Positions 1 to 32,878 of a stretch of DNA of 32,878 nucleotides are shown here, one piece after another; the first letter of the stretch is position 1; each line of letters begins with the position of its first letter. The translations under genes and the position numbers were made by a program. The notes under the pieces were generated by a model that was not told where the DNA came from, searched no databases, and worked only from the letters and a program-made list of their open reading frames with translations. The stretch comes from a virus. The stretch lies in the IMG/VR virus record IMGVR_UViG_3300032265_000187, positions 1-32,878 of that record; one strand, given 5' to 3'.

Positions 1-587
1 GTATTGTCTATCTTCTGCCATGCCGACCCGTTATATACCGCCCAATCGCCCACTTGCCAATCAGTAATGCCGTTGAGATTAGTGCTGCCTGCAACATTAA
101 CAACATAGTAATAACCCTTAGTACCCACACTAGAGGTGAGAGTAGGCGTATTAGTAGATGCGTTCCATGTTCCTTGATAGCTTAATGCTCCTAAGACTGC
201 TGCTGGTAATTGAGAAATTGGTACTGTTCCGCTACCGTCAAGCGTGGCAACTCCATTAACCGCTGCTTTTTCAGTAGTAGGTATATACCCTGATACTGTT
301 GTTCCGCTAATTGTTCCACCAGTAACTGCAATAGCATTGGCGTTTTGCGTAGACATTGTTCCAAGACCAGTAACTGCGGTGCTAGGAATAGTTGCACTAG
401 CCGTCATAGCTGCCGTGCCGTTACCTACTACATAACCAGTTAAAGTTGCTGCACCAGAACCGCCATTAGCTACAGGAACTGTACCCACTAAATCATGCGA
501 ATCATTCCAGTTTGATGGCTGGACAATCGTTGTATCGCCAGCATCAGGGATTGCGCTGACAAACTTATGCTTGACTGTAATAGCCAT
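1..587 (-). CDS. Tail fibre protein, N-terminal part (runs off the window start)
   Basis: The ATG at 587 overlaps the portal stop codon (TAATG), and the frame is open to base 1. The 195 visible codons are rich in Gly, Thr, Ser and Val, with 'VANGGSGAATLTGYVVGNG' (residues ~38-56) followed by 'AVNGVATLDGSGTVPISQLP', a pattern typical of phage tail-fibre and collar proteins. The last residues, WQVGDWAVYNGSAWQKIDN, are common in such fibres. Joining base 1 to base 32878 keeps the frame without a stop and gives a 582-residue fibre with the piece at 31717-32878. The likely role is host recognition at the virion surface. Being a fibre is well supported by composition and context; receptor specificity cannot be read. 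Confidence 0.75.
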   Translation of the reverse strand, partial: MAITVKHKFVSAIPDAGDTTIVQPSNWNDSHDLVGTVPVANGGSGAATLTGYVVGNGTAAMTASATIPSTAVTGLGTMSTQNANAIAVTGGTISGTTVSGYIPTTEKAAVNGVATLDGSGTVPISQLPAAVLGALSYQGTWNASTNTPTLTSSVGTKGYYYVVNVAGSTNLNGITDWQVGDWAVYNGSAWQKIDN

Positions 588-2878
588 TATTGAACTCCGA
601 TGATTTTACCGTCTTGTCCCCGTACTACCTGTTTAGGTCTATTGTGGTTTTCGTTAATAGTATTTACCAAGTCACCCAATGCTAATGTCATCTGCTGGTT
701 GCTATTACTGATAGCATCAGCGATAGGTTGCATAGGATGTTGCATGGATTGTGCCATAGCTTCTTCAGTTAAATAAGCCTGTTCACCAGTTGATTCATCA
801 GCACCAATACGGGCAACTTCGATCTTAGCCCCGTTGTTAATATGGGCCAATAGAACTTGAGTATTGCGCTCTGTATTCATTCTCATTTGAGCAACCTTCA
901 TATCCATTTCGGCTTGCTGGCGGTTACGCTGATCTTCCAATTGGAATTTAAGTTGGTTTTCTTGCGCTTGGTATTCTTGCTTGGCTTTCTCAAGTTGCAT
1001 TTGCATTTGCATCTTTTGTTGCTCAAGTTGCATATTCATTTGCATTTCAGCTTGTTTAGCTTGGGATTGGGCTTGCATCTTAGCCTGTTCCATTTGCGCT
1101 TGCATTTGAAGCTTTTGTACTTCAGCGGATGGTGGCTTAGGTTTTCCTTCCAATGCTTGGGCTTGCTGACGGAACTTATCGGCTGTTTCGTCAATCAGTC
1201 CTTCCATGCCTTTACCAGCTTTAAATGCTGTTGTAGCAAACTTTAACATTTCCATTAACAGCGGAGTTAGTTGTGGGCTTGCTTGAGATGCAGGAATAGC
1301 TTCTTTTAAGAATGTGCCAATAGAACTTAAAAATTCTATTCTGTCGGCTTTTTCTTGTTGCTCATCTTGGAAAATCATTGAATCGCTAGTCACTTCAATA
1401 CGGAAGTTCTTAGCAGCTTCATTACGCAATAGACCCAATGCTTGTGGGATAAGTTGTTGATCTTGTGGACTTAATTGCATTGCACCACTAATTTTTACCA
1501 ATGTGTCATCGGTAAAGTGATTGCAAATAATTTGGGCTTTGATGCAAAGAAGTTCTGTAGCAAAGTCTACAACCGAATGTTGCATAGTCTTTAAACGACC
1601 AGCAGCATTGTTTGACTTAATAATCTGTGCGCCAAGGGTTTCGTTAGGATCAGTTTGTCCACGCTGAATATCAGCAATACCCATGATTTCGTAGATTTGA
1701 CCCTTAACTTGCTCCATTGCCTGATAAGACATGGTTAAAGCACTAGCTATTGGGGCTATATCTACAAGGTTAATTGCTCCAGCCATACCCTGCTTTTCAG
1801 CAAAAGCTGCCCAGTTTTTAACTGGGATAAGAGTATTGTTTTCGCCTTCAGTAAACAAACGCCCTAAAGCTGGTTCGGCAGCATCGTAAACTCCCCGTAC
1901 TTTCAGGGCTTGAATGAAGCCATCAATACGGTCAGCCAATGTATCTAACTGTCTTGCTTGGTCTTGATACAGTACAAAATCAGGGATTGGTATTAGAGAA
2001 TCAGTTGTTAATGTAGAAAACAAAGGTTTAGGACAAGGCCAAAAGTTTTCAAGTTTTAACGGATCGGGTCTAGTGTCTAGGATTTGCCCCATAGACTTAG
2101 ATAACCAAATGACTTCGCCTGAAGTCTTATCCCATATTTCGTATATACAAGCTTCTTTTGCGCCTTCGCCCATCTTTTCATTGAAAGACTTAGATGATTC
2201 AGGTCTTGTATCCAATGGAATACGCCCACCCAAATCTTCACCAAAGCGTTCAACAAGGGCTGGTCTACCTAAATAGACTTTGCGCCAACAAGCAGTTACT
2301 TCTTCCCATGTACGGGCTACGGTTATACCAAAGTCACGCCAATGGACATAATCTACAGGCGCACATTCGTATTCAATGCGTTCCTGATCTTCACGGTATA
2401 TACCGCCTTCGGTTTCGGCTTCATCAATATCTTCTGTGATTTGATAACCGTCATCAGGTGCGCCATCAGCTTCACCAGCCATTTCACCAGTAATATGCGG
2501 CTCATAACGAACCCAAGCAGTACCACGCCCACCTAACAAACGGTCATTAACCGCTTGATTCATAGCAGATTTGTAATCACCATAATGCTCAATTTCGTAC
2601 TCTAATGCCCGTTCAAGCATCATAGATGCAACTCTGCCTATTGGATCATTATCACGAAACCGCCTTGAAACGTCGGGTCTAGGCAATCTAGCAAAGATAG
2701 CTGGGGTAATAGTCTGTACGTTAGACCAAAGAATATTAAACTTAGAATTAGGGTTATTCCTAGTACGGCTGTCATCACGATAACGCTTAACAATCCTGTC
2801 GGCTCGACCTTCCCATTCCTTGAAAGTTCTTTCGTACTGTCCGATACAGTTGTACCAATCTTGGTATTCGTGATCCAT
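587..2878 (-). CDS. Portal protein (P22-like), 763 aa
   Basis: This forms the dodecameric portal ring at the capsid vertex through which DNA is packaged and ejected. The N-terminal half ('NILWSNVQTITPAIFARLPR' around residue 50, then 'MNQAVNDRLLGGRGTAWVRY') matches P22-type portals of podoviruses, and the length (763) is close to P22 portal (725). The C-terminal ~200 residues (about 565-690) are an extreme Gln/Met/Lys/Ala-rich helix ('MQAQMEQAKMQAQSQAKQAE'), expected to be a long coiled barrel reaching into the capsid. It lies directly below the large terminase with a 2-base gap, in the usual order terminase then portal. A long open frame on the opposite strand of the Gln-rich part is a composition artefact. 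Confidence 0.92.
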   Translation of the reverse strand: MDHEYQDWYNCIGQYERTFKEWEGRADRIVKRYRDDSRTRNNPNSKFNILWSNVQTITPAIFARLPRPDVSRRFRDNDPIGRVASMMLERALEYEIEHYGDYKSAMNQAVNDRLLGGRGTAWVRYEPHITGEMAGEADGAPDDGYQITEDIDEAETEGGIYREDQERIEYECAPVDYVHWRDFGITVARTWEEVTACWRKVYLGRPALVERFGEDLGGRIPLDTRPESSKSFNEKMGEGAKEACIYEIWDKTSGEVIWLSKSMGQILDTRPDPLKLENFWPCPKPLFSTLTTDSLIPIPDFVLYQDQARQLDTLADRIDGFIQALKVRGVYDAAEPALGRLFTEGENNTLIPVKNWAAFAEKQGMAGAINLVDIAPIASALTMSYQAMEQVKGQIYEIMGIADIQRGQTDPNETLGAQIIKSNNAAGRLKTMQHSVVDFATELLCIKAQIICNHFTDDTLVKISGAMQLSPQDQQLIPQALGLLRNEAAKNFRIEVTSDSMIFQDEQQEKADRIEFLSSIGTFLKEAIPASQASPQLTPLLMEMLKFATTAFKAGKGMEGLIDETADKFRQQAQALEGKPKPPSAEVQKLQMQAQMEQAKMQAQSQAKQAEMQMNMQLEQQKMQMQMQLEKAKQEYQAQENQLKFQLEDQRNRQQAEMDMKVAQMRMNTERNTQVLLAHINNGAKIEVARIGADESTGEQAYLTEEAMAQSMQHPMQPIADAISNSNQQMTLALGDLVNTINENHNRPKQVVRGQDGKIIGVQ

Positions 2879-2880
2879 AT

Positions 2881-4227
2881 TTATATCCTGCGGTGAGTTA
2901 TTTTAGGGGTTTCTTTCCACATCTCATTGAGCGTTACTTCATTTTCGCCAACGGATAAACCTTTAACACGGTCATCTTTAAGGATAGGAGTATCTTCATC
3001 TTTCCAAACGATTGACAGATAACGGAAAGCATCGGCAGAGTGACTTGTCCAATCATGTTTTGGGCGATCCCGAAATACTTTTTTATCGTCATCCCATTCC
3101 CTTTGATATTGGCGTAAACATTCGATACCTTCTTCGCATCTATTATCAAACCAAGTGCGTGTTAATGCAAGCCTTGATGCTTGTATTCCATCCTGAAGTG
3201 ACAGGTTTGGTACGATTTTTAGATGTTTTATGTCGATTTTTGTCGCAATTTGTTCAATTATGCTCTTACCACCACTAGCTAATGTTTTTGCTCTAGCATC
3301 GTGAGGTAGGTAATGGTAGCCATATTTGTAACCAAATTCTTCTTCTTTTTGCTTAAGTAAACCTGTGTAAAAAGGAATAGCTTGACCATTAGATGAATGA
3401 TGATCTAGTACCCGTATCTCCCCATAGACCACCTGAAACCACCATAGGCTTGTACTGTCGTTAAATCCAAGATCCCAAGCAGTATGGCAGGGAAACATAG
3501 GGTCATAATCAACAGTAGTAATACGCTCAAGGTCAGTAATCCTACGCATTTCTGCGCCATAAAACGCTCCCAATATTGCAGCCTCAAATGAACAAAGGAA
3601 CTCAGCCTCGTATTGATTATGCGACATCATGCGCTGGGCATCTAGTAATTCAGAATCAGGTAATAAGCCTGACTGATCTGCTCTAAGTGTCTTGGAATAC
3701 CAATCAGGATTGTTTTGAGCGTTCTTGAATATATCGTAGAAACCGTTATGACCTTTAGGCGTACCAATAAATGTAGCCCATCCACCTCTGTCAGCTAATG
3801 CTGGTCTGATAATCTCGCCCCATACTCTAGGCTTCATATCAGCAAATTCGTCAAGTACGATCCCGTCACAATAGTTTCCACGAAGCGAATCAGGGGTATC
3901 TGCTCCAAACAATCGAATCTTAGCCCCGTTATGTAGTTGTACCCATAATTCTGATTGATTTGCTTTTTCTAGTGCAGGCGCAGCAAAACGGAGTAAATAG
4001 TCCCAAGCAACTGATTTGGCCTGTGAGTAAAGTGGGCAAAGGTAAAAGTATCTACCATCAGGCTTACCTTCTTTAATTGCCCTGCGTATAAGGTCATTAA
4101 TGGATGCTACAGTCTTGCCAGCCCTTCGGTGACATACTAGGACTGCCCAGCGTTCTTTACGGTTGTGGAACGCTTTAAATGCTTCCCGTGCTTTGTATTC
4201 AAATTCATGTACTACTACTTCACTCAT
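2881..4227 (-). CDS. terL: Terminase large subunit (ATPase and nuclease)
   Basis: This is the DNA-packaging motor. It cuts the concatemer and drives DNA through the portal using ATP. Visible motifs are Walker A CHRRAGKT (residues 32-39), Walker B IVLDEF (123-128, catalytic E127), coupling motif GTPKG (155-159), and the RNase H-like nuclease acidic residues in TAWDLGFND (D252), YLPHDARAK (D310) and HDWTSHSADAFRYL (D399). At 448 residues it is a normal length for the family. It overlaps the candidate small subunit by 8 bases and is followed by the portal, the classic packaging order. The packaging mechanism (headful or site-specific) cannot be read from these motifs alone. Confidence 0.96.
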   Translation of the reverse strand: MSEVVVHEFEYKAREAFKAFHNRKERWAVLVCHRRAGKTVASINDLIRRAIKEGKPDGRYFYLCPLYSQAKSVAWDYLLRFAAPALEKANQSELWVQLHNGAKIRLFGADTPDSLRGNYCDGIVLDEFADMKPRVWGEIIRPALADRGGWATFIGTPKGHNGFYDIFKNAQNNPDWYSKTLRADQSGLLPDSELLDAQRMMSHNQYEAEFLCSFEAAILGAFYGAEMRRITDLERITTVDYDPMFPCHTAWDLGFNDSTSLWWFQVVYGEIRVLDHHSSNGQAIPFYTGLLKQKEEEFGYKYGYHYLPHDARAKTLASGGKSIIEQIATKIDIKHLKIVPNLSLQDGIQASRLALTRTWFDNRCEEGIECLRQYQREWDDDKKVFRDRPKHDWTSHSADAFRYLSIVWKDEDTPILKDDRVKGLSVGENEVTLNEMWKETPKITHRRI

Positions 4228-4507
4228 CTTGCCACTTGTAAATGTGGGTTATGGGTGCAGTAGCATCACCAGCGTGTTCTGTTCTAGCTAACTTAGGCAC
4301 ATGGTACTCAGCTACTTGCATAAAGCAATCAAAGGCTACCTTTGGCCCAAGCTTCTCATTCATAGCGATCTCGTCAAGCCATTGTTGTAGTTTGTCTGCG
4401 TTACCATCCACGAACTTAGCGATCGCCTCTCTAGCGAGGGCTGTGGACTTATTAGGGCTACCTTTAGGTCTACCTTTAGGATTATTTGTTTGTTCTTTAA
4501 TGGCCAT
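4220..4507 (-). CDS. Putative terminase small subunit (DNA recognition)
   Basis: This 95-residue protein is encoded immediately upstream of the large terminase and overlaps it by 8 bases. The N-terminus carries the basic motif NPKGRPKGSPNKST, an AT-hook-like or flexible DNA-binding segment seen in many small terminase-like phage proteins. A helical region follows ('AREAIAKFVDGNADKLQQWL', 'KVAFDCFMQVAEYHVPKLAR'). Its expected role is to bind viral DNA and load the large subunit. The function is inferred mainly from position and the basic motif, as the sequence is not a textbook match to one small-terminase family. Confidence 0.65.
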   Translation of the reverse strand: MAIKEQTNNPKGRPKGSPNKSTALAREAIAKFVDGNADKLQQWLDEIAMNEKLGPKVAFDCFMQVAEYHVPKLARTEHAGDATAPITHIYKWQDE

Positions 4508-4542
4508 ATCTAACTCAAATGGTTGATTAAGATAGGTTAATT

Positions 4543-5556
4543 CTACTCTATTTTGTCAATTTGTTGTTGTATTAAGTCTTTACGGGTAGGTATGCCATTT
4601 TTTTCTAATATCTTTACATCAGATGGTTCAAACACTACATAGTTATGTGTTCCAGCACCTTGACCTTTTTTTATTTGGAAGTTTTCGTATTTAACGCCAG
4701 TTACACCATGATCAACCAACCATTTGGAAGCATCAATTTGTGGGTTTTGCGAACCAGTTTGTTTTAAACTAAAAGCTATTTCTTTGTATAGGCGTTCACC
4801 TGTAGATGGCGAAATACCGCTACCAAATTGTTCCATAGCTTTTTCAGATAAACGTTTGCGCAAATCTTCAGGCACATTTTCATACCAATTAAGCATATTT
4901 GGTATTTTTTCATCAGGAATGTCGACTTTGTATAGATTTCCCTGTGTTTTGCCTTTTAATTTATCTAACAATGACAATGATTTAGGGTCTTTTATGACTT
5001 CCAATTCATTAATTAAGTCTTTTGCGGATTTTATTGCGCCTGCACGGTTAGCTGGACTTATTTGATTTGTGACTTCTAATGATTGATTAGCCATTTGTAA
5101 GGCTTTATCAATGTCATTGCCGTGTAATTCTAAAAAAGTTTTTGCTCTTGTGTTAGCTGGTTTTCCAGCATTTATGTAACCTTTAGCTACTTCGGGCGAT
5201 TCAGCAAAATAAGTGCCATGACCAAAGTTTTGAGTTCCTTGACCTGAACCACCTTTTAAAGCACTAAAAGCACCTTGAATCGTATGTGGTGTGCCATGAT
5301 AAGCGGTAGCACCCATAAGGTTAGGGATATAATTAGCAAAATCCTTAGCCGCTTGTGGGTCATAATTAGGGTTTACCCCATTAGACCTAGGATCAAAATT
5401 GTATGGCATGGAGTTCTGCACCATGTTATTCATGGTTATTGCGTTTTGCGCTGTTGTTTGTGGCAAATTGCGAAAATGCTCTTTAATCGGGTCAGCAAGT
5501 GCCGATTCGGTAGGGGGTTTGTACCCACCTCTTAACAAGTCGGCAAGCGTAGGCAT
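4543..5556 (-). CDS. ADP-ribosyltransferase-like protein (ART-PolyVal type)
   Basis: This 337-residue protein has the hallmarks of ADP-ribosyltransferase domains found in phage polyvalent proteins. These are AYHGTPH (about residue 84) for the NAD-binding His-Gly, then FGHGTYFAESPEVAKGY (about 112-128) for the central Tyr strand, and a C-terminal segment with LYKVDIPDE, HGVTGVKYEN and GTHNYVVFEPSDVKILE. This is the H-Y-[E/Q] arrangement of the PARP/diphtheria-toxin-like branch. The first ~80 residues (PPTESALADPIKEHFRNLPQ) look like a linker or targeting region. It lies in the packaging and virion block, so it may be packaged and injected to modify host proteins; that is inference. The start is ATG at 5556, coupled (TAATG) to the small gene upstream. 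Confidence 0.72.
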   Translation of the reverse strand: MPTLADLLRGGYKPPTESALADPIKEHFRNLPQTTAQNAITMNNMVQNSMPYNFDPRSNGVNPNYDPQAAKDFANYIPNLMGATAYHGTPHTIQGAFSALKGGSGQGTQNFGHGTYFAESPEVAKGYINAGKPANTRAKTFLELHGNDIDKALQMANQSLEVTNQISPANRAGAIKSAKDLINELEVIKDPKSLSLLDKLKGKTQGNLYKVDIPDEKIPNMLNWYENVPEDLRKRLSEKAMEQFGSGISPSTGERLYKEIAFSLKQTGSQNPQIDASKWLVDHGVTGVKYENFQIKKGQGAGTHNYVVFEPSDVKILEKNGIPTRKDLIQQQIDKIE

Positions 5557-5705
5557 TACTTAACTTCTTTATCCAAGTCTTTAAGTTTATTGGCTAACAT
5601 CTTCCTACGGGCAATACGATCTGCCTGTTGTTTTTCAAGGGTAGATTCTTGATGAGGGCGTAGCATTGCATCTTCTTTTTTGTATTTGCGGTTCATGTGT
5701 TCCAT
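5556..5705 (-). CDS. Small charged protein, 49 aa
   Basis: This short gene is tightly coupled on both sides. Its ATG overlaps the upstream stop codon (TAATG at 5707-5703), and its TAA overlaps the next ATG (5558-5554). The product is 49 residues, very rich in Lys, Arg, Glu and Asp (MEHMNRKYKKEDAMLRPHQ, then a helix to LDKEVK), probably helical and soluble. A second ATG at codon 4 is an alternative start. The function is unknown. The coupling pattern makes it a real gene more likely than not. Confidence 0.7.
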   Translation of the reverse strand: MEHMNRKYKKEDAMLRPHQESTLEKQQADRIARRKMLANKLKDLDKEVK

Positions 5706-5890
5706 TACATATCCTTCATTTTTTCACGAATCATATCTTTTCTGCTTTGTGGCTTGGCAGTCTTAGCTGATTCTTTAAAATCTGCGGCACTTGGCGCACC
5801 TTTTGAACCAGCTTTTCTCATGTGTTCGCCTGAGCCATGCTTAATGCGCTCTTGTTTAGCATGAATATTAGCGTATAATCCGTTTTTCAT
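5705..5890 (-). CDS. Conserved small basic phage protein, 61 aa
   Basis: The product begins MKNGLYANIHAKQERIKHG and continues SGEHMRKAGSKGAPSAADFK. I recognise this pattern from small proteins encoded near the head genes of many environmental podoviruses and myoviruses, which have no assigned function. It is strongly basic with several Gly/Ser/Pro residues, so it is probably partly disordered and could bind nucleic acid or associate with the virion. Its start overlaps the upstream stop by 4 bases (ATGA), implying translational coupling. Confidence 0.75.
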   Translation of the reverse strand: MKNGLYANIHAKQERIKHGSGEHMRKAGSKGAPSAADFKESAKTAKPQSRKDMIREKMKDM

Positions 5891-6072
5891 TCTTTTTCGC
5901 CTATATATTTATCGTATTGGGCTTCTAACTTAGCTTTGCGTGTGCCTTTAGCGTATTCACGCTCTGTATTCAAAGCAATGGCAAGGGCCTGCTTCTTGGA
6001 ACGCCCCGATTTGACCTCAGCTTTAATGTTTTTCCCAACTGATTCGGCTGATCCTGATTTATCTAATGGCAT
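5887..6072 (-). CDS. Conserved small phage protein, 61 aa (MPLDKSGSAESVGKN type)
   Basis: The N-terminus MPLDKSGSAESVGKNIKAEV followed by SGRSKKQALAIALNTEREYA belongs to a widespread family of small phage proteins that usually lie beside the GLYANIHAK protein encoded just downstream here. The family consensus is a short helical basic segment with KQAxAIAL. No enzymatic motif is visible. It overlaps the next gene by 4 bases (ATGA). The paired conservation suggests a shared role, possibly in the virion, but this is inference. Confidence 0.75.
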   Translation of the reverse strand: MPLDKSGSAESVGKNIKAEVKSGRSKKQALAIALNTEREYAKGTRKAKLEAQYDKYIGEKE

Positions 6073-6081
6073 TACTATTCC

Positions 6082-6462
6082 TTAATCAAATGTTTTGTTA
6101 TATGTCAAACTAAAACCACCCTTACCTACAGGGTTGCCCATAAATTCTGATTTATTTGGGTAATATCCAGCAGTAATGTTTTGTGATGGGCTTCCATAAG
6201 AAAGATCAATGCCGTTAATTACAGCAGGAATATTGTATTTGTTGTTTACAACACCTTGACCTGAAAGGCCAACGCCAAAATTATTTCCAGCTTCATTCGG
6301 GTCAAATTGATACCCAGCACGACCTTTTATCATTGTTCCAGCTTGACCCATAGGGATAGCATTACCACCGACATTAACTTTACGCAATAAATCAGCAAGT
6401 TTTAATGTCTCGCCCGCTTCGCCTTCAGGCAAATTGTAAGTTTGAGGTTTTAAAAAATCCAT
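6082..6462 (-). CDS. Unknown 126-aa protein, beta-rich
   Basis: I do not recognise this protein. After a short helical stretch (about residues 15-30, GETLKLADLLRKVNVGG) it becomes Gly/Asn/Tyr-rich with alternating hydrophobic residues ('AGYQFDPNEAGNNFGVGLSG', 'NITAGYYP', 'GGFSLTYNKTF') and ends in an aromatic residue. This resembles beta-strand patterns of porin-like or fibre proteins, and a terminal Phe-X-X is also seen in outer-membrane beta-barrels (here ...TYNKTFD). There is no signal peptide. It lies 2 bases upstream of nothing else but the small-gene cluster, and follows the ferritin-like gene with a 2-base gap. A virion or minor structural role is a guess. Confidence 0.6.
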   Translation of the reverse strand: MDFLKPQTYNLPEGEAGETLKLADLLRKVNVGGNAIPMGQAGTMIKGRAGYQFDPNEAGNNFGVGLSGQGVVNNKYNIPAVINGIDLSYGSPSQNITAGYYPNKSEFMGNPVGKGGFSLTYNKTFD

Positions 6463-6464
6463 TT

Positions 6465-6824
6465 TTATGCTTTGAATTTAAGTAAATAGATGGTTGTGTC
6501 AATTTCTTGGGCAATATTGTCAATAAGTTGAACAATTTCTGAATCTTGCGGCAAATCAGGTCTAGCATCTTTAACAAACGATTGTAAAGATTGCAAATAT
6601 GAAAGCGGTTCTTTAGGTTGGTGATAAGTGCTTGGAAATTCGGTTATTTGCCCATATATGCCGAAGAAACACTCAGCCAAATCGTCTGTGAGCGATATGA
6701 TTCGTTCATAAAAGTGGCCTAATGCTTTATGTTTAGCATAGCTTTTAGTAGCCCAATGAAAAAAATGGGTATTAGTCCCCGAATGTAGCAATGTTGCTAG
6801 GAATAATGCCATTGACTTTTCCAT
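6465..6824 (-). CDS. Ferritin-like/Dps-like helical protein (DUF5856-type)
   Basis: The 119-residue protein starts MEKSMALFLATLLHSGTNTH and continues FFHWATKSYAKHKALGHFYE, then IISLTDDLAECFFGIYG. The pattern of His-phi-x-His-W, then H-x-x-x-G-x-x-Y-E, then D-D-x-x-E matches phage ferritin-like proteins related to Dps, in which these His and Glu/Asp residues bind metal. Length and all-helical character also fit. Dps-like proteins bind DNA or store iron, but in phages the role is unknown. SD-like AAGGAG (plus-strand complement at ~6831-6836) precedes the ATG at 6824. The family call is moderately sure, the function is not. Confidence 0.65.
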   Translation of the reverse strand: MEKSMALFLATLLHSGTNTHFFHWATKSYAKHKALGHFYERIISLTDDLAECFFGIYGQITEFPSTYHQPKEPLSYLQSLQSFVKDARPDLPQDSEIVQLIDNIAQEIDTTIYLLKFKA

Positions 6825-6846
6825 AAAACGCTCCTTTTGCGTTATT

Positions 6847-7131
6847 TTATAACACTTTTCTTGTTATTCCTAATGCTCTTATTGCTGCTTCAACGCTATC
6901 AACACGACTGATTGCACCACCACGCCACTTGCCTAAAAAGTCCAATTGGTCAGGTGTAAACTTAGCTTTTGCATCTCGTTTTATTTCCATTAATAATGTC
7001 TCCCCAGCGTATCCCACTAAAAGATCAGGACAACCGTGTTTCATTGCCGCTAAAGATACAACCGTAGCACCTAATTCACGCAATGCTTTGACGATTTCTT
7101 TATGGTTTGTATCAATTCGTGCGTATGTCAT
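6847..7131 (-). CDS. VRR-NUC-type nuclease, 94 aa
   Basis: This small PD-(D/E)XK nuclease shows CPDLLVGYAGETLLMEIKRD with catalytic D36, E49 and K51, followed by FTPDQLDFLGKWRGG (Q62), the standard layout of stand-alone phage VRR-NUC domains. Such enzymes cut branched DNA such as Holliday junctions, or flaps. In a phage this resolves replication or recombination intermediates before packaging. It is the first gene of the long leftward late block and faces the divergent 7189 gene across a 57-base promoter region. Confidence 0.88.
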   Translation of the reverse strand: MTYARIDTNHKEIVKALRELGATVVSLAAMKHGCPDLLVGYAGETLLMEIKRDAKAKFTPDQLDFLGKWRGGAISRVDSVEAAIRALGITRKVL

Positions 7132-7192
7132 TGATTTTCCATTAAAATAGATTAGTATTGGCTAACTTTACCATTATAAAGGTTATAAATGG
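7131..7192. promoter_or_regulatory. Divergent promoter region between the late-left and 7189-right genes
   Basis: This holds 57 noncoding bases between divergent genes. On the minus strand a perfect -10 hexamer TATAAT lies at 7178-7173, but no good -35 is present 16-18 bases upstream, so an activator may be needed for late expression. On the plus strand, TTGATT (7131-7136) and TAGTAT (7153-7158) with a 16-base spacer make a weak sigma70 candidate for the 7189 gene. An imperfect 22-bp palindrome at 7171-7192 (outer arms CCATT/AATGG) covers the minus -10 and the plus start codon. Both promoter calls are tentative. Confidence 0.4.
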
Positions 7193-8148
7193 CTGGCTAT
7201 TTTCTTACGGATGAACAGTTTATAGAAGAATGGAAAAGGATAGGATCACCTTTAACATTTGCCAAAATACATGGTTTAGCAGAAAGAACTGTATATAACC
7301 GCAGGCGTTCAATAGAAACTAGACTAGGCGTTACTCTTTCTAGTTTTGCAGATCAAAGGTTAAACGATTACAAAAAAACTGAACAAACCGTAGGTAATAC
7401 CCGTAGAGGTATGGACATAGAAAAAGGTAGGGTCATCGTTTTTAGTGATGCTCACTTTTGGCCCGAACAAACTACCACCGCTTTTAAAGCTTTAATTGAA
7501 ATGATTAAAGAGTTTAAGCCTACAGCTATTGTCTGTAATGGGGATGCTTTAGATGGTGCTTCTATAAGCCGCTTTCCCCGTATGGATTGGAATAAGCTAC
7601 CAACAGTTAAAGAAGAATTAGAAGCCTGCCAGTATTATTTGGGTGAAATTGAAGCTGTAGCCAAAGGTGCTAAATTGTTTTTTCCCCTTGGAAATCATGA
7701 TGCTAGGCTAGAAGCTAATATTGTTGAAAATTTACCAGCTTTTGAAGGCATGAGAGGTACTACCCTAAAAGAATATTTCCCTTCGTGGTTACCATGTTGG
7801 AGTTTTTGGGTAAACCAAGATACTTGTATTAAGCATCGCTGGAAAGGTGGCTGGACAGGTGGCAGAAACAATACCGTTAATTCAGGGGTGAATATGATTA
7901 CAGGTCATACCCATGTGTTATCAGTTATTCCGTTTAATGACTATAACGGTACACGCTGGGGTGTCCAAACTGGCACTTTAGCCGATATTAACGGTCAGCA
8001 ATTTTCCTATACCGAGGATCAAAGCAAAGATTGGAATAGCGGATTTGTGATGCTTTCGTTTGATAGAAGTAAGCTTTTGCAGCCTGAAATGATTAGGGTT
8101 TGGGGTGAAGATGAAGTTGAGTTCCGTGGCAAAATTCATTCTGTATGA
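7189..8148 (+). CDS. Metallophosphoesterase with N-terminal HTH-like segment, 319 aa
   Basis: This calcineurin-like phosphoesterase has all its metal motifs: SDAH (D87, H89), NGD (G118, D119), GNHD (168-171) and GHTH (239-242). Such phage enzymes act on phosphodiesters or phosphomonoesters of nucleic acids or nucleotides; the substrate is not readable. The first ~50 residues (FIEEWKRIGSPLTFAKIHGL, ERTVYNRRRSIETRLG) look like a helix-turn-helix, common in these phage phosphoesterases and suggesting DNA binding. It is translated rightward with the SprT-like gene (ATGA overlap), against the direction of both flanking operons. Confidence 0.88.
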   Translation: MAGYFLTDEQFIEEWKRIGSPLTFAKIHGLAERTVYNRRRSIETRLGVTLSSFADQRLNDYKKTEQTVGNTRRGMDIEKGRVIVFSDAHFWPEQTTTAFKALIEMIKEFKPTAIVCNGDALDGASISRFPRMDWNKLPTVKEELEACQYYLGEIEAVAKGAKLFFPLGNHDARLEANIVENLPAFEGMRGTTLKEYFPSWLPCWSFWVNQDTCIKHRWKGGWTGGRNNTVNSGVNMITGHTHVLSVIPFNDYNGTRWGVQTGTLADINGQQFSYTEDQSKDWNSGFVMLSFDRSKLLQPEMIRVWGEDEVEFRGKIHSV

Positions 8149-8492
8149 AGCTAACCCCATTTATTCTAGAAAATCTATACCTTTGTATGGCATCTTGCCA
8201 TCCTATGCGTAACTGGGATTTGCCTGCGCCTGAACTTATCCAGTTTAAAGTGACTAGGGAATCAGATGCTATGGCTACTTATCGTTATGATGAATCTTTA
8301 GAAAAGCCTCATATCATCACTATTAGCCGTTTGCGTAATGAACATTTTGATACCGTTCAACGGTCATTGGCCCATGAAATATGTCACATGAGTTTTTGGA
8401 AAACAGACTATTGGGATAAACACGGTAAAGCTTTTAAGATCCGCACCCGTCAGATAGCTAGGGAGTTTGGCTGGGATTCGTTGGAATTGTAA
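8145..8492 (+). CDS. SprT-like zinc metalloprotease, 115 aa
   Basis: The zinc-protease motif HEICH (residues 77-81, in SLAHEICHMSFW) follows a helix and is followed by WDKHGKAFKIRTRQIAREFG, where the second His-containing helix (H-G-x-x-F) supplies further ligands, as in SprT/Spartan domains. Spartan-type enzymes clear proteins crosslinked to DNA, and a similar role on phage DNA is possible but inferred. The start ATG at 8145 overlaps the phosphoesterase stop (ATGA). The gene ends 10 bases from the convergent operon end with no obvious terminator hairpin between. Confidence 0.8.
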   Translation: MKLTPFILENLYLCMASCHPMRNWDLPAPELIQFKVTRESDAMATYRYDESLEKPHIITISRLRNEHFDTVQRSLAHEICHMSFWKTDYWDKHGKAFKIRTRQIAREFGWDSLEL

Positions 8493-8502
8493 ACTTTGAG
8501 AA

Positions 8503-8649
8503 TCATTTTGTAGCCATCATATACAAACCCACATTAGCACCAGCATAGCAAGCGTAGCAAATACACATAGCAAAGTTACCTTTTGCTCCTTGTTCAATTG
8601 CAATATACGCATAAATAAGTCCTGTGAGTATGATTAACCAACTACTCAA
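8503..8649 (-). CDS. Small membrane protein, 48 aa (TTG start)
   Basis: From a TTG at 8649 the frame reads SSWLIILTGLIYAYIAIEQG, then AKGNFAMCICYACYAGANVG and LYMMATK before TGA. It has two hydrophobic helices (about residues 3-18 and 25-45) separated by a short polar turn, so it is probably an inner-membrane hairpin. I recognise this pattern (WLI-TGLIYAY-EQ-x-KGN) from small membrane proteins in environmental phages, function unknown. GGAG sits 9 bases upstream of the TTG, inside the upstream HNH gene, whose stop TGA overlaps the start (TTGA). No ATG is available in a suitable place. Confidence 0.72.
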   Translation of the reverse strand: MSSWLIILTGLIYAYIAIEQGAKGNFAMCICYACYAGANVGLYMMATK

Positions 8650-8921
8650 GATTCCATCTCCAAGAGTTTGTCCTCGAGGTCAAAGCCCCAGTACGCTCTA
8701 AAGCCTTTAGCCCCAAGTCCGTGAATACTGGTATGCGGATCATTTCTGTGGTGGTTGGCGCATAAGGCGACTGCTGGAGCGTTATCTCGCTTGCCCCCGA
8801 AACGTCTAATGTGATGGATTTCAACGGGTGTGTCTGTGTCGCTGAATCCCATGTGCCTGCATACAACGCAGCCGTATCTCGCCAACTTTGCATAATGATC
8901 CTTTTGGGCTTTAGTGGCCAT
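8646..8921 (-). CDS. HNH nuclease of the Ref (recombination enhancement) type
   Basis: The 91-residue protein contains CVVC (C18, C21), VEIHHIR (H36, H37), ALCANHHR (C54, H57, H58) and then SIHGLGAKGFRAYWG (65-79). The two Cys pairs form a zinc knuckle and HH/H the HNH active site. The SIHG-x-G-x-x-x-F-x-x-x-x-G tail is characteristic of the Ref family of phage P1, which cuts DNA at RecA-bound D-loops. It is likely to act in recombination or damage repair with host RecA. Placing it in Ref rather than generic HNH rests on that tail. Confidence 0.8.
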   Translation of the reverse strand: MATKAQKDHYAKLARYGCVVCRHMGFSDTDTPVEIHHIRRFGGKRDNAPAVALCANHHRNDPHTSIHGLGAKGFRAYWGFDLEDKLLEMES

Positions 8922-9084
8922 TAATGTAATCGACTGTTCTTTGCTCTAGTTTTTCTGCTGATTCCGCAATATCTACGCTTAATTCAAGCATTTGTGTAGC
9001 GTTTGCACCTTTGAGCGCATCGTCATACATCTTACACAACAATTTAAGGATTAAAAATTCTTCTGTTACTTTTAAGGCTGTCAT
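8911..9084 (-). CDS. Small unknown protein, 57 aa
   Basis: The frame runs from ATG at 9084 to TAA at 8911 and encodes MTALKVTEEFLILKLLCKMY, then a helical acidic region to DYINGH. Its ATG overlaps the upstream stop by 4 bases (ATGA), and it overlaps the HNH start by 11 bases. The all-helical, mildly acidic composition suggests a small soluble protein. No family is recognised. The tight coupling on both sides supports it being translated. Confidence 0.65.
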   Translation of the reverse strand: MTALKVTEEFLILKLLCKMYDDALKGANATQMLELSVDIAESAEKLEQRTVDYINGH

Positions 9085-9413
9085 TTCAATATCCTATCTT
9101 GGTTGCGGTTTGATACTTCAAGGGTTTGCCATGTAGCGTGTCTAAGTCTAGCGGCTTCTAATTCCCATTTTAATCGTTCTGCGTTTTCCGTAGCCTGACC
9201 AATCGCCTTACAAAGATTCTGATAATCTTCGCTTCTATACGCTTCACGCTCCTGTGCCCCGAGAGATTGTTCGCTAGTTTCAGCCATTTTGATGGCCTTG
9301 AGCGAACTCTTATACGCTTCAAGTTGTGCCAATTCGCCTTTAGCTTGTGCATATTTTCCTGCGTTTTCTAATATAAAATCTATACATTTATTGGGATCTA
9401 TCTCTCTTGTCAT
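9081..9413 (-). CDS. Helical protein of unknown function, 110 aa
   Basis: This is rich in Ala, Glu, Lys and Gln with strong helix propensity throughout (KYAQAKGELAQLEAYKSSLK, then GQATENAERLKWELEAARLR), compatible with two antiparallel coiled-coil helices. It resembles small early phage proteins of unknown function that often lie between replication and recombination genes. No catalytic motif is seen. Both starts and stops are coupled by 4-base ATGA overlaps. Confidence 0.7.
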   Translation of the reverse strand: MTREIDPNKCIDFILENAGKYAQAKGELAQLEAYKSSLKAIKMAETSEQSLGAQEREAYRSEDYQNLCKAIGQATENAERLKWELEAARLRHATWQTLEVSNRNQDRILK

Positions 9414-9553
9414 TTTCCTAATCTTTTCTTTATCAGCATCTTTATGCGTTCTTCTTTATCAGGGTACTGCGCCAATAGCTTAACAACAGCAGGCCATCCT
9501 CGTTTTTTAGCTACCGCTATGTACCACTCTACTAAATAATTATCAGGATTCAA
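9410..9553 (-). CDS. Small unknown protein, 47 aa (TTG start)
   Basis: The only usable start is TTG at 9553, inside the end of the upstream gene, giving NPDNYLVEWYIAVAKKRGWP, then AVVKLLAQYPDKEERIKMLI before TGA at 9410. It is small, basic and helical, with Trp/Tyr residues typical of a folded core. The stop overlaps the next ATG (ATGA). No clear SD precedes the TTG, so translation may depend on ribosomes terminating 8 bases downstream of it. No function is recognised. Confidence 0.6.
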   Translation of the reverse strand: MNPDNYLVEWYIAVAKKRGWPAVVKLLAQYPDKEERIKMLIKKRLGK

Positions 9554-9914
9554 CTTGTTTTATCTTTTGACTAATCCTTGATCTTAAAGCCTGCCAGCCT
9601 TCACCAGCGTAAGGGATAACCCCAACTTCTTGTGCTTTTTTAAGGGTAAGTTCTTCAGTAGCGTAGAAAGGTAATTCAGGTTTCTTTAAGGGTTCTATAT
9701 CTAGATCATCAGTCCAGCGTTCTTGGTTTAAAAAAGTAGCAGGGTAAGGGATGAAATCTTTAGCGGTTTCTTTAATCTTCCAATATTTCAAATAGTTAGG
9801 TATCGCCTCAATACATTCAAGCTGCTGGTCAGGGGTAAGTTTGTTCCAAGCTTTTTCAGCATCTTTACGGGCCATTTTACGAGGATATAAACCATAAAAC
9901 ACAGCAAAGGTCAT
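9543..9914 (-). CDS. Replication-organizer-like protein (C-terminal-domain type), 123 aa
   Basis: The N-terminus FAVFYGLYPRKMARKDAEKA-WNKL is the 'YPRK..K..A..AW' segment found in the C-terminal part of phage replisome organizers (lambda O, DnaD or DnaT-like). It is followed by LEAIPNYLKYWKIKETAKDF-type helices and a Pro-rich FLNQERWTDD segment, again as in those proteins. Such proteins recruit the host helicase to the origin. Here only this module is present, without an N-terminal origin-binding domain, so function is uncertain. It is coupled to both neighbours. Confidence 0.6.
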   Translation of the reverse strand: MTFAVFYGLYPRKMARKDAEKAWNKLTPDQQLECIEAIPNYLKYWKIKETAKDFIPYPATFLNQERWTDDLDIEPLKKPELPFYATEELTLKKAQEVGVIPYAGEGWQALRSRISQKIKQVES

Positions 9915-10066
9915 TGTGATTTCTCGCTAATTAAACTGTGAACTTGGGAAGATATCCTACAGATATACTCAATATCTTTAATAGATAGCTGTCCTAGCAA
10001 TTGCAATATCTTCATTACAGCAATATCGTTATCTAACGGCTGGGGTTTAATTAAAGTTTCTATCAT
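9911..10066 (-). CDS. Small unknown protein, 51 aa
   Basis: ATG at 10066 to TGA at 9911 encodes MIETLIKPQPLDNDIAVMKI, LQLLGQLSIKDIEYICRISS and QVHSLISEKSQ. The middle reads as two amphipathic helices with a turn, somewhat like a minimal helix-turn-helix, but no clear DNA-binding motif can be claimed. It overlaps the downstream gene by 4 bases (ATGA). Confidence 0.62.
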   Translation of the reverse strand: MIETLIKPQPLDNDIAVMKILQLLGQLSIKDIEYICRISSQVHSLISEKSQ

Positions 10067-10166
10067 GTTCTAGTTCCAAAACTTGTTCTCTAAGGGAAGC
10101 ACATTCAGCTTCTAATAAATTATTTTTTGCTTCTAGTTCTGCCAATTTTAGGTGTATTTCGTGCAA
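10047..10166 (-). CDS. Possible 39-aa coiled-coil peptide (TTG start)
   Basis: A TTG at 10166 preceded by AGGA opens a frame that encodes HEIHLKLAELEAKNNLLEAE, then CASLREQVLELEHD, with Leu/Ile/Val at heptad spacing, so it is a good leucine-zipper-like coiled coil. It overlaps the upstream gene by 47 bases and the next gene start by 20. The heptad pattern argues for a real protein; the large overlap and TTG start argue for caution. It could dimerise with or regulate a neighbour. Confidence 0.42.
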   Translation of the reverse strand: MHEIHLKLAELEAKNNLLEAECASLREQVLELEHDRNFN

Positions 10167-10383
10167 GATTTCCTGTAAATGTAGGTTCACTTAGTTTTTT
10201 CCTTTTGGATTGAACAGGTGTTTTAGCATCTTCGGGTCTAATGGCGTATCTATCAACTGCTTCGGTAAGCATACTGACAAGCCCCCATTGCACAAGGGTT
10301 TCAAGTCCTTGCTTGTCAAAAATAACTTCAGCGTTGGCCGAACCATCTTTATTCTCTTTCAGAATCTTTAGCTGTATTTTCAT
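10120..10383 (-). CDS. Unknown protein with basic tail, 87 aa
   Basis: I chose ATG at 10383 over an in-frame TTG three codons upstream. The first half is a small mixed fold (MKIQLKILKENKDGSANAEV, IFDKQGLETLVQWGLVSML). The last ~30 residues are very basic (VQSKRKKLSEPTFTG ... KIGRTRSKK), suggesting nucleic-acid binding. It overlaps the upstream gene by 35 bases. No family is recognised. Confidence 0.6.
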   Translation of the reverse strand: MKIQLKILKENKDGSANAEVIFDKQGLETLVQWGLVSMLTEAVDRYAIRPEDAKTPVQSKRKKLSEPTFTGNLARNTPKIGRTRSKK

Positions 10384-10585
10384 TTTGGGCAAACTTCAAA
10401 ATAGGTTTATCAAGGGCAAGTTTAGCAAGTTCAATGTATCTATCAACTTCTAAACGATCTTCACCGCCAATAGCAGCTTTACTGTGTCCCATAGGTTTCC
10501 CCATAGTGTCGTAAAACACCTCACGGATCTCAAAGTAATCTTCGTAAGGTGAACTCATATTTACTAATCGTAGATTCCAAGTCAT
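10349..10585 (-). CDS. Conserved small phage protein, 78 aa (MTWNLRLV type)
   Basis: This is the first gene of the early leftward operon. The sequence MTWNLRLVNMSSPYEDYFEI-REVFYD followed by GKPMGHSKAAIGGED and LAKLALDKPIL matches a small, common phage/bacterial protein family of unknown function (MTWNYRVV...YYDEDGKP...L..ALDKP). I take ATG at 10585 because GAGG lies 6 bases upstream, in preference to an in-frame TTG at 10597. It follows the early-left promoter with a ~22-base leader. Confidence 0.78.
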   Translation of the reverse strand: MTWNLRLVNMSSPYEDYFEIREVFYDTMGKPMGHSKAAIGGEDRLEVDRYIELAKLALDKPILKFAQNENTAKDSERE

Positions 10586-10605
10586 ATTAGACCTCAATTG
10601 TTAAT

Positions 10606-10642
10606 CTAGGTGAAGTATATGTTAAGTTTACTTAATAGTAAA
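10606..10642 (-). promoter_or_regulatory. Early leftward promoter (PL-like)
   Basis: On the minus strand, -35 TTTACT (10642-10637), a 17-base spacer and -10 TATACT (10619-10614) predict a start near 10607 and a 22-base leader ending at the ATG at 10585. A very A/T-rich stretch (10643-10672) just upstream could act as an UP element. The spacer contains the 14-bp palindrome listed separately, so bound repressor would block RNA polymerase. Confidence 0.75.
10622..10635. promoter_or_regulatory. Operator palindrome in the PL-like promoter
   Basis: TTAAGTTTACTTAA is an inverted repeat (TTAAGT/ACTTAA around 2 bases) lying wholly between the -35 and -10 of the early leftward promoter. It matches the perfect palindrome at 13211-13224 at 11 of 14 positions and shares its outer TTAA...TTAA arms. 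Confidence 0.72.
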
Positions 10643-10939
10643 TATTTTTTATTATCGTTGTTTTTTTGTCAGGATTGCAAGATTCAAGGGCATAGCTATC
10701 CCTACTATGAGGAATAGCTTGTCAGTCTTGCTTAGTTCTGAGGTTTATATATTGCTTCGATGTCTTTGGCGTGTCTAGGTCTGTCTTTATCACATCATCG
10801 GTCTATCCATACAGGACAGTTCTCTTAGATGACCAAGCAATAACGGTCAAATGAGGGTGCATAGCACCTAGTAGTTTCTAGAGTATTTACAGCCTTTACC
10901 GTTGCATCACGCTTGTGAACGGGCTAGATTGTGGGAAAC
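10643..10939. other. Noncoding region with several hairpins
   Basis: No open frame of useful length exists here on either strand. Visible inverted repeats are 10694-10703/10710-10719 (10 pairs; AGCTATYCCT type, fully paired with one G-U if the minus strand is transcribed), 10830-10834/10845-10849 (TGACC/GGTCA), and 10856-10860/10864-10868 (GGTGC/GCACC, 3-base loop). AAAGACA occurs twice about 20 bases apart on the minus strand near 10770-10800. It may be an untranslated RNA, a replication origin or a cis-regulatory region; the sequence does not decide. Confidence 0.5.
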
Positions 10940-11049
10940 AAAAAGGGCTTTAGGGGCAACTCTGTTATCGAACGGCTTGGGAAAATACGCTTGCCCTACT
11001 TTCCTAAACCAACAAAGTCACCTCTAAAGCCCTATTCTGAGTGTTCGAT
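10940..11049 (-). ncRNA. Candidate pseudoknotted RNA/terminator downstream of the repressor gene
   Basis: Three helices can form: P1 10944-10956/11021-11033 (13 positions, 12 paired; one G-U if read on the plus strand, one A-C mismatch on the minus), P2 10974-10984/11000-11010, and a 7-bp helix ATCGAAC 10967-10973 with GTTCGAT 11043-11049, which crosses P1 as a pseudoknot and abuts P2. On the minus strand P1 is followed by TTTTTGTTT, so this may be the repressor transcript's 3' end. Transcription and strand are inferred from context; pairing is seen in the sequence. Confidence 0.5.
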
Positions 11050-11072
11050 TCCTCAATATAGATAAGTATACA

Positions 11073-11303
11073 TCAATCTATCTCAGGCCATATCATTTTG
11101 TAAGAAAGTGGAAAAAGCTGCTTTCTAGACCATAAACCGTGTGATTCCTTTTCTAATGTGGCAGCTAGGATCACCAGCTTGTCATAAGGAATAACCCCGT
11201 TTTGCCACATAGATACCGCTGGAACGCTTACGCCTACTAGGTTTGCTACTTTTGTAGGGCCACCCAGTAGCGCAATCATTGTTCGTGTTGATGTTTTATC
11301 CAT
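11073..11303 (-). CDS. Cro/YdaS-like repressor, 76 aa
   Basis: This is a small helix-turn-helix protein. Residues 10-40 (IALLGGPTKVANLVGVSVPA-VSMWQNG) are the 'LGG..KvA..lGVs..aVs.W..G.iP' motif of Cro and YdaS regulators, followed by IPYDKLVILAATLE and the C-terminal LFPLSYKMIWPEI that resembles the family's 'R.el.P..y..iWPe'. It probably dimerises and binds the 14-bp palindromes on the early promoters. No SD precedes the ATG; the predicted transcript starts at the ATG itself. No second (CI-type) repressor is present. Confidence 0.85.
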   Translation of the reverse strand: MDKTSTRTMIALLGGPTKVANLVGVSVPAVSMWQNGVIPYDKLVILAATLEKESHGLWSRKQLFPLSYKMIWPEID

Positions 11304-11316
11304 TCAGCTATCTTAA
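11303..11316. promoter_or_regulatory. Operator-like site at the repressor promoter
   Basis: The minus strand reads TTAAGATAGCTGAA, 12 of 14 matches to the perfect palindrome TTAAGCTAGCTTAA at 13211. It overlaps the -10 and the predicted start, so binding would repress the repressor's own gene. The two mismatches suggest weaker binding than at the early promoters. Confidence 0.55.
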
Positions 11317-11337
11317 CATTTTTACAACAATTTGCAA
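11303..11337 (-). promoter_or_regulatory. Repressor promoter giving a leaderless mRNA
   Basis: On the minus strand, -35 TTGCAA (11337-11332), a 16-base spacer and -10 TAAGAT (11315-11310) place the transcription start about 7 bases downstream, at or next to the A of the repressor ATG (11303). No ribosome-binding site is seen upstream of the ATG, which fits a leaderless message, as for lambda cI made from PRM. The promoter sequence is moderately good. Confidence 0.55.
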
Positions 11338-11345
11338 ATAAACTA

Positions 11346-11374
11346 TTGCAATCCTAATTAACCTAGCTTAATAT
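11346..11374 (+). promoter_or_regulatory. Early rightward promoter (PR-like)
   Basis: TTGCAA (11346-11351), a 17-base spacer and TAATAT (11369-11374) predict a start near 11381. It lies back to back with the repressor promoter, the two -35 elements being 8 bases apart (both TTGCAA). AGGAG at about 11404 serves the gene at 11415. Confidence 0.72.
11358..11371. promoter_or_regulatory. Operator palindrome in the PR-like promoter
   Basis: TTAACCTAGCTTAA differs from the perfect palindrome at 13211-13224 at a single base. It overlaps the spacer and first half of the -10 of the early rightward promoter. Confidence 0.72.
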
Positions 11375-11380
11375 CTAAGT

Positions 11381-11394
11381 ACGGCATAAGCCGT
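11381..11394 (+). promoter_or_regulatory. 5'-terminal hairpin of the first rightward transcript
   Basis: ACGGC-ATAA-GCCGT forms a 5-bp stem with a 4-base loop. Its first base is at the predicted transcription start, so the mRNA would begin inside the stem. This is the classic arrangement for protecting mRNA from 5'-end-dependent RNase E/RppH decay. Confidence 0.55.
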
Positions 11395-11414
11395 GATAAC
11401 TAGGAGAAACTCAA

Positions 11415-11657
11415 ATGAGTGAACAAGAGCAAGACTTCAATAGCTTCCAAGAGCATTTGGAACGCATCTTTAAAGACTTAGACGATGGAATGATGCTTAC
11501 TGCCGATGAAATTGGTGATTTGCGTTATGCCTGTGGTCTACCATCCCCAGTAAGAAATACCCATGTCAACCCTGTATTGCTTGATGTTATTAATGACTTT
11601 GGCAATTGTTTTGGCAACCCTTTAAACAATTTTCCTAAAATTTGGAGTAAAAAATGA
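11415..11657 (+). CDS. Unknown early protein, 80 aa
   Basis: This is the first gene of the early rightward operon, with AGGAG 8 bases before the ATG. The protein is acidic and helical at the start (MSEQEQDFNSFQEHLERIFK, DLDDGMMLTADEIGDLRYAC), then Asn/Pro-rich. ADEIGDLRYACGLPSP has the look of a short helix-turn segment but no family is recognised. The stop overlaps the SSB start (ATGA). First position under repressor control suggests an early regulatory or host-interaction role, which is inference. Confidence 0.7.
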   Translation: MSEQEQDFNSFQEHLERIFKDLDDGMMLTADEIGDLRYACGLPSPVRNTHVNPVLLDVINDFGNCFGNPLNNFPKIWSKK

Positions 11658-12268
11658 TTATTAGCGATAACAGTAAAGAATTTAAAATAGCCCCAGCAGG
11701 GAATCACATGGCACGGTTGTATTCAGTCATTGATTTGGGTCATCAAGCTACCGAATGGGCTGGCGAAACCAAGATTATGCACAAAGTCGTATTGACTTGG
11801 GAGTTGCACGGTAAAGACGATAACGATGCGCCATTGACTACAGATGACGGCAAGCCGTTGATTGTTTCTAAGCGTTATACCGTTAGCCTTGGTGAGCAAG
11901 CACGGTTACGCCAAGACCTTGAAGCATGGTCTAACAAGAAAATGACTGCTGAAGATCGTAAGAACTTTGACCTTAAAAACCTATTAGGCAAGTTTTGTAT
12001 GGTCAATATCACGCATAGTGAAGATGGCCGTTACGCTAATATTTCAGGCATTAGCCCTGTACCGTCAGCCCTTAGAGCGCACCAGCCTGAAGCTATTAAC
12101 CCTGTAGTTCATTTTTGGTTGGCTGAGTTCGATCAAGCTAAATATGATGCGCTGCCTAAGTATTACCGTGAAAAGATTACGGAAAGCAGCGAATGGCGTG
12201 GTCAGAAGGCTAAAGAAGAAAACAAAGTGACTATTGAAGATAGCGACTTAAGCGATATACCTTTCTGA
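11654..12268 (+). CDS. Single-stranded DNA-binding protein, 204 aa
   Basis: The body (residues ~10-140) has the beta-strand pattern of phage OB-fold SSBs (AGNHMARLYSVIDLGHQATE, MHKVVLTWELHG, LIVSKRYTVSLGE, LLGKFCMVNITHSEDGRYAN-ISGISPVP). The C-terminus ends in EDSDLSDIPF, an acidic tip closely matching the DDDIPF tail of bacterial SSB, which binds partner proteins of replication and repair. It protects ssDNA and can recruit host SSB partners. It lies one base overlapped with the exonuclease (TGATG). Confidence 0.85.
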   Translation: MIISDNSKEFKIAPAGNHMARLYSVIDLGHQATEWAGETKIMHKVVLTWELHGKDDNDAPLTTDDGKPLIVSKRYTVSLGEQARLRQDLEAWSNKKMTAEDRKNFDLKNLLGKFCMVNITHSEDGRYANISGISPVPSALRAHQPEAINPVVHFWLAEFDQAKYDALPKYYREKITESSEWRGQKAKEENKVTIEDSDLSDIPF

Positions 12269-13029
12269 TGATAGTTAAAGAAAAAATAGTTGAATCAGGC
12301 CATTGGTATACACGGCAGGGTACTCCTGCCTATACCACCATCGGTAAAACTGGCGAAAGACCTACTACTTTGCGTGATGCAAGGAAAGAAGGGCTTTTGC
12401 CCAGCACTACTACCATCATTAATACCTTGGACAAACAGGGATTGACCAACTGGAAGATGCAACAGGTCTTACTATCCGCTTTAACGCTTCCTAGAGGGCC
12501 TGACGAGCCTGAACAGGAATGGTTAGCTAGGGTAATGAAAGATAGTCGTGAAACGGGCTACCAAGCCGCTAATCGTGGCACGGCAATTCACGGCATTATT
12601 GAAAGTTGGTTTGAACAGGTGTATATGCCTGAGAAGCCACCTTACCTTGATGCCATAGATAAAGTATTAAAAGATACATTTGGCGAACAAGCTTGGCTGT
12701 GTGAGAAATCGTTTGCTCATGCGCTTGGTTATGGTGGGCGTGTAGACCTTATGGCTAAACCTATTAATGGTCAGGGTACGGGTTTCTGTGTTGATTTCAA
12801 AACCAAAGATACCGATTTAGACAAGGTTGATGTATATTTTGAGCATGAATTACAGTTATCTAGTTATAGAGAAGGACTAGGCTTGCCCAACGCACGGTGC
12901 GCCATAGTATTTGTCAATGGCACGACTAACCAAGTAAAATTAGTAGAAATAGAAGAACCCCAGCTTCAAAAGAGTTGGGAGTGCTTCCAGCACTTGTTAC
13001 GGGTCTATCAGATCAAGAACAACTTGTAG
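12268..13029 (+). CDS. PD-(D/E)XK exonuclease (RecB/Cas4-like), 253 aa
   Basis: Catalytic signatures appear in order: GTAIHGIIE (H108), GGRVDLM (D160), CVDFKTK (D176, K178) and ELQLSSY (Q196, Y200, the QxxxY motif of RecB/Cas4/lambda-exo relatives). It likely resects dsDNA ends to produce 3' overhangs for recombination, working with the SSB encoded upstream. No annealase (RecT, Erf, Red-beta) is recognised next to it. The start ATG overlaps the SSB stop. Confidence 0.87.
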   Translation: MIVKEKIVESGHWYTRQGTPAYTTIGKTGERPTTLRDARKEGLLPSTTTIINTLDKQGLTNWKMQQVLLSALTLPRGPDEPEQEWLARVMKDSRETGYQAANRGTAIHGIIESWFEQVYMPEKPPYLDAIDKVLKDTFGEQAWLCEKSFAHALGYGGRVDLMAKPINGQGTGFCVDFKTKDTDLDKVDVYFEHELQLSSYREGLGLPNARCAIVFVNGTTNQVKLVEIEEPQLQKSWECFQHLLRVYQIKNNL

Positions 13030-13201
13030 TAACGGGGGAAAGCATCACGGAGCGAGTACCCCACTCTTTTTAGGGCGTTAAGCCGCCATTGTAGGATGCA
13101 GTAAGTTAGGGCTTTTGCGGCTTTCTACCTAACAGCTAATAACTGCCAAATACAGCCCTGTCTCTTTTTTGCAACTTAGGGTTTTCCTTAGATAAAAAGC
13201 A
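13030..13201 (+). other. Noncoding 3' region of the exonuclease gene with overlapping helices
   Basis: There are no open frames here. Two helices overlap: AAGCCGC/GCGGCTT (13080-13086/13117-13123) and GTTAGG/CCTAAC (13105-13110/13128-13133), which can form either alternative hairpins or an H-type pseudoknot. GGGG...CCCC (around 13036-13062) followed by TTTTT (~13067-13071) is a weak possible terminator. The region ends at the promoter at 13202. Confidence 0.4.
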
Positions 13202-13230
13202 TTGACAATGTTAAGCTAGCTTAATATACT
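13202..13230 (+). promoter_or_regulatory. Second early rightward promoter (near-consensus sigma70)
   Basis: TTGACA (perfect -35, 13202-13207), a 17-base spacer and TATACT (13225-13230) form the strongest promoter in the window. T-rich and A-rich runs upstream (13163-13200) could add UP-element activity. It should drive the genes from 13273 to 14811. Confidence 0.85.
13211..13224. promoter_or_regulatory. Perfect operator palindrome in the second rightward promoter
   Basis: TTAAGCTAGCTTAA is an exact 14-bp palindrome that fills the spacer between -35 and -10. It is the best example of the site found at the other three early promoters, so it is likely the highest-affinity repressor site. Confidence 0.8.
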
Positions 13231-13236
13231 AGAGTT

Positions 13237-13251
13237 ACTCCATTGGGGAGT
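13237..13251 (+). promoter_or_regulatory. 5'-terminal hairpin of the second rightward transcript
   Basis: ACTCC-ATTGG-GGAGT forms a 5-bp stem starting exactly at the predicted +1 (7 bases below the -10), the same arrangement as at 11381-11394 but with a different sequence. The AAGGAG ribosome-binding site for the next gene lies downstream at 13261-13266. Confidence 0.55.
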
Positions 13252-13272
13252 GAGATAGAAAAGGAGCAACAA

Positions 13273-13497
13273 ATGAAATACAAATTAAATGTTGATAAAG
13301 ATGTAGATGTTTCAGGCGATGGTGAAACATATATGTTGTGGTTACCATTTGGCTATAGGTTTTCAGATGACCTAGTTCACACTAGAGGCTTTGACACCAT
13401 GCAAGAAGTCCGAGATGCTGCAAAAAATGATGTTATCTCATGCGACTGCGATGATTGCAAAAAAAGCATTGAACACATGAAAAAGAAATTTGGCTAA
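13273..13497 (+). CDS. Unknown early protein, 74 aa
   Basis: The start is ATG at 13273, 6 bases after AAGGAG, rather than the in-frame TTG at 13243 that lies inside the leader hairpin. The product is MKYKLNVDKDVDVSGDGETY, then MLWLPFGYRFSDDLVHTRGF and a C-terminal segment with four Cys/Asp residues (ISCDCDDCKKSIEHMKKKFG). C-D-C-D-D-C could bind a metal ion. No family is recognised. Confidence 0.7.
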   Translation: MKYKLNVDKDVDVSGDGETYMLWLPFGYRFSDDLVHTRGFDTMQEVRDAAKNDVISCDCDDCKKSIEHMKKKFG

Positions 13498-13505
13498 CTT
13501 TCAAC

Positions 13506-13574
13506 GGCAGGCCATTGACACTATTCAGCTTTATGGCCCGTGGGGATTTCAAACTAAAAAGACCTTGGCCTGCC
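13506..13574. repeat. Inverted repeat between 13273 and 13595 genes
   Basis: GGCAGGCCA (13506-13514) and TGGCCTGCC (13566-13574) are exact 9-bp complements 51 bases apart in a 97-base intergenic gap. The transcript could form a long-loop stem just before the SD/start of the next gene, or the repeat could be a protein site. No T-run follows, so it is not a terminator. Confidence 0.5.
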
Positions 13575-13594
13575 ACCCAACTTAAGGAATCAAA

Positions 13595-13813
13595 ATGAAA
13601 TGGACTAAAGATCAAGCAACTGGTGAACACCAGCTTGAATTAGAAAATGGATTTTATGCAGTAATACCTACCGTAGTTGGAGATTGGTATGCAGGATTTT
13701 CTAGACATGGTGATTATTGTTTGGAACAAGAAAGTGGAAACGACATAGAGTATTTTGATAATTGGCAATCTGCCCGCAAATGGTGTGAACTTAAAGCAAA
13801 GGAATCAAAATGA
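13595..13813 (+). CDS. Unknown early protein, 72 aa
   Basis: It begins MKWTKDQATGEHQLELENGF and continues YAVIPTVVGDWYAGFSRHGD. The Trp/Tyr-rich alternating pattern suggests a compact beta-sheet domain ending in a helix (NWQSARKWCELKAKESK). AAGGAATCAAA precedes the ATG. The stop overlaps the next start (ATGA). No family is recognised. Confidence 0.68.
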   Translation: MKWTKDQATGEHQLELENGFYAVIPTVVGDWYAGFSRHGDYCLEQESGNDIEYFDNWQSARKWCELKAKESK

Positions 13814-14118
13814 AAGATTTTATTGGAGCGTGTTTATTAGGTGCTGTACTGGGTTGTATGTTTGGTTACGGTACAGCTAAGGCGCAGTCTTATCCTATGA
13901 CTGACAGTCGTGGCTACAATGTCGGCTCAGTTCAGATACAGGGCAATACAGCGCAGTTTGTGAACCCAGCAGGGGTAACTACTCAGACGGCTACTATTTA
14001 CCCTAATCAGATCGTTATCACCAGCCCTAGCGGATATACCCAAAGCGTTGTAGGTAACGCTGGTTATACCGTGCCTATGTCCCCACCATCCCCACCTAGC
14101 CCACGGGTGATGCAATGA
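13810..14118 (+). CDS. Exported small protein with signal peptide, 102 aa
   Basis: Residues 1-26 form a typical Sec signal peptide: MKD, a hydrophobic core FIGACLLGAVLGCMFGYG, then TAKAQS with probable cleavage after AKA. The mature ~76 residues are rich in Gly, Thr, Val and Asn with beta-strand repeats (SVQIQGNTAQFVNPAG, ATIYPNQIVITSPSG) and a Pro/Ser-rich end. It is therefore likely periplasmic or surface located. An early-expressed exported phage protein could block superinfection or act on the envelope, but that is inference. Confidence 0.75.
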   Translation: MKDFIGACLLGAVLGCMFGYGTAKAQSYPMTDSRGYNVGSVQIQGNTAQFVNPAGVTTQTATIYPNQIVITSPSGYTQSVVGNAGYTVPMSPPSPPSPRVMQ

Positions 14119-14441
14119 AACAAATGACTGATTACGAAATGGCAAAAAACGGTGATTACATTATCAGTTATGAGCCGCATACGCAAGCTAGAAATAGCGA
14201 TCCTTATACATCGCATATTGCAGCAAAATCAATGAACCCATCGGCTCATTACGCCCTGATTATTGAAGCTTTAAAGGTTTCACCAGCAGGAAAGACTTTG
14301 ATTGCCAAAAGATCAAAGTTGCATCATGGTCAAGTAGCAAGAAGATTGACTGAATTGGAAAGAAATGGAATTATTGGTTTAACTGGCAAGACTGTTAAAA
14401 GTGATTCAAATCGTCAAGAAAGGGAGTGGTATCTACTATGA
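14115..14441 (+). CDS. Winged-helix DNA-binding protein, 108 aa
   Basis: After an N-terminal region, residues ~45-95 read YALIIEALKVSPAGKTLIAK, RSKLHHGQVARRLTELERNG, IIGLTGKTVKSDSNRQEREW. This is a winged-helix pattern: recognition helix HGQVARRLTELERNG followed by a beta wing. Such phage proteins often act as regulators or replication initiators (the 'SPAGKT..A..' lead is common in phage MarR-like proteins). The ATG overlaps the preceding stop (ATGA). Confidence 0.72.
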   Translation: MKQMTDYEMAKNGDYIISYEPHTQARNSDPYTSHIAAKSMNPSAHYALIIEALKVSPAGKTLIAKRSKLHHGQVARRLTELERNGIIGLTGKTVKSDSNRQEREWYLL

Positions 14442-14626
14442 ATCCATATTTACAAGAAATATTGGCGGATTTTTCTAAAAGAATTGCAAAACTTGAAGAA
14501 CAAGTTAATCCAAAAGAACTAACAGATAAAGAAATAGACAGTTTAATTATGGATGTTGCTGAAAAACCTACGCATGAAGATTTGTATGATTTTGCTAAAG
14601 CTATTTTAAGAAAGGCACAAGAATGA
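14438..14626 (+). CDS. Small acidic helical protein, 62 aa
   Basis: ATG at 14438 overlaps the upstream stop (ATGA); I prefer it to an in-frame GTG at 14426. The product is MNPYLQEILADFSKRIAKLE, then EQVNPKELTDKEIDSLIMDV, EKPTHEDLYDFAKAILRKAQ. It is all helical and acidic. The stop overlaps the next start. The function is unknown. Confidence 0.65.
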   Translation: MNPYLQEILADFSKRIAKLEEQVNPKELTDKEIDSLIMDVAEKPTHEDLYDFAKAILRKAQE

Positions 14627-14811
14627 GTACAAGATCACATGGAATGGTAGGGAAAACCTATAAAACGGCTTCAGAGGCGTTTAATGATGCTGACTATGCT
14701 ACCGCCATCACTAGACCCCAATCGTCTGACTATGACGGTTTTGGGGCTTTCTGTGGTGGTATGTTGTTTGTAGCTGTGTTTGCTTATGGTTTTTGGAGAA
14801 CTATTAGCTAA
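14623..14811 (+). CDS. Small protein with C-terminal membrane helix, 62 aa
   Basis: This is the last gene of the early rightward operon. The N-terminal 40 residues are polar (STRSHGMVGKTYKTASEAFN); residues ~42-60 (GAFCGGMLFVAVFAYGFWRT) form one transmembrane helix, so it is probably tail-anchored. It ends within 8 bases of the convergent endolysin stop (3' overlap). No family is recognised. Confidence 0.65.
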   Translation: MSTRSHGMVGKTYKTASEAFNDADYATAITRPQSSDYDGFGAFCGGMLFVAVFAYGFWRTIS

Positions 14812-15400
14812 GAGCGTTCAAACACATATTTATTTTAGCCATCCTGTCATCAAAACCGATCAGTCCACCGTTAATACGTTTGGTCATGGTTTCTATAGAT
14901 AGCTTAGTAAACTCATCGGCTAGTGGATTTAGGTCTTTTTTGTTCCAAAACCAGCCTGCACTCAAAGCCGCATATTGAGGAGTAGCCAGCCAATCAGGAT
15001 GACTGAGAAGATCCACACCCAAACCAAGTCCGCAGTTGGCATAATTTTCTCTACCTGTTAATTGAATAAGTCCACGCCCAATGTACATAGCAGCTTCTTC
15101 AGGTGTGGTATTGCCCATCCGACCTGCATAGACTTTAGAAGCTATCTTTTCAGGATTATGGGCGTATTTTTCAGCGGTGTCCATATCAGGAAAGCGTGAG
15201 GGCCAAGTACGCATTAGACCAGCGGCAGAATAATTTAAATTTTCTTGAAGAATCTTGAAACCACCTGATTCGTGCATACATTGACCAATAAAGCAGGATT
15301 CACGCTTTGGAGTATTAATCTCATACTTTTCAAAGGTTTCATTTAGGGGATCAAGCCACTTAGGATCTAGTCCTAGTTTATTTAACTGCTCTAAAGTCAT
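14804..15400 (-). CDS. Endolysin, GH19 chitinase-like lysozyme, 198 aa
   Basis: It hydrolyses peptidoglycan to release progeny. The GH19 fold is recognised by CMHESGGF (catalytic E44) and YIGRGLIQLTGRENY (107-120), with TWPSRFPDMDTAEKYAHNPE in between, as in phage GH19 endolysins of Gram-negative hosts. No cell-wall-binding domain or signal peptide is present, so it needs a holin for release. It closes the lysis cassette and converges with the early rightward operon. Confidence 0.92.
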   Translation of the reverse strand: MTLEQLNKLGLDPKWLDPLNETFEKYEINTPKRESCFIGQCMHESGGFKILQENLNYSAAGLMRTWPSRFPDMDTAEKYAHNPEKIASKVYAGRMGNTTPEEAAMYIGRGLIQLTGRENYANCGLGLGVDLLSHPDWLATPQYAALSAGWFWNKKDLNPLADEFTKLSIETMTKRINGGLIGFDDRMAKINMCLNALS

Positions 15401-15801
15401 TTAATGCCCATTTGCTCATTTAACCAAGCCTGTAGACTTACTATTTGCTGGGTGGTTTCTGCACATTGTCCAGCAAGAACATTGTAGGCGGTGATAACAT
15501 CAGTTGCGCTGGGGGCTGTGGAAAGTCCTGACACTTTACTGCTACTGGGGTTGTTCCACACGCTAGTAGACTTATAGTAGTTACGCACAGCAGCAAGTTT
15601 AGCTTCATATTCTTTCTCCACAGATTTAGTGACTAGGGCTTGTTGTTTTTGAATGGATTTAATATTGGCTTCCTGCGCTTGGGCAGTATGTTCAACCTCA
15701 AGTTTAAATGCTTTGTAGTCCAAATTACGAACATACCAGCCGCTACCAAAAGCAGCAAACAATACACCGCCAATAATTGCCATTTTGACATAATCAATCA
15801 T
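15397..15801 (-). CDS. Rz-like inner-membrane spanin, 134 aa
   Basis: N-terminal transmembrane helix (about residues 7-22, MAIIGGVLFAAFGSGWYV) followed by a periplasmic coiled coil (FKLEVEHTAQAQEANIKSIQ to AKLAAVRNYY), then a Cys near the end (LAGQCAETTQQIVSLQAWLN). This is the layout of lambda Rz, which disrupts the outer membrane at lysis. No embedded or separate Rz1 lipoprotein with a lipobox was found, so the outer-membrane partner is missing or unrecognised. It overlaps the endolysin by 4 bases. Confidence 0.75.
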   Translation of the reverse strand: MIDYVKMAIIGGVLFAAFGSGWYVRNLDYKAFKLEVEHTAQAQEANIKSIQKQQALVTKSVEKEYEAKLAAVRNYYKSTSVWNNPSSSKVSGLSTAPSATDVITAYNVLAGQCAETTQQIVSLQAWLNEQMGIK

Positions 15802-15989
15802 TTCTCACCTATAGGCTGTGTTGTTACAAAGCGTAGAATGGCACAAATTACACCGATTGTCATCAGACTATAAGCGTACACTTCAGGGCTTATAAACGCT
15901 TGTAATGCAGGAAGATTGTCAGAGATTGCACCGACTATAACTAGTAGTAACGAGAACCATAAAGTTCTCGACTTCATCATGGGTTTCAT
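15798..15989 (-). CDS. Holin-like protein, 63 aa, two membrane helices
   Basis: The start is ATG at 15989, overlapping the upstream stop (ATGA), rather than upstream in-frame codons. The protein has a short basic N-terminus (MKPMMKSRT), a first helix LWFSLLLVIVGAISDN, a loop LPALQAFISPE, a second helix YAYSLMTIGVICAILRF, and the tail VTTQPIGEK. This form is common in phage lysis cassettes. It likely makes the membrane lesion for the endolysin. Assignment as holin rests on size, topology and neighbours. Confidence 0.72.
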   Translation of the reverse strand: MKPMMKSRTLWFSLLLVIVGAISDNLPALQAFISPEVYAYSLMTIGVICAILRFVTTQPIGEK

Positions 15990-16189
15990 TTGCCAGTAAT
16001 GTAATGACTTAGAAAGCCTATAAACGCTGAGAGCGCAGATACTACCATCATACCTGCCCATAAACCACCACGACCCTTATTAGCCAATTCAAGAAGCTGC
16101 TTAACATCCTTACGCAATTCAGCTACCTCAGATTCCATAGCCTCTACTTTTTGAATCGTAATGCCAAATTTTATTGGGTCTAGTTCCAT
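15986..16189 (-). CDS. Small coiled-coil plus membrane protein of lysis cassette, 67 aa
   Basis: Residues 1-40 are a charged coiled coil (IQKVEAMESEVAELRKDVKQ-LLELANKGRGG); residues ~42-62 (LWAGMMVVSALSAFIGFLSH) form one transmembrane helix. This resembles XhlA-like proteins that work with holins. It could be a second holin component, an antiholin or a stabiliser. It starts the membrane trio of the lysis cassette and overlaps the holin-like gene by 4 bases. Confidence 0.68.
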   Translation of the reverse strand: MELDPIKFGITIQKVEAMESEVAELRKDVKQLLELANKGRGGLWAGMMVVSALSAFIGFLSHYITGK

Positions 16190-16191
16190 GA

Positions 16192-16341
16192 TTATTTTTT
16201 AGGTCTAGTTGTGGCTTTTTTTACTGTTTTCTTTGCGGCAACTTTTTTAGCTTTAACTTCCTTAGGAACAGGGAAATCAAAGGTTTCAATCTTAGGTTGA
16301 AAACCAAACTTGTCTAGTATCCATGTAAATGTAAAGTTCAT
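16192..16341 (-). CDS. Small basic-tailed protein, 49 aa
   Basis: ATG at 16341 overlaps the stop of the C1q-like gene (TAATG). The product MNFTFTWILDKFGFQPKIET is followed by FDFPVPKEVKAKKVAAKKTV and a Lys/Arg/Thr-rich end. The N-terminal MNxTFTWxLDKxGF is a pattern I recall from small phage proteins beside fibre and lysis genes. The basic tail could bind nucleic acid. The function is unknown. Confidence 0.66.
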   Translation of the reverse strand: MNFTFTWILDKFGFQPKIETFDFPVPKEVKAKKVAAKKTVKKATTRPKK

Positions 16342-16835
16342 TATGCTGCCCTTACTAATGATGCTGAAAAATAATTGGCATAAGTGTTGCCAGCATTATT
16401 TGTATTTAATGCTCCACCGCTTGATTGATAGCCAAATAAATTGATGTAATCAGTTGAGCCATTTAAATAAACAATAGAATTAACTACTGAAGCTGGATTA
16501 CCAGTTTGATTTACCCAATTACCATCTTTGTATCTTGCACCATTTTTAAGTAAACCGCTAAAACATAAAGCCGTGGTTGCCGCAAAGTTTACTTGACCGT
16601 TTACTTGATAGTAACCAGCAACAGTAGGTTGAAATGTATAAGTGCTTGTATTAAACGCAGTTGCTGTGTCAAATTCTTTGGTATTAACAGTAATGATGTT
16701 AAATGTACCATTTGTCAATGATTGAGCTACACTTGCATAAGCACTAAACGCTGGGCCATAAGGTGCAGCAGTAGCTTGTGTAGTGCTGTCAGTAAAAGTA
16801 ATAGACGGGCTTGAGCCGTTAATTATTGTGGTCAT
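16341..16835 (-). CDS. C1q-like fibre/receptor-binding protein, 164 aa
   Basis: Residues ~28-164 fit a C1q/TNF-like jelly roll: GPAFSAYASVAQSLTNGTFN, VNTKEFDTATAFNTSTYTF, PTVAGYYQVNGQVNFAA and a strand-rich end ANYFSASLVRAA. The 'FDtatxFn...tFxp.vaGyY.v.gqv' core is diagnostic. Phage C1q-like domains form trimeric tips on tail or head fibres that bind the host surface. The N-terminal TTIINGSSPSITFTDSTTQA is a short attachment region. Confidence 0.78.
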   Translation of the reverse strand: MTTIINGSSPSITFTDSTTQATAAPYGPAFSAYASVAQSLTNGTFNIITVNTKEFDTATAFNTSTYTFQPTVAGYYQVNGQVNFAATTALCFSGLLKNGARYKDGNWVNQTGNPASVVNSIVYLNGSTDYINLFGYQSSGGALNTNNAGNTYANYFSASLVRAA

Positions 16836-17008
16836 TATGCTTCCTCTGCTGGTAATGGAGCTTCACCAGCTTCTACCCATGCAAGGTAGGCTTGGTATTT
16901 AGTACTTTCAGGGTCTTTTGATAATCCCCATGCAATACCTTGTTCATCAATTTCTACAATTGATTCATTGTTTGTTTGACTATCTATAATTGATATATAT
17001 TTTCTCAT
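16835..17008 (-). CDS. Small fibre-associated protein, 57 aa
   Basis: ATG at 17008 to TAA at 16835, with the stop overlapping the next ATG (TAATG). The sequence ends LSKDPESTKYQAYLAWVEAG-EAPLPAEEA, a 'DP.S.dYqaYLaWv.eGn.PlPae' motif known from small proteins encoded beside phage tail fibres and from fibre-assembly (Tfa-like) C-termini. It may act as a fibre chaperone or cap. Confidence 0.68.
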   Translation of the reverse strand: MRKYISIIDSQTNNESIVEIDEQGIAWGLSKDPESTKYQAYLAWVEAGEAPLPAEEA

Positions 17009-17010
17009 TT

Positions 17011-18144
17011 TTATAATTCCGCACTTGCATTAAAACTTTGAGTTGAAACATTAGAATCTAAAACTATCCATAGACATTGCCCAGCAGTACCAGCAGAAGT
17101 TGAATTAATGTCAAAAGAAGCTAATGTGTTTGATGAATAGTTAGCAATTGAAGCTGTATTAGGAGTTAAATTTGACAAACCAACCGTATATAGTTGAGGA
17201 GCAGTTGTGCCAAAAGAAATGTCAGGTCTAACTCTCATAGGTACTGGAAACGGAGTATTAGCTCTTCTTGTTGCTGGAGTTGTGCCACCAGTAGCCATGC
17301 AAGTAGATAACCCAAAATTATTAAATTGTCCTGAATTTACGGAATAATAATACCTCTGACACAAAGCTAACTCTTGCTGATACTGACGATACTCAAATCC
17401 AGTAGCAAAACTACCTACTTCTAGTTGAACACCAGTAATGTAGAAAGTTGCTCCGCTTGTTCCTACTACGGATACTGCTCCTGTAGATGATGTATAGTTC
17501 GCTGCTGCCCAAGAACCTGCTGTACCGCTATAAGTAGAACCATTGCCAAGACCAAATTGAACTTGTATTCCTGTTCCGTTAGTTGCTCCTACCCAAGTTC
17601 CTGATGTATCACCAGCAATAGTTATTGAAATGCTTGTCCAAGTATTAGCCGTTGGAATTGAATAGCTAAAAGGATAACTTCTATTTCCTGCGGAATTTTT
17701 TAATGCACCGCCAAAAGTTCCTGTAAGGCTTGAATATATTTGAAAACTTAAAGTAACTGTCTTAGCGTTAGCTGTGCCCCAATTTAAATCGGCAGTATTA
17801 AATCCTTCAATATTTTGCGAAAGAAGAAAATAATCTGTTGAAGTAACAGAATAAGCCGATAAAGAAGTAATGCCTAAATAATTTGTAAATCCTACAGGCG
17901 GAGTTACTGAACCAGCGTTTTGTTGAACAGAGTATTTAGAAGTTACCGCTTGTTGTAACCACCATCTGTCTAAAGTGTAAGTATTTGTCTGTGGAATCGT
18001 AAGACTAGCACCAGCGTTTCTTTGGTCAATAACCATCGCACCATTGATAATGCGGTTCTTCATAATAGAAGCATTACCAGCCCCTATGTTACTTCCTGCT
18101 ACGCTTGTACCGATTACATCGGCATTGACTGTTCCGTATGCCAT
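17011..18144 (-). CDS. Tail fibre/receptor-binding protein with jelly-roll domain, 377 aa
   Basis: The sequence begins MAYGTVNADVIGTSVAGSNI, then NRIINGAMVIDQRNAGASLT (about 31-50) and YTLDRWWLQQ. It continues with a beta-sandwich carbohydrate-binding-like region (SFQIYSSLTGTFGGALKNSA, WTSISITIAGDTSGTWVG) and ends with ITGVQLEVGSFATGFEYRQY-QQELALCQRYYYS plus a variable C-terminal tail. This combination is common in marine and freshwater phage fibres. It likely binds surface polysaccharide. The exact domain boundaries are approximate. Confidence 0.8.
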   Translation of the reverse strand: MAYGTVNADVIGTSVAGSNIGAGNASIMKNRIINGAMVIDQRNAGASLTIPQTNTYTLDRWWLQQAVTSKYSVQQNAGSVTPPVGFTNYLGITSLSAYSVTSTDYFLLSQNIEGFNTADLNWGTANAKTVTLSFQIYSSLTGTFGGALKNSAGNRSYPFSYSIPTANTWTSISITIAGDTSGTWVGATNGTGIQVQFGLGNGSTYSGTAGSWAAANYTSSTGAVSVVGTSGATFYITGVQLEVGSFATGFEYRQYQQELALCQRYYYSVNSGQFNNFGLSTCMATGGTTPATRRANTPFPVPMRVRPDISFGTTAPQLYTVGLSNLTPNTASIANYSSNTLASFDINSTSAGTAGQCLWIVLDSNVSTQSFNASAEL

Positions 18145-18145
18145 G

Positions 18146-18370
18146 TTATACCCCTGAAGTAGAAGCTAATAAATAATAAACTGTGCCACCAATATTGACG
18201 GCTACCTTATTAGTTACTGTACCTAAAACTGAAGCAGTTACGGCTGTAGAAACAACCATATTTCCAGTAGAATCAGGAATATTGACAGTTTGGACAGAAT
18301 TAGTATTCGGTACTTGTAAAGTTACACTACCTGTTCCTAAAGCGTTTCCAGCGTTGATTAATGAAGCCAT
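18146..18370 (-). CDS. Small fibre-associated beta protein, 74 aa
   Basis: MASLINAGNALGTGSVTLQV followed by PNTNSVQTVNIPDSTGNMVV and a Val/Thr-rich end with IGGTVYYLLASTSGV. The 'PNTN..QTv.iPdsTG.mv' phrase recurs in phage fibre and collar proteins, and 'NIGGTVYYLLAST' resembles the end of short adaptor proteins. It lies between two fibre genes, so it is likely a fibre subunit or adaptor. Confidence 0.68.
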   Translation of the reverse strand: MASLINAGNALGTGSVTLQVPNTNSVQTVNIPDSTGNMVVSTAVTASVLGTVTNKVAVNIGGTVYYLLASTSGV

Positions 18371-18395
18371 TGTTTATCCTTTAATTTCGTCTATT

Positions 18396-18896
18396 TTACA
18401 AGATTACCCAGCGTTGTCCACTTGGAATAGTAACTGTAGCAGAAGAATTTACAGTAATAGGGCCAACAGATTCAGCAGATTTACCTGTTGTAAGTGTGTA
18501 ATTTGTAGTCACAATTCTAGCGTTCTCAACGAATACTTGATCGCCACCACCGCCTGTTGCGCCACCACCTACGGATTGCCAAGAACCAGCGGCATAACCT
18601 TCAAACTGTCCAAAAGAAGTGTTATAGCGAATCATTCCTGAATAAGGGCTACCGCTTCTTTGTGAAGTTGTGCCAGCAGGAAGCGTGATTTGACCAGTTC
18701 CACCGAATGAAACAGTATCACCGATACCTACCAAAGCACCTGTAATAGGTGTTTGTCCGTCAGCAGCAATAGAGCCTGACAAAGCTGTAGATATGTCTGT
18801 AAAGGTGGTATTAGCCCATGTAGACGATATAGTTGTGCCTGTTACTACTGGATTACCAGCAGGCAGGGTATAAGTACCCGATCCGTTTCTACTCAT
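18396..18896 (-). CDS. Short tail fibre-like protein, 166 aa
   Basis: The N-terminus MSRNGSGTYTLPAGNPVVTG and TTISSTWANTTFTDISTALS is a familiar fibre-adaptor motif. The middle contains a Gly-rich tail-collar-like stretch (PYSGMIRYNTSFGQFEGYAA). The last residues, VGPITVNSSATVTIPSGQRW-VIL, closely resemble the end of the large tail fibre (GPMTVASGQTVTVASGSRWVVL at 31720-31790), suggesting a shared assembly or capping element. It overlaps the ejection-type gene by 4 bases. Confidence 0.75.
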   Translation of the reverse strand: MSRNGSGTYTLPAGNPVVTGTTISSTWANTTFTDISTALSGSIAADGQTPITGALVGIGDTVSFGGTGQITLPAGTTSQRSGSPYSGMIRYNTSFGQFEGYAAGSWQSVGGGATGGGGDQVFVENARIVTTNYTLTTGKSAESVGPITVNSSATVTIPSGQRWVIL

Positions 18897-20875
18897 TTTG
18901 ATTCCTCTGTCATTTCAGGTTTTTGGGCTACATAACCACCAACCAAACTATTTACTAATAAACGTTCTTTTGCTGTATTTGGTTTAGTTCTAGCCAAATT
19001 TTCTAATTGTTTAATTGAATCAGGATTGGTAAGCATATCTGCTAGTTTATTAGCATTTTTACCTAATTGATATTGCTCATATTTGGTTGCAACTTCAGAA
19101 GGTTTAAACACTAATTTAGCGGCAGCAAGTGGCCCACCTTCAGATAATTCTTTTTGAAATTGGTTATTGAACGATGTTTGTGATCCTGCACCTTGCCTTG
19201 TGCCTTGTGCCTCAAGATTATTTAAAACACGCTCAAAACCTTGATAAGCCTGTACACCAGCAGATTCTTGGATCAATGCTTGTAAATTAGCTTTTTGTTG
19301 CTTATTACCTTGAATGGTAGATGCAAATTTAGCACCACCAAATTGGTTTGGCCCATTTTGCAAATTTTGTGCAGTTTCATTAAAAGTTGCTTCAAGTTGC
19401 TGGCGTGTCCAATCAGGCAATGCTTCAGGATCTTTTCTGCGTAATAAATCTACAGTACGCTTAATATCAGCAGGGTATAAAGAAACAGGTTTAGGGGGCA
19501 TCAATATTTGAGCCGCATTTTTACCTTCAGCAATTTGACCTACAGGGCTTTCACGCAACGGTTGAAGTTGTGTTTTTTGGGCTACTTCGTAGTTATAAGC
19601 ACCTTGCTTGTATTGTGGTGAATTTTCTTTTAAATAATTGCTTAATTCATTAGCAGCTGTAGCTGTAACTTCACCAGCACCTTTTTGTAATCCACTAACA
19701 GCGTTCATTTGGGTTTTATACTCATCATCCAAATATTTTTTAGCTGCAATTAATGTTTCAAAAGAACTAGGATCAGCACCTTTTACGCCATATTTAGCGG
19801 TTTTTGTTACAGCATCTACAGCTTCATTTATTCTGTCATTAGCCAATACGGAAGGTGCAGGGTAAACACCTACGCTACCAGCTTGCTTATATAAAGGTTT
19901 TACATTTTGAGTAAGGTTTTGCTCTGCACCGCTAATTAAATTTCCAGCAGTATTTTGCAAATTAATAGGTGTAGCAGAAGTTGGTTGCTTAGGGCTTATG
20001 TTACGCAAAGCATTTGCAACCATTTGTTCATTAGCTGCTGGGCGGTTGGCCATAAATGCAGACATTGTAGATTCGCTTTTAGGCAAGCTTTCAACAACTC
20101 TTTGAACTGCGGCTAAAGGACTTGTTCCAGCAACTTTAGATAATGCCTCTGCGCCTGTAATTGGTGATCCTAATTGATAAGATTCTTTGACTAGAGCATC
20201 GGCTAATTTTAATTGTTCAGGGCTTACATTACGGGTAGCTTCATTTGCTACACTAGCGGCTGTATGACGAAATGCAAAAGGGGCTTGTGATGCCGCCATT
20301 GTTCCTGCGCCTATAGCAAACTGAGCATAAGGATTGTCTATTCCTGAAGATTTTGCCAATTCCACAGCACCACCACCTAATGTAGCAGGAATTAAGTTTT
20401 TGCCAGTTGCTTTTAAATAGGATGGAATTGAACCAATATCACCCCTAGCAACAGCAGGAGCAGCTTGTATAGCAAAATCAGCAATATTTAAAGCTGGTGT
20501 ATTTGGTTCATTTTGTGGGTTAAAAATACCTGCTTTAACCAAAGCATTAGTAACTGGAGTAGATCCTCTTGGGGCTTCTACATCTTGACCTTGTAATTTA
20601 CCCAAAGCATATTTACCTAAACGCTTATAGTTTTCAGGCGCACCAGCAACAATATCACCAATGTTGGCAACAGCTTTCCCTGCACTTTGCAACAATACTT
20701 TTGGAACATTTCTTTCAGTTGTTTGAGGGGCTAATAAACTTTGAGTGCGACCTTGTGCCATATAAGCACTTAAGGCTTGTTCTTCAATATCAGCAGGCTT
20801 CATGCCTACAGGAACTTCAAAACGACCTACAGATCCGTCAGGAAGTTCTACTTTAGCAACAAAAGTTTCAGCCAT
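18893..20875 (-). CDS. Large ejection-type internal virion protein, 660 aa
   Basis: This is a long Ala/Gln/Asn-rich, mostly helical protein. Residues ~1-40 (ETFVAKVELPDGSVGRFEVP-VGMKPADIEEQALSAY) form a small beta region; residues ~150-215 include hydrophobic helices (AQFAIGAGTMAASQAPFAF) that could insert in membranes; the rest is helical with no enzyme motif. Size, composition and position among fibre and tail genes fit the DNA-ejection proteins of podoviruses (P22 gp16/gp20 type). No lysozyme (transglycosylase) motif is visible. Confidence 0.62.
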   Translation of the reverse strand: MAETFVAKVELPDGSVGRFEVPVGMKPADIEEQALSAYMAQGRTQSLLAPQTTERNVPKVLLQSAGKAVANIGDIVAGAPENYKRLGKYALGKLQGQDVEAPRGSTPVTNALVKAGIFNPQNEPNTPALNIADFAIQAAPAVARGDIGSIPSYLKATGKNLIPATLGGGAVELAKSSGIDNPYAQFAIGAGTMAASQAPFAFRHTAASVANEATRNVSPEQLKLADALVKESYQLGSPITGAEALSKVAGTSPLAAVQRVVESLPKSESTMSAFMANRPAANEQMVANALRNISPKQPTSATPINLQNTAGNLISGAEQNLTQNVKPLYKQAGSVGVYPAPSVLANDRINEAVDAVTKTAKYGVKGADPSSFETLIAAKKYLDDEYKTQMNAVSGLQKGAGEVTATAANELSNYLKENSPQYKQGAYNYEVAQKTQLQPLRESPVGQIAEGKNAAQILMPPKPVSLYPADIKRTVDLLRRKDPEALPDWTRQQLEATFNETAQNLQNGPNQFGGAKFASTIQGNKQQKANLQALIQESAGVQAYQGFERVLNNLEAQGTRQGAGSQTSFNNQFQKELSEGGPLAAAKLVFKPSEVATKYEQYQLGKNANKLADMLTNPDSIKQLENLARTKPNTAKERLLVNSLVGGYVAQKPEMTEESK

Positions 20876-21951
20876 TATTTTCCTTCAGGGCCTAAATATT
20901 TAACTTGTCCACTATAAGGAGAAGGAATTTCAACAGGACCAACATTAATAGGTACAGTAGCTGACTTTTGAATTTGACCTTGACGGGCGTTCCATCGTTT
21001 AGCACCTTCGATAGCGGCTCTTTCTTGTAAATCAAGAACTCGTGCAATATTTTCTTTGTTAAATGTAATTCTAAATGATTTAGCATCTTGCAAGAAAGTT
21101 AAATCCTTATCGGTAAACCCTTGTCCTGCACCAAGTCCTGAACCTTTAATATTATCCAAAGTAATACCAGCACCACCACCAATAAGGCTTTGAGTATTGG
21201 CTGCTTTTTCTTGACCATCTTTTCCAACAACACCAAGAGCAGTACCATAATTGGCTAAATCATTTTGAACATTGGCCGCTTTACCACTAAAGAAATTACC
21301 CGATTCAAGAATTTTCTTTTGATTAGCAATATTATTAACAGTAGATTTTGAAGATTCAGCAATATTTTTTAATGCCAAATCTTGTTCAGCAACACCTTTA
21401 CCAAAAGCAGCGTTATATGCACTTTCTACTGCTGGCATATTAATATTATTTACATTTCGACCTAATAACTTTTGTTCTCTTACATAAGCGGCAAATTGAG
21501 GATTTTTCATAGCCTCGTTAAACTCTTGCATATTTGTAGTAGCTTCAGGCAATGATCTGTCAATTAATTTAGATTGATAAGGTGCAGCACCGCCATATAC
21601 ATTTGGCAACTCTAAAGCACCAATTGGATTGCCAGCTTTAATTTCTTTAACAGCAGCCAATCTTTCGGCTTCACGACCTGCACGCAATTGATCTGCTAAT
21701 GCAGCAGCTTTCGTATCGTTTTGTTTTCCAATATAAGCACCAGCAAGCATATTAGCCACTGGTTGTAATTGTTGCGCCCATGACGGTGCTACATAACGAC
21801 CACTAATCATTTGACCTTGTGGTTGTTGATTTTGTTGCATTAACATTTGCGCCATTTGTTGCTGACGATTTAAAGCTTGTTGTTGTGCAAATATTTCAGG
21901 CGGTAAAGTACCGCTTTGATTAAGATTTAATTGGTCTAATTCATTTGCCAT
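20875..21951 (-). CDS. Probable ejection/internal virion protein, 358 aa
   Basis: The N-terminal ~60 residues are extremely Gln-rich (QQQALNRQQQMAQMLMQQNQ); a short hydrophobic stretch (LQPVANMLAGAYIG) and helical Ala/Lys/Glu-rich regions follow (NPIGALELP..., FRITFNKENIARVLDLQERA). This composition fits internal virion proteins co-encoded with the large ejection protein, with which it is coupled by a 1-base overlap. There is no catalytic motif. Confidence 0.6.
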   Translation of the reverse strand: MANELDQLNLNQSGTLPPEIFAQQQALNRQQQMAQMLMQQNQQPQGQMISGRYVAPSWAQQLQPVANMLAGAYIGKQNDTKAAALADQLRAGREAERLAAVKEIKAGNPIGALELPNVYGGAAPYQSKLIDRSLPEATTNMQEFNEAMKNPQFAAYVREQKLLGRNVNNINMPAVESAYNAAFGKGVAEQDLALKNIAESSKSTVNNIANQKKILESGNFFSGKAANVQNDLANYGTALGVVGKDGQEKAANTQSLIGGGAGITLDNIKGSGLGAGQGFTDKDLTFLQDAKSFRITFNKENIARVLDLQERAAIEGAKRWNARQGQIQKSATVPINVGPVEIPSPYSGQVKYLGPEGK

Positions 21952-21960
21952 GTTAATTCC

Positions 21961-22332
21961 CTAGAATTTAATACCGTAACCACCAGATTGGGCATTTGGA
22001 TTAAAGCCAACACCTGAATTGTAAGGATTTTGAGTTAAACCAGTACCCATTGATCCACCCATTCCTGATACGCCTGACATTTGTGCACCATCCATAGCTG
22101 GAACGGCTACATTACCACCACCGCCACGCAACATCATTGCCATAGTCAAAGGGTTTAATCCTGATACATTAGTACCATGACTTGTAGGTTGAGCCATTTG
22201 ATTGCCTTGCCCAAGCTGTTGATTCATATAAGCTTGTTGTGAGCCAATATTTTGAAATACAGGGTTTAAACCTTGTTGGTTTGCATCTTCAAAACCATTA
22301 GGCATATAGGTATTTGTATAAGGATTAGGCAT
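21961..22332 (-). CDS. Gly/Asn/Met-rich virion-module protein, 123 aa
   Basis: A low-complexity protein (MPNPYTNTYMPNGFEDANQQ, then MMLRGGGGNVAVPAMDGAQM and a Gly/Asn/Tyr-rich end). It is probably disordered, and its reading frame and start (8-base overlap with the upstream gene) are clear. Location between the S74-tailed protein and ejection proteins suggests a minor virion or ejection component. The function is unknown. Confidence 0.6.
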   Translation of the reverse strand: MPNPYTNTYMPNGFEDANQQGLNPVFQNIGSQQAYMNQQLGQGNQMAQPTSHGTNVSGLNPLTMAMMLRGGGGNVAVPAMDGAQMSGVSGMGGSMGTGLTQNPYNSGVGFNPNAQSGGYGIKF

Positions 22333-23701
22333 TTAACGCTCCATAATTAACCATTTTGTAACCATCAGGTCTTGTAATAACAGCTTCAGGCTGAACCAAC
22401 TCAACTTCTTGAGCCATGACACCAATAAACTTACCGTGTCCTGCTTCTTCTTTCCATTCAGGCTTATATTCGTATTCGTATATTGGTAAACCATTAGATA
22501 ACATACCAATAGCTTTAATGTTTTGTTTGGTACGAATATCTGAAATTAACGCTGCCGCACCTAAAGTACCGCCAAGACCAAGTAATCCACCTGTTAAGTT
22601 TGAATTAGCCGCTTGTTGGGAGTTATAAGTACCAAGATTGTAATTACCAGTAGCTGTTGTAGCACCTAATAAATCAGCACCGCTTGTAGTAGCTTGTTGG
22701 GGGACATTTTGGAATGTTGGATTTTGAACTTGTGCGCCACTACGCAATGCGCTAAGTGTATTAAGCGGCAAATTGTAGTTTGTAAGTGCTTGATTATATT
22801 GCTGTTGTTGCGCTGCATTACCAAGATTAGCGTTAATAAGTTGATTACCAAACTGTTGCTGTCCGATAGCATTATTAGCCTGTTGTTGTGCTTGGCTATT
22901 TGAATAATTTTGTTGTGCAAGAGCGTTATTAGCTTGCATTTGATTCTGAGCATTACTAAATGTTTGTTGATTAGCTGTGTTGCCAAATTGTGCGCCCTGT
23001 AATCCTTGAGTAAACAGGTTTTGACCAATATTTTGACCAGCTAATTGTGAATTAGTTAATAAATCATTTTGACCTTGATTAAAGGTACGCATAGCATTGT
23101 CATAAGCTTTAGTGCCTTGAACAATACCTTGATTAGCCAAAGCTGCGTTTTGTGCTTCTTGCTGTTGTGCCATTTGTGGCTGTAATCGGGCTTGCAAAAT
23201 TTGATTGGCTTTATCCCAACCAGCCATACCGCCTGCATAATCGGTTTGATTTTGTAAATTAGCGTTGCCAGTTAAATTTTGTACATTAGCTTGACCTGTT
23301 AATTGGTTTATATTGGCTTGACCAATATTTGAAGTAATTGGGGAAGTATTTGGATTAAATCCTTGGCCCATAGTGGCATTAACTTGCCCTAGTTGGGAAT
23401 TTATAGCACCACCAAGACCCAAGCTGGTCTGATTTTGATTGTTTAAAAGTTGTTGCCCAACATCATTGAGGTTTGTTCTTGCTGACCAAGTAGGATTTCC
23501 GTATGAATCAGTACCTGATTGAGAATATTCTAAGCTACCGTAAGGAGTGTATTGGTTTACACGGTTAGCAGCGGCAGCGGCTCTAGCAGCATCTAAGTTT
23601 CCTTGTGCTGTAGCGGTAGCTGCGCCTGTATAATCAGGTGCTGCTGGGGCAGATTTATTTCCACCAAAAATACCGCCAATTACATCACTTACAAAACTCA
23701 T
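22325..23701 (-). CDS. Gln/Asn-rich virion protein with C-terminal S74 chaperone domain, 458 aa
   Basis: Residues 1-15 are hydrophobic (FVSDVIGGIFGG), then ~370 residues are exceptionally Gln/Asn/Ala/Leu-rich with near-repeats such as NLTGNANLQNQT and NQLINANLGNAAQQQ. From residue 387 to the end is a Peptidase_S74 intramolecular chaperone: SDIRTKQNIKAIGMLSNGLP, GKFIGVMAQEVELVQPEAV, DGYKMVNYGAL. S74 domains fold trimeric fibres and may cleave themselves off at the N-terminal Ser. Here the chaperone follows a long low-complexity stalk, so this is a fibre or ejection component. Confidence 0.78.
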   Translation of the reverse strand: MSFVSDVIGGIFGGNKSAPAAPDYTGAATATAQGNLDAARAAAAANRVNQYTPYGSLEYSQSGTDSYGNPTWSARTNLNDVGQQLLNNQNQTSLGLGGAINSQLGQVNATMGQGFNPNTSPITSNIGQANINQLTGQANVQNLTGNANLQNQTDYAGGMAGWDKANQILQARLQPQMAQQQEAQNAALANQGIVQGTKAYDNAMRTFNQGQNDLLTNSQLAGQNIGQNLFTQGLQGAQFGNTANQQTFSNAQNQMQANNALAQQNYSNSQAQQQANNAIGQQQFGNQLINANLGNAAQQQQYNQALTNYNLPLNTLSALRSGAQVQNPTFQNVPQQATTSGADLLGATTATGNYNLGTYNSQQAANSNLTGGLLGLGGTLGAAALISDIRTKQNIKAIGMLSNGLPIYEYEYKPEWKEEAGHGKFIGVMAQEVELVQPEAVITRPDGYKMVNYGALNA

Positions 23702-23702
23702 A

Positions 23703-24140
23703 TTAAGCTCCTAATACTTTTCTTAAAGGGGCGTTTATTTGTAACCATTTACAATTTTTACGCCTCATAACCATTATTACCAAATCGCCATCTCTATGGG
23801 CATCAGGTATCACGGCTGCTTCTTGAAAACCAAGGTGTCGGCTTAATTTCAGGGATACTTCATTGTTCCCTGCTATTGTGGCTATTATAACCTTAACTTT
23901 CAAGATGTTAAAAGGGTAATCAAACATAGCAAATAAGAAATCTTTGCTCATAAAGTTGCCTTTTCCTACAAGGCTAAAGTTACAAGACCTTCCTTCAAAA
24001 CTGCTATAACTTGCTACCGCCTTAATTTCACCATCTACCAACTGCCCTATACACATCGTATTATCGGGTGCTTTACCCTTTAATTCTGTTGAAATCCAAT
24101 GCCGTAGATACGGCTGATTTTCTGTAATAACTTTCCTCAC
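23703..24140 (-). CDS. GNAT-family acetyltransferase, 145 aa
   Basis: The acetyl-CoA-binding fold shows ASYSSFEGRSCNFSLVGKGN, then FDYPFNILKVKVIIATIAGN, NEVSLKLSRHLGFQEAAVIP and DGDLVIMVMRRKNCKWL. The 'N..s.kl...lGF.eaa...a..dGDlv.m.m.' end is typical of GNAT proteins encoded beside tail-hub genes in environmental podoviruses. The substrate is unknown. It lies one base off the S74-tailed gene and overlaps the tail hub gene by 4 bases. Confidence 0.82.
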   Translation of the reverse strand: MRKVITENQPYLRHWISTELKGKAPDNTMCIGQLVDGEIKAVASYSSFEGRSCNFSLVGKGNFMSKDFLFAMFDYPFNILKVKVIIATIAGNNEVSLKLSRHLGFQEAAVIPDAHRDGDLVIMVMRRKNCKWLQINAPLRKVLGA

Positions 24141-25897
24141 AGAACTCCGCCACGCTCCATTACATAATCAGTTGATGCCCAATGAAACTCAATTCCTTGT
24201 GATGCCACATTAATATTGATTGATCCAGCAAAGCCAGTTCCTGTAACCCCTTGCCAAAACTTTGTAGTCACAAGACCACCGCCCCAGTTTGCTCCATCCC
24301 AAGTAGAAACATCCCAGCGACCTAATTTATTGATTAAAGGGTTAAAACTAACCTGATTAATTAAAGGGGTAGTGTCAAAATCGGTGCTAATACCGCACAG
24401 AACAGTCGGTAAGCCGTTATCTGTCTGTAGGATAGGGCGTACTAAGGTAAATCGTTTTAACTGTCCTTGAGAGTCAAAATAGTTATACGCTTGCTGCGCT
24501 GTAGCATAAATGTTTGTCCCTGCATCAGAAGTTAGATCATAGAATTTACCTACATATCCATCACCGCCAAAATACATATCTGCATTTCCAGCAGCTTCCC
24601 AACAATGCGCTTGGATTCCAGTAAATCTGGCCCAAGCTTTTGTAATCGTGTGCATTACATACTGTTCCATGCCATTTTCTGTAGGAATGGACAAAATCAG
24701 CATATTTTCACTAGCAAAATAGTTAATTTGCCAGCCAAATAGTGCATAAAATTGGGTACAAGCTTGACTAATTGGGTAATAAATCTTATCTGTCAGGTTA
24801 ATTCGTGGATCTAAACGGCTAGATTGCAAAGCGGCAGCCAAAGGTACTAATCCGTCTTGAGTTAGCAACAATAAATCGCCAGCCCATTTGAAAAAACACC
24901 TACGATTAAAAGTTTGACCTAATTGCCATACCCCTTTTAATGCCCAAGTATCAGCACTATTTGGATTTGTACCGTTGTATACGATTGCCTCGCCCATCGA
25001 GGTAACAAAGACTGCGTAATCATCTACGCCTTGACCAGCATCAATAGTCCAAGTACCCATTGCTTGCAAATAACCTGAATTACGAGCAATACCACCAAAA
25101 TAAAGGGGATTTGCTGCCCCTGAAATGGAATTAACATCAAGATACCAGCAAGTTAAAGTGTTTTTTTCTGTGAAATATAGGCGATTTTTGAATAAATTTA
25201 CATTGATGAAGTTTTTAGAATCAACGCCTGTAATTCCTGTAACGCTATATGTTCCTACAACCGTTGCATCAGAAGCAGGGCTTGTTGCCATTGTGTATTG
25301 AAATTGGCTACCGCTAGTAACCGTAATAACAAAAGCACCGTTATAAGCCGATGGGCTAGCACCTGAAATGACAACCCTGTTACCAGTAACAAGACCATGC
25401 GGTGCGGCAGTTGTAAGCTGTGCTGTTGTTCCTGAATGAGTAATGCTGCTTATTGTTTGGGCAGTTTGTGTGGTTGCTATGTAATACCATACAGAGCCGT
25501 CATAGATCATAGTCGGGTCTGAACCGTTACAAGCTACGATAAAGTGTCCTGCTGCATTGGTTAAATTGGTAAATTGAAACTTATCGCTAGTAATCCCTGA
25601 GAACTTGACTACAGCAGTAGCAGGGTTTGCATCATAAATCTTATCCCCAGCAGCGGCAAACAGGTTTTTTGACCCGTCTGATAAGCTGTAATTCATCAAA
25701 GTATTAACGCTGCCTGTAATCCCAATAGAAGATTTTGAATAGCCTTTTCTTAGGGTTACATCGGTAGGTGTAGGGTAAAAATTGATTAACTGGACAGCAT
25801 CCAAAGGGGACATTGCCGCTAATGAATCTCTACCATTCCAGCCACCAATAGGCGAGGGTAATGATGCCGTTGTTGCAGTTCTAGCTTGTACTGCCAT
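24137..25897 (-). CDS. Tail hub/packaged-DNA stabilization protein, 586 aa (P22 gp10/T7 gp12-like)
   Basis: A long beta-rich protein with repeated blade-like segments (LPSPIGGWNGRDSLAAMSPL near the start, then VNTLMNYSLSDGSKNLFAAA, KNRLYFTEKNTLTCWYL, WAGDLLLLTQDGLVPL, YVMHTITKAWARFTG). 'A.SPlGGwN.RD....m...dA..l.N.yP.....r.G' is the signature of the tail hub/nozzle of podoviruses. It plugs the portal complex after packaging. The end, HWASTDYVMERGGVL, is intact. Confidence 0.86.
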   Translation of the reverse strand: MAVQARTATTASLPSPIGGWNGRDSLAAMSPLDAVQLINFYPTPTDVTLRKGYSKSSIGITGSVNTLMNYSLSDGSKNLFAAAGDKIYDANPATAVVKFSGITSDKFQFTNLTNAAGHFIVACNGSDPTMIYDGSVWYYIATTQTAQTISSITHSGTTAQLTTAAPHGLVTGNRVVISGASPSAYNGAFVITVTSGSQFQYTMATSPASDATVVGTYSVTGITGVDSKNFINVNLFKNRLYFTEKNTLTCWYLDVNSISGAANPLYFGGIARNSGYLQAMGTWTIDAGQGVDDYAVFVTSMGEAIVYNGTNPNSADTWALKGVWQLGQTFNRRCFFKWAGDLLLLTQDGLVPLAAALQSSRLDPRINLTDKIYYPISQACTQFYALFGWQINYFASENMLILSIPTENGMEQYVMHTITKAWARFTGIQAHCWEAAGNADMYFGGDGYVGKFYDLTSDAGTNIYATAQQAYNYFDSQGQLKRFTLVRPILQTDNGLPTVLCGISTDFDTTPLINQVSFNPLINKLGRWDVSTWDGANWGGGLVTTKFWQGVTGTGFAGSININVASQGIEFHWASTDYVMERGGVL

Positions 25898-25899
25898 GA

Positions 25900-26805
25900 T
25901 TAACTACCATAGCCAGTATCGGGGATATTTGCCCAGCCAATCAAGACTGCGCTAGGTTGTGGAGCAAATGATAAGGTAGCAGAACCCTTGTCGTTAGCTT
26001 TAGCCACGCTCAAATAACGCTGATAATCTTGGGATAAAGCAGTTGTATCAAAAGACTTAATTTGGAAATACTTAAGTTTTGTAGCCAGAACAAGGATGGT
26101 ATCGTCAAAAACGGTTGTATCTGTATCTTGAATAAAGCTGTTTTGAACATCACCAGCGGCAGTTCTAGCCCATCCTTTAGAACGGTATTCAAAACCTAAA
26201 TATTCTTGGGTATTGTAGGGTGGCCATATTTGAAATGTATTGCCAAGAATACGCCAACGAACCCGTGGGCCAGTTGAGATATAACCTGATTTAAGCCATT
26301 GCCATTGCTGTGCATCTACTGGGCCAAGCATCTGCCAATGCTTAGTTTTGTCCCAATGCGTGTTATCTGTGATGGTTTCGTAATCAGGTGGCAAGGGATA
26401 AATTGTCTTGCTAAAAGTGACAGAACCGCCAGTTGTTGTGGATGAAGATTGCTGGGAAGTGCTTACAGAAGTACCACCTAAAACTTCATCTATATAGGTA
26501 TCTTGGGGGATTGCTGTTCCAACAATGGAATAAGTGTTGTCCAACCCTGCTGTACTAGGAATAGCAGTTAAAACTTGTGTGCCACTCGTAGTATTGCAGG
26601 ATGTGGTTATTGCTTGTGTGTAAAACCGATACTCTAACTCTAAAGCCTGCCAATCATACTCCTTGACCAAATCATACCCAGCACGGTTCATTAAAGCCAA
26701 GATTTGTTGCACATCTTGGTTCGTGTTTCCTTGAACATAAGTGGGTATGGCTAAGTTTAATTCAGCAGTTACCTGTTGAACTAATTGGAGCATGGTTGAT
26801 GACAT
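25900..26805 (-). CDS. Head-to-tail connector (P22 gp4-like), 301 aa
   Basis: MLQLVQQVTAELNLAIPTYV followed by QILALMNRAGYDLVKEYDWQ (about 29-50) and LPPDYETITDNTHWDK, then a C-terminal strand/helix region with YFQIKSFDTT. This pattern is shared by connector proteins of podoviruses, which bind below the portal and link to the tail hub. A disordered Ser/Thr/Gln stretch is present (about 112-130). It is separated by 2 bases from the tail hub gene. Confidence 0.82.
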   Translation of the reverse strand: MSSTMLQLVQQVTAELNLAIPTYVQGNTNQDVQQILALMNRAGYDLVKEYDWQALELEYRFYTQAITTSCNTTSGTQVLTAIPSTAGLDNTYSIVGTAIPQDTYIDEVLGGTSVSTSQQSSSTTTGGSVTFSKTIYPLPPDYETITDNTHWDKTKHWQMLGPVDAQQWQWLKSGYISTGPRVRWRILGNTFQIWPPYNTQEYLGFEYRSKGWARTAAGDVQNSFIQDTDTTVFDDTILVLATKLKYFQIKSFDTTALSQDYQRYLSVAKANDKGSATLSFAPQPSAVLIGWANIPDTGYGS

Positions 26806-26806
26806 A

Positions 26807-27454
26807 TTAAGCTTCCTCTGTGGCTACCGTCTTTTTACGGGGTTTCTTTTCACCAACAGCGGCAAGTATAGCTGCCATTTGTTCCTGCATTTGGGCTAGC
26901 TTCGCATCTGTTTCAGCCTTTATTTTAGCAGTTTCTTGATCCTTTTTGGCAAGTTCTTCTTTCAAAGCGTTAATTTCACTTTCACGCTTGTCAGTTTCTG
27001 CTGCATTTGTGGCTAGATTTAAAAATGCCTTTGCCTTGTCACGGAACGCATAAGGGGACATTCCTGCCGCCATACCGATACGCTGAAGTTGCTGATCTGA
27101 AGCAGTTGAGATAGATTCTACGGTATGAAACTTCATTGCCCGTAGTTCTTCCGCTTGGCTTTTAGATATTAAAGGCCATTCTGATACAGGAGTACCAACC
27201 ACTTCCTCATCATTCGCACCTACCCGATTCATAAAGTTAGCCCATTGAATTGGAAAGCGTTGCTTGTGGCTTTGTAAAGCGTATGTATCAATTTCGGTCA
27301 GGGTATCGCCAGCAACGCAAATATGAACAAAATCAAATTCTTTGTATATTGGTCTGCCAGCACTTATTGATTCTTGCTCTTGGTGTACGGGTTTTTTGTA
27401 AAAGCGTACTTGTAAGCGTGAATCTGCGCCTTGCTCATCTGAAGGTAAAGCCAT
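26807..27454 (-). CDS. Conserved virion-module protein with coiled coil, 215 aa
   Basis: The N-terminal half (RLQVRFYKKPVHQEQESISA, DFVHICVAGDTLTEID, KQRFPIQWANFMN) is a family I know from environmental phages beside the coat gene. Residues ~105-145 look like a helix-hairpin-helix (LRAMKFHTVESISTASDQQL, FRDKAKAFLN), and residues ~155-200 are a coiled coil (EINALKEELAKKDQETAKIK). The tail is basic (GEKKPRKKTVATEEA). The function is unknown, though a head-completion or DNA-binding role is plausible. Confidence 0.68.
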   Translation of the reverse strand: MALPSDEQGADSRLQVRFYKKPVHQEQESISAGRPIYKEFDFVHICVAGDTLTEIDTYALQSHKQRFPIQWANFMNRVGANDEEVVGTPVSEWPLISKSQAEELRAMKFHTVESISTASDQQLQRIGMAAGMSPYAFRDKAKAFLNLATNAAETDKRESEINALKEELAKKDQETAKIKAETDAKLAQMQEQMAAILAAVGEKKPRKKTVATEEA

Positions 27455-27489
27455 GTTTAATTCTCCTAAGTAGTTAGGTTGTTAAAGAT

Positions 27490-27520
27490 AAAAAGGGGCT
27501 ACCCTTTTGAGGTAACCCCT
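27490..27520 (-). terminator. Rho-independent terminator below the coat and head genes
   Basis: On the minus strand AGGGGTTACC, loop TCAAAA, GGGTAGCCCCT, then TTTTT (27494-27490). The stem has 10 pairs including one G-U. A second T-run on the opposite side (27523-27527 on plus) means it may also work rightward. It would lower expression of the downstream connector and tail genes relative to the coat genes. Confidence 0.8.
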
Positions 27521-27552
27521 AGTTTTTACTACATTTTAGCGTTTTAAGCTAA

Positions 27553-27852
27553 TCAAACTGAAGCTGCTGAGAACCAGCCATAATCGCCTGAAGCCATTGC
27601 TGTTGTTGGGGCTAAATAAGTACCAGCAGAAGCAGTAGCAACAAAAGTTGAAGCGTTAATAGAACAAGTTGCAGTTGAAGCTGTGATAGCTGCGCCTGCT
27701 ACTGCCCATACATAACGACGGCCATCAGAACCAAACACTTCAGCACCAGTAGGGCCAAATGTAGCTACAGTTCCACCGTTTAATGCTTGTTCAGCAACGG
27801 TTTGTGTATCATTAAAATCAATCCCAGCTAGTGGGGTAATGGTATATGCCAT
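27553..27852 (-). CDS. Probable head decoration/stabilizing protein, 99 aa
   Basis: MAYTITPLAGIDFNDTQTVA is followed by GGTVATFGPTGAEVFGSDGR-RYVWAVAGAA, then Ala/Thr-rich beta strands. It is small, beta-rich and encoded directly below the coat gene and above a strong terminator, which is the usual place for decoration proteins. The pattern 'G....G.dGR.yvwa.A' is common for this type. No direct family match is claimed. Confidence 0.65.
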   Translation of the reverse strand: MAYTITPLAGIDFNDTQTVAEQALNGGTVATFGPTGAEVFGSDGRRYVWAVAGAAITASTATCSINASTFVATASAGTYLAPTTAMASGDYGWFSAASV

Positions 27853-27890
27853 GATAATTCCTTTTCTATAAGTTAAGTTGGATTGTCAGA

Positions 27891-28871
27891 TTAAGAACCT
27901 GTCAATACGCCTTGTAGTTGAGCATTAGAAGTAGTTAAATTTCCAGCCCAGCCATAGAGTTTAACGATCGCATCTTGATTGATGGACTGACGCTCACCAC
28001 CGATAGGAACGAAATTACGCTCTTTGTGTGGGCGGAAGAAGATGTAATTAGTGTTCAAAAAGTACATATACAATGCGTTCTCTTGTGCGCCAATACCACC
28101 ACCCAATACCACATCAGCAGACATACCACCGCCGTAGAACTTCAATGATGCAAAACCAGCAGCACCTTCATCTACACCAGCAATACGCTGGATAGCTTGC
28201 AATGAAGCTACATAGCGTGTGTACAAAGTGTTACCAGCAATAATGAGGTCAGTCTTATCAGTTCCACGAACGGACTTGATAGCGGCTGTGGTCATTGCAG
28301 CTTGGATCAACAAGGATGAATCAGCACCAGTTGTAGCTTGGTTCTGCCAAAACGTCCAGTTTGCACGGTTAATACCACCGTAAGTACCGCTTGTTGGTGA
28401 TGTGCTAATTGCAGCAGCTAAACCAGTAATGTTTTTACCACCGTTACCTGTACCGTCACCATAAAGGTCAGTAGAAATACGGTTTAACAAACGGGCTTCA
28501 GAAACTTGCATACGACCATCTAAAAGGTCAATGATTGCTTCTTTGCTTGAGTTCTGCAACATTTCTAAACCACTCATTGTTACGCTATCAGCGTACTGAG
28601 TAATAGAGAATTGAGCAGCAGAAATAGGACTATCAGGGGTGATATTCAATACTTCATAACCGCTATAAGAGTTAGCGTTATTTGTATTTGGATCGTTGTA
28701 CATGATTTCTTCGAGGATGACATTTCCCCCGCTGAAACTCCGAACATTCCCTTTTGAGTTCAATCGTTGTAGGATTGCGTTGTTTTGTGTTAAGTTATCT
28801 GCCAATACTCCGCTACGACTTTGAATAGTTGTGGCGATAATATCGGTAATTGCGCTATTTGCGAATGCCAT
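27891..28871 (-). CDS. Major capsid protein, 326 aa
   Basis: This forms the icosahedral shell. Features are MAFANSAITDIIATTIQSRS, ADNLTQNNAILQRLNSKGNV-RSFSGG (about 24-48), then ITQYADSVTMSGLEMLQNSS (about 91-110) and the C-terminal INQDAIVKLYGWAGNLTTSN (about 297-316). This matches the HK97-fold coat proteins of environmental podoviruses ('IL..L..kG....fsGG..I.e.l.Y'). The scaffold gene lies immediately upstream and the head protein downstream, as expected. Confidence 0.9.
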   Translation of the reverse strand: MAFANSAITDIIATTIQSRSGVLADNLTQNNAILQRLNSKGNVRSFSGGNVILEEIMYNDPNTNNANSYSGYEVLNITPDSPISAAQFSITQYADSVTMSGLEMLQNSSKEAIIDLLDGRMQVSEARLLNRISTDLYGDGTGNGGKNITGLAAAISTSPTSGTYGGINRANWTFWQNQATTGADSSLLIQAAMTTAAIKSVRGTDKTDLIIAGNTLYTRYVASLQAIQRIAGVDEGAAGFASLKFYGGGMSADVVLGGGIGAQENALYMYFLNTNYIFFRPHKERNFVPIGGERQSINQDAIVKLYGWAGNLTTSNAQLQGVLTGS

Positions 28872-28894
28872 GATATTTCCTTTATTAGATTAAG

Positions 28895-29968
28895 TTAAAC
28901 CCGACCACCCTCAACATCGGCCAAAGAAGCCAATAATAAGGATCGTCTATCTTTTGCATCTGTTTTAGACACCTGACCGCTAGGAGTAACGGACTTCGGA
29001 CTAACAGCAGTTGCTTTAGCTTTAGCTACTTGTTGTGCCTTAGATGCTTGGTTACCAGCCGATTTCAGGAGTTTATCCTGCTCTAGCTTATAAGCTTCAT
29101 CGTTCATACGCACAGCTTTTGCATAAGCCGTTTCTAGATCGTTGGCTAAACCTCGCTCAAGTAATTGAGCCATATCTTCCCGAACCATCTCAAAGTGCGG
29201 AAACCGCTCCTTGTTGCTACTTACCCGACTGATTTCTGAGGTCAATCGAGCGTTTTCTTCTTGCTCCCTAATCTGTGACAGTTGCTGAACTTGTTGCTGG
29301 GTAGCTTGAAGTTGTTGCATTAACTGTTGCTGATACGGGTCTACATACGCCTGTTGAGGTGTTTGTATTGCATCTTGATTTAATTGTATTCCATAATCTT
29401 GTGCAAGTCTATGAAACATCTGCACTTTTTGGTCATAAGGTGCTTTGGTAAGCATCATGTGCGCCCGACCAAGATTATTAATCCAAGCTACTGGATGGAT
29501 TCCTTGTGCCTGTAATTCAGGAACATAAGGGCCAATCGCTTCGGTTAATTGTCTTGCATTGTCAGCTTCTGCTTTATAAGCGGATACACCACGCTTGTAT
29601 TCGGCTTCCCGTTGATTGGCATATTCGGCAAACTTGGTAAAATCTTCCTTCTTTAAAGGCTCGCCTTTTTCCATTTTGTCCCAAATTTGGACATATTCTT
29701 TTTTCCAAGTAGTAGGTCTTTGTACCTTTACTTCTTCATCATCAGTAGTTTCTGCCACCAATTCGGTTTCAGCGGTATCGTTTTCGCTACTGGTTTCTTC
29801 GGACTTGCTAGTAAAACGACCTTTTTCGTCACGATCATTGCTTTCTTCAACTTCGGCATGGATTGGATCATCATTTACCTCAATTTCCTTTTCAACAGGG
29901 GCTTCTAAAGTACCTTCTTCGGCTTGTTCTAAAGCTGCTTCTAACATTTCTCTGCGGTCATCTGACAT
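28895..29968 (-). CDS. Capsid scaffolding protein, 357 aa
   Basis: The first ~85 residues are very acidic and disordered (LEAALEQAEEGTLEAPVEKE to TAETELVAETTDDEEV), the middle is helical and Gln-rich (YQQQLMQQLQATQQQVQQLS), and the end is basic (SKAQQVAKAKATAVSPKSVT ... DAKDRRSLLLASLADVEGGRV). This acidic-helical-basic arrangement directly upstream of the coat gene is typical of scaffolds, which guide procapsid assembly and leave through the portal. Confidence 0.85.
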   Translation of the reverse strand: MSDDRREMLEAALEQAEEGTLEAPVEKEIEVNDDPIHAEVEESNDRDEKGRFTSKSEETSSENDTAETELVAETTDDEEVKVQRPTTWKKEYVQIWDKMEKGEPLKKEDFTKFAEYANQREAEYKRGVSAYKAEADNARQLTEAIGPYVPELQAQGIHPVAWINNLGRAHMMLTKAPYDQKVQMFHRLAQDYGIQLNQDAIQTPQQAYVDPYQQQLMQQLQATQQQVQQLSQIREQEENARLTSEISRVSSNKERFPHFEMVREDMAQLLERGLANDLETAYAKAVRMNDEAYKLEQDKLLKSAGNQASKAQQVAKAKATAVSPKSVTPSGQVSKTDAKDRRSLLLASLADVEGGRV

Positions 29969-29976
29969 GGTTTTTC

Positions 29977-30354
29977 CTATCTGTAGTTAAGTTTGGCGTA
30001 AGTTATTTCAGCAATTTGTTGTTTCCTAGCTTCTTGTTCTTTACGGCTAAATTCATGCTTTTTTTGCTCGTTTGGAACATCGTTGCCCAATTCAATACAA
30101 TTGTTGCGTTTTAGGTTCTCACGGTGCTTAGAACGGGAAGATACCCATGAACCGTCAGCCATTGATATATGACCTTCAATATCAGGGATTACCATAGGGG
30201 CAACCCTAGATTTCATAGCCACCTTGTCTAACCAAGAAGCTTTTGCTGCTTCCTCACCAATAGTAGGTGTCCACCATTCAAGGAAAAATTCTTCATCAGA
30301 CTTTTTAGCTTCAAGATGGTTAGCTTCAGACCATCCACAATTAGGGCAAACCAT
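29977..30354 (-). CDS. Conserved phage protein with zinc-ribbon-like start, 125 aa
   Basis: MVCPNCGWSE has a CxxC pair (C3, C6), but a second pair is not evident, so zinc binding is doubtful. The centre has the conserved phrase SMADGSWVSSRSKHRENLKR-NNCIELGND, which recurs in phage proteins encoded beside scaffold and coat genes ('IdG..I.SRs.Hre.Lk.n.c.EvGnd'). The function is unknown, but the family is consistently linked to head genes. The ATG at 30354 overlaps the upstream stop (TAATG). Confidence 0.7.
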   Translation of the reverse strand: MVCPNCGWSEANHLEAKKSDEEFFLEWWTPTIGEEAAKASWLDKVAMKSRVAPMVIPDIEGHISMADGSWVSSRSKHRENLKRNNCIELGNDVPNEQKKHEFSRKEQEARKQQIAEITYAKLNYR

Positions 30355-31262
30355 TACATTCTCCTTATTAGATCGGGAATTTTGTTTAAATCTTCTTCTT
30401 CAACTGTGACTACAGAATCGTACCAAGTACCGTGTTTCCATCGCCAGCATTTAAATTCTTTTCTAGGCATGATGCAGATGGTTTTAACGCCTAAAGCACC
30501 AGCTAAATGGGCTATGCCTGTGTCTACAGTTACCAAGCCTTTACAAGCCTTTAAATGGCTTGCAGTTTTAGACCAATCTTGTTTCCATCCGTCATTAGGT
30601 AAGGGTGACCAAAACCTATCTTCTTCAGGATTAAATGAATAAGCATCCTCTCCCACTAATTCAAACATGGTTTCAGGGCGCATAGTGCGTACATAGTGCA
30701 AAAGACCTTTAGAAGTAGACCAATTAACGGCTAATTTTTTAGGAATATTGCTAGGAATAGCATCTAAATAGCCTTCTGATCCTACTATTTTCTTTAAATT
30801 GCATGGAAATAGTGCTTTTGCGTATGCTGGGGCTAGGCTGATGTAATAGGGCAAAGAAATGATGCCAATCCAGTAGTCTGATTCTGTGGCTATACCTTCT
30901 TCAGGCATATTTGTAAAAGTGTCAATGCAATCCATTTGCCCAAATAGGGTATGTAATGATCCGTGCTGTAACAACACTACTTTTTTAGCACCCATTACCT
31001 TTAAATAAGGCAAAAAGCGAGCATATTGAATAATGTCCCCAAAACCTTGCTCTGCTTGAACGGTAATGGTTTTCCCTAATAAGCTTTCACCTCTCCATAC
31101 AGGCATTTTTAGTTTTTGATGGTATGGCTGTGCTTGATTGGCAATGATTTCAGGATGCCAACGATATTCAAAAAGCCTAAAACCAGCTTCTAAACGACCA
31201 GCGTGTAGATGCTCATAAGCTTTTTTGTATTCTGTATGCGGATTTAATGCAAAAGTATTAAT
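30354..31262 (-). CDS. Glycosyltransferase-like (GT9/heptosyltransferase-type) protein, 302 aa, probable ATT start
   Basis: The core reads TVQAEQGFGDIIQYARFLPY, GAKKVVLLQHGSLHTLFGQM and CKGLVTVDTGIAHLAGALGV-KTICIMP, the features of GT9-type or TPR-linked glycosyltransferase-like proteins. Family homology extends upstream of the first ATG (31106) in the same frame (EYKKAYEHLHAGRLEAGFRL, FEYRWHPEII), back to an ATT at 31262 with GAGG 7 bases before it; no ATG/GTG/TTG exists in that segment. The protein may modify surface sugars or virion proteins. The ATT start is inferred; a frameshift from the upstream gene is the alternative. Confidence 0.72.
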   Translation of the reverse strand: MNTFALNPHTEYKKAYEHLHAGRLEAGFRLFEYRWHPEIIANQAQPYHQKLKMPVWRGESLLGKTITVQAEQGFGDIIQYARFLPYLKVMGAKKVVLLQHGSLHTLFGQMDCIDTFTNMPEEGIATESDYWIGIISLPYYISLAPAYAKALFPCNLKKIVGSEGYLDAIPSNIPKKLAVNWSTSKGLLHYVRTMRPETMFELVGEDAYSFNPEEDRFWSPLPNDGWKQDWSKTASHLKACKGLVTVDTGIAHLAGALGVKTICIMPRKEFKCWRWKHGTWYDSVVTVEEEDLNKIPDLIRRM

Positions 31263-31717
31263 ACGGATTCCTCATCGTCTAGTTCTTCTAGGCGTTTGGC
31301 TTCCATATACATCAATTGCTCTTGTATAAGAGTTTGTTGTTGTCTGTACGCCACCGCTTGAAGGATATTTTCCCTTTGTCTTTCAAGGTAGCTTATAGAC
31401 CGTTGTAAATCTTCTGTTTCAGCCAACGGTATATCAGCTTTAACCTCTTGTTTTGATTGTACTTTAGTTTGCTTAACTTTAGCAACAGGGGATACTAGAT
31501 TACGGATAGCCTGTTTGCGTGATGCATTAGCATTCTTAGTAGTCTTTTCTAATAATCGCTGTCTAGCTGCGATCTTTTGTTGAATCTTTTGTATCCTGCG
31601 GAGTTCTTCTGTTGTATACCAAGCATCATCCCCACCTACCTGTGTATTAGCAGGGGGTATATAGATTTGGAAAGCGTTTACTTGAAACGCATTAGCCTGA
31701 AAAGCCGTTGAAAACAT
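31244..31717 (-). CDS. Helical protein with AFQxNAFQ repeats, 157 aa
   Basis: The N-terminus MFSTAFQANAFQVNAFQIYI has tandem 'AFQ.NAFQ' repeats seen at the start of many small phage proteins next to tail fibres. Residues ~30-150 are charged helices, probably coiled coil (EELRRIQKIQQKIAARQRLL, QRSISYLERQRENILQAVAY). The function is unknown; location after the fibre gene suggests a fibre-attachment or virion role. Its start overlaps the fibre stop (TAATG). Confidence 0.72.
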   Translation of the reverse strand: MFSTAFQANAFQVNAFQIYIPPANTQVGGDDAWYTTEELRRIQKIQQKIAARQRLLEKTTKNANASRKQAIRNLVSPVAKVKQTKVQSKQEVKADIPLAETEDLQRSISYLERQRENILQAVAYRQQQTLIQEQLMYMEAKRLEELDDEESVLILLH

Positions 31718-32878
31718 TAGAGAACTACCCAGCGACTTCCACTAGCAACAGTAACAGTTTGACCGCTTGCCACAGTCATAGGGCCAGCACTCATTGCTGA
31801 AGAACCGCTAGGAATTGAATAGCTTGCAGATACTGTATTGCTGTTTACCATTAAGCCATTACTAGCACTAACGATTGGTGCGGTCAGCGTAGAAGTGGCA
31901 AAGGTTAAGCTAGACGATTGATTAGGTGTGGTTGTTCCTTGTCCATAAGGAATATAGCTAGTAGTGTAAGTCGTAGCTGGTGCTTTACCATTAAAAGTAG
32001 ACCAATCGGTAGAACTTAGCGCACCACGATTAGTAGCTGAAGCTGTTGGTACTTGTAGCGTGATTACAGGGGTTGTAGTGCCTGTGGCTACTGTACTTGA
32101 TAGGTCAGTACCAGTTGTTCCTAAAGTTAGCGCAGCAACGCTTGTAACTGTTCCATTGGTATTAGACTTGTTATTAAAAGTAGTCCAATCGGTGCTAGTC
32201 AAGTAGCCATTTACGCTTGCTGTGGCGGCAGCCATGCTAATTGCTGGGGTTGCACCGCCTGACGATACTACTGGAGCAGTTCCTGTTACTGAAGTTACTG
32301 GTGCTGTGCCTGAGGAAGCGGAAGTCAAACGACCTTGTGCATCTACGGTAATAGAGGAGTTGGTGTAAGACCCTGCGCTAACGGTGGTATTAGCAAGGGC
32401 AATTGTTCCGCTTGAAGTGATTGTACCACCTGATAATCCTGTACCAGCGGTGATAGAAGTAACTGTTCCTTGTGGATTGGCAGCAGTTGTAATACTGGTT
32501 ACACGCCCATAAGTGTCGATTGTGACTACAGGAATAAGGGTTGCAGAACCAGTTGTGCCTGCGGTTGCCACACCTGAAGCTAAGTCAATAACAGGAGTTA
32601 CACCGCCTGTAGAGGTAATACGACCAGTAGTTCCGCTTACAGAATTGACATAAGTTCCAGCAGCTTGTTTGCCGTTAAATGTATTCCAATCAGTAGAAGT
32701 TAAATAACCACTTACGCTTGTAGTAGCCGCAGGCATTGAAATGGCTGGAGTATTGCCACCACTAGAAACTACAGGGGCTGTACCAGTTACGCTAGTTACA
32801 GTACCACCGCTAGATGGGCTTGTATTGGTAATAGTAAAGTTAGGGTAAGTACCACTAGTTGAAATACCAGTACCAGCA
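31717..32878 (-). CDS. Tail fibre protein, C-terminal part with sequence repeats (runs off the window end)
   Basis: The frame is open from 32878 to TAA at 31717; the ATG at 32736 is internal, since coding continues above it. It carries repeated fibre units: SVTGTAPVVSSGGNTPAISM (32665-32793) and a second copy (32164-32292), each ending TSTDWxTFNxK, plus a shorter third copy STDWSTFNGKA (near 31984-32016). The end GPMTVASGQTVTVASGSRWV-VL resembles that of the fibre at 18396. It probably forms a trimeric beta-rich tail fibre. If the map is circular, it joins bases 587-1 for 582 residues. Confidence 0.78.
   Translation of the reverse strand, partial: AGTGISTSGTYPNFTITNTSPSSGGTVTSVTGTAPVVSSGGNTPAISMPAATTSVSGYLTSTDWNTFNGKQAAGTYVNSVSGTTGRITSTGGVTPVIDLASGVATAGTTGSATLIPVVTIDTYGRVTSITTAANPQGTVTSITAGTGLSGGTITSSGTIALANTTVSAGSYTNSSITVDAQGRLTSASSGTAPVTSVTGTAPVVSSGGATPAISMAAATASVNGYLTSTDWTTFNNKSNTNGTVTSVAALTLGTTGTDLSSTVATGTTTPVITLQVPTASATNRGALSSTDWSTFNGKAPATTYTTSYIPYGQGTTTPNQSSSLTFATSTLTAPIVSASNGLMVNSNTVSASYSIPSGSSAMSAGPMTVASGQTVTVASGSRWVVL
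32164..32292 (-). repeat. Tail-fibre repeat unit, copy 2 (43 codons)
   Basis: Encodes SVTGTAPVVSSGGATPAISM through TSTDWTTFNNKS. Copy 1 at 32665-32793 has the same length and 36 of 43 identical residues. The codons differ widely, so the repeat is strong in protein but weak in DNA. Confidence 0.85.
32665..32793 (-). repeat. Tail-fibre repeat unit, copy 1 (43 codons)
   Basis: Encodes SVTGTAPVVSSGGNTPAISM through TSTDWNTFNGKQ. Pairs with copy 2 at 32164-32292. Such units usually add length to the fibre shaft. Confidence 0.85.

Follow-up and report, generated by a model that had tools for sequence, protein, structure and literature searches.

Small repressors with dispersed operators are known from several phage groups. 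In phage P22, the annotated operators OL1 (TTAAGACTTCTTAA) and OR3 (TTAAGTCATCTTAA) have a core identical to the one described below, TTAAG-N4-CTTAA, and OR1 (TTAAGTGTTCTTTA) differs by one mismatch. Cluster A mycobacteriophages have one repressor and several dispersed sites, and sites and repressor diversify jointly into immunity specificities; these stoperators are numerous and asymmetric, and can sit off promoters to stop elongation (PMC6550527, PMC9283540). PY54, phiKO2 and N15 encode small Cro proteins with palindromic operators, each Cro opposing a prophage repressor (CI or CB). PY54 Cro binds a single site, and the PY54 cI and cro mRNAs are leaderless (PMC4488713, PMC4997575). A further relative, YdaS, adjoins YdaT in a cryptic prophage region (PMC8630535).

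Here we describe an early control region in a stretch of viral DNA of 32,878 nucleotides (IMG/VR record IMGVR_UViG_3300032265_000187; hereafter the window). We predict with considerable confidence that a dimer of a 76-residue Cro-like protein binds TTAAG-N4-CTTAA and blocks RNA polymerase at the left, right and downstream early promoters and, in the group of phages termed group I below, at its own promoter.

Four operators at early promoters

The features of the region are as follows.

10349..10585, minus strand: first gene of the left operon, MTWNLRL... family, from an internal ATG
10614..10642, minus strand (10642-10614): left early promoter TTTACT-17-TATACT, read from the sequence
10622..10635: left operator TTAAGTTTACTTAA, perfect core, inside the left promoter spacer
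11073..11303, minus strand: 76-aa Cro-like HTH repressor, recognition helix residues 27-33 (V-P-A-V-S-M-W)
11303..11316, minus strand (11316-11303): self operator TTAAGATAGCTGAA
11310..11337, minus strand: repressor promoter TTGCAA-16-TAAGAT, read from the sequence and conserved in relatives
11346..11374, plus strand: right early promoter TTGCAA-17-TAATAT, read from the sequence and conserved
11358..11371: right operator TTAACCTAGCTTAA, in the right promoter spacer
11381..11394, plus strand: right-leader hairpin ACGGCATAAGCCGT, conserved
11415..13029, plus strand: right operon (80-aa ORF, phrog_862 protein, phrog_298 exonuclease)
13202..13230, plus strand: downstream early promoter TTGACA-17-TATACT, read from the sequence
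13211..13224: downstream operator TTAAGCTAGCTTAA, inside the downstream promoter spacer
13237..13251, plus strand: downstream leader hairpin ACTCCATTGGGGAGT, followed by a ribosome site, AAAGGAG
13273..13497, plus strand: downstream cargo gene, 74 aa, with no assigned function

All four palindromes reported in the first-pass annotation were found at these positions. Three had been placed at promoters with 17-base spacers; the left, right and downstream promoters could be read directly with a site in each spacer, the right operator extending 3 bases into its promoter's -10. The fourth, said to overlap the -10 of the repressor gene, does contain that box (TAAGAT, 11315-11310, with a TG one base upstream; -35 TTGCAA at 11337-11332, spacer 16) and ends on the A of the repressor ATG, as read from the sequence. 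Judging from the spacing and from the missing Shine-Dalgarno sequence, the repressor is probably translated from a leaderless mRNA. The right-leader hairpin shows a pair-preserving change in one relative (L170; ACAGC..GCTGT), and unrelated stems occupy its place in two others (L166 and L167).

The core common to all four sites is TTAAG-N4-CTTAA. The 14-mer as originally defined, allowing up to 3 mismatches, matched the whole window 30 times against 24 expected and was not enriched over shuffles, so the motif must be taken as this core. For random sequence matched in dinucleotide composition, 0.07 perfect copies and 2.9 copies with at most one mismatch are expected per genome; the window holds two perfect and four one-mismatch sites, four of the six inside a 2.6-kb region. 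It is conservation in relatives, rather than counts within the window, that settles the reality of the four sites.

Conservation in relatives

Scanning IMG/VR with the repressor yielded 243 relatives, from which 80 loci were kept; sites were counted on 79 of them, one (L071) being set aside for an insertion ahead of the repressor. The left operator was occupied in 64/64 covered relatives, the self operator in 78/78 covered group I loci, the right operator in 76/76 covered relatives, its core nearly always perfect, and the downstream operator in 49 of 50, all in relatives that are not independent samples. The single downstream exception (G004:152) has its site at the opposite contig end. Every perfect core site (205/205) lay inside one of the four promoter zones, with none elsewhere in the 625,598 bases of the 79 loci. 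The proposed operator set thus held up on both counts, being conserved in the relatives and not found elsewhere in them.

Among relatives, the distance between the repressor start and the left site ranges from 641 to 2059 bp, a spread explained by the insertion of different genes (PAPS-reductase-like, DUF5672 or HNH-like), and the central four bases of that site are free to vary (16 variants). The simplest reading of this conservation is selection on the two half-sites. A search of named phages by DNA similarity gave no match; at the protein level, two named but uncharacterised phages, MW202674 and MW202520, have repressors 46-51% identical and retain such sites, some with one mismatch.

A P22-Cro-like repressor

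The repressor is a small single-domain HTH protein of 76 aa without an S24 peptidase domain. It scored 29.9 bits against the Pfam family P22_Cro (PF14549; cut-off 30.2), and the MW202674 and MW202520 repressors scored 39.7 and 38.2 bits, respectively, against the same family. There was also a weak YdaS match, and the PHROG category is transcription regulators. An AlphaFold2 model (pLDDT 82.7) places the HTH helices at residues 16-23 and 27-33. Its Foldseek neighbours included Xfaso-1 Cro, YdaS, P22 c2 and P22 Cro, with a best E-value of 0.08 and none at or below 0.001. We describe the protein as P22-Cro-like, its Pfam score falling 0.3 bit short of the cut-off.

The recognition helix and the half-site change together

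Some relatives on the same genome type contain no TTAAG-N4-CTTAA at all. Two specificity groups can be distinguished by the recognition helix: group I has SV[P/A]AVSMW in 80 of 80 loci, and group II has [ST]QAAVTHW in 17 loci. The helices differ at positions 27, 28, 31 and 32 (V, P, S and M replaced by Q, A, T and H), which we take, by the 434 and P22 repressors, to be the outward, base-contacting positions; A29, V30 and W33 are unchanged. The 17 group II loci have TTTAG-N4-CTAAA at the right (+69), left and downstream positions, the right operator being exact or within one mismatch in one lineage and more divergent from the group II consensus in the other. In the group I loci (632 kb), TTAAG-N4-CTTAA has 207 perfect copies and TTTAG-N4-CTAAA a single one; in the group II loci (118 kb), the numbers are 1 and 30.

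An unbiased palindrome scan took in all 5-base half-sites at all spacers from 0 to 10. The top-ranked motif in group I was TTAAG-N4-CTTAA, with 145 occurrences spread over 58 of 59 distinct loci; in group II it was TTTAG-N4-CTAAA, with 26 occurrences in 15 of 15 distinct loci. For repressors of a third type (group III, represented by L112) the scan gave no clear palindrome, with too few distinct loci. Between groups I and II the operator alone changes, while the flanking promoter parts, the module leader hairpin and the ribosome site stay the same.

Since the changed helix accompanies a half-site changed by one letter in the sister group, repressor and sites appear to have co-evolved. This co-variation is the strongest sequence evidence for the operator assignment and, with the similarity to P22 Cro, supports the earlier attribution of the sites to the 76-residue protein. 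That attribution is a prediction, and one relative (G008) has an additional HTH_3 gene, so a host regulator or another phage regulator might be what recognises the palindromes. We consider this very unlikely: motif identity tracks the recognition helix of the 76-aa protein from group to group, the repressor's own promoter bears a group I site, and the other genomes searched gave no second HTH_3 regulator.

The proposal that the repressor also acts on itself stands in part. The self site is present throughout the covered group I loci but absent from the repressor promoter in group II loci, and autoregulation would therefore be a group I feature.

A portable promoter module

The extra downstream early promoter of the first-pass annotation is there, with its operator, but it does not belong to a fixed gene; it forms a cassette with cargo that varies. 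Promoter, operator, leader hairpin and ribosome site are constant, and more than 20 unrelated protein clusters occupy the cargo position in about 50 genomes. The leader hairpin has pair-preserving variants (ACTCC..GGAGT, ACTTC..GAAGT and ACTCG..CGAGT). In a few genomes (L024, L065, L071, L073 and others) the module occurs a second time, on the left side and with different cargo. The left promoter itself nearly always drives the MTWNLRL gene (67 members in one cluster). On this comparison, the downstream promoter reads as a portable repressed-promoter module placed ahead of varying genes.

Other candidate sites

An element at 4527-4540, upstream of a terS-like gene (TTAACYTATCTTAA), is one mismatch from the core, adjoins a TANAAT -10-like box and is conserved in about 70 relatives, which raised the possibility of a fifth, weaker operator bringing the late genes into the regulon. 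It persists unchanged, however, in L146, L158, L161 and L205, whose repressors belong to another specificity group and which have no TTAAG-N4-CTTAA sites, and as TTAATATATCTTAA in L112. In most relatives it has one consistent mismatch in the left half and is followed by a second conserved block, CAACYACTTG. We judge a role in the regulon improbable and exclude the element as a fifth operator, as it is conserved independently of repressor specificity. Since phages without group I operators retain it, it probably serves some other purpose, as a promoter or in packaging.

Two further candidates were rejected. The site at 31463-31476 (TTTAGTTTGCTTAA) recurs in many genomes within a coding stretch that is conserved throughout at the nucleotide level. 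A possible second left operator at 10601-10614 has 3 mismatches, and its palindrome is not retained in relatives.

Structured RNAs beside the repressor gene

The noncoding stretch between the repressor gene and the left promoter has two parts:

~10940-11035, minus strand: terminator-like long hairpin, then a U run
10655-10928, minus strand: structured RNA element of ~272 bases

The ~272-base element had 39 matches in the loci gathered by then, window copies included; 12 of its 47 pairs are changed on both sides, and 99.5% of cells are paired. At the corresponding position, other relatives have a different element of ~230 bases, in which 20 of 49 pairs show changes in both partners. Neither RNA matched Rfam above thresholds or any record of the phage collection. 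Identity of the noncoding element with EGFOA RNA (RF02955) was rejected (22.3 bits against a cut-off of 37.7, and no match in relatives). In a separate pattern scan, 45 additional loci with the first element were examined, and in 43 of them it could be traced to the repressor; in the remaining two the contig ended too early. A pattern scan for the second RNA across viral contigs, with a pattern that was too strict, found nothing. The two covarying RNAs look like new structured RNA classes that alternate at one place.

Proposed regulation and lifestyle

We infer dimeric binding, repression by occlusion and negative autoregulation. On infection, the early genes would be expressed at once; as the repressor accumulates, both early operons and the cargo module would be shut off, and in group I the self site would cap the repressor level.

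We favour such a Cro-like early shut-off in a non-integrating phage because searches of 21-23 genomes (21 for S24) gave no tyrosine integrase, S24 repressor, ParA or serine recombinase, and because a scan of genome contigs (one genome per species, 84,980 species) placed close relatives on MAG contigs only, with none in an isolate. The same two results weigh against a true immunity repressor, one that would maintain a latent state without integration and confer superinfection immunity, with groups I and II heteroimmune, although the records may be incomplete. We regard this reading as a real possibility but somewhat less than even. It would fit the CI-like placement of the repressor gene next to divergent promoters, from which the early operons would be repressed, and the diversification of specificity groups on a shared backbone of left gene, leader module and RNA elements, as expected under immunity selection. 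It would also fit the cargo genes (PAPS-reductase-like and DUF5672) directly behind the repressor in some relatives. In mycobacteriophages, diversified repressor specificity accompanies immunity (PMC6550527), and the diversified specificity seen here disfavours a purely lytic role.

At its most far-reaching, the picture would be one of integrase-less phages with a complete heteroimmunity system run by one 76-residue Cro-like repressor, two operator alphabets (one bp per half-site) being switched with four helix residues across the promoters of one backbone, and the repressor being in genetic linkage with either of two structured RNAs, which replace each other and possibly share in control. We hold this to be rather doubtful.

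With this operator set, an entire early regulon can be read from the sequence of uncultured phages known from metagenome contigs. The two groups amount to a natural experiment in protein-DNA co-evolution, setting four exposed helix positions against one bp per half-site at several promoters at once, and they raise the question of why repressor specificity should diversify in phages that have no recognisable integrase. The portable repressed-promoter module marks early accessory genes and may serve as a flag for host-takeover or counter-defence genes.

Comparison with known systems

The first-pass annotation knew of no description of this operator set. The core itself is known: as P22 OL1 and OR3 carry TTAAG-N4-CTTAA, the operator type is that of P22, and what is new is the four-site set. 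The likeness extends to the arrangement of P22 immC (c2 and Cro), where operators likewise cover the early left, early right and repressor promoters, and to a helix pattern, GxS..A[VI]S.W, common to the window repressor, P22 Cro and P22 c2. Unlike P22, the present phages have one site per promoter rather than three, an additional operator on the downstream cargo promoter, and one Cro-like regulator, with no S24-type C2/CI and no integrase found; P22 c2 is a 216-aa two-domain protein and the window repressor has 76 aa. A lambdoid CI/Cro switch is likewise not apparent, as there are no triple operators and no CI-type opponent (no S24 in 21 genomes). Compared with Cluster A stoperators, the four sites here are palindromic and all located at promoters, with no perfect site outside those zones. 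In contrast to the Cro proteins of PY54, phiKO2 and N15, no opposing prophage repressor is seen in these phages. YdaS (CP-933P Cro; PDB 8C7K, 8CO2; PMC8630535) bears a family resemblance to the window repressor that includes the C-terminal IWPE motif; no YdaT-like partner was noticed in the present phages. Read from its sequence, the system pairs a P22-type operator with a Cro-type repressor, pared down to a single protein with one site at each promoter, in two co-varying specificities.

Structured RNAs between the repressor gene and the left promoter

The interval separating the repressor gene from the left promoter carries a noncoding RNA element of ~272 nt, identified by RNA covariation and by its retention in viral relatives with related repressors. 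Features of this interval, in the window and in the relatives' loci (L numbers), are as follows.

Elements between the repressor gene and the left promoter
Window 10655-10928, minus strand: noncoding RNA element, ~272 nt
L027:6362-6632 and L010:7689-7960: copies of the ~272-nt element
L002:2416-2640 and ~45 other loci: second structured RNA, ~230 nt
Window ~10940-11035, minus strand: long hairpin with a U run at its end, directly 3′ of the repressor gene

Copies of the ~272-nt element in relatives are 80-95% identical, and the repressor and left operator are syntenic with it. The covariation is strong, with both sides changed in 12 of 47 pairs, a value equalled by none of 500 shuffles. An Rfam search with the element gave nothing above the cut-off, and searching the phage collection with it returned no match. 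Other relatives have this RNA replaced, in the same slot, by the different ~230-nt structured RNA (both sides changed in 20 of 49 pairs), which is likewise absent from Rfam. A TATACT box precedes the long hairpin behind the repressor gene, and this hairpin occurs as two sequence types. Each type is freely combined with either structured RNA, as though the modules recombined.

Variation around the repressor gene and further conserved elements

Additional features in the window and in relatives
L010:6224-7545: PAPS-reductase-like gene (PF01507) and DUF5672 gene
L071, between repressor promoter and repressor gene (match at L071:5049-5264): insertion
Window ~13169-13190: second palindrome, TAGGG-N4/5-CCCTA, upstream of the downstream promoter's -35
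Window 11381-11394: leader hairpin of the right transcript, ACGGC-N4-GCCGT
Window 4527-4540 with the bases from there down to 4507, the terS-like start: TANAAT-TTAACYTATCTTAAT-CAACYACTTG, conserved

In some relatives the PAPS-reductase-like and DUF5672 genes lie directly behind the repressor, and they are probably on its transcript. In L071, ~300 bp has been inserted, splitting the self operator from the repressor gene; the operators are retained despite the insertion, at +327 and +361.

The second palindrome also occurs upstream of the left promoter in many relatives and is a possible site for another factor. Conservation of the element upstream of the terS-like gene is independent of repressor specificity; it is possibly a late promoter or packaging signal. 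Where the right transcript starts, the hairpin rather than its sequence seems to be conserved, since L170 preserves the pairing and L166 and L167 have an unrelated stem at the same place.
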